NCBI RefSeq assembly: GCF_014251235.1
Contig: NZ_CP059181.1
Coordinates: 503,496-567,495, forward strand
From: Blattabacterium cuenoti
GTDB taxonomy: Bacteria > Bacteroidota > Bacteroidia > Flavobacteriales > Blattabacteriaceae
Direction of reading: 5' to 3'
Length of the DNA stretch: 64,000 nt
Shown here piece by piece: positions 1-64,000 of the stretch (its first letter is position 1; each line of letters opens with the position of its first letter). Made by a program: the position numbers and the translations under genes. The notes under the pieces were generated by a model. It made no database searches. It was not told where the DNA came from and saw only the letters and a program-made list of their open reading frames with translations.

Positions 1-182
1 AAAAAAAACAAAATAAAGGAATAATCAAACCAACAGAAGGAAAACAAAATAAAGGCATACCAAAAAGAACAGAAGGAAAACAAAATAAAGGAATAATCAA
101 ACCAACAGAAGGAAAACAAAATAAAGGAATAATCAAACCAACAGAAGGAAAACAAAATAAAGGAATAATTAATCCAAAATGA
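1..182 (+). CDS. 3' end of an unidentified gene encoding 12-residue tandem repeats
   Basis: A reading frame is open from the window edge (codons in phase with base 3) to a TGA at 180-182, which overlaps the rluD ATG at 179 as ATGA. The visible 59 residues are almost entirely tandem copies of the 12-residue unit GIIKPTEGKQNK, rich in Lys, Gln and Gly; one copy reads GIPKRTEGKQNK and the last is cut to GIINPK. Such a tail should be hydrophilic and unfolded. In flavobacteria the gene before an RluD-type synthase is often a PASTA-domain envelope protein, so this may be the tail of one; that is a guess from gene order, since no domain lies inside the window. The four-base overlap suggests translational coupling with rluD. 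Confidence 0.7.
   Translation, partial: KKQNKGIIKPTEGKQNKGIPKRTEGKQNKGIIKPTEGKQNKGIIKPTEGKQNKGIINPK
18..179 (+). repeat. 36-bp direct tandem repeat, about 4.5 copies
   Basis: Unit copies start at 18, 54, 90 and 126, with a partial copy at 162-179. Copies at 18, 90 and 126 are identical over 36 bases; the copy at 54 differs at several bases near its start. The unit is 12 codons, so copy-number change keeps the reading frame. The repeat may extend left of the window. Confidence 0.95.
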
Positions 183-1186
183 CTATAAAAAAATTTCAAT
201 TTTTTGCAAAAAAAAATCAATATTCCGTTAGAATTGATAAATTTTTAACACAGTCTATCCAAAATACAAGCAGAAATATAATTCAAAAAGCAACTGACTT
301 AGGAAAAGTATTAGTAAATAAATATCCCATCAAAAAAAATTATAAAATAAAACCTTTTGATATTGTGGAAGCTGAAATATATTATCCTTCTATTTTAGAT
401 CCAGAATATAAAAATATTTTAGCAGAAGAGATTTATTTAAATATTCATCATGAAGATGATGATATTCTTGTTATAAATAAAGGAGAAGGAATGGTCGTTC
501 ATCCAGGATATGGAAATAAAAGTGGAACACTTATTCATGGAATTAAATACTATTTAAAAAATAATGATAAATTATATAGATTTGGTTTAGTTCATCGAAT
601 AGATAAAGGAACAACAGGTTTACTTGTTTTAGCAAAAAATGAGTATGCACAAAAATATTTATTAAAACAATTTTTTTCTAAAACAATAAAAAGAACGTAT
701 TTAGCATTAGTATGGGGAGATTTACAGAAAAAAGAAGGAACAATAAGTGGTTTCATAGGAAGAGATCCTAAAAATAGAAAAAGAATGACTTTGAAGAAAA
801 AAAATTTTCCTAATGGAAAATTTTCCATAACTCATTACAAAGTTTTAGAACGTTTTAAATATATGACATTTGTTTCTTGCAATTTAGAAACAGGAAAAAA
901 ACATCAAATAAGAGTTCATTTCAAATTTTTAGGACATCCATTATTTAATGACTCAACATATGGTGGAAATAAAATACTTATGAAAAAAAAATTATCTAAT
1001 AATTATAGAATCTTTTTTCAAAAATGTTTCAATTTTTTAAATTCAAAAAGACATGCATTACATGCTGTTTCTCTTTCTTTAATTCATCCAAAGAATGATA
1101 AATTACACCTTTTTACATGTAGAATTCCTAAAGATTTAGAAGAAATACTACATTATTTAAGAAACAATTACAATAAAGTACCATGA
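179..1186 (+). CDS. rluD: RluA/RluD-family 23S rRNA pseudouridine synthase
   Basis: Converts specific uridines of 23S rRNA to pseudouridine, assisting late large-subunit assembly. An S4-like RNA-binding domain occupies residues about 15-75 and the catalytic domain about 85-320. The hallmark HRIDKGTTGLLVLAKN lies at 139-154, with Asp142 as the expected catalytic aspartate. The GKKHQIRVHF motif of the family follows near residue 240. At 335 aa it has the normal family length. The ATG at 179 overlaps the upstream stop, so the two are probably co-translated. Its 3' end overlaps the convergent mgtE by 19 bp. RluD rather than RluC is chosen from the typical flavobacterial neighbourhood; the exact target uridines are not provable here. 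Confidence 0.9.
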   Translation: MTIKKFQFFAKKNQYSVRIDKFLTQSIQNTSRNIIQKATDLGKVLVNKYPIKKNYKIKPFDIVEAEIYYPSILDPEYKNILAEEIYLNIHHEDDDILVINKGEGMVVHPGYGNKSGTLIHGIKYYLKNNDKLYRFGLVHRIDKGTTGLLVLAKNEYAQKYLLKQFFSKTIKRTYLALVWGDLQKKEGTISGFIGRDPKNRKRMTLKKKNFPNGKFSITHYKVLERFKYMTFVSCNLETGKKHQIRVHFKFLGHPLFNDSTYGGNKILMKKKLSNNYRIFFQKCFNFLNSKRHALHAVSLSLIHPKNDKLHLFTCRIPKDLEEILHYLRNNYNKVP

Positions 1187-2526
1187 AAAATAATATAAGA
1201 TATAGAGAAATATATAATTAAACCAATAACATCTACTAATGTAGCTACAAAAGGGGCAGAAGAACTTGCTGGATCCCCTCCAAATTTCTTAATAATAAAA
1301 GGCAACATAGAACCACTAAAAGTCCCCCATAAAACAACTCCTATTAAAGATAAAAAAACAGTTAATCCAACTAATAAACAATGAGGTCCATAATTAAAAA
1401 AATTAGCTTTATGCCAAGCTAAAATACGGATGAATCCTGTTAAACCTAAAATACAACCTAAAAAAAATCCACATATTATTTCTCGTCGTAAGACAATCCA
1501 CCAATCTTTTATTTTTACTTCTCCTAAAGCCATAGCCTGAATAATGAGACTAGAAGCTTGAGATCCACTATTTCCACCACTTGAAACAACTAGTGGAATA
1601 AATAAAGCTAAAACAATAGCTTTTTCTATTGCACTTGAAAAATATTGCATGACAGTTGTTGTCAACAACTCCCCTATAAATAATAAAATTAACCATCCTG
1701 CTCTTTTTTTCATTAATTTAAATAATGGAACATTTAAATAGGATTGATTTAAAGCCTCCATACCTGCCATTTTTTGTATATCTTCTCTATAATTTTCATT
1801 TGATACCCATAAAATATCATCTATAGTAACAATTCCAAGTAGAATCTTTTGATCATCTATAACGGGAAGAGAAACTCTATTATTCATAGAAAATATTTTT
1901 GTAGCTATTTCTTCAGTCTCTGTTACACTTAATGCTGCAGTATATTGTTTATCCATTATACTAGAAACTTTAGTAGTTGGATCTACTACTAATAATTCCT
2001 GTATTTTTATATCATCTATTAATTTTCCTTTTTTATTTATTATATATACAATTTCTATAACATCACTATTTTTTCCTTCTTTTCGTATATAATCCAAAAC
2101 TTCTTGTACACTCCAAGTTTCTTGTACAGCAAGATAATATGGAATCATAAGACGTCCTACACTATTTTCAGGATATCCTAAAGACACTAATGTTTTACAT
2201 TTCTCTTCTGGAGTCAAATATTTAATTAAATCTTTTAAAGATTTTTCTGGAAAATTTTCTAAAAAAGAAACACGATCGTCTATTGATAATTTGTTTAGAA
2301 AATCCATCATTCTAATTGAAGGAAGATTTTCTATTATTTTTTTCTGTACAGGAAAATCTAAAACTTTGAAAATAGAAGTAGCTTTATCTATTTCTAATAA
2401 AATAAATATTTCTATAACCTTATCCGGATAAGTTTGAATCAATTTGATTAAATAATTAATAGTTTGATTATTTAAAAAAATCTCATTAAAATTTTTTTCT
2501 AAAAAATTTTTATGGGGATTAAACAT
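1168..2526 (-). CDS. mgtE: Magnesium transporter MgtE
   Basis: Gated Mg2+ channel of the inner membrane. The 452-aa protein has the full family layout: an alpha-helical N domain (about 1-130), a CBS pair (about 135-255; the second has VSLPVIDDQKILLGIVTIDDIL), a connecting helix, then a C-terminal five-helix membrane domain (about 275-450). The pore segments are recognisable: LVVSSGGNSGSQASSLIIQA, and near the C-terminus DPASSSAPFVATLVDVIGL, where MgtE proteins carry the Mg2+-selective aspartate. Transcribed toward rluD with a 19-bp overlap at the 3' ends. Probably the main Mg2+ entry route, as no other Mg2+ importer is visible; the CNNM-type protein at 36.4-37.7 kb is usually linked to efflux or tolerance. 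Confidence 0.95.
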   Translation of the reverse strand: MFNPHKNFLEKNFNEIFLNNQTINYLIKLIQTYPDKVIEIFILLEIDKATSIFKVLDFPVQKKIIENLPSIRMMDFLNKLSIDDRVSFLENFPEKSLKDLIKYLTPEEKCKTLVSLGYPENSVGRLMIPYYLAVQETWSVQEVLDYIRKEGKNSDVIEIVYIINKKGKLIDDIKIQELLVVDPTTKVSSIMDKQYTAALSVTETEEIATKIFSMNNRVSLPVIDDQKILLGIVTIDDILWVSNENYREDIQKMAGMEALNQSYLNVPLFKLMKKRAGWLILLFIGELLTTTVMQYFSSAIEKAIVLALFIPLVVSSGGNSGSQASSLIIQAMALGEVKIKDWWIVLRREIICGFFLGCILGLTGFIRILAWHKANFFNYGPHCLLVGLTVFLSLIGVVLWGTFSGSMLPFIIKKFGGDPASSSAPFVATLVDVIGLIIYFSISYIIFHGTLL

Positions 2527-2629
2527 ATCTTTTTCCTTTATTAAAAGATAGAAAAAATTTTAATTTTACTTATTAATATTCTTATTAAGAATAGAATAAT
2601 TTAAAATTACGTAATAAATAAAATTCAAT

Positions 2630-5461
2630 ATGGAATATAATTTTCGTGAAATAGAAAAACGTTGGCAAATATTTTGGAAAAAAAAAAATATTTTCCAAAC
2701 AAAAAATTCTTTAAAAAAAAATCTATCTTCAAAATTTTATATTTTAAATATGTTTCCTTATCCTTCTGGTTATGGACTTCATGTAGGACATTGTTTAGGT
2801 TATATAGCTTCAGATATCTATGCTAGATATAAGAGAACAGAAGGTTGTAATGTACTTTACCCCATGGGTTTTGATTCTTTTGGACTACCTGCAGAACAAT
2901 ATGCAATTCAAACAGGAAAGAATCCTGATGAAACGACTCGAGATAATATAAAAAGATATAAAAATCAAATGGAAAAAATAGGGCTTTCATTTGATTGGAA
3001 AAATCAACTATGTACTAGTTCTACAGATTATTATCGTTGGACTCAATGGATGTTTATTCAAATTTTTGATTCTTGGTATGATAAAAATAGTGATAAAGCT
3101 AAACCTATAAATCTTTTAATTGAAGAATTCAATAAAAATGGAAATTTATGTGTTAATCCAAGTAGTAGTAATAACAAAATTACTAATTTTAAATTTAATT
3201 CTCAAATGTGGAAAGAATTTAATTCTTACAAAAAAGAATCTATTCTTTCAAATTATCGTTTAGCTTTTTTATGTAAAAATACAGTTAATTGGTGTCCAGA
3301 ATTAGGTACAGTTTTAGCTAATGATGAAATTAAGAATGGGAAAAGTCAAAGGGGAGGATTTCCTATTTATAAAAAAAAAATGTTACAATGGCATATAAGA
3401 ATTTCTTCTTATGCAGAAAGACTTTTAAAAGGGTTAGATGATATTGAATGTTCTGAATCTTTAAAAAAAATTCAATACAATTGGATAGGAAAAAAGTCAG
3501 GAATTTCTATTTATTTAGATCTTTTTTTTCATATAAATGGAATTAAAAAAATAGAAATTTTTCTTGAACGTCCAGAAATTATATTTGGTATGACTTTTAT
3601 CATATTATCTACAGATCATCCATTTTCGGAAAAAATATCTCTTTTATACCAAAAAGAAAAAGTTAAATCGTTTTGCGAACAAAGTTCTCTTATAGAAAAA
3701 GAGAAAAGTATTTCTGGTATTTTCACAGGAAATTATATTTTTCATCCTTTTATTAAAAATAAAAAAATACCAATTTATATTAGTGATAATTTTTATGTAG
3801 ATAATCAAACTAGATCGACGATAGGAATTCCTGGTCATGAAAACATATGTCAAACATTTGCTAAAAAATTTCATTTAGACATAATAGATGTATTAACAAC
3901 CAACAATAATGAAAAAAAAGAAAAAACTTTTATTAATTCTTATTTTCTAAATGGATTAAATATAAAAGAAGCTAGAAAAAAAATTATCCTAATTTTAGAA
4001 AAAAAGAAAATAGGATTTCAAAAGAATAGTTATAAATTACGTGATGCTATTTTCTCAAGACAAAGATATTGGGGGGAACCAATTCCTATTTATTATAAGA
4101 GAAATCATATACCAAATCCAATACCTATAGAAAATCTTCCTCTAATTTTACCTAAAATAAATAATTATCATCCAAAAAATGGAAAATCTCCATTAGTAAG
4201 AGTAAATAATTGGGCTTGGGACGAAAAAAACAAGAAAATAGTATCCAATACTCTTATTGATAATCAATCTATTTTTCCAATAGAGACTAATACAATGCCT
4301 AGTTGGGCTGGATCAAGTTGGTATTTTCTTCGTTATATGGATGTTAATAATTCTCATTTTTTTTTATCTAAAAGAAAAGAAAAATATTGGATTAACGTAG
4401 ACCTATATATAGGAGGATCTGAACATTCTACAGGTCATTTAATTTATGCAAGATTTTGGAATAAATTTTTAAAAGATAGAGGATGGATTAAATCAGAAGA
4501 GCCTTTTCAAAGAATATTAAATCAAGGAATGATTCTAAGTCATTCTGTATCTATACTAAAAATTATTGGAAAAAATATATTTGTATCTTTTGGATTAAGG
4601 AACAATAGAAAAAAATTTCATGATTCTTTTCAAGAAGTATATGTAGATATTTCTTTAATTGATCATAATAATGAATTGAATATAAATAAATTCAAAAAAT
4701 GGAGATCAGAATACTACCATGCAGAATTTGTTTTAGAAAAGGGTGTTTTTTTGTGTAAGAAAAAATTAGAGAAAATGTCGAAATCTAAATATAATGTAAT
4801 CACTCCAGATACAATCTATAAAAAATTCGGATCCGATGTATTTCGTGTATATGAAATGTTTCTTGGTCCAATTATGGTATCAAAACCATGGAATGACGAA
4901 AAAATTAATGGAATAAAAAATTTTCTAAATAAATTATGGCGTTTATTTCATAATAACAATAATCAAACATTTTATATCAGTAATAATACTCCAACTTTTA
5001 AAGAACTAAAAATTTTACATTTCACAATTAAAAAATTAAAAGAAAAAATAAATTCATTTTCCTTTAATACATCTATTAGTTATCTAATGATTATGGTAAA
5101 TAAATTAATTATTCTAAAATGTAATAAAAGAAAAATATTGGAACCTTTGGTTCAATTATTAGCTCCATTTACCCCACATATTTCAGAAGAAATATGGATG
5201 AAATTAGGTAAAAAAAAATCAATTTTATTTTATTCCTTTCCTAATTTTGATCAAAAATATTTATTAGAAAATAAAATAACATATCCAATTATGTTAAATG
5301 GAAAATTTAAATTTACAGAAACGTTTGAAGTTTCTTTAAAAAAGAAAGAAATAGAAAAAAAAATACTAAATCATATTAAAGTAAAGATCTTTTTAAAAGA
5401 AAAAAAATTGAAAAAAATAATTATTATTCAAAATAAAATAATAAATATTATAGGAAAATAA
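2630..5461 (+). CDS. leuS: Leucyl-tRNA synthetase with a degraded editing site
   Basis: Class I synthetase charging tRNA-Leu. HVGH (the HIGH signature) is at residues 51-54 and KMSKS at 715-719, so the aminoacylation core looks intact. The 943-aa length includes the insertion after residue 145 typical of Bacteroidetes LeuRS. The CP1 editing domain is present (about 280-460) but its signatures are lost: the usual TTRPDT threonine-rich peptide reads LERPEI (312-317), and the PAHDxxD motif reads PGHENIC (401-407), so the position of the essential editing aspartate (E. coli Asp345) is Cys407. The protein therefore probably charges leucine normally but cannot remove misacylated norvaline or isoleucine. 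ATG at 2630 is the first start after a 103-bp spacer. Confidence 0.97.
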   Translation: MEYNFREIEKRWQIFWKKKNIFQTKNSLKKNLSSKFYILNMFPYPSGYGLHVGHCLGYIASDIYARYKRTEGCNVLYPMGFDSFGLPAEQYAIQTGKNPDETTRDNIKRYKNQMEKIGLSFDWKNQLCTSSTDYYRWTQWMFIQIFDSWYDKNSDKAKPINLLIEEFNKNGNLCVNPSSSNNKITNFKFNSQMWKEFNSYKKESILSNYRLAFLCKNTVNWCPELGTVLANDEIKNGKSQRGGFPIYKKKMLQWHIRISSYAERLLKGLDDIECSESLKKIQYNWIGKKSGISIYLDLFFHINGIKKIEIFLERPEIIFGMTFIILSTDHPFSEKISLLYQKEKVKSFCEQSSLIEKEKSISGIFTGNYIFHPFIKNKKIPIYISDNFYVDNQTRSTIGIPGHENICQTFAKKFHLDIIDVLTTNNNEKKEKTFINSYFLNGLNIKEARKKIILILEKKKIGFQKNSYKLRDAIFSRQRYWGEPIPIYYKRNHIPNPIPIENLPLILPKINNYHPKNGKSPLVRVNNWAWDEKNKKIVSNTLIDNQSIFPIETNTMPSWAGSSWYFLRYMDVNNSHFFLSKRKEKYWINVDLYIGGSEHSTGHLIYARFWNKFLKDRGWIKSEEPFQRILNQGMILSHSVSILKIIGKNIFVSFGLRNNRKKFHDSFQEVYVDISLIDHNNELNINKFKKWRSEYYHAEFVLEKGVFLCKKKLEKMSKSKYNVITPDTIYKKFGSDVFRVYEMFLGPIMVSKPWNDEKINGIKNFLNKLWRLFHNNNNQTFYISNNTPTFKELKILHFTIKKLKEKINSFSFNTSISYLMIMVNKLIILKCNKRKILEPLVQLLAPFTPHISEEIWMKLGKKKSILFYSFPNFDQKYLLENKITYPIMLNGKFKFTETFEVSLKKKEIEKKILNHIKVKIFLKEKKLKKIIIIQNKIINIIGK

Positions 5462-5496
5462 TTTTTTTAATGGATCTTCAATTACATATATTTATG

Positions 5497-5504
5497 TAGA
5501 TTTG
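5497..5504 (+). promoter_or_regulatory. Candidate -7 box for gdhA
   Basis: TAGATTTG matches the Bacteroidetes -7 consensus TAnnTTTG, about 60 bases before the gdhA ATG. No clear TTTG at the -33 distance is seen, so support is partial. Confidence 0.3.
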
Positions 5505-5563
5505 TATGACATTCAACCGTCTTTTTGAAATTTTTTTCATTTATGTTATAAAAAATTTTCTTT

Positions 5564-6991
5564 ATGTCAAGAAAAAATAAAAATAATACGTATAGTTTTT
5601 TTAATTGTATAGAAAAAAATTTTGATAAAGCGACTAAATACCTTTCTATTAAGAAAGGTTTTTCTGGCATTTTAGAACAAATTAAAGCTTGTAATTCTAT
5701 ATATAGCATGCATTTCCCTGTAAAAATAGGAGAAAAAATAAAAGTCATTGAAGCATACAGGGTTCAGCATTCGCATCATAAATTACCATGTAAAGGTGGA
5801 ATTAGATATAGTACAAAAGTCAATCAAGATGAAATAATGACTCTATCCGCATTGATGACTTATAAATGTGCTATAGTAGATGTTCCATTTGGAGGAGCTA
5901 AAGGAGGTATTAAAATAGATCCACAAGTTATTTCTGTAGAAGAAATGGAAAAAATAACCCGTCGTTATACTTCTGAATTAATAAAAAAAAATTTTATAGG
6001 TCCAGGAATAGATGTTCCAGCTCCTGATTATGGTAGTGGAGAAAGAGAAATGAGTTGGATTTTTGATACTTTCTTATCTATTAGTTCCGGAGAAGTTAAT
6101 GCTTTAGCTTGTGTTACAGGTAAACCTATTTCTCAAGGGGGGGTTAGGGGAAGAAAAGAAGCCACAGGATTAGGTGTTTTTTATGGAATTAGAGAATTAT
6201 GTAAAATGAAGGAATATATGTTATCAATTGGACTAAATGCAGGTTTATATGGAAAAAAAGTTATCATTCAAGGATTAGGAAATGTAGGTTTTCATGCAGC
6301 TAAATTTTTTCATGAAGCAGGAGCTGTTATTGTAGCTTTAGCCGAAAGAGAAGGAGCCATTTATAATGAAAATGGATTAAATGTATCTAATGTTATTTTA
6401 CATTTAAAGAACACTGGATCTATATTAAATTATCCAGAATCAAAAAATATAGAAAATACAGAAAAAGCTCTAGAATTAGAATGTGATATACTTATACCAG
6501 CTGCATTAGAAAATGTTATACATAAAAATAATGCTAATCACATTAAAGCGAAAATTATAGGGGAAGCAGCTAATGGTCCTGTTACTCCTGAAGCTGATGA
6601 AATTCTAGAAAAAAAAGGTATTGTTGTCGTTCCGGATATTTATTTAAACGCTGGGGGTGTTACCGTATCTTATTTCGAATGGTTAAAGAATTTGAGTCAT
6701 GTCCGTTATGGTCGTATGGGAAAACGTTTTAGTGAAAATATGAATGCAGAACTTATACAATCAATAGAAACTGTTTGTAGAAAAAAAATTCCAATAAGAG
6801 AAGAAAATTTAAGAGGACCAAAAGAAATCGATTTAATTCGTAGTGGATTAGAAGATACAATGATCAGTGGATTTCATAAAATTCTAGATATAAAAAAATC
6901 TTTTGGAATTGAAAGTCTTCGTACGGCTGCATTTGTTCTTTCTATAAAGAAAATCATAAATTCTTATGAAAAATTAGGCATTTTTCCATGA
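5564..6991 (+). CDS. gdhA: Glutamate dehydrogenase (Glu/Leu/Phe/Val dehydrogenase family)
   Basis: Interconverts 2-oxoglutarate plus ammonia and glutamate. Substrate-binding Lys77 is in the motif PCKGGIRY (75-82); the catalytic lysine is in PFGGAKGG (108-115, Lys113). A Rossmann coenzyme site with GLGNVGFHAAKFF follows near 235. At 475 aa the protein resembles the NAD-type enzymes of this family more than the classic 450-aa NADPH GdhA, so coenzyme choice is uncertain. In Blattabacterium, GDH is known to be the entry point for ammonia released from host urea, which fits its retention here. It has a probable own promoter upstream and overlaps pyrH by four bases (ATGA). A small hairpin (8-bp arms, 5640-5659) lies about 26 codons into the gene. 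Confidence 0.93.
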   Translation: MSRKNKNNTYSFFNCIEKNFDKATKYLSIKKGFSGILEQIKACNSIYSMHFPVKIGEKIKVIEAYRVQHSHHKLPCKGGIRYSTKVNQDEIMTLSALMTYKCAIVDVPFGGAKGGIKIDPQVISVEEMEKITRRYTSELIKKNFIGPGIDVPAPDYGSGEREMSWIFDTFLSISSGEVNALACVTGKPISQGGVRGRKEATGLGVFYGIRELCKMKEYMLSIGLNAGLYGKKVIIQGLGNVGFHAAKFFHEAGAVIVALAEREGAIYNENGLNVSNVILHLKNTGSILNYPESKNIENTEKALELECDILIPAALENVIHKNNANHIKAKIIGEAANGPVTPEADEILEKKGIVVVPDIYLNAGGVTVSYFEWLKNLSHVRYGRMGKRFSENMNAELIQSIETVCRKKIPIREENLRGPKEIDLIRSGLEDTMISGFHKILDIKKSFGIESLRTAAFVLSIKKIINSYEKLGIFP

Positions 6992-7704
6992 AGTACAAAA
7001 GATCATTGTTGAAATTAAGTGGAGAAGCTCTTATGGGAAAAAAAGAATTTGGTTTTCATTCTTCTTCACTTCAAAAATATGCTGAAGAAGTAAAAAAAGT
7101 TGTAGACATAGGAGGTCAAGTAGCTATAGTAATTGGAGGTGGTAATATTTTTAGAGGTTTATCTAATAAAAATATGAAAAAAAAAATGATAGGTCGTATA
7201 GGCGGAGATTATATGGGGATGTTAGCCACTGTTATAAATGGAATAGCTTTTCAAGCTTATTTAGAAAATTTAGGAATTTGTACGTCTATACAAACAGCAA
7301 TTAGAATGGATCAGATAGCTGAACCATTTGTAAAAGATAGAGCTATTCATCACCTTGAAAAGGGTAGAGTTGTAATATTTGTGGCAGGTTTGGGTAATCC
7401 TTATTTTACTACAGACACTGCAGCTGTTTTACGTGCTATGGAAATTAAAGCAGATGTTTTATTGAAAGGGACTAGAGTAGATGGAATTTATACAGATGAT
7501 CCAGAAAAAGATAAATATGCTAAAAAGCTTACAAGTATATCATTTGATATGGCTTATAAAATGGAAATAAAAGTAATGGATAAAACAGCCTTTATTTTGG
7601 GAAATGAAAATAATCTACCTATTATTATTTTTGATATAAATAAAAAAGGAAATTTAAAAAAAGTAATTTCTGGAGAAAAAATAGGAACTATTGTTTCCAA
7701 ATAA
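6988..7704 (+). CDS. pyrH: UMP kinase
   Basis: Phosphorylates UMP to UDP in the cytoplasm, feeding all pyrimidine nucleotides. The bacterial hexameric-type fold is evident: LLKLSGEALMG at the N-terminus, the glycine-rich IVIGGGNIFRG near residues 47-57, GLGNPYFTTDTAA near 134, and the LLKGTRVDGIYTDDP loop near 158. Length 238 aa is standard. It overlaps gdhA by four bases and frr follows closely, matching the widespread bacterial pyrH-frr pair. Co-transcription with gdhA looks likely. Confidence 0.97.
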   Translation: MKYKRSLLKLSGEALMGKKEFGFHSSSLQKYAEEVKKVVDIGGQVAIVIGGGNIFRGLSNKNMKKKMIGRIGGDYMGMLATVINGIAFQAYLENLGICTSIQTAIRMDQIAEPFVKDRAIHHLEKGRVVIFVAGLGNPYFTTDTAAVLRAMEIKADVLLKGTRVDGIYTDDPEKDKYAKKLTSISFDMAYKMEIKVMDKTAFILGNENNLPIIIFDINKKGNLKKVISGEKIGTIVSK

Positions 7705-7717
7705 AAAAAGTTATGTA

Positions 7718-8272
7718 ATGGATGAGTTAAATAAAGTTTTCATGTCTTGCAAAAAAAACATGAAAAAAATTTTGAACCAACTTCAAGAAGAAATTCATCG
7801 TATGAGATTAGGTAGTCAATCCATCCTTTCTATTTTAGAAAATATAAGAGTTAAATGTTATGGGACTTTCTTACCCATGATTGAAATATCTACAATAAAC
7901 ATTGTTGATCATATGAATCTTACCATTGAACCTTGGGATCGTACGCTTATATCAAACATAGATAAAGCAGTGATAGATGCAAATCTAGGTTTTATGCCAA
8001 CTAATAAAGGAAATTTATTATATATTCATCTTCCAATTCTTACGGAAGAAAGTAGAATAAATTTGATGAAAAGAATCAAAACAAAAATAGAAAAATCCAA
8101 AATATTAATAAGAACAGTACGAAAAAAAAATAATCAATCTATAAAACAATTAAAATTATCTGATGATTTATCAAAAATAGGAGAAAATCATATACAAAAA
8201 ACAACAAAAGAGTATATTCAAAAGATTGAAATTCTTTTTCATGAAAAAGAAAAAGAAATATTAAATATATAA
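7718..8272 (+). CDS. frr: Ribosome recycling factor
   Basis: Splits post-termination ribosomes together with EF-G. From the ATG at 7718 the protein is 184 aa, the family norm. An in-frame TTG at 7691 would add nine residues and overlap pyrH, and is judged less likely because homologues start at the MDEL-type position. Helical domain I includes EEIHRMRLGSQS and ILENIRVKCYG; domain II carries IEPWDRTLISNIDKAV and a loop ending LGFMPTNKGN. The C-terminal helix bundle is lysine-rich, as elsewhere in this genome. Placed 13 bases after pyrH. Confidence 0.95.
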   Translation: MDELNKVFMSCKKNMKKILNQLQEEIHRMRLGSQSILSILENIRVKCYGTFLPMIEISTINIVDHMNLTIEPWDRTLISNIDKAVIDANLGFMPTNKGNLLYIHLPILTEESRINLMKRIKTKIEKSKILIRTVRKKNNQSIKQLKLSDDLSKIGENHIQKTTKEYIQKIEILFHEKEKEILNI

Positions 8273-8290
8273 CTAATTACTTTACTATTC

Positions 8291-9697
8291 ATGAAAATAA
8301 GAAAATATTCGATTAAAGAATTATTAGAGAAAGGAATTTTTTTTTTAAAAAAAAATGTTATAGTAGAAGGATGGATTCGTTCTTTTCGAAATTCTATTTT
8401 TATATCGTTAAATGATGGATCTACAATAAAAAATATTCAAATTGTTTTATTAAAAAAACTTGAAAAAGAAACTATACAAAAAATAACTATCGGGACTTCT
8501 GTTAAAATTTTAGGAGTAGTCAAAAAAAGCCTAGGTAAACAACAGTCTATAGAATTAGAGTTGTTAGATATCAATATCTATGGAGAAGTGGATCTAAAAG
8601 AATTTCAAAAAACTATTTTACAACCTAAAAAACACAGTCTAGAAAAATTACGATCACAAGCACATTTACGATTACGTACTAATCTTTTTAGTAGTATTAT
8701 GCGTATACGTCATCATATTTCTTTTTCTATCCACAAATATTTTCACAAAAATGGATTTTTTTACGTTCATACTCCAATTATTACAACTTTAAATGCTGAA
8801 GGAGCAGGAAAAATGTTTCAGGTAACAACTAAAAATAAAAAAAAAAATCTTAATGAAAAAGATTTTTTTAAGTGTAAAACCTATCTTAGTGTGTCTGGAC
8901 AATTAGAAGCAGAAATGGCTTCTTTAGCTTTAGGAAAAGTTTATACTTTTGGACCCGTTTTTAGAGCAGAGAATTCCAATACTTCACGACATTTATCTGA
9001 ATTTTGGATGATAGAACCAGAAATGGCTTTTTATCATTTAGAAGAAAATATGAATTTAGCAGAAAATTTTCTAAAATTTATTATTCAATATACAATTGAG
9101 AATTGTATAGAAGATCTTTTATTTTTAAATGATCATATAAAAAAATGGAATCAAAAAGAGGAAACTACACTTTTAAAAAAATTAGAAAATATATTAAAAT
9201 ATCCATTTATAAGAATTTCTTACACAGAAGTGATCAATATACTTGAAAAAAGTATTAATAAAAAAAAAGTTAATTTTATTCATCCGGTTAATTGGGGTTT
9301 AGATTTACAATCAGAACATGAACTTTTTTTAATAAAAAAATATTTCAAATTTCCTATAATTATTTTTGATTATCCTTCTTCTATTAAAGCTTTTTATATG
9401 AGAATAAATGATGATGGAAAAACAGTTAGAGCTATGGATATTTTATTTCCTGAAATAGGAGAGATTATTGGAGGTTCTCAAAGAGAAGAACGTTATGATT
9501 TATTATTAAAACGAATAAAAAATATTAACATAGATCATAATGAATTGTGGTGGTATTTAGATTCACGTCGTTTTGGTAGTGTCCCCCATAGTGGTTTTGG
9601 CTTAGGTATGGATCGTTTAGTTCAATTTATTACAGGAATGAAAAATATTCGTGACGTAATTCCTTTTCCAAGAACTCCGAATCATGCAGAATTTTAA
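8291..9697 (+). CDS. asnS: Asparaginyl-tRNA synthetase
   Basis: Class IIb synthetase charging tRNA-Asn directly with asparagine. An OB-fold anticodon-binding domain covers about residues 15-105. Motif 2 is GPVFRAENSN (221-230), followed by TSRHLSEFWMIEPE, which distinguishes AsnRS from AspRS. Motif 3 GFGLGMDRL is at 435-443, and the C-terminus IPFPRTPNHAEF is the AsnRS-type ending. Length 468 aa is normal. A run of 10 T followed by 9 A sits at 8337-8355 inside the coding sequence, a slippery tract. It follows frr after 18 bases and precedes rpoN by 8. Confidence 0.97.
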   Translation: MKIRKYSIKELLEKGIFFLKKNVIVEGWIRSFRNSIFISLNDGSTIKNIQIVLLKKLEKETIQKITIGTSVKILGVVKKSLGKQQSIELELLDINIYGEVDLKEFQKTILQPKKHSLEKLRSQAHLRLRTNLFSSIMRIRHHISFSIHKYFHKNGFFYVHTPIITTLNAEGAGKMFQVTTKNKKKNLNEKDFFKCKTYLSVSGQLEAEMASLALGKVYTFGPVFRAENSNTSRHLSEFWMIEPEMAFYHLEENMNLAENFLKFIIQYTIENCIEDLLFLNDHIKKWNQKEETTLLKKLENILKYPFIRISYTEVINILEKSINKKKVNFIHPVNWGLDLQSEHELFLIKKYFKFPIIIFDYPSSIKAFYMRINDDGKTVRAMDILFPEIGEIIGGSQREERYDLLLKRIKNINIDHNELWWYLDSRRFGSVPHSGFGLGMDRLVQFITGMKNIRDVIPFPRTPNHAEF

Positions 9698-9705
9698 AGT
9701 AAAAA

Positions 9706-11178
9706 ATGTTAAAACAAAAACTTTTACAAAAAGGACAACATAAACTCTCCCCACAACAAATTAAACTTATGAAACTGGTACAGTTGTCTACCTTAGATTT
9801 TGAACAAAAAGTTCAACAAGAATTAGAAGAAAATCCAGCATTAGAAATAGAAGAAGAAATCTCAGAAGAGTCTGATACATCAGAAGAAAATATATTTGAT
9901 ATAGAAGAAGATCAAAATAAATCCTTAGATATTCCTGAAATAAATATAGAGGAATATTTAAATAACGAAGAAGATAATACAGATTTTAAAAATCATATTC
10001 AACACAATCATTTTAATAACGAAAAAAATATTCCAATTGTTTCTGGAATATCTTTTCAAGAATATTTAAAAAGTCAATTGCATACTTTTCGTTTAAAAAA
10101 AGATGACTTACTTATAGCTGATTTTCTGTTAGGATATTTAGATGAAGATGGTTATATAAGAAGAGAAATAACATCTATAACTGATGATATTCTTTTTATA
10201 CTTGGAATAACAGTTTCTATCGAAAAAGTAGAAAAATTGTTATATAATTATATACAAAAACTAGAACCTATAGGAGTAGGTTCTAGGAATTTGAAAGAAT
10301 GTCTTTTTTTACAATTAAAAAATAAAAAAAAATCTAATGAAATTAATTTAGCAAAAAATATTATACAAAATTACTTCGATATTTTCACAAAAAAACATTA
10401 CAAAAAACTACAAGACAAATTAAGTGTAACAAAAAAAAACTTACGATTAGCTATACAACAAATAGAAAAACTAAATCCGAAACCAGGAAAAACCTACTCT
10501 GGAAGTAATAATAATAAGAATTGGGATCATCTTATACCAGATTTTACCATATGTATTTCAGATGAAAAACTAGAGTTATCTTTGAACCATAGAAATACTC
10601 CAGAATTAAAAGTTTCATCCTTATATATAGATATGTTAAAATCTTATAAAAATTCGAAAAAAAAAAATATTTCAAAAAATGAAAATACTATTGTTTTTCT
10701 AAAACAAAAAATAGACTCAGCTAAATGGTTTGTAGATGCTATAAAAAAACGTCAAAATACATTGATGATGACCATGAACGCTATTATGGATTATCAAAAA
10801 GAATATTTTTTCACTGGAGATCCATATAAAATAAAACCTATGATTCTGAAAAATATATCACAAAAAATAGGAGTAGGTATATCTACTGTATCTCGTGTCG
10901 CTAATAGCAAATATGTCAATACACCATATGGTACTTTTTTAATCAAAAGTTTCTTCTCGGAGAAAATGATAAACAAAAAAGGTGTAGAGATTTCCTCCAT
11001 TGAAATAAAGAAATTATTAAGAGAATTTATTTATAAAGAAAATAAAAGAAAACCACTTACTGACGAAAAATTATCAAATATTTTTAGAAAAAAAGGATAC
11101 ATAGTAGCTAGACGTACCATCGCTAAATATAGAGATCAAATGAATATTCCAGTAGCAAGGATGCGAAGAATTCTTTAA
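9706..11178 (+). CDS. rpoN: RNA polymerase sigma-54 factor
   Basis: Alternative sigma factor requiring an AAA+ activator. Region I is intact and glutamine/leucine-rich (QKGQHKLSPQQIKLMKLVQL near residues 9-28), followed by the acidic region II (about 45-85). The core-binding domain includes LEPIGVGSRNLKECL near 186. The helix-turn-helix near residues 380-400 (QKIGVGISTVSRVANSKY) and the RpoN box ARRTIAKYR (468-476) are conserved. At 490 aa it is full length. No sigma-54 activator is encoded in the window and I found no convincing -24/-12 element. The gene abuts the convergent aldehyde dehydrogenase with no intervening base. A 10-bp-arm hairpin lies at 10261-10286. Confidence 0.96.
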   Translation: MLKQKLLQKGQHKLSPQQIKLMKLVQLSTLDFEQKVQQELEENPALEIEEEISEESDTSEENIFDIEEDQNKSLDIPEINIEEYLNNEEDNTDFKNHIQHNHFNNEKNIPIVSGISFQEYLKSQLHTFRLKKDDLLIADFLLGYLDEDGYIRREITSITDDILFILGITVSIEKVEKLLYNYIQKLEPIGVGSRNLKECLFLQLKNKKKSNEINLAKNIIQNYFDIFTKKHYKKLQDKLSVTKKNLRLAIQQIEKLNPKPGKTYSGSNNNKNWDHLIPDFTICISDEKLELSLNHRNTPELKVSSLYIDMLKSYKNSKKKNISKNENTIVFLKQKIDSAKWFVDAIKKRQNTLMMTMNAIMDYQKEYFFTGDPYKIKPMILKNISQKIGVGISTVSRVANSKYVNTPYGTFLIKSFFSEKMINKKGVEISSIEIKKLLREFIYKENKRKPLTDEKLSNIFRKKGYIVARRTIAKYRDQMNIPVARMRRIL

Positions 11179-12543
11179 TTATTTAGATTTTATAATTATG
11201 GTTTTACAATTTGTGAATTCTTTAATAGATAAAATAGAAAGTTCTCTTCCATATCCAGATTTTTTCGTTCCTCCAAAAGGAAATCTAGGATCAGATTTAA
11301 CTATCTCATTAATAAAAACCATTCCAGTCTCTATTTTATTGGATAATTTTTCTGCTTTTTCTAAATCTTTTGTCCATATGGAAGCTCCTAAACCGTATGA
11401 AGTATCATTCACTATAGATAGAAGTTCTTTTTCTTTTGAAAAGGAAGAAATTAGAGCTATTGGACCAAATAATTCTTCTTTGTTAAAAGAAAAATTATTA
11501 TTTTCTATTCTCAATAAAGAAGGAGAAAAAAAATTTTCATCTCTTATTGCTTTCAAACAAATTTTTCCTCCATTCAAAATAATATCTTGATATTGTTTAT
11601 ATAATTTTTCAGATAAATCAACACGAGATATATATCCTATTCTTGTTTGTTCATCATGTAAATCTCCTTTATTATATTTTTTCATTTCTTGGATAACAAG
11701 ATCTATAAAATCATCTATGATCACATCCTCAACTATAAATCTTTTAGCAGAAATACATGTCTGTCCAGTATTATTTAATCTAGATTTTGTAGCTAAGATA
11801 GCTGTTTCTTTAATATCACTTACATCTTTCATTACTACAAAAGCATCATTTCCTCCTAATTCTAAAATTGATTTTTTAATATATTTACCAGACAAAGATC
11901 CTACGTAACTACCTGCTGTATGACTACCAGTAAAAGAGACTCCTCGTATAATAGGATTTGATATTAAAATTTCTATCTGAGGTATATCTATTAAAAAAAT
12001 TTGAAATATTCCTTTTAAAAATCCAGAATCAATAAATATTTTTTCTAAAAGAAGAGAACATCCAGCCGTATTAGTTGAGGGTTTAAGTATGACTACATTT
12101 CCTAATAAAATATTAGGAATAGCAAATCTTATGGTTTGCCATATAGGATAATTCCAAGGCATTATTCCTAATAATACACCTATAGACTCATATTTAACAT
12201 ATGATTTTTCGTATTCAGAAGCAGATATTTTTTGTAAAAAAATAGACTCTTCTAAATTAGAATAATATTCACATAATTTTATACATTTATCTACTTCTAT
12301 ACGTGATTGACTAATAGGTTTTCCCATTTCTTGGGTAATTAAATAAGCTATTATATCTATAATATGTTTCATAGACTTAGATAATTGGAATATTTTTTTT
12401 CTTCTGTAAGAAAAAGAATCATTACTCCAGATGCTATAAGCTTTATCAGACAAGAACAACTTTTCTTTAATATCTTGATTATTGATAAAAGAATAAGTAT
12501 TTATTATATGGTTATCTACAGGATTAATAGTTTGAAATATCAT
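11179..12543 (-). CDS. NAD(P)-dependent aldehyde dehydrogenase, succinate-semialdehyde dehydrogenase-like
   Basis: Oxidises an aldehyde to its acid. Family landmarks are clear: MPWNYP (128-133), nucleotide-binding Lys154 in LKPS, FTGS near 204, general-base Glu228 in ELGGND, and nucleophile Cys263 in NTGQTCIS. The C-terminal end FGGTKKSGYGRE is typical. Length (454 aa) and the pattern resemble the Sad/YneI branch of succinate-semialdehyde dehydrogenases, so a role in the succinate/2-oxoglutarate area is possible, but the substrate cannot be proved. One base separates it from upstream sufE, so the two are probably one transcript. Its stop abuts the rpoN stop on the other strand. Confidence 0.85.
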   Translation of the reverse strand: MIFQTINPVDNHIINTYSFINNQDIKEKLFLSDKAYSIWSNDSFSYRRKKIFQLSKSMKHIIDIIAYLITQEMGKPISQSRIEVDKCIKLCEYYSNLEESIFLQKISASEYEKSYVKYESIGVLLGIMPWNYPIWQTIRFAIPNILLGNVVILKPSTNTAGCSLLLEKIFIDSGFLKGIFQIFLIDIPQIEILISNPIIRGVSFTGSHTAGSYVGSLSGKYIKKSILELGGNDAFVVMKDVSDIKETAILATKSRLNNTGQTCISAKRFIVEDVIIDDFIDLVIQEMKKYNKGDLHDEQTRIGYISRVDLSEKLYKQYQDIILNGGKICLKAIRDENFFSPSLLRIENNNFSFNKEELFGPIALISSFSKEKELLSIVNDTSYGLGASIWTKDLEKAEKLSNKIETGMVFINEIVKSDPRFPFGGTKKSGYGRELSILSIKEFTNCKTIIIKSK

Positions 12544-12544
12544 A

Positions 12545-12985
12545 TTATTTTTTATTAAAATTCATAGCTATTTTAGCATTTAATACTATCGCATATAATT
12601 TTATTTTTTTAAATAATAAAAGTATTCCATTAGCACGGATTGGAGATAAAAAAGTGGTAAAACCCATTTCATAAATAAAGTCTGATTTTGCAGAAATAAT
12701 TTCATCAGGAAGAAGTCCTGAATAAATATTTATCATAATATAAACCATTCCTCTGGTTAATAAAGCATCACTATCTGCTTCAAAAAAAACAAATTTCCCT
12801 TTTAATTTAGCTTCTAGCCAAACTTTAGATTGACAACCATTAATCAATTTATCTTCAGATCTAAAAATATCTGATTTTTTTGGAAGTTTTTTACCCAAAT
12901 CTATAAGATATTCATATTTTTCTTCCCAATTTTTGAGAAGAAAAAATTCTTTCTTAATTTTTTCTTCTTTATCCTGTAACTTCAT
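12545..12985 (-). CDS. sufE: Cysteine desulfuration protein SufE
   Basis: Accepts persulfide sulfur from the SufS cysteine desulfurase and passes it to the SufBCD scaffold for Fe-S cluster assembly. The active cysteine is Cys51 in the motif INGCQSKVW (49-57), the same position as in E. coli SufE. Length 146 aa is typical. LeuC in this window is a Fe-S client. The partner SufS and SufBCD genes are not in the window. Co-directional with the aldehyde dehydrogenase (1-base gap) and downstream of metE. Confidence 0.93.
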   Translation of the reverse strand: MKLQDKEEKIKKEFFLLKNWEEKYEYLIDLGKKLPKKSDIFRSEDKLINGCQSKVWLEAKLKGKFVFFEADSDALLTRGMVYIMINIYSGLLPDEIISAKSDFIYEMGFTTFLSPIRANGILLLFKKIKLYAIVLNAKIAMNFNKK

Positions 12986-13015
12986 TTTAATTTTATATAC
13001 AACCTAATTTATTTT

Positions 13016-15310
13016 CTAGATATCTATAATTTTTCTTCTAGCTAATTTAGCAGCTTTTATCATATTCTTTAAAGAAGGAATAACTTCTTCCCATTTTCTA
13101 GTTTTTAAACCACAATCTGGATTAATCCATAAATTTCGAATTGGTATATTTTTAGAAGCTTCTTTAATTAAATCAAACATCTCTTTTACAGAAGGTATTC
13201 TTGGAGAATGAATATCATACACTCCCGGTCCAATTCCATTAGGATAAGAAAATTCCGAAAAAGCTTTTAATAATTCCATTCTAGATCTAGATGTTTCCAT
13301 TGTAATCACATCTGCATCCATATTAGATATATGCTCCAAGATATCATTAAATTCGCTATAACACATGTGCGTATGAATTTGTGTTTCATCATTTACTCCA
13401 CTTGAAGAAAGACGAAAAGCCTTAATAGACCAATCAAAATAAGATATCCAATCTTTCTTTTTTAATGGAAGCCCCTCTCTTATAGCTGGTTCATCTATCT
13501 GAATAATTTGAATACCAGCATTTTCTAATGACTGAACTTCATCTCTTATTGCTAAAGCGATTTGATAAGCTGTATTTGAAATGGCTTGATCATTTCTTAC
13601 AAAAGACCATTTTAATATAGTCACAGGACCAGTTAACATACCCTTAATTGGTTTTTTTGTTTTAGTTTGAGAAAAACGGATCCAATCTAAAGTCATTTCA
13701 TGAAGTCTTTTTACATCTCCATAAATTACAGGAGGTTTTACACAACGACTTCCATAACTTTGAACCCATCCATTTTCAGTAGAAAGAAAACCTTTTAATT
13801 TATCTGAAAAAAATTCTACCATATCATTTCTCTCAAACTCTCCATGTACCAATACATCTAAACCAAGATTTTCTTGTTTTTTAATAAGATCTACTATAAA
13901 ATATTGAATTTTTTTTTCATATTCTTTTTTACTTAATTCTTTCCTTTTATACTGATTTCTTAAGGATCTAATTTTCTTTGTTTGAGGAAAAGAACCTATG
14001 GTCGTAGTAGGAAATAATGGTAAATTAAATTTATTATTCTGTTTTTTTTGACGTATGTTGAAAATGTTTTTTCTTCTTAAATATTTTTCTTCCACTTGAA
14101 GAACTCTTTCCTTTATTTTATGATCATGAATGATTAAAGATTTTTGTGATTCCTCCAAGGAGTGAATATTTTCCATTAAAATATTTTTAGATCCTTTTAT
14201 GATACTATTTAAATCATTTAATTCGCAAATTTTTTGTTTTGCAAAAGACATTTTATTCTTTATGTCTGAGTGAATAGAATATTCTTCATTTAAATCTATA
14301 GGGACGTGTAAAAGAGAACAATTAGGAGCAATCATAACTCTTTTTTCTCCTAGAGCATCTATTGATTTTTTAATATATTTAATTGATTCACTATAGTTAT
14401 TTTTCCAAATATTTCTTCCATCTATTAAACCCAATGATAATATCATTTTTTTATCCATAAAAAATGGAAGAATATCGTCTAATTGTTTTGGTTTTTCAAC
14501 TATGTCAATATGTAAAGCTTGTATAGAGATATCTCTAAAAAGATGAATTGTTTCTGCAACTCCATCAAAATAAGAGGTTAATAAAATATTTATTTTATTA
14601 AAAAATAAATTAGATATTTTTTGATATGCATACAGAAAAGCTTCTTTTTCTTTTGTAGATAAATCTAAAACTAATACAGGTTCATCTATTTGTATCCAAG
14701 TTGCTCCTTTATCTATTAATTTTTGAATAATTTTTATGTAAACAGAAAGGATATTATCAATTAAATCCATTCTGTGAAAAGACTTATCTTTTTCTTTACC
14801 TAAAAAAAGATAAGTAATAGGACCAATCAATACAGGTTTTGGAATGACTTTTATTATACTCTTTGCTTCTTCAAATTCAGAAAATATTTTATTAGAATGA
14901 ATATAAAACTTTTGGTCTTTTTTGAACTCTGGAACTATATAATGATAATTAGTATTAAACCATTTCGTCATTTCCATAGCTTTTAGATCCAATCCTTTTT
15001 TTTGAAATCCTCTAGCCATAGAAAAATAAATATTTATATTTTCTTCACCTTCTGGAATAGAAAAAAAATAATCTGGTATAGAACCCAATAATAGAGACAT
15101 ATCTAAAACATGATCATAAAAACTAAAATCATTACATGGAATTAAATCTAAACCAAATTTTTCTTGATCAATCCAATTTATTTGACGAATTTTTCTTCCA
15201 ACATTAAACAATTCTTGATAATCTATTTTAGAACTCCAATAGGCTTCACAAGCCTTTTTCAATTCCCTACGTATTCCTATTCTTGGATAACCTAAATTAT
15301 GTTTCAGCAT
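13016..15310 (-). CDS. metE: Cobalamin-independent methionine synthase
   Basis: Transfers the methyl group of 5-methyltetrahydropteroyl-triglutamate to homocysteine, the last step of methionine synthesis, with no need for B12. The 764-aa protein has the duplicated barrel. The catalytic zinc ligands are all present: His648 and Cys650 in THMCYSEF and Cys733 in NPDCGLKTR, with the barrel motif IQIDEPA between 600 and 640. The N-terminal barrel starts with the family pattern GYPRIGIRRELKKA. The gene is complete, so this strain probably still makes methionine for its host. Spacer to the upstream GlmU-like gene is 43 bases; no S-box or other riboswitch fold is evident there. Confidence 0.97.
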   Translation of the reverse strand: MLKHNLGYPRIGIRRELKKACEAYWSSKIDYQELFNVGRKIRQINWIDQEKFGLDLIPCNDFSFYDHVLDMSLLLGSIPDYFFSIPEGEENINIYFSMARGFQKKGLDLKAMEMTKWFNTNYHYIVPEFKKDQKFYIHSNKIFSEFEEAKSIIKVIPKPVLIGPITYLFLGKEKDKSFHRMDLIDNILSVYIKIIQKLIDKGATWIQIDEPVLVLDLSTKEKEAFLYAYQKISNLFFNKINILLTSYFDGVAETIHLFRDISIQALHIDIVEKPKQLDDILPFFMDKKMILSLGLIDGRNIWKNNYSESIKYIKKSIDALGEKRVMIAPNCSLLHVPIDLNEEYSIHSDIKNKMSFAKQKICELNDLNSIIKGSKNILMENIHSLEESQKSLIIHDHKIKERVLQVEEKYLRRKNIFNIRQKKQNNKFNLPLFPTTTIGSFPQTKKIRSLRNQYKRKELSKKEYEKKIQYFIVDLIKKQENLGLDVLVHGEFERNDMVEFFSDKLKGFLSTENGWVQSYGSRCVKPPVIYGDVKRLHEMTLDWIRFSQTKTKKPIKGMLTGPVTILKWSFVRNDQAISNTAYQIALAIRDEVQSLENAGIQIIQIDEPAIREGLPLKKKDWISYFDWSIKAFRLSSSGVNDETQIHTHMCYSEFNDILEHISNMDADVITMETSRSRMELLKAFSEFSYPNGIGPGVYDIHSPRIPSVKEMFDLIKEASKNIPIRNLWINPDCGLKTRKWEEVIPSLKNMIKAAKLARRKIIDI

Positions 15311-15353
15311 TATATTTTATTTATTATCTAAATTTACAAAGAACAAAAATCAT

Positions 15354-16598
15354 CTACTTTATTTCTTCTTTAAAAAAAGTTATATCTTTATCTATCGAAG
15401 TATATAAATGTTTTAAAATGTCTTTTTCTAAAATAGAAAAAGATATTTTCCTTCTTTTCATTATCATATCTGCCATTTCACAAACTTTTTGAAAAGGAAT
15501 TGTTTTTCTATCTTGTATTCCTCCAAATGAAAAAGAAGGAATGTTTCTAGGTGGAAACCCATATCCAAAAACATTTGCATTGACACCAACCATAGTACCT
15601 GTATTAAATTGAGTATTAATAGATGATTTAGAATAATCTCCCATTATCATTCCTAAAAATTGAAGATTAACAGGTAAAAAGATTTTTTTTTCATAATCCC
15701 AAATGGAGACATTAGAATAATCATTTCTCAAATTGGAAATATTAGTACCGGCTCCTAAGTTACACCATTCACCTAATATAGTATTTCCTAAAAATCCATC
15801 GTGAGCTTTATTAGAATAAGAAAGTATAATAGAATTCATTATTTCTCCTCCAACTTTACAAAATGGACCAATAGTTGTTGCTCCATATATTCTTGTTCCC
15901 ATGTTTAATATAGAGCTATTACAGATAGCTACCGGTCCTTTAATTATAGTACCTTCCATTATTTGAACTCCAGTATCAATATAAATTGGTCCTAATTTTG
16001 CGTTTAATACAATATTTTCAGCTATCATATCTTCTTCTAAGAAGATACTTTTCTTAGAAAGAATATGATTATTTCCAAACAATGAAAAAGATTTTCTCCC
16101 TTTCGTCAGAAAAAAAAAATCTTGATTTAATACAATTTCATTTTTTAAAAAAAGATCCCATGGATATTGAATTTCAAGTATTTTATTAATATAATATACT
16201 TTTTTTAAAGCATGCATATTTTCAATATGCATAATAGTTGTAGAATAAGATTCTATTGGAAAAAAATCTTTTCGTATAGCTACTATCTTTTTATTAAACA
16301 GTATAGCTTCATTACTATTAAGTTTAAAAATTAATTGAATTAATTCTTCATTCGGTATAAATGAAGAATTTATGAATAACACATCTTTTAATTCTTCATT
16401 TATTATATTCATTTTTCCATATTTCTTCGAAAGAAATGGAAGAGTAAAAACAAAAGCCTTTCTTCTTAAATATTTTTTCCACCTTTCTTTTATGGTAAAA
16501 ATACCTAAACGAATTTCTGAAATAGGTCGAGTAAATGTAATAGGAAGTAATTTTTTCCATTCTGTAAATCCATCATATAAAATAAAAAAATTTTCCAT
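15354..16598 (-). CDS. GlmU-like sugar nucleotidyltransferase / left-handed beta-helix protein
   Basis: The Bacteroidetes 'putative sugar nucleotidyltransferase' (GlmU-like) family. The N-terminal ~180 residues start with FFILYDGFTEWKKLLPITFTRPISEIRLG, a divergent nucleotidyltransferase domain without the classic GlmU LAAGxGTRM signature. From about 185 to 340 an isoleucine/glycine-spaced hexapeptide repeat forms a left-handed beta-helix (GVQIMEGTIIKGPVAICNSS, then GNTILGEWCNLGAGTNISNL). Likely role is UDP-GlcNAc synthesis (acetyl and uridylyl transfer) for peptidoglycan and LPS, but activity is inferred from family. The 414-aa length is normal for it. A 9-bp-arm hairpin (16212-16232) and another (16035-16059) lie within the gene. 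Confidence 0.8.
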   Translation of the reverse strand: MENFFILYDGFTEWKKLLPITFTRPISEIRLGIFTIKERWKKYLRRKAFVFTLPFLSKKYGKMNIINEELKDVLFINSSFIPNEELIQLIFKLNSNEAILFNKKIVAIRKDFFPIESYSTTIMHIENMHALKKVYYINKILEIQYPWDLFLKNEIVLNQDFFFLTKGRKSFSLFGNNHILSKKSIFLEEDMIAENIVLNAKLGPIYIDTGVQIMEGTIIKGPVAICNSSILNMGTRIYGATTIGPFCKVGGEIMNSIILSYSNKAHDGFLGNTILGEWCNLGAGTNISNLRNDYSNVSIWDYEKKIFLPVNLQFLGMIMGDYSKSSINTQFNTGTMVGVNANVFGYGFPPRNIPSFSFGGIQDRKTIPFQKVCEMADMIMKRRKISFSILEKDILKHLYTSIDKDITFFKEEIK

Positions 16599-16604
16599 TA
16601 AGAA

Positions 16605-16871
16605 TTATTTACTTTTTTTATTTTTATTATATTTTTCATATTTTTTTCTAAATTTTTCAGCTGGTCCTGTTTTTCCTACAAATCTCTTTTCTCCAGTAAA
16701 AAAAGGATGAGAATAACTAGATATTTCCATTTTATATAATGGATAAACAACTCCTTTTATTTTAATAGTTTCTTTAGTCTTAACAGTAGATCTACAAATC
16801 AATATTTTTTCGTTATTAATATCTTTAAAAACAACAGGTCTATAATTTTCAGGATGTATTTTTTTTTTCAT
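16605..16871 (-). CDS. rpmE2: 50S ribosomal protein L31, zinc-free type B
   Basis: Structural protein bridging the ribosomal subunits. The 88-aa sequence begins MKKKIHPENYRPVVFKD and contains SSYSHPFFTGEKRFV near residues 52-66, both characteristic. The zinc-ligand cysteines of type A L31 are missing, making it the type B (YkgM-like) form usual in Bacteroidetes. It lies one base downstream of the KASIII gene and six bases upstream of the GlmU-like gene. Confidence 0.95.
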   Translation of the reverse strand: MKKKIHPENYRPVVFKDINNEKILICRSTVKTKETIKIKGVVYPLYKMEISSYSHPFFTGEKRFVGKTGPAEKFRKKYEKYNKNKKSK

Positions 16872-16872
16872 T

Positions 16873-17973
16873 TTATCTTTTATTTTTAGGAAATCTATAA
16901 ATCATACCATTAATATTCATACCTGCACCTAATGAGGCCATAATTATCGTATCTCCAGGTTTAATTTCATGAGATGGCAATTTTCCATGAAGAATTAAAT
17001 CTAATAACGTCGGAACTGTAGCTACAGATGAATTTCCAAATTTTTGAATAGTCATAGGCATTAATTTTTTATAAATTCTTTCATTCAAAGATGAATAATT
17101 ATATAATTTCAACAATCTTTTTAAGATTGCATAATCCATTTTAGCATTAGCTTGATGTATCAGTATTTTTTTTATATCCTTAAGATGTAAATTAGCATGA
17201 TCTAATATGCTTTTTAACATATTAGGAACTTCAGTTAATGCGTATTCATAAATACGTCTTCCATTCATTCTAATATTAATTGACGATTTTTTATAATGAG
17301 GATTTAAAGATGGACCGTTGGATAAATAATGAATTTCTTCATTATTATTACACTGTGTATCATAATAAATAATTCCATTATTTTCTCCTTTTATTTCTAT
17401 AGCTGATAAAACAGCGGCACCTGCTCCATCTGAAAAAATCATAGAATTTCTATCGTGAGGATCTAGAACTTTAGATAAAGTTTCTGAACTTGTAATCAGT
17501 ATATTTTTTGCATACTTTGAACGTAAAAGTTTATCTGCTAAAATCATTCCTTCTATCCAACCTGTACAACCGAAGATCATATCATAAGGACGACATCTCT
17601 TATTTTTTATTTCCAGTTTATTCTTAACTCTAGCAGCTATAGAAGGCATAATATCTGATTGAAGAGATACAGGATGGATATCTCCATAATTATGAGCGGA
17701 TATTATATAATCTATTTTTTCTTTATAAATTTTGGCTTTAGTTAAAGCTCTTTTTGCTGCTATAGTAGCTATATCAGAATTTAACAAAAAATTATTGACA
17801 TATCTCCTTTCCTGAATTTCTGTAATTTTTTGAAATTTTTTAATAATTTCTTCATTCCTTATTTCAATTTTTAAACCTTTTTCATTGTAAAACGTGTTTT
17901 TTAAAAAATGATAATTTTTTATTTTACTATTTGGTAAATAATGCCCAGTACCTGTAATGATTGATCTAATCAT
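16873..17973 (-). CDS. Beta-ketoacyl-ACP synthase III family protein (FabH-like)
   Basis: Thiolase-fold condensing enzyme expected to start fatty-acid chains by joining acetyl-CoA to malonyl-ACP. The Cys-His-Asn triad is present: Cys136 in FGCTGWIEG, His273 in LIHQANAKMD and Asn314 in FGNSSVATVP. At 366 aa it is about 40 residues longer than classic FabH, and its start (GTGHYLPN) and active-site context differ from the E. coli type; it belongs to a second Bacteroidetes KASIII group. Whether it is the sole initiation enzyme here depends on genes outside the window. AcpP and FabF are encoded at 47-49 kb. Divergent from menG across 82 bases. Confidence 0.85.
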   Translation of the reverse strand: MIRSIITGTGHYLPNSKIKNYHFLKNTFYNEKGLKIEIRNEEIIKKFQKITEIQERRYVNNFLLNSDIATIAAKRALTKAKIYKEKIDYIISAHNYGDIHPVSLQSDIMPSIAARVKNKLEIKNKRCRPYDMIFGCTGWIEGMILADKLLRSKYAKNILITSSETLSKVLDPHDRNSMIFSDGAGAAVLSAIEIKGENNGIIYYDTQCNNNEEIHYLSNGPSLNPHYKKSSINIRMNGRRIYEYALTEVPNMLKSILDHANLHLKDIKKILIHQANAKMDYAILKRLLKLYNYSSLNERIYKKLMPMTIQKFGNSSVATVPTLLDLILHGKLPSHEIKPGDTIIMASLGAGMNINGMIYRFPKNKR

Positions 17974-18008
17974 TTTTTCTATTATGTTATGAAAAAATTT
18001 TTTTCTTT

Positions 18009-18039
18009 TTTACCAAAAAAATCGTTTTTCTTCGGTAAA
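18009..18039. other. Inverted repeat in the KASIII/menG divergent spacer
   Basis: TTTACC (18009-18014) and GGTAAA (18034-18039) flank a smaller A5/T5 stem in an otherwise poly-A/T spacer between two divergently transcribed genes. It could be an operator or chance; no TAnnTTTG box is seen here. Confidence 0.3.
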
Positions 18040-18055
18040 TTAAATATATATAAAT

Positions 18056-18823
18056 ATGAACAAAAATCCTCTATTTTTTTCTAAAGAATCTAAAGAAAAA
18101 GAATTAACAAAAATGTTTGATCATATTTCACCTAAATATGATTTTATTAATCATTTTCTATCTTTTGGAATAGATATTTTTTGGAGAAAAGAAGTCATAA
18201 AAATATTGAATAATTTCAATTTTATCAACAAAAAAAACAAAAATAATATACAAAAAATATTAGATTTAGCTACGGGTACTGGAGATTTAGCTATCTCATT
18301 AGCTAAATGTTTTCATCATGCTTTTATTATAGGTTTAGATCCTTCTAAAGAAATGTTGAAAATAGCAAAAAATAAAATTAAGGATCATTCTTTAGAAAAA
18401 CAAATCAAATTTGTTCAAGGATTTTCACATAAAATTCCTTTTGAGGATAGTACTTTTGACTTAATTACGATATCTTTTGGTGTAAGAAATTTTCAATTTT
18501 TTCATTCTTCTTTTAAAGAAATATATAGAATTCTTAAACCTATGGGAATCCTAGAAATTTTAGAATTTTCTAAACCATCAAATTTTTTTATTAAAAATAT
18601 TTATCAATTTTATTCTAATTTTATTCTTCCTAAAATAGGAAGTTTTTTTTCGAAAAATGATATTGCTTATCAATATTTACGTAAATCTATTCAATTGTTT
18701 CCATTTTGTGGAAAAAAAATGAACAAATTATTAATTTTTCATGGTTTTCATCCTGTTCATATAAAAAAATTAACATTTGGAATTGTTTCTATTTATTTAT
18801 CCCAAAAAAATAAAATAATTTGA
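18056..18823 (+). CDS. menG: Demethylmenaquinone methyltransferase (MenG/UbiE)
   Basis: Uses S-adenosylmethionine to methylate demethylmenaquinone, the final step of menaquinone synthesis, at the inner membrane face. N-terminal MFDHISPKYDFINHFLSFGID (about 20-40) and SAM motif I ILDLATGTGDLA (about 70-81) are family signatures; GVRNFQ near 142 and the EILEFSKP segment near 160 also fit. Length 255 aa is slightly above E. coli UbiE. A flavobacterium lacking ubiquinone would use menaquinone, so MenG is the better name. Stop at 18821-18823 is two bases before the next gene's ATG. Confidence 0.94.
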   Translation: MNKNPLFFSKESKEKELTKMFDHISPKYDFINHFLSFGIDIFWRKEVIKILNNFNFINKKNKNNIQKILDLATGTGDLAISLAKCFHHAFIIGLDPSKEMLKIAKNKIKDHSLEKQIKFVQGFSHKIPFEDSTFDLITISFGVRNFQFFHSSFKEIYRILKPMGILEILEFSKPSNFFIKNIYQFYSNFILPKIGSFFSKNDIAYQYLRKSIQLFPFCGKKMNKLLIFHGFHPVHIKKLTFGIVSIYLSQKNKII

Positions 18824-18825
18824 TA

Positions 18826-20334
18826 ATGAAAAATATATATGGATGTATAATATCTACATTCATCAAAAAAAGAATAAAACGAATAGAATCTATCATGAAA
18901 ACTCCAATAGAGATACAGTATAGATTAATCCATAATTTAATTAACCATGCAAAAAATACAGAATTTGGAAAAAAATATGGTTTTATAGATATTAAAAAAT
19001 ATCAACAATTCTCTGAAAGAATTCCAATATGTGAGTATATAGATTTATATCCTTTAGTTAAAAGAATAAGAAAAGGTGAAAAAAATGTATTATGGCCCGG
19101 TAAAATAAAATGGTTTGCTCGTTCCTCTGGAACCACTCATAAAAAAAGTAAATATATTCCCGTCACAAATATTTCTATGCAGAAATGTCATTACAAAGCA
19201 GGAAAAGATATGTTATCAATTTATCTTCATAATCATCCAGAAACTAAAATTTTATTTGGAAAATCTTTACGTTTAGGAGGAAGTCATGAATTATATAAAA
19301 ATTATAATACATTTTATGGAGATCTATCCTCTATTTTAATTAAAAATCTTCCTTTTTGGGCGGAATATATTAGTATACCTAAAAAAGAAATAGCATTAAT
19401 AAGTGAATGGGAAAAAAAGTTGAAAACACTTGTTAAAGAAACTGCACATGAAGATGTTCGTCTTTTATTTGGAGTATGTTCTTGGCTTTTAATTTTTTTG
19501 AATCAAATATTGAAAGAATATAACAAAAAAAAAATTAATGAAATATGGCCAAATGTAGAAGTTATATTTCATGGAGGTGTACATTTAAAACCATATATCA
19601 AACAGTACAATGAATTATTTTATAATGATTCTATCAATTATTACGATGTTTACAGTGCTTCAGAAGGTTTTTTTGCTGTACAAGATCAAAAAAAAGTAGA
19701 AGATCTTTTACTTTTATTAGATCATGGTATTTTTTATGAGTTTATTCCTATAAAAGAATTACATAATCCTTATCCAAACATTATTCCTATAGAAAAAGTT
19801 GAATTAAAAAAAAATTATGCATTAGTGATATCTACAAATTCTGGATTATGGAGATATATAATTGGAGATACAATTAAATTTACCAGCTTATCTCCATATA
19901 GAATATCTATTTCAGGGAGAACTACTCATTATATTAATTCTTTTGGAGAAGAATTAATTATAGAAAATGCAGAAAAAGCTATAAACAAAACTTGTATTAA
20001 AACAAATTCTATTATTCATGAATATACAGCAGGACCTGTTTACATGGATCAAAAACACACTGGAGCTCATGAATGGATTATAGAATTTAAAAAAGAACCC
20101 AGAGACTTATGTTTATTTAGAGATACTTTAGATCATGAATTAAAATCACTAAACTCAGATTATGAAATTAAAAGATATAAAAATCTTATTTTACGTCCTC
20201 CAATCATACAAGTAGCTAGAAATGGTTTGTTTTATGATTGGTTAAAAAAACATAAAAAATTAGGCGGTCAAAATAAAATACCACGTTTGTATAACAATAG
20301 AAAATATATAGAATCTATTCTAAAAATAAAATAA
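18826..20334 (+). CDS. GH3-family acyl-adenylate-forming protein
   Basis: Related to plant GH3 (JAR1-like) acyl-acid amido synthetases, a family kept by many Bacteroidetes with no settled function. ATP-site segments are visible: ARSSGTTHKKSKYIPVT near residue 100, VYSASEGFFA near 280, and YRISISGRTTHYINSFGEEL near 360. The 502-aa length fits the family. ATG at 18826 is preferred over an in-frame TTG at 18820, which would overlap menG. Probably cotranscribed with menG. It may join a carboxylic acid to an amine, but substrate and product are unknown; retention in a small genome suggests it is needed. I do not assign a gene name. Confidence 0.82.
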   Translation: MKNIYGCIISTFIKKRIKRIESIMKTPIEIQYRLIHNLINHAKNTEFGKKYGFIDIKKYQQFSERIPICEYIDLYPLVKRIRKGEKNVLWPGKIKWFARSSGTTHKKSKYIPVTNISMQKCHYKAGKDMLSIYLHNHPETKILFGKSLRLGGSHELYKNYNTFYGDLSSILIKNLPFWAEYISIPKKEIALISEWEKKLKTLVKETAHEDVRLLFGVCSWLLIFLNQILKEYNKKKINEIWPNVEVIFHGGVHLKPYIKQYNELFYNDSINYYDVYSASEGFFAVQDQKKVEDLLLLLDHGIFYEFIPIKELHNPYPNIIPIEKVELKKNYALVISTNSGLWRYIIGDTIKFTSLSPYRISISGRTTHYINSFGEELIIENAEKAINKTCIKTNSIIHEYTAGPVYMDQKHTGAHEWIIEFKKEPRDLCLFRDTLDHELKSLNSDYEIKRYKNLILRPPIIQVARNGLFYDWLKKHKKLGGQNKIPRLYNNRKYIESILKIK

Positions 20335-20398
20335 ATACATATTAGAAAAATATTTTTAACTTTATTATCTAATCAAACAAGATTATATTACATTATGT

Positions 20399-20668
20399 AT
20401 GTATTTAACTAAAGATAAAAAAAAAGAAATATTCAAAACATATGGTTCTTCTGTACTGGATACAGGTGCTTCAGAGGTTCAGATTGCTTTGTTTACTTTG
20501 AGAATAAATCATTTAAGTAATCATCTTAAAAAAAATAAAAAAGATTTTAATACAGAAAAATCTCTTGTAAGATTAGTAGGAAAGAGAAAAAAACTTCTAA
20601 AATATATAGAAAAAAAGAATATAAATAATTATAAAAAAATTATTAAGATTTTAAAATTAAGAAAATGA
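20399..20668 (+). CDS. rpsO: 30S ribosomal protein S15
   Basis: Primary binder of 16S rRNA helix 22 and part of an intersubunit bridge. The 89-aa protein begins MYLTKDKKKEIFK and has TGASEVQIALFTLRINHLSNHLKKNKKD in its centre, both diagnostic. ATG at 20399 is in frame; another ATG four bases upstream is out of frame. Next to pnp, as in many bacteria. Confidence 0.97.
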   Translation: MYLTKDKKKEIFKTYGSSVLDTGASEVQIALFTLRINHLSNHLKKNKKDFNTEKSLVRLVGKRKKLLKYIEKKNINNYKKIIKILKLRK

Positions 20669-20749
20669 TTATTCTTTTCATTCATTTATATTTTTCTCTA
20701 TTCTAAAAAGTAAAAATCTTTATTTTTTTTCATTCATGAAAATAAAAAT

Positions 20750-22882
20750 ATGCCAGATACAATAAAAGAAACTATATCATTAGAAGATGGTCGTTCTATT
20801 ATTATAGAAACAGGACAGATAGCTAGACAGGCTGATGGTTCAGCTGTTGTACGCATGAAAAATACCGTTTTGTTAGCAACTGTAGTAGTTTCTAAAGACA
20901 TGAAAAACGACATTAATTTTTTGCCACTAACTGTAGATTACAGAGAAAAATATTCTTCCATTGGAAAAATTCCTGGTGGATACTTGAAAAGAGAAGGAAA
21001 ACCTTCTGATGAAGAAATTTTAATCATGAGATTAGTGGATAGAATTTTAAGACCTTCTTTTCCTGAACATTTTCGTTACGAAATACAGGTTATGATTTCT
21101 CTTTTATCATATGATCAAACAGTTTTACCTGATGGACTAGCTGGATTAGTTGCTTCTACAGCTTTATTTTTATCAGGAATTCCATTTGACGGTCCTATAT
21201 CAGGAATTCGTATTATACGTGTAAATGGAAATTTTATCATAAATCCAAGTTTGGATCAATTAAAAAAAGCAGATATAGATTTAATTGTAGGAGCTTCTAA
21301 TGAAGCTATTATTATGATAGAAGGAGAAATGAAAGAAGTCCCTGAAAATGAACTTTTATACGCTATAAAAAAAGCTCATCAAGCTATAAAACTTCAAATA
21401 AAAGCTCAAAAAAGATTGGTTAAAGAAATTTTTCAAAAAAAAAATTCTTTTTTTGAAGAAAAAAAAAAGGATTATCCTTTAGATAAAAAAATTCTGAAAA
21501 AAAAATTATTTTCTTTTTCTTATGAAAAAATTTACAATCTTTATAAAAATTTTTTGGATAAGAAAACACGTTTTTATCGAGAGAGTATTATTCTAAAAAA
21601 CTTTAAAGAAAAATTATCTCTGGAAATAAGAGAAAAAAATGATTTTTTTTTGGATCATTGTTTTGAAAAAATTAAAAAAAAAGTGATTCAACATATGATT
21701 TTAAAGGAAGGTTTAAGGATAGATGGAAGAAAAAACAAACAAATACGTTCTATATCTAGTATAGTAGATTATCTACCAGGAGTACATGGTTCTGCTTTAT
21801 TTTCTAGAGGAGAAACTCAATCGTTAACAACGATAACATTAGGATCATCTTCTGATGCTAATAAAATAGATAATGTGATTATGGAAGATTATGAAAAATT
21901 TTATCTTCACTATAATTTTCCTCCTTTCTCTACAGGAGAAATACGTCAAGTACGAGGAATTTCTAGACGTGAAATAGGACATGGAAATTTAGCACAACGT
22001 GCATTAAAAAACGTAATACCTCAAAAAAATCCATATACAATTCGTGTCGTATCCGATATTCTAGAATCTAATGGGTCTTCTTCAATGGCAACAGTTTGTG
22101 CTGCTAGCTTAGCATTAATGGATGCTGGAATAGCTATTGAAAATCCTGTTTCTGGTATCTCTATGGGTTTATTTTCAGATAAAGAAAAAAAAGTTATTTT
22201 ATCCGATATTATTGGAGACGAAGATAATTTTGGAATTCTTGATTTTAAAATAGCTGGAACTAAACGTGGAATAACAGCATGTCAAATGGATATAAAAAAA
22301 AATAAAGTATTGACTGAGAATCTTTTGAGTAAAATTTTAAATCAAGCTTTAGAAGGACGAATATTTATACTAAATAAGATGCTAGAAACTTTACCAAAAT
22401 ATAGAAATCAATTAAAACCTAATGCTCCTAAAATATATACTTTTAATATTCCGAAAAATTACATAGGTTCTGTTATTGGTCCTGGAGGAAGAGTAATTCA
22501 AGAAATACAATTTCTTACGGATACAAGTATATTAATTGAAGAAAAGGAAGGAATGGGTTTTATTGAAATTATAGGAAAAGATATTCAAAAAATGAGGAAA
22601 GCCATTGATAAAATCAATGAACTTATTTTCATTCCTGAACTTGGTAAAGTTTATAAAGCAAAAGTAAAATCTATAAAAGATTTTGGGGCTTTTGTAGAAA
22701 TATCTAAAGGAGTAGAAGGGTTACTTCATATTTCTGAAATAGGATGGAAAAGATTAAATAAAGTAGAAGATGAATTAAACATTGGTGATTTTATTGAAGT
22801 AAAACTAATTGGTTTTGATGAAAAAAATAAGAAGATGAAACTTTCTAGAAAGATACTTTTTCCTCGTCCTAAAGAGTCCTAG
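20750..22882 (+). CDS. pnp: Polyribonucleotide nucleotidyltransferase (PNPase)
   Basis: Phosphorolytic 3'-5' exoribonuclease in mRNA decay. Layout: RNase PH-like domain 1 (about 15-220, with YREKYSSIGKIPGGYLKREG), a lysine-rich helical linker (about 225-320), RNase PH-like domain 2 (about 325-545, containing SRGETQSLTTITLG and ESNGSSSMATVCAASLALMDAG), a KH domain with IGPGGRVIQEI near 580, and an S1 domain (about 635-705, with FGAFVEISKGVEGLLHISEI). Length 710 aa is standard. It follows rpsO by 81 bases. No obvious GC-rich leader hairpin of the E. coli autoregulatory kind is seen. Confidence 0.97.
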   Translation: MPDTIKETISLEDGRSIIIETGQIARQADGSAVVRMKNTVLLATVVVSKDMKNDINFLPLTVDYREKYSSIGKIPGGYLKREGKPSDEEILIMRLVDRILRPSFPEHFRYEIQVMISLLSYDQTVLPDGLAGLVASTALFLSGIPFDGPISGIRIIRVNGNFIINPSLDQLKKADIDLIVGASNEAIIMIEGEMKEVPENELLYAIKKAHQAIKLQIKAQKRLVKEIFQKKNSFFEEKKKDYPLDKKILKKKLFSFSYEKIYNLYKNFLDKKTRFYRESIILKNFKEKLSLEIREKNDFFLDHCFEKIKKKVIQHMILKEGLRIDGRKNKQIRSISSIVDYLPGVHGSALFSRGETQSLTTITLGSSSDANKIDNVIMEDYEKFYLHYNFPPFSTGEIRQVRGISRREIGHGNLAQRALKNVIPQKNPYTIRVVSDILESNGSSSMATVCAASLALMDAGIAIENPVSGISMGLFSDKEKKVILSDIIGDEDNFGILDFKIAGTKRGITACQMDIKKNKVLTENLLSKILNQALEGRIFILNKMLETLPKYRNQLKPNAPKIYTFNIPKNYIGSVIGPGGRVIQEIQFLTDTSILIEEKEGMGFIEIIGKDIQKMRKAIDKINELIFIPELGKVYKAKVKSIKDFGAFVEISKGVEGLLHISEIGWKRLNKVEDELNIGDFIEVKLIGFDEKNKKMKLSRKILFPRPKES

Positions 22883-22913
22883 CTAGAATGATCAAAAAAA
22901 AAGAAGAAAAAAT

Positions 22914-23777
22914 ATGAGACAACTTAAAATTACGAAACAAGTAACAAATCGTGAATCTGAATCATTAGATAAATACCTCCATGAAATAGGTAAAATTCCT
23001 TTGCTCACTCCAGAAGAAGAAGTTGAATATGCACGTAAAGCGAGAGAAGGAGATTCCTCTGCAATAGAAAAACTAGTAAATGCAAATTTACGTTTCGTTG
23101 TTTCTGTAGCAAAACAATATCAAAATCAGGGATTAAGTTTATGTGATTTAATTAATGAAGGGAACCTAGGTTTAATAAAAGGTATATTACGATTTGATGA
23201 AACAAGAGGTTTTAAATGTATCTCTTATGTTGTTTGGTGGATCAGACAAGCAATATTACAAGCTATAGCAGAACAATCACGTTCTATTCGTCAACCAACC
23301 AACAAATTAGCTTTATTAAATAAAATACTTAAAACTCTAGCTAAATTAGAGCAAGATCTACAAAGAACTCCTTCTGCAAGAGAAATAGCAGAACATTTAA
23401 ATATGAATGAAAAAGATGTAGAAGATTCCATTAAAAATTCAGGGAGACATGTTTCCATGGATGCTCCTTTAATAGAAGGGGAAGATTCAAATTTATATGA
23501 TTTAGTAAGATCAGACGAGTCACCTCGCCCAGATGAACATTTAGAAAAAGAATCTCTTCGTAAAGACATACGTAGAATTTTAGAAACTTTAAGTGAAAGA
23601 GAACGTCGTGTTATCATTTTACATTTTGGATTAAATGGATCACCTCCAATGACTTTAGAAGAAGTCGGTCAATCTTGTGATTTAACAAGAGAAAGAGTAA
23701 GACAAATTGAAAGTATAGCTCTTAAAAGATTAAAACATTCATCTAGAAGTAAAATACTAAAACCTTATTTAGGATAA
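22914..23777 (+). CDS. rpoD: Primary sigma factor (sigma-70/A, Bacteroidetes short type)
   Basis: Housekeeping sigma factor. The 287-aa length, without region 1.1 or the non-conserved insert, is typical of Bacteroidetes. Region 1.2 (LDKYLHEIGKIPLLTPEEEVEYARK), region 2 (LRFVVSVAKQYQNQGL, then DLINEGNLGL and FDETRGFKCISYVVWWIRQAI), region 3, and the region 4.2 helix-turn-helix (MTLEEVGQSCDLTRERVRQIE, near 247-267) are all intact. Such sigma factors read TTTG/TAnnTTTG promoters, used here to search for promoters. The gene is 31 bases after pnp and converges on tRNA-Arg and tpiA. Confidence 0.97.
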   Translation: MRQLKITKQVTNRESESLDKYLHEIGKIPLLTPEEEVEYARKAREGDSSAIEKLVNANLRFVVSVAKQYQNQGLSLCDLINEGNLGLIKGILRFDETRGFKCISYVVWWIRQAILQAIAEQSRSIRQPTNKLALLNKILKTLAKLEQDLQRTPSAREIAEHLNMNEKDVEDSIKNSGRHVSMDAPLIEGEDSNLYDLVRSDESPRPDEHLEKESLRKDIRRILETLSERERRVIILHFGLNGSPPMTLEEVGQSCDLTRERVRQIESIALKRLKHSSRSKILKPYLG

Positions 23778-23793
23778 TAATAAAAACAAGACG

Positions 23794-23869
23794 AGACCTC
23801 GATGGGATTCGAACCCATAAACCTTCTGATCCGTAGTCAGATGCTCTATCCAAATTAAGCTACGAGGCC
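23794..23869 (-). tRNA. tRNA-Arg (anticodon ACG)
   Basis: Reading the minus strand, the cloverleaf forms with acceptor GGCCTCG/CGAGGTC (one G-U pair), D-stem GCTT/GAGC, anticodon stem TCTGA/TCAGA with loop CTACGGA, and T-arm ATGGG-TTCGAAT-CCCAT. Anticodon ACG reads CGN arginine codons after deamination to inosine. No CCA is encoded. The base at the discriminator position reads as T, unusual for tRNA-Arg. It lies 25 bases downstream of tpiA on the same strand and may be processed from that transcript. Confidence 0.95.
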
Positions 23870-23894
23870 GAATAATAAACAAATAATAAAAAAT

Positions 23895-24647
23895 TTAGGA
23901 ATGTATAATTTTCAAAAACTTTTTTACTTGAAGTGATGAATTACCTACAAGACCTCCATCAATATCCTCTTGAGAAAACAGATGACCTGCATTCATATCG
24001 TTTATACTTCCTCCATATAAGATAGATATATTTTTGGATATATTTTCTCCATATTTCTCTCTAAACATAGTTCGAATGTACAAATGCATTTCTTGAGCTT
24101 CTTTAGGTGTAGCAGTCTTTCCAGTTCCAATAGCCCATATAGGTTCATAAGCTATAATAAATTTACTCATTTCATAAAAATGGAAAACAGTTTCTTCTAA
24201 TTGTTTTTTAACAGTTATAAACTGTTCATTCTTTTCTTTTTCAATAGAATTTTCTCCTATACAAAAAATAATTTGAAAACCATATTTTAATGCTATTTTT
24301 ATTTTTTCTACAAAAATAGAATTGGTTTCATGAAAAAACTTTTTTCGTTCACTGTGTCCTAATATAACTTTTTGTATTCCTATAGATTTTAACATAGAAG
24401 CAGACACTTCACCAGTATAAGATCCTTTTTCTCTTTGGGATATATTTTGTGCAGAGATACTTAAATGTGTCCCTTGTAAGATTTGATTGGAAATATGTAA
24501 AAAAGGAAAAGATGGAGCTATTATAATATCTTTTTTTTTATAAATATTTTTTTCAAAAACCTTTTTTAATAAATTTTTTAAAAAAGAAGTAGTCTCATAA
24601 AAATCATGATTCATCTTCCAATTCGCAATTACAATTTTTTTCCTCAT
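23895..24647 (-). CDS. tpiA: Triosephosphate isomerase
   Basis: Interconverts dihydroxyacetone phosphate and glyceraldehyde 3-phosphate in glycolysis/gluconeogenesis. Catalytic residues are in place: Lys11 in NWKMNH, His98 in LGHSERKKFF and Glu168 in AYEPIWAIGTGKTATP. The phosphate-binding YGGSIN lies near residue 210. Length 250 aa is normal. Neighbours (tRNA-Arg downstream, DUF1599 protein upstream on the same strand, then folP) reproduce a common flavobacterial arrangement. Confidence 0.97.
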   Translation of the reverse strand: MRKKIVIANWKMNHDFYETTSFLKNLLKKVFEKNIYKKKDIIIAPSFPFLHISNQILQGTHLSISAQNISQREKGSYTGEVSASMLKSIGIQKVILGHSERKKFFHETNSIFVEKIKIALKYGFQIIFCIGENSIEKEKNEQFITVKKQLEETVFHFYEMSKFIIAYEPIWAIGTGKTATPKEAQEMHLYIRTMFREKYGENISKNISILYGGSINDMNAGHLFSQEDIDGGLVGNSSLQVKKFLKIIHS

Positions 24648-24709
24648 TTATTTGTTATAAATAAATCAAAAAACATTTCCAACTAATATTTAATTAATAT
24701 TTTAAATAT

Positions 24710-25195
24710 TTAAAATATGTTTTTTTTTAAATAGGTCAAAGTTACATTTAACATCTTTAAACAAAAAATTTTTAATTCTTTAGAATTAATTTTTTCCTTT
24801 TTTTTCAATAAAAAAATATTATTCACAATATCTTCTATCGAAAATGAATAAATCCAATTTTTTTTATTATATAATAATTTTATTTTATAGAATTCACGTG
24901 AATAAATTTTAATAACATCATAATGAGAAATAGATTTTTTATAATCTGTATATTTTTTGATTAAAATAATCAATATATAATTGATTATATCCATGTGTGT
25001 ATCCATTATTTTTTCTTCTTCTACTTTTTGATATCCTTTTTTTTGAATATTTTGAATACGAATAATTTTCATGAAAATTTGATCTACTATGGAAGAAACA
25101 TTTATACATTTCCATGATAAATCGTAATTATTTAATTTTTGTTTAAAAATTTTTTCACATTTTTCCATGATTAAATCAATAGAAATATGATTCAT
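24710..25195 (-). CDS. DUF1599-like protein (nucleotide-modification-associated domain family)
   Basis: A 161-aa protein matching the Bacteroidetes DUF1599 family by the segment WKCINVSSIVDQIFMKIIRIQ (about 29-49), which corresponds to the usual 'gDSW...SSLTDQIfIKanRIr' core, and by its position between tpiA and folP. The family is around 180 aa and of unproven function, suggested to act on nucleotides by similarity to phage domains. This copy is short and lysine/isoleucine-rich; conserved acidic residues seem fewer than usual, and it may be drifting. Divergent from folP across 38 bases. A 9-bp-arm hairpin lies inside at 24966-24988. Confidence 0.6.
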   Translation of the reverse strand: MNHISIDLIMEKCEKIFKQKLNNYDLSWKCINVSSIVDQIFMKIIRIQNIQKKGYQKVEEEKIMDTHMDIINYILIILIKKYTDYKKSISHYDVIKIYSREFYKIKLLYNKKNWIYSFSIEDIVNNIFLLKKKEKINSKELKIFCLKMLNVTLTYLKKNIF

Positions 25196-25233
25196 ATCTT
25201 TTCATTTATATTTAAAATAAAAATATTTTTTGA

Positions 25234-26064
25234 ATGACAATTAATTGTGGTGGTTCTTTATTATTTTTTCATGTTCCAAAAATCATGGGAATTGTTAATA
25301 TAACTCCTGATTCTTTTTATGATGGAGGAAAGTTTAAATCAGAGAAAGAAATATTACGACATGTTGAACATTTATTAAGTCATGGTTCTGATTTTATAGA
25401 TATTGGTGGTTGTTCTACCCGTCCATGGTCTAAAAGTTATCCAACAAAAGAAGAGGAGATAAGAAGAGTGATACCTACTATTCGTTCCATTTTAAAAGAA
25501 TTTCCAAAATCTATAATATCTATAGATACTTTTCATAGTGAAGTAGCTAAGATAGCAGTAGAAGAAGGAGCCTTAATTATAAACGATATTTCCGGAGGAG
25601 ATATAGACAAACAAATGTTTCCTTTATTATCTAAATTAAGAATACCATATATATTAAGTCATAATAATATGATGGGAGAAATTAACAATAGAAAATGCAG
25701 AGAAGATAATACACTTTTAAAAATAAATTTATTTTTTTCTAGAAAAATTTTCTTTTTAAAAAAATATGGAGTTAATGATATAATATTAGATCCTGGATTT
25801 GGTTTTGGTAAAACATTAAAACAAAATTATCAATTATTAAAAAATTTATCTCTTTTAGGTTTTAAGGATCATGTAATTTTAGTAGGTATTTCCAGAAAAT
25901 CTATGATTAGAAATATACTAAAAATAACAACAGAAGAAGCATTGAATGCTTCTTCTGTTGTTCATTCTTTAGCTTTATTAAATGGAGCTAAAATATTACG
26001 TGTTCATGATGTTAAAGAAGCGATAGAATGCATAAAACTTATTCGAGTTTATCAAAAATCATAA
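25234..26064 (+). CDS. folP: Dihydropteroate synthase
   Basis: Joins p-aminobenzoate to 6-hydroxymethyl-dihydropterin pyrophosphate in folate synthesis. Signatures: MGIVNITPDSFYDGGKF near 18-34, IDIGGCSTRPWS near 56-67, IIDP-type ILDPGFGFGKT near 185, and GISRKSMI near 219. Length 276 aa is normal. Folate made here would supply one-carbon units also needed by MetE. The 3' part carries an unusual 37-base perfect palindrome (25926-25962) that encodes TTEEALNASSVV near residues 231-242. Confidence 0.96.
   Translation: MTINCGGSLLFFHVPKIMGIVNITPDSFYDGGKFKSEKEILRHVEHLLSHGSDFIDIGGCSTRPWSKSYPTKEEEIRRVIPTIRSILKEFPKSIISIDTFHSEVAKIAVEEGALIINDISGGDIDKQMFPLLSKLRIPYILSHNNMMGEINNRKCREDNTLLKINLFFSRKIFFLKKYGVNDIILDPGFGFGKTLKQNYQLLKNLSLLGFKDHVILVGISRKSMIRNILKITTEEALNASSVVHSLALLNGAKILRVHDVKEAIECIKLIRVYQKS
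25926..25962. repeat. Perfect 18-bp-arm palindrome within folP
   Basis: Bases 25926-25943 are the exact reverse complement of 25945-25962, with a single G at 25944 between them. Arms contain mixed bases (AACAACAGAAGAAGCATT), not just A/T runs. The transcript could fold into a long hairpin in the coding region. Confidence 0.97.
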
Positions 26065-26079
26065 AATTAATTGATTTAT

Positions 26080-26108
26080 CTACTTTTTTTTAGGAAAAAA
26101 AAATGTAG
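26080..26108. other. Imperfect hairpin between folP and cdaA
   Basis: CTAC followed by eight T, a short AGG loop, nine A, a bulged T and GTAG. It lies 16 bases after the folP stop and could stabilise or end the folP transcript. There are no GC-rich stem bases, so a true terminator is doubtful. Confidence 0.3.
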
Positions 26109-26143
26109 GTTACTTTTAGTCCTTTTTTGATTATTATATTTTT

Positions 26144-26905
26144 TTGAAAATTTCTTTCATTGATATTTTAGATATTTTTTTAGTCGCTATTATTCTATTA
26201 CAAATTTATAGATTAGTTTACAGAACAGTAGCTTTAAATATTTTTTATGGTATAATATCCACTTTTATTTTTTGGAAAATAGTAGAAGCATATAAAATGA
26301 AACTTCTTAGTATAGTTATGAGTGCTTTTTTTAAAGGTGGATTTTTAGCTTTAATTATTTTATTTCAACCAGAAATAAGAAAATTTCTTCTTATAGTTGG
26401 AAGTAAAATTTTATTTGGAAAATTTATTTTTTCCCTTCTTGTAAGACCTATAATTCCTTCTGTTAAAACTGAAACTATAGATAGTATAATAAAAGCTTGT
26501 GCCATTTTTTCAGGAGATAAAACAGGAGTATTAATTGTGATACAATTATACCAAAATATAAAAGAATTTATTCAAAATGGAGATGAGATAGATGCAAAAG
26601 TAAATATTCCTATTCTGGAAAGTATATTCTATAAAAATAGTCCATTACATGATGGGGCAGTAGTAGTTATAGGTAATAAAATAGTAAGAACAAGAGCTAT
26701 TCTTCCTGTATCCTATAATAAGGAAATTCCTTCCCGTTTAGGTCTTCGTCATAGAGCCGCTTTTGGCCTATCTGAGAAAACAGATGCAGTTTGCATTGTT
26801 ATTTCAGAAGAAACAGGTTATATTTCTTATATTAAAGATCAAAAAAGGACAATTATTACTAACATCAATAATTTAAAATTGATACTTGAAAAAGATCTTC
26901 TTTAA
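26144..26905 (+). CDS. cdaA: Diadenylate cyclase CdaA (c-di-AMP synthase)
   Basis: Membrane enzyme making cyclic di-AMP from two ATP. Hydrophobic helices at about residues 7-25, 30-48 and 55-75 precede a DisA_N catalytic domain with DGA (170-172, in PLHDGAVVV) and RHR (202-204, in LGLRHRAAFG), both catalytic motifs of the family. Length 253 aa matches CdaA/YbbP. TTG at 26144 is taken as start: it gives the expected N-terminus and no ATG precedes the first membrane helix. Folate and peptidoglycan genes flank it, as in many Bacteroidetes. In other bacteria c-di-AMP controls potassium, turgor and wall stability; its role in an endosymbiont is unknown. No c-di-AMP phosphodiesterase is in the window. 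Confidence 0.93.
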   Translation: MKISFIDILDIFLVAIILLQIYRLVYRTVALNIFYGIISTFIFWKIVEAYKMKLLSIVMSAFFKGGFLALIILFQPEIRKFLLIVGSKILFGKFIFSLLVRPIIPSVKTETIDSIIKACAIFSGDKTGVLIVIQLYQNIKEFIQNGDEIDAKVNIPILESIFYKNSPLHDGAVVVIGNKIVRTRAILPVSYNKEIPSRLGLRHRAAFGLSEKTDAVCIVISEETGYISYIKDQKRTIITNINNLKLILEKDLL

Positions 26906-26941
26906 GAAATTTAGTCATTCTATTTAAGAAATAACTTTTGT

Positions 26942-28240
26942 ATGAAAATAAAAGATTTATATAAAATTTATACTGTTTCTTCAGGTGTGGAAATAAACAG
27001 TAATAATATAAAAAATGGTTCTATTTTTTTTGCTTTAAAAGGAAAAAATTTTGATGGTAATCAATTTGCTCATGAGGCTATTTTAAATGGAGCTTCAATA
27101 GCAATAATAGATAATAAAAAATACTTTGTTCATCAAACAAAAAATATCCTTCTTGTCAAAGATACTTTATCCTATTTGCAAAAATTAGCTTATTATCATA
27201 GATTGAAACTTTTACATATTCCTATTATTGTTATAACAGGAAGTAATGGAAAAACAACAACAAAAGAATTAATAAAAACTATTCTTTCTAAAAAATATAA
27301 AACAGTTCATTATACTAAACAAAATTTTAATAATCACATAGGAATTCCTTTAACCATATTATCTATGTCTAAAAAAACACAAATTTCTGTTATAGAAATT
27401 GGTGCTAATAAAGAAAAAGAAATCTATAAAATGTGTTCCATTATTTATCCAGATTATGGATACATAACTAATTTTGGAAAAGCTCATCTTGATGGTTTCA
27501 AAAATATAAAAGGAGTAATTAGAGGAAAATTAGAATTATATGAATTTCTTAAAGAGAATAAAAAAAAAGTTTTTGTAAATGAAGATGATCCTATTCAATT
27601 GACTCATAGCTTAGGTATGGATAGATATACTTTTTCAGAAAAAGGAGATTCAAATGTAAAAATTACATATTTATGGAAAAAAACTAACTTAAAATCATTT
27701 TTACGGGTTCGTAATGTAAAAATAGAATCTCCATTATTTGGTTCTTATAATTTATATAACATAGCATCCGCTATAACTATTGGTATTTATTTTAAAGTTT
27801 CTTTAAAAAAGATAAAAAAAGCTATAAAAGAATATTATCCAAATAATTATCGTTCTCAAATTTTAGAGAAAAAAAACATAAAGATTATTTTAGATTGTTA
27901 TAATGCAAATCCTAGTAGTATGGTAGAATCGCTCATTTCTTTTAATAAAATAAAGGGTAATAAAATAGCGATTTTAGGGGATATGTTAGAATTAGGAAGT
28001 TCTTCTTCATATGAACATGTTAAAATTATTTCTTTTTTAGAGAAAAGCAATATTGAAAAAATATTTCTGATTGGTGAAAGATTTTTTCAAATAAGCAAAA
28101 ATAAATATGATAAGATAAAGAAATTTTATAATAAAAAAATTTTCATTCAATGGATTAAAAAACATCCTATAAAGACTGATTTTATTTTAATTAAAGGTTC
28201 TAGAAAAAACACATTAGAAAGTTTAATTCATTTTCTTTAA
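26942..28240 (+). CDS. murF: UDP-N-acetylmuramoyl-tripeptide--D-alanyl-D-alanine ligase
   Basis: Adds D-Ala-D-Ala to the UDP-MurNAc tripeptide, the last cytoplasmic step of peptidoglycan precursor synthesis. The ATP loop TGSNGKTTTKEL is at 99-110, NFNNHIGIPLTIL (about 129-141) and VIEIGANKEKEI (about 149-160) are Mur-ligase core motifs, and LDCYNANPSSM near 318 opens the C-terminal domain with GDMLELG near 343. Length 432 aa is usual for Bacteroidetes. Its presence shows that wall synthesis is retained. It lies 36 bases after cdaA. Confidence 0.96.
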   Translation: MKIKDLYKIYTVSSGVEINSNNIKNGSIFFALKGKNFDGNQFAHEAILNGASIAIIDNKKYFVHQTKNILLVKDTLSYLQKLAYYHRLKLLHIPIIVITGSNGKTTTKELIKTILSKKYKTVHYTKQNFNNHIGIPLTILSMSKKTQISVIEIGANKEKEIYKMCSIIYPDYGYITNFGKAHLDGFKNIKGVIRGKLELYEFLKENKKKVFVNEDDPIQLTHSLGMDRYTFSEKGDSNVKITYLWKKTNLKSFLRVRNVKIESPLFGSYNLYNIASAITIGIYFKVSLKKIKKAIKEYYPNNYRSQILEKKNIKIILDCYNANPSSMVESLISFNKIKGNKIAILGDMLELGSSSSYEHVKIISFLEKSNIEKIFLIGERFFQISKNKYDKIKKFYNKKIFIQWIKKHPIKTDFILIKGSRKNTLESLIHFL

Positions 28241-28245
28241 TTCTT

Positions 28246-28277
28246 TTTGTAGGTTTCTATCTTAAAGATTAAATTTG
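28246..28277 (+). promoter_or_regulatory. Bacteroidetes-type promoter for pdhA
   Basis: TTTG at 28246-28249 and TAAATTTG at 28270-28277 are separated by 20 bases, matching the TTTG-N19-21-TAnnTTTG consensus of Bacteroidetes primary sigma factors. A start about seven bases later would leave an untranslated leader of roughly 33 bases before the pdhA ATG. This is the best promoter match found in the window. Confidence 0.55.
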
Positions 28278-28316
28278 TATTTGTTTTTATATTGATTCAT
28301 AAAATTTTCCCTTAAT

Positions 28317-29291
28317 ATGAAGGAAATTACCACAAAAACCTATATAAAGTGGTTTAAAAATATGTTTTTTTGGAGAAAATTTGAGGACAAATGTCGTTCC
28401 TTATACTTAAAAAGAAAAATTAGAGGATTTCTTCATTTATATAATGGTCAAGAATCCATTCCTGCTGGTTTAACACATGCTATGGATATGTCGAAAGATA
28501 AAATAATTACAGCTTATAGATGTCATATATTACCCATTTCTATGGGAGTTGATCCAAAAAAAGTTATGGCCGAACTTTTAGGAAAAGTAACAGGAACTTC
28601 TTATGGTATGGGTGGATCTATGCATATTTTTAGTAAAAAACATCGTTTTTATGGAGGACATGGAATAGTAGGAGGACAAATACCATTAGGTGCAGGTATA
28701 GCTTTTGCTGATAAATATTTTGATAGAGATGCTGTCACACTTACACTGATGGGTGATGGAGCTATTAGACAAGGTTCTTTACATGAGACGTTTAACATGG
28801 CTATGTTGTGGAAACTTCCTGTTGTTTTTATATGTGAAAATAATCAATATGCAATGGGAACATCCGTAAAAAGAAGTACCAATATAGAAGATTTATATAA
28901 AATTGGACATTCATATGGGATGCCTTCTTTTCCTGTCAATGGAATGGACCCTAAAGAGGTAGCAATAGCTTCTTATAAAGCTATTGAAAGAGCAAGAAAA
29001 GGAAATGGATCAACTTTTCTTGAAGTAAGAACTTATAGATATAGAGGACATTCTATGTCTGATGCTGAATCCTATCGTAGTAAAGAAGAAGTCCTTTTTT
29101 ATAAAAAAAAAGATCCTATTTTAAAATTAAAAAAACTCATTTTAAAAAATAAATGGGAAACTGTAGATATATTAAATTCTATTGAAAATAAAATAAAAGA
29201 AGAAGTAGATCTTTGTGTAGATTTTGCAGAGAGATCGGATACTCCTTCTTTAAGTAAAATGTATGATTTTGTTTATTATCATGAATCTTGA
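28317..29291 (+). CDS. pdhA: Pyruvate dehydrogenase E1 component, alpha subunit
   Basis: With the beta subunit it decarboxylates pyruvate using thiamin diphosphate and acetylates E2 lipoyl groups. The ThDP motif GDGAIRQGSLHETFN is at 146-160; YRGHSMSD near 240 is the phosphorylation-loop region of E1 alpha. Length 324 aa fits separate alpha subunits. E1 beta is not adjacent; in flavobacteria pdhB commonly lies elsewhere, so its absence here is not evidence of loss. pdhC follows after 64 bases with a hairpin between them. Confidence 0.95.
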   Translation: MKEITTKTYIKWFKNMFFWRKFEDKCRSLYLKRKIRGFLHLYNGQESIPAGLTHAMDMSKDKIITAYRCHILPISMGVDPKKVMAELLGKVTGTSYGMGGSMHIFSKKHRFYGGHGIVGGQIPLGAGIAFADKYFDRDAVTLTLMGDGAIRQGSLHETFNMAMLWKLPVVFICENNQYAMGTSVKRSTNIEDLYKIGHSYGMPSFPVNGMDPKEVAIASYKAIERARKGNGSTFLEVRTYRYRGHSMSDAESYRSKEEVLFYKKKDPILKLKKLILKNKWETVDILNSIENKIKEEVDLCVDFAERSDTPSLSKMYDFVYYHES

Positions 29292-29312
29292 TTATCCTTT
29301 TTTTTAGGATAA
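29292..29312 (+). terminator. Hairpin between pdhA and pdhC
   Basis: Immediately after the pdhA stop, TTATCCT (29292-29298) pairs perfectly with AGGATAA (29306-29312) around a seven-T loop. On the plus strand an A-run rather than a T-run follows, so it is better seen as a 3'-end stabiliser or weak attenuator within the pdhA-pdhC transcript than as a classic intrinsic terminator. Confidence 0.4.
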
Positions 29313-29355
29313 AAAAAAGTTATAATTTCCTAATTAATAAAACACCTTAAAAATA

Positions 29356-30471
29356 ATGGCGGAAATAATATCTATGCCCCAATTAAGCGACACAATGGAA
29401 GAAGGAATTGTAGTTAAATGGAATAAAAAAATAGGAGAAATAGTTTCAGAAGGGGATATTTTAGCAGAAATAGAAACGGATAAAGCTATACAAGATTTTG
29501 AAGTTGACGTTAGTGGATATCTACTTTTTATTGGAGCAAAAGAAGGAGAAAAAACACGTGTTAATGATATACTAGCTATAATTGGTGATAAAAATGAAGA
29601 TATCAGTCATCTTATTATAAAAAAAAATGATCAAGTTATCAATCAAGAAGAAAATAAAGAAAAAAATAGGATTTTTATCTCTCCATTAGCAAAAAAAATG
29701 GCAAAAAAAATAGGATTATCTATTGATAAAATTAGAGGAAGTGGGGATAAAGGTAGAATAGTAAAAAAAGACATTGATATACATAAAAATGAAAAAAATG
29801 TAGAAATTTCTTCTATGAGAAAGAAAATTGCTGAACATTTGACTTATTCTAAATTTACGGCCCCTCATTATTATTTATTTATCGAAATAAATGTAGGAAA
29901 AATGATTCAATTAAGACAGGAAATAAACGAAAAATTATCCAAAGAAGACAAAATATCATTCAATGATATTATTATTAAAGCTGTCGCTCTTTCTTTAAAA
30001 AAAAATCCTCATATAAATTCTTCATGGAAAGAAGAAAAAATTGTATATCACTCTCACATCAATATTGGTGTTGCAGTATCTGTTAAAGAAGGATTAATTG
30101 TTCCAGTTATTTATCAAACAGACCAAAAATCATTACTACAAATATCTAAAGAAATAAAAGATAAAGCTTTACGTTCTAAGTTAAAAAAAATTAAAGAAAA
30201 AGAAATAGAAAATAGTACATTTACTGTTTCCAATTTAGGAATGTATGGAATAGAATTTTTTACTTCTATAATTAATATACCTAATTCATCTATTCTTTCA
30301 ATAGGTTCCATATTAGAAAAACCTATTGTGATAGATTCAAAAATTAAAATAGGAAAAGTTATGAAACTTACTTTATCTTGTGATCATAGAATTATAGATG
30401 GATCTACTGGTAGTAATTTTCTTCATTCTTTAAAAGAAATATTAGAAGATCCAGTTTTTATATTAATTTAA
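29356..30471 (+). CDS. pdhC: Dihydrolipoamide acetyltransferase (E2 of pyruvate dehydrogenase)
   Basis: Core of the pyruvate dehydrogenase complex, moving the acetyl group to CoA. One lipoyl domain (1-75) carries lipoyl-lysine Lys43 in ETDKAIQDFEV. A peripheral-subunit-binding domain (about 112-146, ISPLAKKMAKKIGLSIDKIRGSG type) follows a short linker. The catalytic domain spans about 155-371 with His344 and Asp348 in SCDHRIIDG. Having only one lipoyl domain and short linkers gives 371 aa; many flavobacterial E2s have two lipoyl domains (over 500 aa), so this is a slimmed form. Ends within the convergent terC by nine bases. Confidence 0.94.
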   Translation: MAEIISMPQLSDTMEEGIVVKWNKKIGEIVSEGDILAEIETDKAIQDFEVDVSGYLLFIGAKEGEKTRVNDILAIIGDKNEDISHLIIKKNDQVINQEENKEKNRIFISPLAKKMAKKIGLSIDKIRGSGDKGRIVKKDIDIHKNEKNVEISSMRKKIAEHLTYSKFTAPHYYLFIEINVGKMIQLRQEINEKLSKEDKISFNDIIIKAVALSLKKNPHINSSWKEEKIVYHSHINIGVAVSVKEGLIVPVIYQTDQKSLLQISKEIKDKALRSKLKKIKEKEIENSTFTVSNLGMYGIEFFTSIINIPNSSILSIGSILEKPIVIDSKIKIGKVMKLTLSCDHRIIDGSTGSNFLHSLKEILEDPVFILI

Positions 30472-31188
30472 CTCTTTTTTATTATGATAAATATAGGACA
30501 TAATAATTGGAAAAAAGAATATAACTACAGTAATATAAGGGAAAAAACATTCTACATATCTAAATATAAAATATATAGGTTTTTTTTTCTCAAAAGAAGA
30601 AATCAAAAGTTTTATTCCTAACAATAAAATAACAATACAAGTTGACTTTTTTAAACTAGGAATATTTTCTATAAGCTTAATAAATTTTTGAACAAAAAAT
30701 CTCATAGTTAAAATACTTATAGAAACTCCTAAAAAAATGAGGATAATATTTTCTGATAAAGCAACGGAAGAAAAAATATTATCAATTGAAAAAACTAAAT
30801 CCATCAATTCCATGGAAAAAATAACAAACCAAAAAGAATTAGTATTTTTTCTTTCTTTCTTTTTAGAAAAAAAAATTTTTTTTTCTAAAAAAAATCTTAA
30901 TCCAAGATAAATTAAATATAAACCTCCTAATGGTTTCAACCACCAAATTTTTATTAAAATAGAAGCAAATGCAAGTGTTATTCCTCTAAATAAATAGGCT
31001 CCAATAATACCATATTTAAAAGCTTTTTTTCTTTCTTCCTTTTTTAATCCTATAGCAAAAGAAGATAGTATAATCGCATTATCTATAGATAAAATACTTT
31101 CTATGAAAAATAAATTTACAATAATAGAAATAGAAAGAATGGGATGTTTTGCTATATCTAGAATAGAATTGAAAATAATATCCTTCAT
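30463..31188 (-). CDS. TerC-family integral membrane protein
   Basis: A 241-aa protein with about seven hydrophobic helices. The paired acidic membrane motifs of TerC proteins are present: FIESILSIDNAIILSS near residues 27-42 and ELMDLVFSIDNIFSS near 126-140, each with the SxDN core. Family members are linked to metal ion export (manganese in Alx/MntX-like cases) or tellurium resistance, and may serve secreted metalloproteins. Actual substrate is unknown here. Its 3' end overlaps pdhC by nine bases, and it diverges from secDF across 74 bases. Confidence 0.85.
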   Translation of the reverse strand: MKDIIFNSILDIAKHPILSISIIVNLFFIESILSIDNAIILSSFAIGLKKEERKKAFKYGIIGAYLFRGITLAFASILIKIWWLKPLGGLYLIYLGLRFFLEKKIFFSKKKERKNTNSFWFVIFSMELMDLVFSIDNIFSSVALSENIILIFLGVSISILTMRFFVQKFIKLIENIPSLKKSTCIVILLLGIKLLISSFEKKKPIYFIFRYVECFFPYITVVIFFFPIIMSYIYHNKKELN

Positions 31189-31262
31189 TATTTATTTCAT
31201 AATAATCAGATTTTTTTAAGAAAAATTTTTTTATTTTTACTACTTAAAACTATGAAGATAAA

Positions 31263-34064
31263 ATGCGAATAATAAATTTTTTTACAATTTTTATAGCATT
31301 TTTCCTCACTATAATCTGTTTATACTATATTTCTTTTAGTTTAAATATTTCAAATGTAGAATTTTTCAGAAAAAAAAAAAATTATTCTAAGGAAAGATAT
31401 AAATATGAAAAAGTTAGAAACAATAAAACTTTAAATCTTGGTTTAGATTTAAAAGGAGGAATAAGCATGATGATAGAAATATCTGAAAAAGATTTATTGA
31501 AAAAATTTTCTAATAATTCTCAGGATCCTATTTTTTTAAGAGCATTAGAAAATGCAGATAAAGAAAAAAAGAAAAACCAAAATATTAATTACTTTTCTTA
31601 TTTTTTAAATTTTTTTCATAGGGAAAAGAAAATAATGAAAAGTCATTCTTCCTTCACTGATTTATTTTCAAAAAAATTTTATTTAAATGAAATAAACTCT
31701 GATCGTTCTGATAAAGAAACAGAAAAAATTATCAGAAATAAAATAGAATCTTCTATTGATAATACATCTAACATTCTTAGATACAGAATAAATCAATTGG
31801 GAGACGTTCAACCTAATATACAAAGAATAAAAAAAACTAATAGAATTTTAATAGAATTATCCGGAATAAAAGATATAAATAGAATAAAAAACATTTTACA
31901 AAGAAAAGCTGAATTACAATTTTTTGAAATTGTTAATTTAAAGGAGATTTTTCCATTTTTTGAAAAAATCAATAATTTTTATTCTATAAAAAAAAACAAT
32001 AAAGAAAAATCTTTTATAGAAAAATTAAATATTAAAAATATAGAATTGGATAACATTATAGTAGGATTAGTTAAAAGAGAGGACAAAAACAATGTTACAA
32101 ATTTTTTAAATTCTACAGAATTTATAGATTTATTACCATATAATCTAAAAAATATAAAATTTTTATGGGGATATAAAGAATATATAAAGGATAAAAATAA
32201 ATATGCACAATTGTTTGCTGTTAAAAATAATGAAAGTGAAGATTATTCTATAAAAGAAAATATGATTGTTAATGCTTATAAATCTTTTGGTCCATTTAAT
32301 GAAATTTTTGTAAATATTCAAATGGATCGAGAAGGAGCTAAAAATTGGAGTCTTTTTACTGAAAAAAACCTTGAAAAGGGTATAGCGATAGTTCTTGATC
32401 ACTTAGTTTATACTGCTCCAATTGTAAAATCTGTGATAAAGAATGGTATATCACAAATATCTGGAAATTTTTCTTTACAAGAATCAAATGATTTGATCAA
32501 TATATTAAATGGAGGAAAATTACCTACTTCGATAAAAATAATTCAGTCAGAGATGATTGGTCCTTCTTTAGGAAAAGATACAATCAAAAAAGGAATGATA
32601 TCCTTCATTATTTCTATATTTTTCATATTCATTTGTATGTTTTATTATTATTCAATTCCGGGAATATATGCTAATATATCGTTAATTTTTAATTTGATAT
32701 TCATATTTGGAATACTTATTTCCATTAATTCTGTATTAACATTTTCTGGAATAGCAGGTATTATACTAACTTTAGCTATGTCTATGGACGCTTGTATTCT
32801 TATTTATGAAAAAATTAAAGAAGATTTAAAAAATGGATTTTCTATTCGTCAAGCAATACATAATAGCTATCAATTTAAAGGATCTTTATCTTCTATTATA
32901 GATAGTCAAGTAACTACTTTATTGTGTGGTTTAATCCTATTTTTTTTTGGAATAGGTCCTATTAAAAGTTTTTCCATTTCTTTAATTATAGGAATATTTA
33001 CTTCTTTTTTTTCTTCTGTATGTTTATGCAAATCTTTCTTAGAAAATCATTTAAATTATAAAAAAATTTTTTTTAGAGTTTCCAATTATAAAAAAAAATT
33101 TTTTTTTCAATGGGATTTTTTATCCAAAAGAAAATTTTTTTATACCATTTCTATGGTTAGTATTCTATTCAGTTTAACATCTATTTATTATCAAGGATTA
33201 AATTTTGGAATAGATTTTGTAGGTGGATGTTCTTATGTTATTCGTTTTGATCGTGAAGTTTCTCCAAATGAGATATCTTCTATTTTATCCAAAAAATTTT
33301 CAGAAAAAGAAAAAAGTATTTTATCTATAAAAGTTTTCTCTTTTGGAGATAAAAATCAGCTAAAAATAATAACAAAATCTAGAATAGAAAATGAAGATAG
33401 AAAGGTAGATCAAGAAATCCTAAAAAAAATATTTTTTTCATTAAAACCATATTTTTTTACTTCCATAGATTTTCGTCATTTTCAAAATAACGAAAAAAAT
33501 AAATCTATAGGATTACTTTTTTACGAAAAAGTAGATCCTATAATCTCTGATAAAATAATTAAAAATTCTTTTTTTTCAATAATCCTATCCTTATTAGGAA
33601 TTTTTATTTACCTACTTATCAGATTTAAAAAATGGGAATTTAGTTTTAGTGCTATTATTTCTCTTCTTCACGATACAATAATTATATTTGGTTTATTTTC
33701 ATTTTTTCATAAAAGGTTTCCTCTTTTTTTTGAAGTAAATCAAACGTTTATTGCTGCTATATTAACTATTATAGGTTATTCAATTAATGATACAGTTGTT
33801 TTATACGATAAAATTAGGAATTATCAATATAATATGGGATCCAGTTTTTCAATGAAAGAAATTATAAATAATGGAATTAATAATTCTTTAACAAGAACAA
33901 TGAAAACTTCATTTATCACAATATTAGTGATAACTATTATTTTTTTATTTGGAGGTCAGACTCTTCATAGTTTTATGTTAGCTTTGTTTTTCGGAGTAAT
34001 GATTGGAACCTATTCTTCTATATTTATAGCTTCATCTATAATATATGATTTTTCTAAAAAGTAG
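31263..34064 (+). CDS. secDF: Fused protein translocase SecDF
   Basis: Proton-driven accessory of the SecYEG channel that pulls proteins across the inner membrane. A SecD half (about 1-600) has one N-terminal helix, LNLGLDLKGGISMMIEIS near 58-75, a periplasmic P1 region reduced and lysine-rich, and five helices including LTLAMSMDACILIYEKIKEDL. A SecF half (about 610-933) has GLNFGIDFVGGCSYVIRFD and SINDTVVLYDKIR. Fusion is the Bacteroidetes norm; 933 aa is somewhat short. A 12-A tract lies at 31370-31381 near the start. It serves the envelope genes that follow (ompH, bamA). Confidence 0.95.
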   Translation: MRIINFFTIFIAFFLTIICLYYISFSLNISNVEFFRKKKNYSKERYKYEKVRNNKTLNLGLDLKGGISMMIEISEKDLLKKFSNNSQDPIFLRALENADKEKKKNQNINYFSYFLNFFHREKKIMKSHSSFTDLFSKKFYLNEINSDRSDKETEKIIRNKIESSIDNTSNILRYRINQLGDVQPNIQRIKKTNRILIELSGIKDINRIKNILQRKAELQFFEIVNLKEIFPFFEKINNFYSIKKNNKEKSFIEKLNIKNIELDNIIVGLVKREDKNNVTNFLNSTEFIDLLPYNLKNIKFLWGYKEYIKDKNKYAQLFAVKNNESEDYSIKENMIVNAYKSFGPFNEIFVNIQMDREGAKNWSLFTEKNLEKGIAIVLDHLVYTAPIVKSVIKNGISQISGNFSLQESNDLINILNGGKLPTSIKIIQSEMIGPSLGKDTIKKGMISFIISIFFIFICMFYYYSIPGIYANISLIFNLIFIFGILISINSVLTFSGIAGIILTLAMSMDACILIYEKIKEDLKNGFSIRQAIHNSYQFKGSLSSIIDSQVTTLLCGLILFFFGIGPIKSFSISLIIGIFTSFFSSVCLCKSFLENHLNYKKIFFRVSNYKKKFFFQWDFLSKRKFFYTISMVSILFSLTSIYYQGLNFGIDFVGGCSYVIRFDREVSPNEISSILSKKFSEKEKSILSIKVFSFGDKNQLKIITKSRIENEDRKVDQEILKKIFFSLKPYFFTSIDFRHFQNNEKNKSIGLLFYEKVDPIISDKIIKNSFFSIILSLLGIFIYLLIRFKKWEFSFSAIISLLHDTIIIFGLFSFFHKRFPLFFEVNQTFIAAILTIIGYSINDTVVLYDKIRNYQYNMGSSFSMKEIINNGINNSLTRTMKTSFITILVITIIFLFGGQTLHSFMLALFFGVMIGTYSSIFIASSIIYDFSKK
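31370..31381 (+). repeat. Run of 12 A within secDF
   Basis: Homopolymer of 12 adenines in codons about 36-40 of secDF (RKKKN). The reading frame is intact as given. Such tracts are prone to polymerase slippage. Confidence 0.9.
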
Positions 34065-34071
34065 AAAAAAA

Positions 34072-34290
34072 ATGATAAATTTTTTATTTATTAGTCTTGA
34101 AGAAAGCTTTTTTATTATTATAATAGCTATTATTATTTTTGGACCGAAAAAAATACCATATATAGCTAGAGAAATAGGAGAAGGAATAAGATTTTTAAAA
34201 TCTGCAAAAAATAAAATTAAGAATGAAATAAGGAAAAATAATATTATAGATAATATAATAGATAAAAATAGAAAAAAAGAGAAAAAATAA
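34072..34290 (+). CDS. tatA: TatA/E-like twin-arginine translocase subunit
   Basis: A small protein with one N-terminal membrane helix (about 5-22, LEESFFIIIIAIIIFG) followed by the FGPKKIPYIARE amphipathic helix and a charged lysine/asparagine-rich tail, which is the TatA family plan. TatA oligomers form the pore for folded proteins bearing twin-arginine signals. ATG at 34072 gives 72 aa and starts seven bases after secDF; an in-frame ATG at 34045 would overlap secDF and place charged residues before the helix. TatC, the receptor, is not in the window, so function depends on genes elsewhere. Probably cotranscribed with secDF. Confidence 0.75.
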   Translation: MINFLFISLEESFFIIIIAIIIFGPKKIPYIAREIGEGIRFLKSAKNKIKNEIRKNNIIDNIIDKNRKKEKK

Positions 34291-34316
34291 GAAGTTAAAT
34301 CTTCTATTAAACGTCA

Positions 34317-36437
34317 TTAAAAATCTTTTCTATAATCTTTTATTTTTGATTTTTTTATTAAGACCTTACCTAAATTTTCCAATATTTTTTTCCTCAAATA
34401 AGTATTTGATATCTCTATTTCATGAGAAAAATAAGATGGTTTTTTATAGGAAGAAATATGTTTTATCGGTCTAATAAAAAAAATTCCTTTTTCTCCAAAT
34501 ATAGGTTTAGATGTTTTATTTTTTTTTAAGGATAAAGAAAATCCAACAACTTTAGGTTCTTTAAAACCATTAATGATAGAATCATGAAAATTTATTTTAT
34601 ATCCTTTTTTTATTCTTTTAGAAAAAATAGAAGAAACTTCTTCTAATTCTATGTTTTTTTTTACCGTATTTGATAAAATGTTTTTTATTCTTTCTTTTCT
34701 CAAGAAAGGAATCAAATTATTTTTTATTTCTTCCATTAAATAACCTTTCTTTTTAATCTTTGAAAGATATGCTATGATATAATTTTTATTATGATTAGAA
34801 AAAATATGAGTATCTCCCTCCTTTCTCTTTTTTTCAAAAGACCAATTTAAAATTTCTTTATCTACTTCTGTATTAAATTCATTTATATCCCATTGAGTCG
34901 ATTTTACATCCTTTAAAAGGATTGTATCATATCCTTTTTTTCTTGCATTATTAAGAAATATATTTAAACTATAATTTTTATTTTTTTTCAAAAAAAATTT
35001 TACTTCATTATAAAGTAAATCTTCCGTGTTTTTAGATGGAAAAAGAGTTTTAACTATTAAAGCAAACTGATAAGCTGGTTCAGGTTTGCTCTTATTATCT
35101 ATTCTTAGAATATGATAACCGAATTTTGTTTCAGTAAGACCTATCATCCCAATTTTATTTTTAGAATGAAAAATATTATATTTTCCAATATTATTTTGAT
35201 CTTCATATCTCAACCATCCCAAACTTCCTTTATTTTTTTTCGTATTAAGAAAATCATCAGATTTTTTTTTCAAAAAAAAATCAAATTTGTAGGGGTTTTT
35301 TTTTAGATCGTTATATATTTCATTAGCTATTTTTTTAGCTTCTTTTTTATTTCTATTATTGGAAGAACGTATAGCATCTTCATGGGAGATTAATATATGA
35401 CTAGACAAAACATAATTAGATATCATTTCTTTTCCAATAAGTTTCGCTATCATATATTGATTTCCATTTTTAAATGGACCAAACATACTTCCAATTTTTT
35501 TATCCTTTTTTATAAAGTTTTGTAACATTATAGGAAGATCTTTTTTAAGATAAAAATTTGAATCAAAATCTTTTTCAGATTGATTTGATACGAAAACCAA
35601 GTTTTGATTAGTTAATTTTAATTTATGGAACAATTCTTCCATTTTCTTCTTCATTTTTATTTCATCATCTAAAGACGGTATAGATTTAAAAATAATAAAA
35701 CTGAGACTCCTTAAATTTTCTTTTTTATAGATAAATTTATGTTTTTGAACAAAATTTTTAATTTTTTTATTTTCAATAGTAAATAAATTATACTTACGTT
35801 CTATTTCTGAATAAGGTATAAAAACATAATCTACAATAGAAAATAATTCTTTTCCTTTAAAATTTAATTCCGCTTCTACTGAAGAAGTATTTAATCCATA
35901 CATTAACATTTCTATATATTTTTTTGATACGATTCTTTTTGGAATATTTTCTTTTTCATAAAACCATATTTTTTTTTCTACTTCAAGTTGAGGATTGTAA
36001 TAATTGGATGGACTTTCCAATCTATTTAAGTATAATTGAAATTTTTTTATATCTAAAAAACCATATTTATCCTGAAATTCAGGAATATAACTATATATAG
36101 ACTGTTTAGATAAAGTATTCAAAAAATCTTCTTTATTACTCTGTATTCCTACTTTTATAGCCTGTTCATTCAATAATTTTTCATGAATTAATAAATTCCA
36201 AGTATCTTTTTTTATATCATAATCTGATTCTCCTTTACGGAATTGTTTTAAAAATTGAAAACAATTAGTGTATTCTTTTACGGATATATTTTCTCCATTT
36301 ACCTTTCCAATTATATTGGACTTTTCGGTAAAAAATTTTAACAATATATGTGGATCTAATATAAAAGATAACATGGATATTCCTATAAAAAAGAATAAAA
36401 TCCATGTATTTTTTCTTATTTTTTCTAAAAAACTCAT
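34317..36437 (-). CDS. ppiD: Periplasmic peptidyl-prolyl isomerase / chaperone, PpiD type
   Basis: A 706-aa inner-membrane-anchored folding factor. One helix at about 12-31 follows MSFLEKIRKNTW, the typical PpiD start; a SurA_N-like helical chaperone region occupies about 35-250 (VNGENISVKEYTN is the diagnostic start). A parvulin domain lies at about 345-455, with SSHILISHEDA, GSLGWL and FGYHILRID. A second helical region completes the protein. It would assist outer-membrane proteins delivered by SecDF. It abuts the CNNM-type gene upstream and is close to lptC, reproducing a flavobacterial cluster. Confidence 0.9.
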   Translation of the reverse strand: MSFLEKIRKNTWILFFFIGISMLSFILDPHILLKFFTEKSNIIGKVNGENISVKEYTNCFQFLKQFRKGESDYDIKKDTWNLLIHEKLLNEQAIKVGIQSNKEDFLNTLSKQSIYSYIPEFQDKYGFLDIKKFQLYLNRLESPSNYYNPQLEVEKKIWFYEKENIPKRIVSKKYIEMLMYGLNTSSVEAELNFKGKELFSIVDYVFIPYSEIERKYNLFTIENKKIKNFVQKHKFIYKKENLRSLSFIIFKSIPSLDDEIKMKKKMEELFHKLKLTNQNLVFVSNQSEKDFDSNFYLKKDLPIMLQNFIKKDKKIGSMFGPFKNGNQYMIAKLIGKEMISNYVLSSHILISHEDAIRSSNNRNKKEAKKIANEIYNDLKKNPYKFDFFLKKKSDDFLNTKKNKGSLGWLRYEDQNNIGKYNIFHSKNKIGMIGLTETKFGYHILRIDNKSKPEPAYQFALIVKTLFPSKNTEDLLYNEVKFFLKKNKNYSLNIFLNNARKKGYDTILLKDVKSTQWDINEFNTEVDKEILNWSFEKKRKEGDTHIFSNHNKNYIIAYLSKIKKKGYLMEEIKNNLIPFLRKERIKNILSNTVKKNIELEEVSSIFSKRIKKGYKINFHDSIINGFKEPKVVGFSLSLKKNKTSKPIFGEKGIFFIRPIKHISSYKKPSYFSHEIEISNTYLRKKILENLGKVLIKKSKIKDYRKDF

Positions 36438-37709
36438 TTATAAATTCTTTTTTTGAAGAAAAACTTCTTCTATTTTATTTTTTGAAACTTTTTTTATTTC
36501 AATATACAAAATATCATTAATCTTTATTTTTTCTTTGCATTTAGGTATATATCCTGTATGATAAACTATTAAACCACCTAATGTTTCATATTCATCAGAA
36601 CTAGGTAGTTCTAAATTATATTTAGCATTAAGAAAATCAATTTCCAATCTAGCAGAGAACAAAAATTCGTTGTCATTTAATTGATTTTCTATAAATTTCA
36701 TTTCGTCATGTTCATCTTTTATATCTCCAAGAAATTCTTCCAGTATATCTTCTATTGTTATCATACCTGCCGTTCCTCCATACTCATCCAACACAACTGC
36801 TATACTTTTTTTCTTCTTAATGAGAAGATCCATTATTTTTCTTACTGGTGTAGTCACATGCACAAATTCTACAGGTTGAATTATAGAATGATTGATATTA
36901 ATTGGTTTTTTTAAAATTTCTAAATAATGAATATATCCTATAATATTATCAATATTATTTTGATATATCAAAATTTTAGAAATCCCTTTTTTCGTAAGAA
37001 TATGACGTATTTGATCAATATTAGAAGTGTAAATATTAGAAGAAATCATTTCTTTTCTAGGAAGCATACATTCTCGTGCTTTTTTTTCAGAAAATTCTAA
37101 AGCTTTATGAAAGATTTCTACTTCTGATTCCACTATTCCGTGAATATTATTTCCTATTTTATCTGATAAAAAATAAATCAAATCTTCTTTATCAAATATT
37201 TTTTGGTTATTTTCTTCTTTTTCTCCCAAAATTTTTAAAAAAAAACTAGAAATATAGATAATAAAATTTGTTACAGGAGAAAGTGCTGTATTGATAATAT
37301 ATACTGGAACAATAAATAAACTTAACAATTCATTAGGATATACACTAAATATCATTTTAGGAAAAAATTCACCAATAATAAGAATAATAGTTGCGGAAAT
37401 TACCGTTTCTAAAAAAAGGATACAAAAAGTAGTTTTTTGAATAAAAAACCATTCATTTAATAGAATTAAAAACAATTTTTCCATATGAATTCCATAGATA
37501 ACTAAAGATATTGTATTTCCTATTAGCATAGTTATTATAAATTCCTTAGATTTTTTTATACTTTTAGAAAGAAGTTTAGATCGAAAAGATCCTTTCTTTT
37601 TTTCTATTTCTATTTGGAATAAATTAGAAGAAATTAAAGCCATTTCCATTCCAGAAAAAAAAGAAGAAAGAAGTATAGTAATTAAAACTATACTAATATG
37701 AAAAAACAT
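36438..37709 (-). CDS. CNNM/CorC-type membrane protein (hemolysin family, DUF21-CBS-CorC_HlyC)
   Basis: The 423-aa protein has a CNNM (DUF21) membrane domain (about 1-180, starting SIVLITILLSSFFSGMEMALISS), a CBS pair (about 200-325, including VVLDEYGGTAGMITIEDILEE) and a C-terminal CorC_HlyC domain (about 335-415, ARLEIDFLNAKYNLELP). Proteins of this family are involved in divalent-cation efflux or tolerance; the older 'hemolysin' label is not a function claim. It lies between lptC (15 bases upstream) and ppiD (adjacent), probably in one operon. It could balance Mg2+ imported through MgtE, but this is inference. Confidence 0.85.
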   Translation of the reverse strand: MFFHISIVLITILLSSFFSGMEMALISSNLFQIEIEKKKGSFRSKLLSKSIKKSKEFIITMLIGNTISLVIYGIHMEKLFLILLNEWFFIQKTTFCILFLETVISATIILIIGEFFPKMIFSVYPNELLSLFIVPVYIINTALSPVTNFIIYISSFFLKILGEKEENNQKIFDKEDLIYFLSDKIGNNIHGIVESEVEIFHKALEFSEKKARECMLPRKEMISSNIYTSNIDQIRHILTKKGISKILIYQNNIDNIIGYIHYLEILKKPININHSIIQPVEFVHVTTPVRKIMDLLIKKKKSIAVVLDEYGGTAGMITIEDILEEFLGDIKDEHDEMKFIENQLNDNEFLFSARLEIDFLNAKYNLELPSSDEYETLGGLIVYHTGYIPKCKEKIKINDILYIEIKKVSKNKIEEVFLQKKNL

Positions 37710-37724
37710 AAATAGGAATTTTTT

Positions 37725-38225
37725 CTATTCAATGGGAATAATACCACTAATATTTTTTATATTAATCTTTTTAAGATCTTCAGATGCTTCTATTCCATTT
37801 TTAGCATGTAATAAAATACCATCATTACAATATATAATTGTAGGTATATTATTAAATATTTTTCTAGATTTTTTGTTCCAAAAAATTTCTTCCGTTTTTA
37901 AAAAATCTCCATTAGAATTCATAACAATAACTTGACCCTTAAAGTTATAAAAGATTTCCTTTGTTAATTTTACCCAATTTGCACTAAGATATATATACTT
38001 TTTTTTACCCTCATAAAAAAGGAAGAGTTTTATTCCATTTGGAAATAAAGTATAAAAAGAATATTCTTCCATTATTGGAGAATCAATAAAAAATCGGATA
38101 TTTCCATTTTCTTTGTAAGAAATCCTTATTTTAGTAAAAGTCCTATGAGGCTTATTATTTTTTTTATTGGGAACTTCTTGTCTTTTTTTAACTAAAGTAG
38201 AACAAGATATGAAAGAAAAAACCAA
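37725..38225 (-). CDS. lptC: LPS export protein LptC (lipoprotein-like), start uncertain
   Basis: Periplasmic bridge component of the Lpt system that carries LPS from the inner to the outer membrane. The 166-aa frame has the OstA/LptC-like beta repeat pattern (FFIDSPIMEEY, then FNFKGQVIVMNSNGDFLKTEEIFWNKKSRKIFN). It opens with TTG at 38225, giving MVFSFISCST, a lipobox-like end of a signal peptide but without a signal peptide body. Upstream codons stay open and encode KRLKIIISIIL (about 38226-38258), exactly such a body, yet contain no ATG, GTG or TTG before tRNA-Phe. Initiation at ATT or ATA is therefore possible. Cotranscribed with the CNNM-type gene and ppiD. Confidence 0.8.
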   Translation of the reverse strand: MVFSFISCSTLVKKRQEVPNKKNNKPHRTFTKIRISYKENGNIRFFIDSPIMEEYSFYTLFPNGIKLFLFYEGKKKYIYLSANWVKLTKEIFYNFKGQVIVMNSNGDFLKTEEIFWNKKSRKIFNNIPTIIYCNDGILLHAKNGIEASEDLKKINIKNISGIIPIE

Positions 38226-38270
38226 TATTATACTGATAATAATTTTTAATCTTTTACTTATTATTTTTTG

Positions 38271-38278
38271 TATTTTTG
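38271..38278 (+). promoter_or_regulatory. Candidate -7 box for tRNA-Phe
   Basis: TATTTTTG fits TAnnTTTG and ends seven bases before the mature tRNA 5' end. A -33 element is not obvious. It overlaps the region that may encode the LptC signal peptide on the other strand. Confidence 0.4.
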
Positions 38279-38285
38279 TGAAAAT

Positions 38286-38358
38286 GGTATCTTAGCTCAG
38301 TTGGTAGAGCAAAGGACTGAAAATCCTTGTGTCCCCGGTTCAATTCCGGGAGATACCA
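38286..38358 (+). tRNA. tRNA-Phe (anticodon GAA)
   Basis: Acceptor GGTATCT/AGATACC, D-stem GCTC/GAGC, anticodon stem AAGGA/TCCTT with loop CTGAAAA, and T-arm CCCGG-TTCAATT-CCGGG form a complete cloverleaf with discriminator A at 38358. Anticodon GAA reads UUC/UUU. No CCA is encoded. It lies alone on the plus strand between the minus-strand genes lptC and ompH. Confidence 0.98.
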
Positions 38359-38383
38359 CATTATTCACAATGCATTTTTATTT

Positions 38384-38896
38384 TTATGAAATACCTAATT
38401 CCTTTTTTACTTCTTCAGTAATATCTATACCTCTATTAACCAAAACTCCTTTCCCAGGACTACAATCATCTACTCGTGTAATTGTTTGATCTTTTTCAAG
38501 AACTTTGTTAATAGCATTTTCTATTTTTTTATAGATAGGATTTAACAAATTATTTTGTTTTTTAGATAAATCATCTTCAGCTTTTTTTTGATATGCTTTA
38601 GCTTTAGCCTGCAAAATTTCTAATTCTTTTTTTAGTATTAGATTTTTGTTTTTTTGAAATTTTTCGGATTTTTTATGAAATTCTTTTGCTAGTTTTTCAA
38701 GTGTCTCCTCATGATTTTTACTTAATTTTTCCAGTTCTTTTTGAGCATTAGAAAATTCTGGCATTTTTTCTATAAGAATCAAACTATTCAAACAAACAAT
38801 TTTTTGATTGCAATTTTTAGCTTTAGAAAAAGTAATATTTCCTAATATAACAAACAAAAAAAATAATAAACAATAAATAACTCTATTTTTTTTCAT
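38384..38896 (-). CDS. OmpH/Skp-family periplasmic chaperone
   Basis: Holdase for unfolded outer-membrane proteins on their way to BamA. A cleavable signal peptide is plain (charged MKKNR then a long hydrophobic core to about residue 25). The mature part from about 60 to 140 is a lysine/glutamate-rich coiled coil (EKLSKNHEETLEKLAKEFHK...), giving the tentacle shape of Skp. Length 170 aa is typical. It follows bamA directly on the same strand (32-base gap), as in most Gram-negatives. Confidence 0.9.
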   Translation of the reverse strand: MKKNRVIYCLLFFLFVILGNITFSKAKNCNQKIVCLNSLILIEKMPEFSNAQKELEKLSKNHEETLEKLAKEFHKKSEKFQKNKNLILKKELEILQAKAKAYQKKAEDDLSKKQNNLLNPIYKKIENAINKVLEKDQTITRVDDCSPGKGVLVNRGIDITEEVKKELGIS

Positions 38897-38928
38897 ATAA
38901 TATTTATTTATAACCGTTATAATGTAAA

Positions 38929-41502
38929 TTAATTTTGACCGATAATAAAATGTATTTTATATTTTTCTTTTTCATAAAAAGAACTTTTTCCTACTATAGG
39001 ATAACCTACATCAATTCCAAAAGGACCTATAGGTAACCAAAAAAGACGAAATCCAAAACCAAAAGATTTATTATTCATTTTTAATGGATTAAATTTTTTA
39101 TAAGAATCACTAATACTACCTCCTTCTATAAAAGATAGAATCCAAAATTTGCAGACATTAGCATACTCTTTAATTAAATAACGAATTTCAAAAACTGACT
39201 TATTATAAATGATTCCTCCATCACCAGGTGTTATAGAATCATTTCCAATATTAGAATAACCTCTTAAGGAAATATGATCTTCTTCTATTTTCTTTTTACT
39301 AAACAAGTCATTTTTAATTCCTCCCATAGAAAATTTTTGAAAATGAAAGAGTTTCTTATTAATACTATATTTACCAATAACTCCTAATTCTTCACCTATT
39401 TTTAAAACTGTTTTATTCAAAATTTCTTTATACAAAGAATAAGTTATTTTAACTTTAAAAAATTCCATCCATTCGGATAATGATTTTTTTATATTTTTAT
39501 CTTTTTTAATTTTAAAAAACATTGATATAGTAGAATATGGAAGAGTAAATTTACTTTCAAATTGTATTTTGGATCCTGTAATCGGAAAAATAAAATCAGG
39601 ATAATTTGAAAATCTTTGGAAAGCTATTAAATAATTTAAATTATTTATTTTTAGACCATTACCATTATTTAAGTTTGGAAATAAATGATGATCATAATAA
39701 AATTGATTATAATCAATAGATAACATTATTTTAGAATACGAATCTATAAAAAATAAAGGTTTATTTAAATTAATGGAAAACTCTTTCTTTTTTAAAAAAC
39801 CTTCAATATTTGTTATATTTTCGTGAGAAAATGTTTTATATAATAGAAAAAGATCATCAGTTTTCTTTTTATTATTTGAATAATTCATATTCAAAGTCAA
39901 TGATGTTGGATTTACTTTATCTATTATACTAAACCAAGGTTCTGTAAAAGAAAGACCATAAGATTGAGTATTTTTTCCGAATTGAAAGGATAATATAAGA
40001 TTCTGTCCATCTCCTTGGGGTATAGGTTTCCATGATTTCATTCTAAATAAATCACTAATAGAAAAATTTCCAATATTTAATTGAAAATTTCCAAGAAATT
40101 TATCTTTTCCATAACCTCCATTTAATTGAATTTGATTTGTATTTTTTTCCGAAATACGCCACTCTACATCTAGAGTATTATCGTTATTTAATTGTAGATA
40201 TGGATATGTTTTTTTATTATCAAATAAATTCAAATTTTCTAAACGAAATAAACTATTCTTTATTTTTATAGGAGAAAATAGATCACCTGGATAAGTATTT
40301 AGTTCACGTCTGATAACATGATCTTTAGTCAAAGTATTTCCTACTATATGCACTTTGTTAATAAATACTGGTTTATTCTCTTTTATCTGTATCTCTAAAG
40401 AGATTTTATTATCATCTATTAATCTCTCTATAGGAACTATTTTTACCAATAAAAATCCTAAATTCAAATAATATGAAGTAATGTTATTTTTAGATGTCTT
40501 TTTTTCAATATCAAAAATATTGTTTTCTATTCCTATTTTGTTATAAATATCACCTTTTTTGTAAGATAAAATCTTTTTCAAAATATCTGTTTTTACTACA
40601 GTATTTCCTACAAAATTAACATCATCTAAATAATATTTTTTTCCTTCAATTATTTTAATCTTTAGTTTAAAATAATTATCATTATCATTTTTACAAACAG
40701 AATCTAAAATTGCTTTTGCATCTAAAAAACCCATTGATATATACTTATATTTAATGTTTTTTAAATCCTCTTTTATATTTTCATATATATAAACAAATTT
40801 TTTTCTTATAGAAAAACAAGAAAAAAAATTTTTTTTTCTTGTTTTTTCCATAATTCTTAATAAAGCATTATCTGTTAAATAATGATTACCATGAAAAAAA
40901 ATATTATTTATTTCAATTTTTTTACCTTTATTTATATGTAGGTTTAATATGTTTTTATGATTATCCACTTTTATAACATTCGTGATAGATATTTCATAAT
41001 ATCCTTTTTGGATATAAAAATTTATAATCTCATTCCGAATATTTTGAATTATATCTTCGGATATTTTGTCTCCTGATTTTATCTTTTCAATGATAGGAAA
41101 CTTATGAAGTTCTATTCCACTTCCTTCAATATTAATTTTATGAATCTCCGGAAGATCTTCCAAATTAAAAAATAAATCTATTTCATTTTTTGATCTATTT
41201 TTTTTATAAACTGATATTTTTTTAAAAAGATTTTTTTTCCAAAGTTTTCTAATAGTTTCATCTACTTTTTTTCCGGGTAAAAATATTTTATCACCTGGAA
41301 AAATATTAAAAAAATCAGAAATGAAATGATGATCATATTTAGTTTTCCCTATTACATATATATTTCTAACTGTAAAAGTTGATGTTTTTTCATTTTTATT
41401 CATTTCATTCCAATTTTCCGTTATAGAAAACGATAAACTTGGAAAAAAAATAATAAATAAGTATAGAAGAATATTTCTACTTCTTTTATTCAACTTTTCC
41501 AA
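38929..41502 (-). CDS. bamA: Outer-membrane protein assembly factor BamA
   Basis: Central subunit that folds beta-barrels into the outer membrane. A signal peptide (hydrophobic core about residues 10-26) is followed by POTRA repeats (about 43-430; e.g. VRNIYVIGKTKYD, INNIFFHGNHYLTD, and FINKVHIVGNTLTKDHVIRREL) and a barrel (about 450-857) with the conserved loop motif SLRGYSNIG and the terminal GPFGIDVGYPI. The start is a TTG at 41502 within uppS (17-base overlap); no ATG fits the signal peptide, though a second TTG three codons later is possible. Skp-like OmpH is next downstream. A 35-base palindrome of mainly A and T lies at 40812-40846. Confidence 0.94.
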   Translation of the reverse strand: MEKLNKRSRNILLYLFIIFFPSLSFSITENWNEMNKNEKTSTFTVRNIYVIGKTKYDHHFISDFFNIFPGDKIFLPGKKVDETIRKLWKKNLFKKISVYKKNRSKNEIDLFFNLEDLPEIHKINIEGSGIELHKFPIIEKIKSGDKISEDIIQNIRNEIINFYIQKGYYEISITNVIKVDNHKNILNLHINKGKKIEINNIFFHGNHYLTDNALLRIMEKTRKKNFFSCFSIRKKFVYIYENIKEDLKNIKYKYISMGFLDAKAILDSVCKNDNDNYFKLKIKIIEGKKYYLDDVNFVGNTVVKTDILKKILSYKKGDIYNKIGIENNIFDIEKKTSKNNITSYYLNLGFLLVKIVPIERLIDDNKISLEIQIKENKPVFINKVHIVGNTLTKDHVIRRELNTYPGDLFSPIKIKNSLFRLENLNLFDNKKTYPYLQLNNDNTLDVEWRISEKNTNQIQLNGGYGKDKFLGNFQLNIGNFSISDLFRMKSWKPIPQGDGQNLILSFQFGKNTQSYGLSFTEPWFSIIDKVNPTSLTLNMNYSNNKKKTDDLFLLYKTFSHENITNIEGFLKKKEFSINLNKPLFFIDSYSKIMLSIDYNQFYYDHHLFPNLNNGNGLKINNLNYLIAFQRFSNYPDFIFPITGSKIQFESKFTLPYSTISMFFKIKKDKNIKKSLSEWMEFFKVKITYSLYKEILNKTVLKIGEELGVIGKYSINKKLFHFQKFSMGGIKNDLFSKKKIEEDHISLRGYSNIGNDSITPGDGGIIYNKSVFEIRYLIKEYANVCKFWILSFIEGGSISDSYKKFNPLKMNNKSFGFGFRLFWLPIGPFGIDVGYPIVGKSSFYEKEKYKIHFIIGQN
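40812..40846. repeat. Perfect 17-bp-arm palindrome within bamA
   Basis: Bases 40812-40828 (five A, CAAG, eight A) pair exactly with 40830-40846 around T40829. Eight A followed by nine T form the core. Low complexity makes it less surprising than the folP palindrome, but the CAAG/CTTG steps are matched too. Confidence 0.95.
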
Positions 41503-42223
41503 AACGACGGTTCCTTTTCTGATAATTTATTATAGCTTCATATAAATCTTTTTTACGAAAATCAGGCCATAAAATATTCGTAAAATATAATTCTGCATAT
41601 GCAGATTGCCAAAGTAAAAAATTACTAATTCTTTGTTCTCCACTTGTTCTTATAATAAGATCTACATCTGGTATTTCTTTAGTATATAAAAAATTATTAA
41701 AAGAAAAAGCATTAATTTCATCTAAAGATAAATATCCTTGACTCACTTTTTTTGCTATAGTTTTTGTTGCTCTTAAAATCTCTTCTCTAGCTCCATAGCT
41801 TAATGCTAAAATCAATGTAATAGAAGTATTATTTCTTGTTTTTTTTCGCAAAAAGAATAATTCTTTTTGTATTTTTTCAGAAAATTTTTCTATTTCTCCT
41901 ATAGTAATAATTTTTACATTACTATCATGAATTTCTTCAAAAAAATTTCTAATATTAGAATAAAATAAACAAGTTAAATCCTCTATTTCTTTTTTTGGAC
42001 GATTCCAATTTTCTGAGGAAAAGACATATAATGTAATATATGGAATTCCTAATTCTTTACATCCATTGACAGTTTCTTTTACAGACTGTATAGCATTTTC
42101 ATGTCCATATGTTCTCATTTGTCCTCTCTTTTTAGCCCAACGTCCATTTCCATCCATTATAATTGCAACATGATGAGGTAGATTATTAAAATCTATTTTG
42201 TTCTTATCCAAAAATTTTTTCAT
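41486..42223 (-). CDS. uppS: Isoprenyl (undecaprenyl) diphosphate synthase
   Basis: Cis-prenyltransferase that extends farnesyl diphosphate to the C55 carrier lipid for peptidoglycan and O-antigen. HVAIIMDGNGRWAKKRG (about 18-34) contains the catalytic aspartate; SSENWNRP near 69 and RTSGEQRISNFLLWQSAYAE near 192-211 complete the active site. Length 245 aa is normal. Its isoprene units probably come from the mevalonate route, of which mvaK is nearby at 43.2 kb. The uppS-bamA-ompH order is the typical flavobacterial arrangement. Confidence 0.96.
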   Translation of the reverse strand: MKKFLDKNKIDFNNLPHHVAIIMDGNGRWAKKRGQMRTYGHENAIQSVKETVNGCKELGIPYITLYVFSSENWNRPKKEIEDLTCLFYSNIRNFFEEIHDSNVKIITIGEIEKFSEKIQKELFFLRKKTRNNTSITLILALSYGAREEILRATKTIAKKVSQGYLSLDEINAFSFNNFLYTKEIPDVDLIIRTSGEQRISNFLLWQSAYAELYFTNILWPDFRKKDLYEAIINYQKRNRRFGKVE

Positions 42224-42296
42224 TCAAAAAAAAAACAGATAATCGTAATTGACACAAATATATATAAAAAGATTTTTCTTTTTTATTTTAATTTTA

Positions 42297-43229
42297 TCAA
42301 TTTCTTTGATCCATACCCCACAATAATTTTTCTCTTAATGTTTTATAATATGTATGATTACCTTCTTGGAGCAAATAAATATAAAAAGGAGCTTTTTTGA
42401 TATATAATTCATTCTTCTTTTCTAAAGAAATTAATCTAGTATCCATAGATAAAGAATAATACTTAACACGACTATGCACTTTTATATGTAATCTATGATG
42501 ATCAGAAATAATTAATGGGCGAGAAAATAAATTATGTGGAGAGATAGGAGTTAAAACAAAATTATTATTTTCAGGTGTAATAATAGGGCCTCCACAACTT
42601 AATGAATATCCAGTAGAACCAGTTGGAGTAGAAATAATTAATCCATCAGACCAATAAGAAGTTAAAAATTCGTCATCTATATATGTATCTATAGTTATCA
42701 TGGAAACGGTTTCTTTTCTTAATATGACAACTTCATTCAACGCAAAATTGAAAAAAGAAAGATCTTCATCATACATGATAGAAGTTTCTAACCATAACAA
42801 GCTTCTTGGTATTAAATAAAATTTTTCATGAAAAATTTTATCTATTTTTTTAATAAAAACATCTTTATTAAAGGTTGCTAAAAAACCCAAATTCCCTGTA
42901 TTTACACCAACAATAGGTATTCCAGAATCTCTAATAAAAGGAATAGCAGATAAAATAGTTCCATCTCCTCCAAAAGTAAACATTAGATTAAAATCTTTAG
43001 TCAATTCTTTATAATTGGAAAAAATAGGAAAATTTAGATTTTTAAATTCTTCAAAAGAAGATAAAATATTAAAAAATGATTTTTCAATATAAATATCTAT
43101 TGAATGATTAGATACATAATTAATGAATTGACTGATATATGGTATATTTTGTTTTCCAAACTTTTGTCCATATAAAGCTATTTTCATTATTCTTGTCATT
43201 TTTAGTTTTTTAATTAAATTTGTTTTCAT
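42297..43229 (-). CDS. nadK: NAD kinase
   Basis: Phosphorylates NAD to NADP. The GGDGT loop (FTFGGDGTILSAI, near residues 89-101), NTGNLGFLA near 115 and the SDGLIISTPTGSTGYSLSCGGP segment near 193-214 are diagnostic. ATG at 43229 gives 310 aa; homologues usually start with the MKIALYGQKF-like segment, so ATG at 43187 (296 aa) may be the real start. Divergent from the mevalonate kinase gene with only six bases between the outer ATGs; the internal start would leave room for promoters. Confidence 0.94.
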   Translation of the reverse strand: MKTNLIKKLKMTRIMKIALYGQKFGKQNIPYISQFINYVSNHSIDIYIEKSFFNILSSFEEFKNLNFPIFSNYKELTKDFNLMFTFGGDGTILSAIPFIRDSGIPIVGVNTGNLGFLATFNKDVFIKKIDKIFHEKFYLIPRSLLWLETSIMYDEDLSFFNFALNEVVILRKETVSMITIDTYIDDEFLTSYWSDGLIISTPTGSTGYSLSCGGPIITPENNNFVLTPISPHNLFSRPLIISDHHRLHIKVHSRVKYYSLSMDTRLISLEKKNELYIKKAPFYIYLLQEGNHTYYKTLREKLLWGMDQRN

Positions 43230-43235
43230 AAAAAA

Positions 43236-44201
43236 ATGAAGAAGTTTTTTTTTCCTTCAAAAATTCTCTTATTTGGAGAATATGGAATAATAGAAAATTC
43301 CAGTGGACTTTCTTTTCCTTACCCTTTTTATAAGGGGGCTTTGCAGTTAAATGAACCTAATCATAACTTATCTACCACCTTTACTACTCCCATTAAGAAA
43401 GAATTTACAAATTCTAATTTAGAATTAGAAAAATATTACAATTTTTTACTTCTTTTAGAAAGAAAAAAAAAAGATTTAGCAAAATTAGATCTAATCAGAT
43501 TAGATCAAGATATTAAAAAAGGAATATCCTTTCATTCGAATATACCTCAAGGATACGGAATAGGAAGTTCAGGGGCTTTAGTAGCTTCTATTTACGATAA
43601 ATATGCTAAAAATAAATTAGATAAAAAAAAACACGTAATAACTTTAAAGAATATATTTAGTCAAATGGAATCTTTTTTTCATGGAAAAAGCTCTGGACTA
43701 GATCCTCTCATTTGTTATTTGAATCATCCTTTACTCATTCATTCAAAAAAAAATATATCCTTTATAAAAAAAAATTATAAAAAAAAAAATTTTAAAGGAA
43801 AAGGCGCTATTTTTTTAATAGATTCTGGTTCCCCTAGAAAAACATCATCCATGGTAGAATTTTTTGAAGAAAAATTCAAATGTGAGAATTTTAAAAGAAG
43901 ATTAAAAGAAGAATTTATTAAATATAATGAAACCTGTATTAATGCATTTTTAAAAGAAAATTACCATTCTCTTTTAAAAAATGTAAAATTACTTTCTACT
44001 TGGGTTTTTCATCATTTCCGTCTAATGATACCAATAAACTTTTTAGAAATTTGGGAAAAAGGTATATTAACAAATAATTACTATTTAAAATTATGTGGTT
44101 CTGGAGGTGGTGGTTTTATATTAGGTTTTACTAAAAATTATGAAACTTTATCTAAGTTAGAATTAAGAAAATACGTAAAAGAAATTCTTTTTCGTTTTTA
44201 G
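43236..44201 (+). CDS. Mevalonate kinase-like GHMP kinase
   Basis: GHMP-fold kinase, most like flavobacterial mevalonate kinases: start PSKILLFGEYGIIENSSGLS (about 7-26), the ATP-site motif PQGYGIGSSGALVAS (about 104-118), SSGLDPLICY near 150 with the catalytic Asp, and the C-terminal glycine motif LCGSGGGGFILG near 290. It would phosphorylate mevalonate for isoprenoid synthesis, feeding UppS and the menaquinone side chain. Other mevalonate genes are outside the window. A related GHMP kinase role cannot be ruled out. Two A-tracts (9 and 10 A, about 43766-43788) and a 9-bp-arm palindrome (43488-43506) lie in the gene. Confidence 0.8.
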   Translation: MKKFFFPSKILLFGEYGIIENSSGLSFPYPFYKGALQLNEPNHNLSTTFTTPIKKEFTNSNLELEKYYNFLLLLERKKKDLAKLDLIRLDQDIKKGISFHSNIPQGYGIGSSGALVASIYDKYAKNKLDKKKHVITLKNIFSQMESFFHGKSSGLDPLICYLNHPLLIHSKKNISFIKKNYKKKNFKGKGAIFLIDSGSPRKTSSMVEFFEEKFKCENFKRRLKEEFIKYNETCINAFLKENYHSLLKNVKLLSTWVFHHFRLMIPINFLEIWEKGILTNNYYLKLCGSGGGGFILGFTKNYETLSKLELRKYVKEILFRF

Positions 44202-44222
44202 ATTTATATTTCAGACAAAGAA

Positions 44223-44951
44223 ATGAAAAAAAAAGAAGAAAAAAAAATTATAAGATTAAATCATTACTTAGCAAATTCTGGTATTTCATCTAGAAGAGAA
44301 GCAGATAAATTAATTCAATCAGGTTCTATAGAAGTCAACGGAAGAATAATATCAAAATTAGGAACAAAAGTAAATATAAACGATAATATAAAATTTAATG
44401 GAAATCGTATTAAAAAAAAAGAAAATATGTATATCATTCTTAATAAACCTAAGGGTTATATTACTTCTACACGAGATCCACTTAATAGAAAAACAGTTAT
44501 GAATTTAGTTCCTCATTTTTCCAACTATAGAATTTATCCTGTAGGAAGACTGGATCGTTTAACAACAGGAGTTTTACTTCTTACTAATGATGGTTTAATA
44601 ACTGAAATATTAACTCATCCAAAATATAAAGTACAAAAAATATATCATGTATTATTAAATAAAACAATAAATCCTCAAGATTTAGACAAAATCAGAAGAG
44701 AAAAAATTTATTTAAGTGAAGGAAAAGTGAAAATAGATTTTATTTTATCTAAAAAAAACAGAATAAAAATAGGATTACATATAGGATGGAATAAGGTAAT
44801 CCGACGTTTGTTTAAAAAACTTACTTATAAAGTAATTCAGCTGGATAGAATTAATTTTGGAGGATTTAATAAAAAAGATATTAAAATAGGACGATGGCGT
44901 TTTATAGATAAAAAAGAAGTAGAAAAAAAAATAAAAAAATTTATTTCATGA
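44223..44951 (+). CDS. rluB: RluB/RsuA-family pseudouridine synthase
   Basis: Modifies a uridine in ribosomal RNA (23S in the RluB case). The S4 domain RLNHYLANSGISSRREADKL (about 10-29) precedes the catalytic domain with VGRLDRLTTGVLLLTNDG (about 98-115), whose Asp is the nucleophile. Length 242 aa fits the RsuA/RluB/E/F group; RluB is the usual Bacteroidetes member, though target assignment is by family. It overlaps aroQ by four bases. Confidence 0.9.
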   Translation: MKKKEEKKIIRLNHYLANSGISSRREADKLIQSGSIEVNGRIISKLGTKVNINDNIKFNGNRIKKKENMYIILNKPKGYITSTRDPLNRKTVMNLVPHFSNYRIYPVGRLDRLTTGVLLLTNDGLITEILTHPKYKVQKIYHVLLNKTINPQDLDKIRREKIYLSEGKVKIDFILSKKNRIKIGLHIGWNKVIRRLFKKLTYKVIQLDRINFGGFNKKDIKIGRWRFIDKKEVEKKIKKFIS

Positions 44952-45376
44952 AAAAAAAAATAAACATAATTAACGGACCAAATTTAAATCTAATAGGAAG
45001 TAGGGAACCTAATTTATACGGAACTGAAAAATTCATGGATTACCTAAATAAAATAAAAAAGAAAAAAATATTTTCCAATATAGAAATTACTTATTATCAA
45101 AGTAATCATGAAGGAAAAATTATAGATATTTTACATATCATAGGTTTTCAATCAGATGGAATCATTCTTAATGCAGGGGCCTATACTCATACATCTTTAG
45201 GAATTGCAGATGCTATTAAATCTATTTCTACTCCAGTTGTAGAAATTCATATATCAAACATTCATTCAAGAGAATCTTTTAGAAAAAAATCATTTTTATC
45301 TTCCGTTTGTGTAGGTACAATTTTTGGTTTTGGATTAAAATCTTATGAATTGGGAATTCTTAGTTTTTCTTTATAA
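44948..45376 (+). CDS. aroQ: Type II 3-dehydroquinate dehydratase
   Basis: Third step of the shikimate pathway to aromatic amino acids and folate. INIINGPNLNLIGSREPNLYG (about 4-24) with the active tyrosine, ILNAGAYTHTSLGIADAI (about 74-91) and EIHISNIHSRESFR (about 98-111) with the catalytic histidine identify it. Length 142 aa is standard. It overlaps rluB upstream by four bases, and its 3' end overlaps the convergent engB by 34 bases. Confidence 0.97.
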   Translation: MKKKINIINGPNLNLIGSREPNLYGTEKFMDYLNKIKKKKIFSNIEITYYQSNHEGKIIDILHIIGFQSDGIILNAGAYTHTSLGIADAIKSISTPVVEIHISNIHSRESFRKKSFLSSVCVGTIFGFGLKSYELGILSFSL

Positions 45377-45954
45377 GAAAAAAGAATATTTTTAATATAT
45401 TGCAAAATACTCTTTCTTCCATATTTTTTTGTTACCGACACTTGAAAATATTCAATATTCAAAAAAAATTCTTCCTCTATTTTTTTTTTACAGGAGTTTA
45501 TATTTTTATTTAAAATGTTTTTATTTAATTTATCTATTTTTGTGAAAACAATACAGAATCTTATTTTATACATTTGTAATTTTCGTATAAAATATAAGTC
45601 TATTTCTTGCAAAAGAAACCTACAATCTATCAACAAAAATAAACAAAGTAAATTATTTCTCTTGTATATATAATCTATAATTAAGTTCTTTTTTCTTGTA
45701 TGATGAAAAGTAAATCCGTATCCAGGTAGATCAATTAAATACCATTTTTTATTAATTAAAAAAGGATGAATATACTTTGTTCTTCCAGGTAAGGAAGAGA
45801 CTATCGCTATTTTCTTTCGATTGGTAAGAAAATTAATTAAACTAGATTTTCCAACATTAGAACGTCCGGCAAAAGCATATTCAGGAAAACTAGAAAATAA
45901 ACATTGATTGATGTTAACCTTACTTCCTTTAAATTCTACAGAATAAATTTTCAC
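45343..45954 (-). CDS. engB: Ribosome biogenesis GTPase EngB (YsxC/YihA)
   Basis: Essential GTPase in large-subunit assembly. G1 FAGRSNVGKSSLINFL, G3 DLPGYGF and G4 TKIDK are clear. The open frame begins at a TTG (45966), but GTG at 45954 gives MKIYSVEFKG, which fits homologue starts better and yields 203 aa. It overlaps the upstream hydrolase gene by 26 bases (38 if the TTG is used) and aroQ on the other strand by 34. Confidence 0.93.
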   Translation of the reverse strand: MKIYSVEFKGSKVNINQCLFSSFPEYAFAGRSNVGKSSLINFLTNRKKIAIVSSLPGRTKYIHPFLINKKWYLIDLPGYGFTFHHTRKKNLIIDYIYKRNNLLCLFLLIDCRFLLQEIDLYFIRKLQMYKIRFCIVFTKIDKLNKNILNKNINSCKKKIEEEFFLNIEYFQVSVTKKYGRKSILQYIKNILFSYKEKLRIPNS

Positions 45955-46705
45955 GATTAAAATCAAATTTTGATAGCCATTTTTCTAGAATGTTTATAAA
46001 TCTTTTTGGATGTTCCATCATGGGTACATGTCCACATTTATCTATCCAATATAACTCTGAATGAGGCAATAATCTGTGAAATTCTTTAGCTACTTCTGGT
46101 GGAGTAACATGATCTTGCCTCCCCCAAATTAAACAAATAGGTTGTCGAATAACAGATAAATCTTTAGACATATTATATTTCATAGAACTTTTTGCTATAT
46201 ATAAAGTTTTTATTCCCTTTTTTTTATCATTTACAATATGAAAAACTTCATCTACTAATTCTTTGGTTGCTATTCTAGGATCATAAAATACTTCTTGAGA
46301 TTTTTTTCTAATATATTCATAATTTTCCCTTTTTGGAATAGCATCTCCAAAAGCTCTTTCAAATAAACCTGAACTTCCTGTAAGTACAATTGAATGTACT
46401 AAATCCATCCTGTTTTTAGCTATAATCAAAGCTATATGTCCACCAAGTGAATTACCTATTAAGGTAGCCTTTTCTATTTCTATTTCTATTAATAGATTAA
46501 TAACATATTTAGATAAACTATAAATATTTGTAAGTAACAAAGGCATCTTATAAAGAGGTAATCTAGGTATTATAACTTGATATCCTTTTTTTGGAAAAAA
46601 ATCTAGAAGAGCATTAAAATTACTTAATTTCCCCATTAAACCATGAAGTAATATTAATGGATGCCCTGAACCTCTTCTCACATAAGAAAATTTCTTTATA
46701 AACAT
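45929..46705 (-). CDS. Alpha/beta-fold hydrolase
   Basis: A 258-aa serine hydrolase of unknown substrate. LILLHGLMGKLSNF near 17-30 supplies the oxyanion hole, the nucleophile elbow is GNSLGGH near 84-90, the acid Asp lies in WGRQDHVTPPEVA near 200 and the base His in CGHVPMMEHP near 230. Resembles small esterases or C-C hydrolases; the Bacteroidetes copy is commonly next to engB. Probably in one transcript with rnc, fabF and acpP. Confidence 0.85.
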   Translation of the reverse strand: MFIKKFSYVRRGSGHPLILLHGLMGKLSNFNALLDFFPKKGYQVIIPRLPLYKMPLLLTNIYSLSKYVINLLIEIEIEKATLIGNSLGGHIALIIAKNRMDLVHSIVLTGSSGLFERAFGDAIPKRENYEYIRKKSQEVFYDPRIATKELVDEVFHIVNDKKKGIKTLYIAKSSMKYNMSKDLSVIRQPICLIWGRQDHVTPPEVAKEFHRLLPHSELYWIDKCGHVPMMEHPKRFINILEKWLSKFDFNRENLFCRI

Positions 46706-46707
46706 AA

Positions 46708-47478
46708 TTATAATTCAGTATTTTTTTTACTTTTTTTTTGGATAATGAAATAGGCATTTTTAGCAGCCATCTCTTCTGAATTTTTTTTTGAAAGACCTCT
46801 TCCTATTGTTTTTATACCATATTGGTATATGGTCATTTCAGAAAAATAAGTAATAAGATGTTTATTCTCTTCTTCATTTTTAGTTTTTTTTTCATCCCTA
46901 AAAGTATTGAATTTTAAAATAAATTTATTTTTCTGAGACCATTCTATCACCCATACTTTATAACTAAAAATTTCCTTTTGCAATTTTGAAATATTCACAT
47001 GATAATTTAATATTTTGTTATACACAAACTTTTGACAACCTTTATATCCTATTTCTAAATAAATATAACCTATTAAAGCTTCTAAAGTATTACCCAATAT
47101 ATTATCAGATATAATAGATTGATTTTTTTGAAAAATAACTTCCGTAAGAGTCATCTTTTTAGATATTTCATTTAGTTTTCTCCTACAAACTATTTGAGAT
47201 CTAACTTTAGTTAATTCTCCTTCTTTTTTTTCTGGAAATTTTTCACATAAAAAATGTGAAATAATAGAGTTTAATACTGCATCTCCTAAAAACTCTAATC
47301 TTTGAAAATCTAAAAAATAGTTTTTATTCAAAGTTTTTTTTTTTGTATGATAAAAACTATAAATGAATACATCTTTTAAAAGTTTTTTATTTTTTGGTAA
47401 AAAACCCAATATTTTTTCTAATCTACTAACTAAAATAGAAAATTCTCTTTTTTTAAAAGTAGTATCTTCAGATGACAT
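46708..47478 (-). CDS. rnc: Ribonuclease III
   Basis: Cuts double-stranded RNA, processing rRNA precursors and some mRNAs. The RNase III signature LEFLGDAVLNSII is near 66-78 and the second acidic cluster near 135 (LGNTLEALIGYIY). A double-stranded RNA-binding domain closes the protein (about 170-250, with GRGLSKKNSEEMAAKNAYFIIQ). Length 256 aa is normal. It overlaps fabF by 11 bases. An internal hairpin with 8-bp arms lies at 47241-47261. Confidence 0.95.
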   Translation of the reverse strand: MSSEDTTFKKREFSILVSRLEKILGFLPKNKKLLKDVFIYSFYHTKKKTLNKNYFLDFQRLEFLGDAVLNSIISHFLCEKFPEKKEGELTKVRSQIVCRRKLNEISKKMTLTEVIFQKNQSIISDNILGNTLEALIGYIYLEIGYKGCQKFVYNKILNYHVNISKLQKEIFSYKVWVIEWSQKNKFILKFNTFRDEKKTKNEEENKHLITYFSEMTIYQYGIKTIGRGLSKKNSEEMAAKNAYFIIQKKSKKNTEL

Positions 47479-48730
47479 CTATTTTTTTAAATAAAAGACA
47501 AACATTATGTCCTCCAAAACCAAAAGTATTACATATACTAATATTAATTTCTCTTTTTATTGCCTTATTTGGAGTAAAACTAATTCTTTGATCTATTTTT
47601 TTATCCACTTGAAACAAGTTAATAGTTGGAGGAATCAATCCTTTACTTAAAGGAAGTATTGATGCAATAGCTTCTATAGCCCCTGCAGCTCCTAATAAAT
47701 GCCCAGTCATAGACTTTGTAGAATTAATGGAGATATCGTATGTTTTTTCTTTAAAAACTTCTTGAATGGCTTTCATTTCAGCTAAATCACCTAAAATAGT
47801 AGAAGTCCCATGAGCATTTATATGGTCTACTTCGTTATATTTTATCCCTGCATCTTTTAGGGCTGTTTTCATAGCAATGACAACACCTTTTCCTTCCGGA
47901 TGTGGTGTTGTAATATGATAAGCATCACCAGACATTCCTACTCCTCCTATTTCTGCATAAATATATGCTCCTCTTTTTTTTGCATGTTTGTATTCCTCAA
48001 GTACAAGACATCCAGCTCCTTCTCCTAATACAAAACCATCCCTATTCTTGTCAAAAGGACGTGATGCTGTTCTGTAATCTTCATTTCTAGTTGATAAAGC
48101 ATGTAATGCATTAAATCCTCCAACTCCACTTTTTGTTATAGGGGCTTCAGAACCCCCAGTTACCATAACATCAGCTTTTCCTAAACATATTAAATGATAT
48201 GCATCTACTATTGCGTTAGATGAAGAAGCACAAGCGGATACAGTAGCGTAATTCGGTCCATGAAGTCCATAATTCATAGATATAAAACCTGCAGTAATAT
48301 CTATAAGCATTTTAGGAATAAAAAAAGGACTAAATCTAGGTTTTTCTCCACTATTTACATAATCTGATATAGATTTTTCTAAATTTAATAATCCACCAAT
48401 TCCAGAACCCCATATAACTCCAATACGTTCTCTTTTTTCTTTAGAAAAAATTATTCCACTATTTTCTATAGCTTCGTAAGAAGCCACAATACCATACTGT
48501 GCACAAGGATCTATTTTTTTTTTATCTTTCTTATTAAAAAAAACATTTGGATCATAATTCTTTAATTCACAAGCAAATTTTGTTTTATGTTTTTTAGTAT
48601 CAAAATAAGTAATAGGACCAACCCCATTATTTCCATTTTTAAGAGAATTCCAAAATTTTTCTACATTATTACCTATTGGAGTAATTGAACCAATTCCAGT
48701 AATTACTACTCTATTTAATAATTTATTCAT
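47468..48730 (-). CDS. fabF: Beta-ketoacyl-ACP synthase II
   Basis: Elongates acyl-ACP with malonyl-ACP in fatty-acid synthesis. Triad residues: Cys167 in VSACASSSNA, His307 in NAHGTSTI and His344 in GHLLGAAGA. Length 420 aa is standard. The acpP-fabF-rnc order is conserved in Bacteroidetes and beyond. Works with the KASIII-like protein at 16.9 kb, which would supply the first condensation. Confidence 0.97.
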   Translation of the reverse strand: MNKLLNRVVITGIGSITPIGNNVEKFWNSLKNGNNGVGPITYFDTKKHKTKFACELKNYDPNVFFNKKDKKKIDPCAQYGIVASYEAIENSGIIFSKEKRERIGVIWGSGIGGLLNLEKSISDYVNSGEKPRFSPFFIPKMLIDITAGFISMNYGLHGPNYATVSACASSSNAIVDAYHLICLGKADVMVTGGSEAPITKSGVGGFNALHALSTRNEDYRTASRPFDKNRDGFVLGEGAGCLVLEEYKHAKKRGAYIYAEIGGVGMSGDAYHITTPHPEGKGVVIAMKTALKDAGIKYNEVDHINAHGTSTILGDLAEMKAIQEVFKEKTYDISINSTKSMTGHLLGAAGAIEAIASILPLSKGLIPPTINLFQVDKKIDQRISFTPNKAIKREINISICNTFGFGGHNVCLLFKKIDVI

Positions 48731-48747
48731 CGAATAATTATTAATTT

Positions 48748-49002
48748 TTATTTTTGTTTGTTTTTTTCATTTAAAAGATCTTCTATAGCCTGTATAGATT
48801 CACTTACAGTGGTAATTTTTTCTGCTTTTTCATCAGAAATACTAATATTAAATTCTTTTTCAAATTCCATAATTAGTTCCACAATATCTAACGAATCTGC
48901 ACCTAAATCATTAGTAAAACTAGAGGTTAAATGAATATCTTTTTCTTCAACACTCAATTTTTCGATGATTAGTGCTTTAACTCTTGATGCAAGATCAGAC
49001 AT
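48748..49002 (-). CDS. acpP: Acyl carrier protein
   Basis: Carries growing acyl chains on a 4'-phosphopantetheine arm attached to Ser37 in [11 protein letters not shown] (33-43). Four-helix acidic protein of 84 aa. First gene of the acpP-fabF-rnc operon, with a candidate promoter 32-39 bases upstream of its ATG. Confidence 0.97.
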
Positions 49003-49033
49003 AAAATCATAATTTTTATTTTATTTTATGATA

Positions 49034-49041
49034 CAAAATTA
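49034..49041 (-). promoter_or_regulatory. Candidate -7 box for the acpP operon
   Basis: On the minus strand these bases read TAATTTTG, fitting TAnnTTTG, with a short leader before the acpP ATG at 49002. A matching -33 TTTG is not clear. Confidence 0.3.
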
Positions 49042-49052
49042 GTAAACTTTTA

Positions 49053-49060
49053 TAAATTTG
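49053..49060 (+). promoter_or_regulatory. Candidate -7 box for pckA
   Basis: TAAATTTG fits TAnnTTTG in the 116-base divergent spacer between acpP and pckA, about 60 bases before the pckA ATG. The -33 region (around 49029) shows only a partial match. Confidence 0.3.
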
Positions 49061-49118
49061 CATTTTTATGGTAACAGCAATTAAATAATCACACGTATAA
49101 CAATAGTAGATTAAGATT

Positions 49119-50726
49119 ATGAGTTCTCTTTTTTTAGAAAATTATGGAATTTTGAATTCTTCCAACAAGAATCAATTAACCCCCGAAGAATTGCAAAATA
49201 TAGTGATAAAAAATGGTATGGGTTTGGAAACCAGTTCAGGAGTATTAACTGTGAAAACGGGAACATTTACTGGACGATCTCCTAAAGATCGATATATTGT
49301 AAGAGATTTTATTACAGAAAAAAAAGTTTGGTGGGATGAAAAATTTAATCAGTCTTTTGATCCAAAAAAATTTGACAAATTATATCAAAAAATAGTTAAA
49401 TATCTATCTGGAAAAGAAATATATGTAAGAGAGGGTTATCTTTGTTCAGATAAACGTTATCAATTAAATATTCGTTCTATTAGTGAGTATCCTTGGTCTG
49501 ATTTATTTGTGCACAATCTCTTTTTCAGAATATTTAATAATAACCAAAAACAAAAAATATCACCAGATTGGTTACTTTTTTGCATCCCAGGTTTTCAAGC
49601 TGATCCAAAAACGGATGGAACACGTAAAGAAAATTTTTCTATTTTAAATTTTGAAAAAAAAATAGTCCTGATAGGAGGATCAGGATATACAGGAGAAATA
49701 AAAAAATCTTTTTTTTCTGTTTTAAATTTTATACTTCCTACATATAAAAATGTATTTCCTATGCATTGTGCCGCAAATATTGGTTTTTCTAAGAAAGATA
49801 TAGCTCTTTTTTTTGGATTATCCGGAACTGGAAAAACTACGTTATCTAACGATTATAATAGAAGATTAATAGGAGATGACGAACACGGATGGACTTCTGA
49901 TAATATTATTTTCAATTTTGAAGGAGGTTGTTATGCAAAAATATTAGGGATAACTAAAGAACAAGAACCTATGATTTACAAAGCCATAAAAAAAGGAGCC
50001 ATGTTAGAAAATGTAGTTTTCAAAAAAGGAACAAATGAAGTTGATTTTTTTAATGATTCTATCACACAAAATATGAGAATGAGTTATCCAATTGATTTTA
50101 TAGAAAATATAGAAAAGAAATCTATATCTTCCAACATAAAAAACATTTTTTTTCTTACTTATGATGCTTTTGGGGTATTACCACCCATCTCTAAATTAAA
50201 TAAAGAACAATCTGCTTATTATTTTTTATTAGGATATACTTCAAAAGTAGCTGGTACAGAATTAGATATAAAAGAACCTATGGCTACATTCTCTTCCTGT
50301 TTCGGAGCCCCATTCATGCCTTTACATCCCGTTAAATATACAAAAATGTTGATAGAAAAATTGTTAAATAATCCATCCATAAATGTATGGATGCTAAATA
50401 CAGGATTAATATCAGAAGTAGGTATAGGTAATATAGGAATACGTATTAAATTAAAATATACAAGAAAACTCGTTCAACAAGCTTTAAATGGTTTTTTTAC
50501 TAAAAATTGTTACGATATATATCCTATTTTTAATTTTCAAATACCTAGATCATGTCCAGGAGTCCCCTCAGAAATGTTAAATCCAAAAAATATATGGAAA
50601 AATAAAAAAATGTATCAAAAACAAGTAGAAAATCTTGTAAAAAAATTCATCAAACACTTTTCTGTATATAGAAAATATGCTGACAAAAAAATATTATCTG
50701 GAGAACCTAAAATATTATTTTCATAA
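49119..50726 (+). CDS. pckA: Phosphoenolpyruvate carboxykinase (ATP)
   Basis: Converts oxaloacetate and ATP to phosphoenolpyruvate, feeding gluconeogenesis and the shikimate pathway. Kinase-1a loop GLSGTGKTTLS is at 233-243, preceded by the MHCAANIGF and followed by the IGDDEHGW metal-site motif near 250; GRSPKDRYIV near 50-59 and RMSYPIDFIEN near 320 also match. Length 535 aa is normal. Together with TpiA and GdhA it suggests a symbiont that builds sugar phosphates from amino-acid carbon. Confidence 0.97.
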   Translation: MSSLFLENYGILNSSNKNQLTPEELQNIVIKNGMGLETSSGVLTVKTGTFTGRSPKDRYIVRDFITEKKVWWDEKFNQSFDPKKFDKLYQKIVKYLSGKEIYVREGYLCSDKRYQLNIRSISEYPWSDLFVHNLFFRIFNNNQKQKISPDWLLFCIPGFQADPKTDGTRKENFSILNFEKKIVLIGGSGYTGEIKKSFFSVLNFILPTYKNVFPMHCAANIGFSKKDIALFFGLSGTGKTTLSNDYNRRLIGDDEHGWTSDNIIFNFEGGCYAKILGITKEQEPMIYKAIKKGAMLENVVFKKGTNEVDFFNDSITQNMRMSYPIDFIENIEKKSISSNIKNIFFLTYDAFGVLPPISKLNKEQSAYYFLLGYTSKVAGTELDIKEPMATFSSCFGAPFMPLHPVKYTKMLIEKLLNNPSINVWMLNTGLISEVGIGNIGIRIKLKYTRKLVQQALNGFFTKNCYDIYPIFNFQIPRSCPGVPSEMLNPKNIWKNKKMYQKQVENLVKKFIKHFSVYRKYADKKILSGEPKILFS

Positions 50727-50772
50727 ATTTTTTTCAAAAATACCAGCTCTCATTTTAATAAAAATTTAAATA

Positions 50773-51810
50773 ATGAATTATAGTAAAAATAAAATTATAG
50801 TAGGTTTTTCTACTGGAGATCTTAATGGAATAGGAATGGAAATTTTTTTAAAAGTATGTGGAAATAAAAGAATGTTAGATTTCTTTACTCCAATATTATT
50901 TGGTTCTTACGAATTATGTTTTTTTTACAAAAAAATCCTAAATATTGATATAAATCACATAACAGAAATAAAAAATTTTAAGGAAATTGTAGATCGAAAA
51001 ATAAATGTATTAAATGTATGGGAGGAAAATAATATTAGATTTGATTTAATTAATCTTAACAAAAATTCAGGAAAATACCCTATTCTTTCTTTAAAAAAAG
51101 CATCATATGCTTTAAAAAAAGGAGAAATAGATGTTCTTGTTACTGCTCCTGTTAATAAAAAATGGATGAATGATAAGCATTTTTCTTTTTTTGGACATAC
51201 GGAATATTTGCAAAAAATTTTAGATGGAGAAGCTTTAATGATGATGATTCATGATTCTATAAAAATAGCATTGGTTACTAACCATATACCATTAAAAAAT
51301 GTTACTCATGAAATTAACAAAAAAAAGATTATAAAATCAATTAAAATTTTACATAAATCTTTAATAGTTGATTTTTCTATAGAAAAACCTAAAATTGCAG
51401 TTTTAGGATGCAATCCTCATTCAAGTGATTGTGGATTAATTGGAGATGAAGAAAAAAAAAAAATAAAACCAGCTATCGATTGTTTATTTAAAGAAAAAGG
51501 ATTATTAGTCTTTGGTCCTTATCCTCCAGATAGTTTCTTCGGTAATCAAAACTACCGTAATTTTGATGCGACTTTAGCTATGTATCACGATCAAGGTTTA
51601 ATACCTTTTAAAACATTAACCTTTAATGAAGGCGTTAATTTTACAGCAGGATTATCTCGTATACGTACATCACCAGATCATGGAGTTGCTTATGACATAG
51701 CTAAAAAAGGAATAGCTAATGAAAATTCTTTTGAAGAAGCTATTTTTCATGCTATTAAAATATTTAAAAACCGAAAAGAATATATGAATATTATTACAGA
51801 TAATCATTAA
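50773..51810 (+). CDS. pdxA: 4-hydroxythreonine-4-phosphate dehydrogenase
   Basis: NAD-dependent step of the DXP-dependent pyridoxal phosphate pathway. Metal-binding histidines are in FFGHTEYLQ (near 136), AMYHDQGLIPFK (near 276) and RTSPDHGVAYDIA (near 298); the protein starts with GFSTGDLNGIGMEI. Length 345 aa is normal. A run of 12 A (51452-51463) lies in the coding sequence and is in frame as given. Confidence 0.95.
   Translation: MNYSKNKIIVGFSTGDLNGIGMEIFLKVCGNKRMLDFFTPILFGSYELCFFYKKILNIDINHITEIKNFKEIVDRKINVLNVWEENNIRFDLINLNKNSGKYPILSLKKASYALKKGEIDVLVTAPVNKKWMNDKHFSFFGHTEYLQKILDGEALMMMIHDSIKIALVTNHIPLKNVTHEINKKKIIKSIKILHKSLIVDFSIEKPKIAVLGCNPHSSDCGLIGDEEKKKIKPAIDCLFKEKGLLVFGPYPPDSFFGNQNYRNFDATLAMYHDQGLIPFKTLTFNEGVNFTAGLSRIRTSPDHGVAYDIAKKGIANENSFEEAIFHAIKIFKNRKEYMNIITDNH
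51452..51463 (+). repeat. Run of 12 A within pdxA
   Basis: Twelve adenines encode the EKKKI part of pdxA around codon 228. One of the two longest A-runs I noticed in the window. Confidence 0.9.
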
Positions 51811-51826
51811 TTCAAAATCTTTTGAA
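51811..51826. terminator. Short hairpin between convergent pdxA and atpC
   Basis: TTCAAAATCTTTTGAA is self-complementary (six or seven pairs) directly after the pdxA stop and 17 bases beyond the atpC end. It could act for both genes, but the stem is weak and no T-run follows on either strand. Confidence 0.3.
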
Positions 51827-51843
51827 TCAATTAAAATTAAAAA

Positions 51844-52080
51844 CTATAAAATAATAAATACAATATTTTTTTCTACTTGCATAATTCCACATTTTATACT
51901 AATTGTAAATTTTATATTGTCTACCTTTTTCAAGGTTAAAATACCTTTTCCTAATAAAGAAATCAGTGTTATATGATTTTCTAATATTTGAAAATAACCA
52001 TTTAATCCAGGAGCTATAATAGAAATAACAAATTCTTTTTTTATTAAAAATTTTTCTAAATTAATAATTGTTACTTCCAT
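51844..52080 (-). CDS. atpC: ATP synthase epsilon subunit (short form)
   Basis: Part of the F1 central stalk. The 78-aa protein keeps only the N-terminal beta-sandwich (start MEVTIINLEKFLIKKEF, then ISIIAPGLNGYFQILENHITLISLLGKGIL) and lacks the C-terminal helical hairpin of the 139-aa E. coli protein, which normally inhibits ATP hydrolysis. Short epsilon subunits are common in Bacteroidetes, so this is likely functional. Two bases downstream of atpD; the other ATP synthase genes are elsewhere, as usual in this phylum. Confidence 0.93.
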   Translation of the reverse strand: MEVTIINLEKFLIKKEFVISIIAPGLNGYFQILENHITLISLLGKGILTLKKVDNIKFTISIKCGIMQVEKNIVFIIL

Positions 52081-52082
52081 AC

Positions 52083-53603
<1,521 letters not shown>

Positions 53604-53691
53604 TTAAAAAAAAAGATTATAAAATTTACAATTTTATTTATATTTAATCTTAATTGAGATGTAAAGGTAAGAGAAAAAAAAGAAAAATATT

Positions 53692-54636
53692 TTGAAAATT
53701 TATTCATTTATTGATGAATTTTCTTCCTTACTACCATGTGTTTTCACTCTTGGTTTTTTTGATGGTGTTCATAGAGGACATCAAAAATTGATTCAAAATT
53801 TAATTTATCAAGCAAAAAAAGAAGGTAAATATAGTTCTGTTGTATTGACATTCAAACCTCATCCAAAAGAAATATTAAATCCAGATAATCGATTTTTGTA
53901 TCTAAATACTTTTTCTGAAAGAATATATCATTTACAAAAAACAGGAATTGAACATTTAATTATTCATCCTTTTACCATAGGATTTTCAAGATTAAGCACA
54001 AAATATTTTATGAAAAATATTTTGTGCTCCAAATTAAAAGTAAAAAAAATTATTACTGGATATGATTCACATTTTGGTAGAAATAGAGATGGATCTTCTC
54101 ATTTATTAAAAAAATATTCTCATATTTATGGATATAAACTTTACCAAGTTCATCCATATAAATTAAAAAGAAGAATCATAAGCTCGACTTCTATACGTCA
54201 ATCTCTTTTAAAAGGGAACATAAGATGGGCTAATGAAGCTTTAGGTTATTTTTATACTCTTTCTGGTTATGTGATAAAAGGAAAAGGATTAGGAAGATTA
54301 TTAAAATTTCCAACCGCTAATATTCAGGTAGATAAAAAAAAATTAATACCAAAAAAAGGAGTATATGCCGTAAAAATTAATCTTTACAAAAAAATTTATC
54401 AAGGAATGATGAATATAGGTATTTGTCCAACTATTAATAAGATTAGTCATGAAATAAAAATAGAAGTACATATTTTTAATTTTCATCAAAATATTTATGG
54501 AGAAAAAATAGATGTTTTAATTGCTCAATTAATCCGTGAAGAAAAAAAATTCAAAACACATCATGATTTAATTAATCAGATTAATAAAGATAGAATTAAA
54601 ATAAAAAATTTTTTTCAAAAAAATGGTTCAGTATAA
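53692..54636 (+). CDS. ribF: Bifunctional riboflavin kinase / FAD synthetase
   Basis: Makes FMN and then FAD. The N-terminal nucleotidyltransferase domain (about 15-160) has LGFFDGVHRGHQKLI (20-34); the C-terminal flavokinase domain (about 185-310) has GKGLGRLLKFPTANI and GVYAVKINL. Length 314 aa is normal. Start is a TTG at 53692; no ATG precedes the HxGH-like motif. A 15-bp-arm palindrome (53995-54028) encodes STKYFMKNILCS near residues 102-113. Confidence 0.95.
   Translation: MKIYSFIDEFSSLLPCVFTLGFFDGVHRGHQKLIQNLIYQAKKEGKYSSVVLTFKPHPKEILNPDNRFLYLNTFSERIYHLQKTGIEHLIIHPFTIGFSRLSTKYFMKNILCSKLKVKKIITGYDSHFGRNRDGSSHLLKKYSHIYGYKLYQVHPYKLKRRIISSTSIRQSLLKGNIRWANEALGYFYTLSGYVIKGKGLGRLLKFPTANIQVDKKKLIPKKGVYAVKINLYKKIYQGMMNIGICPTINKISHEIKIEVHIFNFHQNIYGEKIDVLIAQLIREEKKFKTHHDLINQINKDRIKIKNFFQKNGSV
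53995..54028. repeat. Perfect 15-bp-arm palindrome within ribF
   Basis: AGCACAAAATATTTT (53995-54009) is the exact reverse complement of 54014-54028, with a four-base loop ATGA. The outer GCAC/GTGC pairs make it more than an A/T coincidence. Confidence 0.97.
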
Positions 54637-54647
54637 ACTTTCATATT

Positions 54648-57308
54648 TTGAAAAATGAAATAGATTTTTTTATTCAAAAATTTTTATCAAAAAATTTTTT
54701 AACCAAAAAACTAATTTTGGTGACTTCCGATAAAATTCTAATGGAAAATATAAAAAAAAAATTTAATAGAAAAACTACTAAATTTTTTACCATGGAAAAA
54801 TTAATGGAAGAAATATCAGGTCTATCTTTTTTTCCTAAATCTTACATTCTTTTCTCTTGGTTTTATATGTTAAAAAAAGAAAAAAACCTCTTAGCAAAAA
54901 ATTTTCATAATTTTTTTAAATGGGGTCCTAATATCCTTGATGATTTTCAAGAGATTGATTATAATTTAATAAATATTGAATATTTTTTTTCTTATATGAT
55001 TTCTACAGAAAAAATAAAAAAATGGAATCTTAATCCTATCAGAAAAAAATACAAAGAAAAAAATCTTTTTTGGGAAGAAATATACAAATATTATAAACTA
55101 CTAACTTCTCATCTTTTTAGGAAAAAAAAAGGATATCATGGAATGATATTTAGAAAGGCTTTCGATCGTTTACAAGATTTCGTTCAAAAAAATAAATTAG
55201 ATACAAAAATTATTATAGTAAGAACAAAATTTCATTTACTTGCGAAATATGAAGAAATTTTTATTAAAAAAATTATTGAATTAGATAAAAATTTTATAGA
55301 ATTATATAATCTACACGGTAATTCAATCAATAAAAAAAATAATACTAATCTGAATAATATTAAAATCATTAGTGTGACTAAAGAAATAGAACAAGTTAAA
55401 ATTGTAGAAAAAATAGTTCATAAATTAATAAAAAAAGGACATAGTTTATCAAAAATTATTCTAATACTTGGAGACAATTATTTAATTTTTCCACTTTTAT
55501 CTTTTTTTAAGAAAAATCTTGGAATAAATTTATCCGTATCTATTAATTATCCAATTAAAAATCTTCCTATTCATTCTACTTTTTATTACATTTTTCAATT
55601 TTTATTAAAAAAAGAAGAATTCAAAAATTTTTCTAAAAAAGATATACTAAGAATATTATCAGATGGATATATTAAGAAGTTTTTTTTTCAAGAACAACAG
55701 TCTTCTTTTATAAAAAAATTTAACATAGAAAATATCCATTTTTTTACAAGAAAAGAAATAAATCAATTTTTTTTAAAAAATGATTTAAATATTATTTTTC
55801 AAATAAATACTCATGATATAAAAAAAAGCATTCTTGGATTGGTTAAATTTATTAGAATTTTTAATAATTTTTTCTATATAAACACGGAAAAATATATGTT
55901 AGAATTGAAATTTCTTTCTGGTTTGGAGATTTATATGCAGAAAATTAAAATTTTAACAAGAAAAATAGGACATAAATATTTTAAAATTCAAGACTTATTT
56001 AATATTTATAAATTTTTTATAAAAAAAGAAAAAATTTTCTATAGAAAAAAAAATCCAGAAAGTTTATATTCAATAAGTTTTTTAGATTCTTTTTTTGAAA
56101 ATTTTGAAACAACAATTATAACTTCTGTCAATGAAGGAATCATTCCTCCGTCCAATAATAAAACAGATAATTCTTTTATTCCTATTGACATACGTAAAAA
56201 ATTTTTATTTTCCGAAGAAAATGATAAATTTTCTTATTCATATTTTATGAGATTATTGGAAAATTTTAAAAATGTTTTTTTGATTTATAAGGATCAAGCT
56301 GACGAACTAAATTCAGGAGAAAAGAGTCGTTTTATCCATCAAATAGAAATGAATTCCAATTTTTCTATAAAAAAGGAATCTAAAAAAACACCTATTATAG
56401 AACTTTATAATAAAAAAATTACCATCGTAATAAAAAAAACAAATTCTATATTAAAACGTTTATCTTACTTAACAAATAAAGGTTTATCTCCAACTTCGAT
56501 TCTTTTGTACAATTACAATCCACTACTTTTTTATTATCAAAAAATACTTGGATTACAAGAAGAAAAAATTTCTACTAAACAAAAAATAGGTAAAATTATA
56601 CATGAAATTCTAAAAATATTATATCATCCTATTAAATGGAAGTTGATAACTTCTAATCTTATTAAAAAAATGAAAAAAGATTATGAAGAAATAATAAAAA
56701 AAGTTGTTTCAAAAACAATTAAAAATTTTTCATTAGAAGGTGAAAATTTACTATTCTACCACATCATAAAGAATTATATAGAAAATTTTATATCATGGGA
56801 AGAAAAAATATTTTACAAAGGATATAAAATTCTTATCAAAGAAGTCGAATTTAGTATGTCAACTCAATTAGATATTGGATATAAAAAAGTAAATTTATAC
56901 GGAATTATAGATCGTATTGATGAATGTAATGGAATAACACGGATACTTGATTATAAAACAGGTTTGTCTAGAGAAAAAAAAACCCATGTTACAATTAAAA
57001 ATATTGAAAACATATTTCATGATCCAAATCATGGAAATACAATGCAATTGCTCATATACATTTATTTATGGTTTCAAACCAATCATCAAAAAAAAAAACC
57101 ACCAATCATAGCTAATATTTCACTTGAGAAAGAAAAAAAGAATTCTATTTTCATAAAACCTGTTAATTTTTTTTATAGAAAAAAAGAAGTGGATATCACT
57201 TATGATAAATATAAAGAGTTTTTTCTTCCGTATTTAGTGAATAAAATTACAGAAATATTAGATCCTCATATTCCAATTATAGAAAAAAAAATCAACAATG
57301 AATTTTAA
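54648..57308 (+). CDS. PD-(D/E)XK nuclease of the AddB-like family
   Basis: Large DNA-processing protein related to the AddB half of AddAB recombination nucleases. The C-terminal nuclease domain (about 640-880) has GIIDRID (752-758) and LDYKTG with Asp768 and Lys770, plus QLLIYIYLWF helix IV. A helicase-like motif appears near 495 (ITSVNEGIIPPS). The N-terminus shows no Walker A loop, as in Bacteroidetes members of this family, so ATP hydrolysis probably belongs to a partner AddA/UvrD-like protein outside the window. Start TTG at 54648, 11 bases after ribF; an ATG at 54655 is out of frame. At 886 aa it is near full length but extremely lysine/asparagine-rich. Overlaps convergent leuB by 17 bases. 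Confidence 0.8.
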   Translation: MKNEIDFFIQKFLSKNFLTKKLILVTSDKILMENIKKKFNRKTTKFFTMEKLMEEISGLSFFPKSYILFSWFYMLKKEKNLLAKNFHNFFKWGPNILDDFQEIDYNLINIEYFFSYMISTEKIKKWNLNPIRKKYKEKNLFWEEIYKYYKLLTSHLFRKKKGYHGMIFRKAFDRLQDFVQKNKLDTKIIIVRTKFHLLAKYEEIFIKKIIELDKNFIELYNLHGNSINKKNNTNLNNIKIISVTKEIEQVKIVEKIVHKLIKKGHSLSKIILILGDNYLIFPLLSFFKKNLGINLSVSINYPIKNLPIHSTFYYIFQFLLKKEEFKNFSKKDILRILSDGYIKKFFFQEQQSSFIKKFNIENIHFFTRKEINQFFLKNDLNIIFQINTHDIKKSILGLVKFIRIFNNFFYINTEKYMLELKFLSGLEIYMQKIKILTRKIGHKYFKIQDLFNIYKFFIKKEKIFYRKKNPESLYSISFLDSFFENFETTIITSVNEGIIPPSNNKTDNSFIPIDIRKKFLFSEENDKFSYSYFMRLLENFKNVFLIYKDQADELNSGEKSRFIHQIEMNSNFSIKKESKKTPIIELYNKKITIVIKKTNSILKRLSYLTNKGLSPTSILLYNYNPLLFYYQKILGLQEEKISTKQKIGKIIHEILKILYHPIKWKLITSNLIKKMKKDYEEIIKKVVSKTIKNFSLEGENLLFYHIIKNYIENFISWEEKIFYKGYKILIKEVEFSMSTQLDIGYKKVNLYGIIDRIDECNGITRILDYKTGLSREKKTHVTIKNIENIFHDPNHGNTMQLLIYIYLWFQTNHQKKKPPIIANISLEKEKKNSIFIKPVNFFYRKKEVDITYDKYKEFFLPYLVNKITEILDPHIPIIEKKINNEF

Positions 57309-58374
57309 TATATTTTTCTATGTAATCCCCTACTTCTTCAGTCGTGTAAGAACATTTTTCATTTGTCATTAAATCTGATGTACATATTTTCTCTTCCATA
57401 GAGCTTTTTACTGCTTTTTCAACAATTTTTTTTTCTTTATTCAATCCGAAATGTTCTAACATCATAGATGCTGAAAGAATAGATCCTAACGGATTTGCTA
57501 TATTTTTTCCTTTAGCTTCAGGATAAGATCCATGAACAGGCTCAAACAAAGAATTATTTTTTCCTATAGAAGCAGAAGGTAACAAACCTAAAGAACCTGT
57601 AATTACACTCGCTCCATCTGATAAAATATCTCCAAACATGTTATCTGTTAAAATAACGTCAAATTTTATAGGATTAAGAAGAATTTTCATAATTGCATGA
57701 TCTATATACAAAAATTCTAATTTTACATCTGGATAACAACTTAACCCAATTCTTTTTATTACTTCACGCCATAACCTAGAAGTTTCTAAGACGTTTGCTT
57801 TGTCTACTAAAGTTATTTTTTTTCGACGCATACGTGCTGCCTCAAAAGCCTTTTTTCCAATACGTTCAATTTCTTTTGTAGAATATATACAATGATCATA
57901 AGCTACTTTTTCATTTCTTTCATTTATATAAACACCTTTTTTTCCAAAATAGATTCCACCTGTTAATTCTCTATAAATAACAAAATTTATTCCTTTTAAT
58001 TTTTCTTTTTTTATAGGTGATTTATCAATTATTGAATAATTAATTATAGGACGAATATTACAATATAACCCCATTTCTTTTCTAAGTTTCAACAAACCAT
58101 CTTCTGGTCTCATTCCTCTTCTTGTATTATAATGATCATATTTTGGATCTCCTATAGATCCAAGTAAAATAGCATCAGATTTTAAACATTCTTTTAGTGT
58201 TTTTTTTGGCATAGGATCTCCTAATTTTTCTATAGATTTAACTCCTGATAAAACTTTTTTATAAGAAAAATCATGATCAAATCTATTTTGGATAGAATTC
58301 AAAACTTTTAACGTTTGTTTAATTACTTCCGGTCCTATTCCATCCCCTTCCATTACAACAATATTTTTTTTCAT
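57292..58374 (-). CDS. leuB: 3-isopropylmalate dehydrogenase
   Basis: NAD-dependent oxidative decarboxylation, third step of leucine synthesis. GDGIGPEVIKQTLKVL near the start, RREMGLYCNIRP-type segment (LRKEMGLYCNIRP), FVIYRELTGGIYFG, and TDNMFGDILSDGASVITGSLG with metal-binding aspartates are diagnostic. An in-frame TTG at 58380 precedes ATG 58374; the ATG is preferred (360 aa). Last gene of the leuA-C-D-B cluster, all with tiny gaps or overlaps. Its end overlaps the AddB-like gene by 17 bases. Confidence 0.96.
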   Translation of the reverse strand: MKKNIVVMEGDGIGPEVIKQTLKVLNSIQNRFDHDFSYKKVLSGVKSIEKLGDPMPKKTLKECLKSDAILLGSIGDPKYDHYNTRRGMRPEDGLLKLRKEMGLYCNIRPIINYSIIDKSPIKKEKLKGINFVIYRELTGGIYFGKKGVYINERNEKVAYDHCIYSTKEIERIGKKAFEAARMRRKKITLVDKANVLETSRLWREVIKRIGLSCYPDVKLEFLYIDHAIMKILLNPIKFDVILTDNMFGDILSDGASVITGSLGLLPSASIGKNNSLFEPVHGSYPEAKGKNIANPLGSILSASMMLEHFGLNKEKKIVEKAVKSSMEEKICTSDLMTNEKCSYTTEEVGDYIEKYIKIHC

Positions 58375-58376
58375 CT

Positions 58377-58970
58377 TCAATTAATATTTCTTTTATTTTC
58401 AAAATGTTCTATTTCTTTTCTCATAGAAATTAAAAAATCAATGTCATCATAACCATTGATAAAACAAATTTTTTTGTATGTAGAAATGCTAAATTTTTCA
58501 AAATATTTTGTGTTTACTATTTTAACAACTTGTTGGATTAAATCCACCTTAATATTCGTATTAGGTTCTTTATAAATTGTATAAAATAATTTTTTCAGAA
58601 ATTTATCAGAAATCTCTATAACAAGTAATCCGTTATTTAATGCATTTTCTTTAAAAATATCAGCAAAAAAACTAGATATAACTACCCTAAATCCATAATC
58701 ATAGATAGCCCAAACAGCATGTTCTCTACTAGAACCACAACCAAAATTTCTTCCTGATAAAAGAATTTCTCCTGAAAATATAGGATTATTTAAAACAAAA
58801 TTTTTGTTAATAAATCCATCTTTTCCATAACGCCAATCTCTAAAAACATTTTCCATACATTTTTCTCTTCTTGTTTCTTTTAAAAAACGAGATGGAATAA
58901 TTTGATCTGTATCAACATCTTCCATCAATAAAGGAACTACTTTACTAGTTATTACGGTAAATTTTTTCAT
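58377..58970 (-). CDS. leuD: 3-isopropylmalate dehydratase small subunit
   Basis: Swivelling subunit that, with LeuC, isomerises isopropylmalate. DTDQIIPSRFLK near residues 20-31 and GRNFGCGSSREHAVWAIYDYGFRVVISSFFADIF near 93-126 are the hallmarks. Length 197 aa is normal for LeuD. It shares one base with leuC and lies two bases from the leuB ATG, so translation of the three is probably coupled. Confidence 0.97.
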   Translation of the reverse strand: MKKFTVITSKVVPLLMEDVDTDQIIPSRFLKETRREKCMENVFRDWRYGKDGFINKNFVLNNPIFSGEILLSGRNFGCGSSREHAVWAIYDYGFRVVISSFFADIFKENALNNGLLVIEISDKFLKKLFYTIYKEPNTNIKVDLIQQVVKIVNTKYFEKFSISTYKKICFINGYDDIDFLISMRKEIEHFENKRNIN

Positions 58971-60379
58971 CAGGAAATATATTTTCTAATATCCACAATT
59001 CTTCCTTTAATCGCTATAATTGAAGCAGTCAAAGGACTTACTAATAAAGTACGAACACCTGTCCCCTGTCTTCCTTCAAAATTTCTATTAGATGTAGAAA
59101 CACAGTATTCCCCCATAGGAATTTTATCTTCATTCATTCCTAAACAAGCGGAACATCCTGGTTGACGAAATTCAAATCCAGCATTTTCTAAAATTTTATC
59201 TAATCCTTCTTTTTTTGCTTGTTTAATAACATTTTGTGAACCAGGTACAACCATAACTTTTACATGTTTAGCTTTCTTTTTTCCTTTTACTATGGACGCC
59301 ACCATTCTAATATCTTCTATTCTAGAATTTGTACAACTACCTATAAAAATATAATTAACTTTTTTTCCAATTAAAGATTCTCCAGATTTAAAACCCATAT
59401 AATCTAAAGATCTTTTTTTTTGATGATTATCATTAATTTTTGGAATAAAATGATGTATTTTCATCCCCATACCAGGCGTCGTACCATAAGTTATCATAGG
59501 TTCAATATCTTCGGAAGATAAAATGTATTCTTTATCAAATACAGCATCATCATCTGTCTTTAAATAGTTAAAATGTTTTTTGATAGCAAGATTTTTTCCT
59601 TTTAAAAAAGGATAGATAGATGTAGTACATCTACTAATGTAATTAAAAGTTATTTCATCTGGAGCTATTAATCCTCCTTTAGATCCCATCTCTATACTCA
59701 TATTACAAATAGTCATTCTTCCTTCCATACTCATTTTACGAATAACATAACCTGTATACTCTATAAAATGACCAATTCCTACATCTACTCCTAATTTAGA
59801 AATTATGTATAAAATAATATCTTTTGGAGTCACTCCTTTTTTTAAAAACCTTCCTTTCAAATGAATTCTCATTTTTTTAGGTTTACTCAATAATAAACAT
59901 TGACTAGCTAGTACCATGGATACTTGACTTGTCCCTATTCCAAAAGCAACACAACCAAAAGCTCCGTGAGTAGAAGTGTGGCTATCTCCACAAACAATAG
60001 TCATTCCCGGTAAGGTTAATCCTAATTCAGGACCAATAACATGAACAATTCCATGATTTTTATTTCCTAATTCAAACAATTCTATTCCATATTTTCTGCA
60101 ATTATTTATTAATAAATCTACTTGTTTTCTAGATAAAGGATCTGAAATAGGCAAATCTTGATTTATGGTAGGAACATTATGATCTGCTGTCGCTATGATT
60201 TTTTTTGGACGAAAAACAGGAATTCCTTTTTTTTCTATTTCTAAAAAAGCTTGAGGACTAGTCACTTCATGTATATAATGTCTATCTATATACAGAACAT
60301 CTATCTCATTAGATAATTTTTTTACTACATGAGATTCCCAAATCTTATCGAATAATGATTTTGATATTTTTATTGACAT
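58970..60379 (-). CDS. leuC: 3-isopropylmalate dehydratase large subunit
   Basis: Aconitase-family enzyme with a 4Fe-4S cluster bound by Cys349 (GSCTNSR), Cys409 and Cys412 (PGCSACLGMN). VCGDSHTSTHGAFG near 130-143 is the family signature. Length 469 aa is normal. It needs Fe-S assembly, for which SufE is encoded at 12.5 kb. Five bases after leuA. Confidence 0.97.
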   Translation of the reverse strand: MSIKISKSLFDKIWESHVVKKLSNEIDVLYIDRHYIHEVTSPQAFLEIEKKGIPVFRPKKIIATADHNVPTINQDLPISDPLSRKQVDLLINNCRKYGIELFELGNKNHGIVHVIGPELGLTLPGMTIVCGDSHTSTHGAFGCVAFGIGTSQVSMVLASQCLLLSKPKKMRIHLKGRFLKKGVTPKDIILYIISKLGVDVGIGHFIEYTGYVIRKMSMEGRMTICNMSIEMGSKGGLIAPDEITFNYISRCTTSIYPFLKGKNLAIKKHFNYLKTDDDAVFDKEYILSSEDIEPMITYGTTPGMGMKIHHFIPKINDNHQKKRSLDYMGFKSGESLIGKKVNYIFIGSCTNSRIEDIRMVASIVKGKKKAKHVKVMVVPGSQNVIKQAKKEGLDKILENAGFEFRQPGCSACLGMNEDKIPMGEYCVSTSNRNFEGRQGTGVRTLLVSPLTASIIAIKGRIVDIRKYIS

Positions 60380-60384
60380 AAAAA

Positions 60385-61614
60385 CTATACAACATTTAGC
60401 TTATTTTTTTCTACTATACTATGATCATTTTCATGATGAAATAATTTATCTTTCTCAAGATTAGCCTCTTTTAAAATTATCTCTAATTCTTTATCAACTA
60501 TTTCTTTCTTTTTATCTGCATAATTTAAAAAAATGGAATAAACTAATTCTAAAGAATTCTTGTTTAAGAAGTATCCCAATTTTTGATAACGATAAGCTAA
60601 AGCCGCACGTCCACTTCTTGCAGTTAAAACAATAGAAAAATCATGAGAACCTACATCCTTTGGATTAATACTTTCATAAGTTTCTCTTTTTTTAAGAATA
60701 CCATCTTGGTGAATTCCTGATGAATGAGAAAAAGCATTGATACCTACAATAGCTTTATTAGCTTGAACTTTCATTCCAGTACATTTCGATACTAAATCAC
60801 TTGTTTGAAAAATAAGTTTTGTTTTTATGTTTGTAAATAAATTTAGATTTGGATTTTGATTGATAATCATCACTATTTCTTCTAAAGAAGTATTTCCAGC
60901 TCTTTCTCCTATTCCATTGATTGTACATTCTACTTGTTTAGCTCCATTCATAATCCCTGATAAAGAATTAGCAGTAGCTAAACCTAAATCATTATGACAA
61001 TGAGTAGACAATTCTATCTTGTGAATTCCATGAACATTTTCCATAAGAAAACGAATTTTTTCACCATATTCTTCCGGTAAACAATATCCTGTTGTATCCG
61101 GTATATTAATAACTGTTGCTCCATTTTTTATAACATATTCACAAATTTTAGCAAGAAATATATTATCTGTACGTCCTGCATCTTCTGCATAAAATTCTAC
61201 ATCTTCTACAAATTTTTTTGCATATCTAACAGATAGTATAGCTCTTTCCATAATTTTTTCTCTAGTACTGTTAAATTTATAACGAATATGACAATCAGAT
61301 GTTCCTATCCCTGTGTGAATTCTAGATTTTTTTGCATATTTTAAAGAATCACCTGCTATTTCTATATCTTTTTCTAAAGCTCTAGATAATGCACAAATAA
61401 TAGGTTCTGAAATAGATTTAGAAATTTCTTGAACAGAGTAATAATCTCCTGGGCTGGATATAGGAAACCCGGCTTCAATAACATCTACTCCTAATAATTC
61501 TAATTTTTTAGCTATTTTCAATTTTTTTTGAGTATTTAACTTACATCCTGGAACTTGTTCTCCATCACGTAATGTTGTATCAAAAATCTTTATTTTTTTC
61601 TTTTCCATATCCAT
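60385..61614 (-). CDS. leuA: 2-isopropylmalate synthase without the regulatory domain
   Basis: Condenses acetyl-CoA with 2-oxoisovalerate, the committed step of leucine synthesis. [13 protein letters not shown] near the start and the metal-site [15 protein letters not shown] are present, and [15 protein letters not shown] follows the barrel. The protein ends about 40 residues after the accessory helices, so the C-terminal LeuA dimer domain that binds leucine for feedback inhibition is absent. A 16-codon extension to TTG 61662 is possible; ATG at 61614 is chosen because homologues begin just before [10 protein letters not shown] and the likely -7 box lies at 61664. Result is 409 aa. First gene of leuACDB. 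Confidence 0.94.
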
Positions 61615-61663
61615 ACTCTCTTCTCTTTCTTCTTTGTTGAATAATTTGGATCTATTTTCCAAA

Positions 61664-61671
61664 CAAAACTA
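61664..61671 (-). promoter_or_regulatory. Candidate -7 box for the leu operon
   Basis: On the minus strand the bases read TAGTTTTG, fitting TAnnTTTG. Transcription would start near 61657, inside the TTG-extended frame, supporting the internal ATG of leuA. No -33 TTTG is evident. No leader peptide rich in leucine codons is seen. Confidence 0.3.
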
Positions 61672-61714
61672 TTCTTTTCCAAAAAAAAAGGAAATAGAAG
61701 AATGCATATATCTA

Positions 61715-61751
61715 CAATTTATAATTAAATAAACTATTTTATAATAAATTG
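61715..61751. other. Inverted repeat in the leuA divergent spacer
   Basis: CAATTTAT (61715-61722) and ATAAATTG (61744-61751) are perfect inverted copies 21 bases apart, upstream of both leuA and the next gene. A possible protein-binding site, but pure A/T-rich chance is plausible. Confidence 0.25.
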
Positions 61752-61783
61752 TTAATCAAATTGAATATAAGAATGTAATTACA

Positions 61784-63160
61784 ATGTTAAATTCTAATAA
61801 AATAGATAATCTTTTTCTATTAATTCAATCTTTATCAAAGTCAGAAAAAAGAGTTTTTAAACTTTACGTGAGTCGTATAAAAAAAAATAATAAATCAAAA
61901 TTCCTCAAACTTTTTGATGTTATGAAAAAGATGAATTTGTATAATGAAAAAAAAATTTTAGAAAAAACTTCTATAAGTAAAATACAATTATCCAACGTCA
62001 AAGCTTATTTGTACAAACAAATTTTAACTAGTATTAGAAATCAGTATTTTAAAGAGAGTGAAGACATTAAGATACGTGAACTTATAGATTTTTCTAAAGT
62101 ATTGTACAATAAAGGTTTGTACAAACAAAGTTTAAAATTTTTAGAAAAAGCTAAAAAAATAGCTAAAAATATTGAATCTAATACTATACTTTTAGAATTA
62201 ATAGAATTTGAAAAAATGATAGAATCTCAACATATAACAAGAAGTCTTTATTCTAAATCTACAGAATTATCCATAAAATCTAAAGAATTAATAGAACATG
62301 TACAATGTAGTAATTCTTTATCCAATTTATCTTTAGAATTATATGGTTTATATCTAAAAGTAGGTTATGCAAGAAATGAAAAAGATAAAATCTTTATAGA
62401 AACTTATTTTAGAACTAATATTCCAAAATACGACTTAAAAAAACTTAGTTTTTACGAAAAATTATTTCTGTATCAAGCTCAAGTTTGGTACCATTATATA
62501 CGACAAGATTTTTTAATGTGCTACAGGTCTTCTTACAAATGGATTAAATTATTTAAAAATAACGAAAAAACAAAAAAAATAACTCCTGTAAGCTATTTAA
62601 AAGGGTATCATTATTTATTAAATACTTTATTTTATCTCAATCATTATTCTAAATTTACCAAATTTTTAAAAGAATTCGAGAAAGAAGTACAAAATAATAA
62701 AGTTATTTTGAATGGAAATACCAAGACATTGATTTTTATGTATAAGTATACGAATCGTATAAATAAACATTATATGGAAGGTTCTTTTTCAGAGGGAATC
62801 AAAAAAATAATACCATCCTTAATTAGAGAATTTAATCAAATTTTTAATCGTCTAGATAATCATTACATTATGATTCTTTATTATAAAATAGCTTGTTTGT
62901 ATTTTGGAAGTGGAGACTATCGAAACACTATTCTATATTTAGTAAAAATTATGGAAAGTAAAGAAAAAAACTTACGTAAAGATCTACAATGTTTTTCAAG
63001 ACTATTACATTTAATTGCTTGTTACGAAAGTGGATTAGATGAAAATTTGGATCAAAAAATTAAATCAACATACAAGTTTTTTATTCAAATGGACGATCTG
63101 TACATTGTACAAAAAAAAATCATGAATAAAATTACTTTATATATAAGAAATATGTTTTAA
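61784..63160 (+). CDS. Uncharacterised helical repeat protein, Bacteroidetes type
   Basis: A 458-aa protein that I do not recognise by function. It is almost all helical, with paired-helix patterns such as LYNKGLYKQSLKFLEKAKKIAKN (about 107-129) and FGSGDYRNTILYLVKIMESK (about 380-399) that look like degenerate TPR units. The start, LLIQSLSKSEKRVFKLYVS, recalls a conserved Bacteroidetes hypothetical family. There is no signal peptide or membrane helix, so it is probably cytoplasmic. Charge is strongly basic, as in neighbours. Divergent from leuA by about 120-170 bases. A scaffold or protein-binding role is possible, without direct evidence. Confidence 0.75.
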   Translation: MLNSNKIDNLFLLIQSLSKSEKRVFKLYVSRIKKNNKSKFLKLFDVMKKMNLYNEKKILEKTSISKIQLSNVKAYLYKQILTSIRNQYFKESEDIKIRELIDFSKVLYNKGLYKQSLKFLEKAKKIAKNIESNTILLELIEFEKMIESQHITRSLYSKSTELSIKSKELIEHVQCSNSLSNLSLELYGLYLKVGYARNEKDKIFIETYFRTNIPKYDLKKLSFYEKLFLYQAQVWYHYIRQDFLMCYRSSYKWIKLFKNNEKTKKITPVSYLKGYHYLLNTLFYLNHYSKFTKFLKEFEKEVQNNKVILNGNTKTLIFMYKYTNRINKHYMEGSFSEGIKKIIPSLIREFNQIFNRLDNHYIMILYYKIACLYFGSGDYRNTILYLVKIMESKEKNLRKDLQCFSRLLHLIACYESGLDENLDQKIKSTYKFFIQMDDLYIVQKKIMNKITLYIRNMF

Positions 63161-63479
63161 AAAAAAGAATTATAAAATAGGAAAAAATAAAGTGAATAAA
63201 TCTTTGGTTTAAATTGTCAAAATCTAAATAAAAAAATATATAAATATTTATAAAATAGTTAAAAAAAATAGATATAAAATATAGACTATATTTATTCTTA
63301 GTTATAGATAATAAAGAAAAAAAGAAAAAAAAACTACTTATTGGTAATAAGAAAATATATATTTTTAATACATTGAAATTGTTTTCAAGTAAAAAATAAA
63401 AAAGGATATGAATACATGCAAAAAAAGTAATTATAAAATTATATAGTATAATTTTTCTAATCATCATGAAAAAATTCAT
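63132..63479 (-). CDS. Small hypothetical membrane protein
   Basis: A 115-aa frame with about four hydrophobic helices (approximately 10-30, 38-58, 63-85, 90-112), extremely rich in Phe, Ile and Tyr. ATG at 63479 or at 63467/63464 (MMIRKIILYNF). It fills an otherwise empty region and overlaps the neighbouring gene's 3' end by 29 bases. It might be a decayed AtpI-like or other small flavobacterial membrane protein; resemblance is too weak to name. Because A/T-rich DNA easily yields hydrophobic frames, it could also be non-coding. Confidence 0.45.
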   Translation of the reverse strand: MNFFMMIRKIILYNFIITFFACIHILFYFLLENNFNVLKIYIFLLPISSFFFFFSLLSITKNKYSLYFISIFFNYFINIYIFFYLDFDNLNQRFIHFIFSYFIILFFKTYFLYIK

Positions 63480-63529
63480 ACAAAAATAAAAAAAATTAAA
63501 ATCATGTATAATTATTCTTAATTTTTCAC

Positions 63530-64000
63530 ATGAAGAAAAATATTATTGATGAACTATCATGGAGAGGTTTAATAACAAATAAAGTTCCTGGTGTAGAAAA
63601 AGAATTAAAAAAAAGGACGACTATATATCTTGGTTTTGATCCAACATCAGATTCTTTACACTTAGGAAGTTTGCTCCCTATTATCATATTAATCCATTTT
63701 CAAAAAATGGGACATAAACTTTTGGTAATAATAGGAGGAGCTACAGGAATGATAGGAGATCCATCAGAAAGAAAGAATCAGAGATTATTTCTTAATCAAG
63801 AGACTATACAAAAGAATATAGAATCTATAAAAAAACAATTATCTAAATTGTTAGGTTTTTACTCGGTAGAGTTTGAACTATTAAATAATATAAATTGGAT
63901 AAAAAAAATTTCACTTTTAGAATTTATACGAAATGTAGGAAAACATATTACAGTAAATAATATGATATCTAAAGACTCTGTAAAAAAACGGATAAATCAC
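63530..64000 (+). CDS. tyrS: Tyrosyl-tRNA synthetase, 5' part
   Basis: Class I synthetase charging tRNA-Tyr; the gene runs off the window after 157 codons. The HIGH signature is HLGS at 44-47 in TSDSLHLGSLLPII, preceded by LGFDPT; GGATGMIGDPSERK (about 69-82) is typical of TyrRS. Start ATG at 63530 gives MKKNIIDELSWRGLI, matching family N-termini. The KMSKS loop and S4 domain would lie beyond the edge. Confidence 0.96.
   Translation, partial: MKKNIIDELSWRGLITNKVPGVEKELKKRTTIYLGFDPTSDSLHLGSLLPIIILIHFQKMGHKLLVIIGGATGMIGDPSERKNQRLFLNQETIQKNIESIKKQLSKLLGFYSVEFELLNNINWIKKISLLEFIRNVGKHITVNNMISKDSVKKRINH

Follow-up and report, generated by a model that had tools for sequence, protein, structure and literature searches.

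Results

The window, meaning the whole 64,000-nucleotide stretch of Blattabacterium cuenoti DNA that was analysed, belongs to a genome of 613,216 bases in one contig. On its plus strand, at positions 2630..5461, lies leuS, the gene for leucyl-tRNA synthetase (LeuRS), as an uninterrupted open frame of 943 amino acids running from ATG to TAA. The protein scores 752.7 bits against TIGR00396, well past the curated equivalog cut-off of 548.4, and a search of the whole genome found it to be the single LeuRS copy. The two motifs of the synthetic site, described as intact in the initial annotation, are both read in the leuS frame, with HVGH (the class I HIGH motif) at 2780..2791 and KMSKS at 4772..4786, likewise on the plus strand.

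Residues 284-455 of the protein (3479..3994, plus strand) match the CP1 editing domain, PF13603, with a Pfam score of 108.8 bits. An AlphaFold2 model of the domain (mean pLDDT 87.7, pTM 0.83) superimposes on the solved LeuRS editing domains 4k47, 8por and 1h3n with a Z of 22 and an rmsd of 2.0-2.2 over 163-169 residues (VIA-align); the CP1 fold is therefore predicted to be kept despite the loss of the catalytic residues. First, the peptide LERPEI (3563..3580, plus strand) stands in place of TTRPDT (T247-T252 in E. coli), which is found in all 26 free-living relatives. Next, the YGTGAVM loop adjacent to the site is replaced, including Tyr330 (E. coli numbering; PMC3834818), whose position is taken by Asn392 (3803..3805, plus strand), a change that the initial annotation had not spotted; the Tyr is present in 25/26 free-living species and in 0/49 genomes of the genus. 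Finally, the essential Asp345 of E. coli is replaced by Cys407 (TGT; 3848..3850, plus strand), the last residue of PGHENIC (3830-3850), which is read in the open leuS frame. When the protein is aligned with the Thermus thermophilus LeuRS in HMMER, TTRPDT is matched by LERPEI and the second Asp of PAHDQRD by Cys407. Both substitutions had been named beforehand from the sequence: the residues and coordinates of LERPEI are exact by alignment and codons, and Cys407 does fall on the equivalent of E. coli D345. Of the features of an editing-competent CP1 domain the fold is thus present, and Asp345, TTRPDT with its T252, and Tyr330 with the GTGAVM loop are absent.

An open leuS is present in all 49 Blattabacterium genomes sampled, and the alignment of their CP1 domains with those of 26 free-living Flavobacteriales, which had been proposed as a check, shows that the loss of the editing site is fixed in the genus. 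The position of Asp345 holds Ser in 43 genomes, always as an AGY codon, and Cys in six (TGY), and Asp in none, whereas every free-living species has both D345 and TTRPDT. Because D345 is missing from 49/49 genomes of the genus and from 0/26 of the free-living ones, the loss can be ascribed neither to chance nor to sequencing error. Elsewhere in the site, Glu occupies the D251 position (residue 316) in 49 of the 49 genomes, T252 is kept in five, T247 in 12 and Y330 in none; the A334 position is Ser in 44 and the D342 position Glu in 40, and the T248, R249, T252, Y330, G331 and G333 positions are highly variable across the genus. Judged by sequence comparison, the change of D251 to Glu is not damaging by itself, because TTRPET is the normal reading in ValRS, and D345 is retained in two symbiont genera of this family in which the Glu also occurs. 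The suspicion that the pattern is an alignment or assembly artefact, with the catalytic residues lying elsewhere in this lineage, can practically be dismissed: the positions are canonical in the 26 free-living relatives and in several members of the family, 49 separate assemblies agree, and the alignment with the 26 free-living and 19 same-family LeuRSs rules out any relocation of the catalytic residues, a finding that would have spoken against a dead site.

The family sample consisted of 19 further symbionts from eight other genera, here designated g2 and g27 to g33. An intact LeuRS editing site is found in g28, with a genome of 1.3 Mb, and in g2, represented by two genomes of 0.34 Mb. D345 is kept in g2, g27, g28, g31 and g33; in g27 (TTRPET) and g33 (TPRPET) D251 is now Glu and D345 is still there, and in g31 the threonine peptide is mostly lost and D345 retained. 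Genus g29 has Ser at position 345, the stretch carrying D345 is gone in g32 (263,431 bases), and in g30 (173-200 kb) CP1 is reduced to about 125-135 residues. A LeuRS tree built without the CP1 columns places Blattabacterium as a monophyletic group (100/100) and sister of g29+(g31+g30) (100/99), with g2 outside (97/95). The minimum number of D345 changes on this tree is four, with one apparent Asp in the shrunken domain of g30 being unreliably aligned. The tree separates Blattabacterium from g29, beside which stands g31 with its Asp kept, yet a single clade of Blattabacterium and g29 is not rejected (p-AU 0.094), and the change of Asp to Ser in the two groups may represent one event or two. 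Among close relatives in one family, the LeuRS editing domain thus ranges from intact through partly eroded and point-dead to loop-deleted and shrunken, a clean series in which to compare the translation errors that a cell can afford. In the synthetic part of the enzyme, residue 40 (2747-2749), just before MFPYPSG, is Asn in 49/49 Blattabacterium as well as in g29 and g30, and Asp in the free-living species, the D345-keeping family members and g32; it is possible that this D40N change is coupled to the loss of editing.

The LeuRS editing core is under relaxed constraint, and the cores of IleRS and ValRS are not. Among the columns invariant in free-living species, 14/45 have been lost in CP1 as against 4/78 and 5/69 in the two catalytic segments. 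The rate of the editing core relative to the rest of the protein, taken as Blattabacterium over free-living species (12 versus 4 genomes, column bootstrap), is 1.54 (95% 1.31-1.86) for LeuRS and 1.67 (1.41-2.05) for PheRS-beta, with no acceleration in IleRS (0.98) or ValRS (1.04) and a slight one in AlaRS (1.20, 1.01-1.44). Some constraint nevertheless persists at the old site, where only Ser or Cys occurs at 345 and only Glu at residue 316, and a small probability must therefore be left to a remodelled site, in which Ser or Cys at 345 together with Glu251, Ser334 and Glu342 would make a different working hydrolytic or binding site. The retention of a CP1 domain predicted to fold and the prevalence of Ser at the 334 position (44 genomes) and Glu at the 342 position (40 genomes) would agree with such a site, but the wide variation at T248, R249, T252, Y330, G331 and G333, an editing core that evolves faster than in relatives, and the presence of Glu251 in other genera of the family whose site is otherwise preserved make it very improbable. 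The codons point the same way, with Ser always AGY and Cys TGY as from one inherited event; descent from one AGY codon, combined with a role at a helix start (residue 182 of the model, helix 180-188), would explain the restriction to Ser and Cys.

The other proofreading synthetases, namely ThrRS, PheRS, IleRS, ValRS and AlaRS, were checked in 12 or fewer of the 49 Blattabacterium genomes. The ThrRS frames have 415-464 codons in Blattabacterium versus 640-683 in relatives, and the tRNA_SAD domain is absent from ThrRS in 12/12 genomes, its sole match being AlaRS. The truncation can be read directly from an alignment of six Blattabacterium ThrRSs, in which the entire N-terminal TGS and editing part is missing, and tblastn found no remnant of the editing domain beside the truncated gene at six Blattabacterium loci. 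In the genome studied here ThrRS (L269:399-1694, minus strand, outside the window) has at most 431 amino acids, lacks the TGS and editing domains and is left with the class II core and anticodon domains alone; the same domains are separately absent in the 173-200 kb genus g30. In PheRS-beta, the position of E. coli Glu334 is Gly in 11 genomes and Leu in one, so that the residue is lost in 12/12, and the GG pair at 318-319 is lost as well; in T. thermophilus PheRS, Glu334 and Gly315 recognise Tyr in the editing site (PMC12447630). The PheRS-beta of this genome (L204:1180-3270, plus strand, outside the window) has Gly for the editing Glu334 and a reduced N-terminal region, its 696 amino acids being about 100 below its free-living kin, and the B3/B4 domain is far more eroded in three other genomes (G006, G038 and G014). 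The editing motifs are retained in the remaining three enzymes: TTTPWT (singly changed in a few genomes) and H.xPTFG..D in IleRS, TTRPET together with the Asp loop in ValRS, and HxxxH and CxGTH in AlaRS. Proofreading thus appears to be gone for Leu and Thr in Blattabacterium and probably for Phe, and looks kept for Ile, Val and Ala. Rescue of leucine proofreading in trans by a second LeuRS or a free-standing CP1 was also considered and found to have no candidate, as PF13603 matches nothing in these genomes beyond LeuRS and related class I synthetases, and no trans-editing protein of the YbaK/ProX type was found in the 49 genomes.

The window also carries, on the minus strand at 57292..61662, a leuA-leuC-leuD-leuB cluster for leucine synthesis, in E. 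coli also the source of norvaline, with all four genes open. LeuA (60385-61662, minus strand; 425 amino acids) gives no Pfam match to the regulatory LeuA allosteric domain; should that domain be present in free-living relatives, feedback on leucine synthesis would be missing here. A leuA gene was found in 43/49 genomes of the genus and not in the other six (G001, G014, G015, G041, G043 and G047), and leucine synthesis has probably been lost in those strains. LeuRS editing is lost with or without leuA, the six leuA-less genomes included, and a dependence of the editing loss on missing leucine synthesis is rejected in view of the leuBDCA genes and the distribution of leuA. A related suggestion, building on the host-fed cell with little norvaline of the initial annotation, is that the loss was permitted by an absence of norvaline in a cell supplied with leucine by its host. 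Threonine deaminase (ilvA) was not found in this genome by TIGR02079, the two matches (L283 and L284) reading as trpB and cysK, and its lack could lower 2-ketobutyrate, from which isoleucine is made. A leucine-fed cell is still an improbable cause, because leuBDCA is intact in the window, leuA is present in 43/49 genomes and editing is lost in all 49.

Discussion

The findings are best explained if the essential LeuRS lost its CP1 catalytic residues by the time of the common ancestor of the genus or earlier and kept the domain as a structural part, a reading to which we assign a probability of roughly 0.9. Post-transfer editing in the Blattabacterium LeuRS is very probably dead; the original proposal of a dead editing site is strongly supported by residues that are replaced throughout the genus and not relocated, and by a relaxed editing core. 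Mutants of the same Asp, namely AaLeuRS D373A, ScLeuRS D419A, human cytoplasmic D399A and Giardia D444A, have lost post-transfer editing, and with Y330D the tRNA-dependent pre-transfer step is abolished as well (PMC3834818). The Blattabacterium enzyme is therefore expected to charge tRNA-Leu normally but to be unable to hydrolyse norvalyl-tRNA-Leu, which would leave it with discrimination at the synthetic site and perhaps tRNA-independent pre-transfer editing.

By analogy with E. coli, the expected error is norvaline and not isoleucine. E. coli D345A cells carry norvaline at about 1.25-8.8% of Leu sites depending on condition, with no fitness cost in air, and norvaline is nearly the sole error, isoleucine misincorporation being negligible (PMC4932531), which leaves little room for isoleucine as the error substrate that had been put forward alongside norvaline. 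In Blattabacterium, norvaline would likewise be expected to replace a small fraction of leucines that varies with conditions. A rather unlikely alternative agrees with the preferred explanation on CP1 and differs on the consequence: greater stringency of the synthetic site, or pre-transfer editing that needs no tRNA, would offset the loss of CP1 editing and keep translation accurate. The human mitochondrial LeuRS, which also has a degenerate CP1 site, offers a parallel, and the synthetic part does have a few fixed changes, D40N in 49/49 genomes among them, but no change with a known sharpening effect on specificity was recognised, and the parallel loss in ThrRS and PheRS favours relaxed selection over repair in LeuRS. 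The E. coli LeuRS itself discriminates against norvaline by a factor of about 1 in 1169 (PMC4932531).

Under the preferred explanation of an inherited loss of editing, its cause would be drift in a population that is small, protected and inherited vertically, where selection is weak. The initial annotation had given two reasons why mistranslation might be tolerated, and weak selection is the better of them, whereas a host-fed cell with little norvaline finds no support in a window where leuB, leuD, leuC and leuA are intact. Drift may then have cost the genus its proofreading against the milder errors, those at Leu, Thr and Phe, with the proofreading of Ile, Val and Ala errors left in place. 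At slightly better than even odds, we suggest that three proofreading sites were lost together (LeuRS dead, ThrRS deleted, PheRS without its Glu334) and three kept, that Leu, Thr and Phe positions of the proteome have been statistical since before the radiation of the genus, and that the harm done by each error determined which sites survived. If true, the triple loss would exceed the two-loss ceiling proposed from mycoplasmas. With three of six proofreading sites apparently lost and three kept, Blattabacterium would allow a ranking of errors by harm to be tested in an animal-associated mutualist.

Degenerate editing sites have been described in host-restricted bacteria, with free-living ones keeping them (Melnikov et al. 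2018, doi 10.1073/pnas.1815992115, as cited in PMC10057733, PMC7373986 and PMC11020763). By its residues, the Blattabacterium LeuRS would belong among the naturally editing-defective enzymes, in which the editing catalytic residues have been lost in nature and the synthetic site kept, and it is a well-documented new case of a known kind of event rather than a new system; relative to the general claim for host-restricted bacteria, what is established here is the fixation across the genus, the graded series within the family and the split between Leu, Thr and Phe on one side and Ile, Val and Ala on the other. The nearest bacterial parallel is found in the mycoplasmas, where the LeuRS, PheRS and ThrRS editing domains are degenerate or deleted (PMC4014445, PMC7373986) and no known genome combines as many as three proofreading losses (PMC7373986). 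Both groups are host-restricted with reduced genomes, and the same three synthetases are hit, but Blattabacterium keeps the whole CP1 in 49/49 genomes and shows the three losses together in each of the 12 checked. Mycoplasma is moreover a parasite and Blattabacterium a nutritional mutualist, for which reason immune escape, the usual adaptive argument in parasites, is a poor explanation here. The human mitochondrial LeuRS resembles the Blattabacterium enzyme in retaining the CP1 domain around a degenerate and inactive editing site (PMC3834818); it is organellar and was assayed in vitro, whereas the Blattabacterium enzyme is known here from its sequence and predicted structure. Finally, the E. 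coli D345A strain has lost the same residue, with norvaline at Leu sites as the effect (PMC4932531), although that loss was engineered as one change in a laboratory strain of a free-living bacterium.
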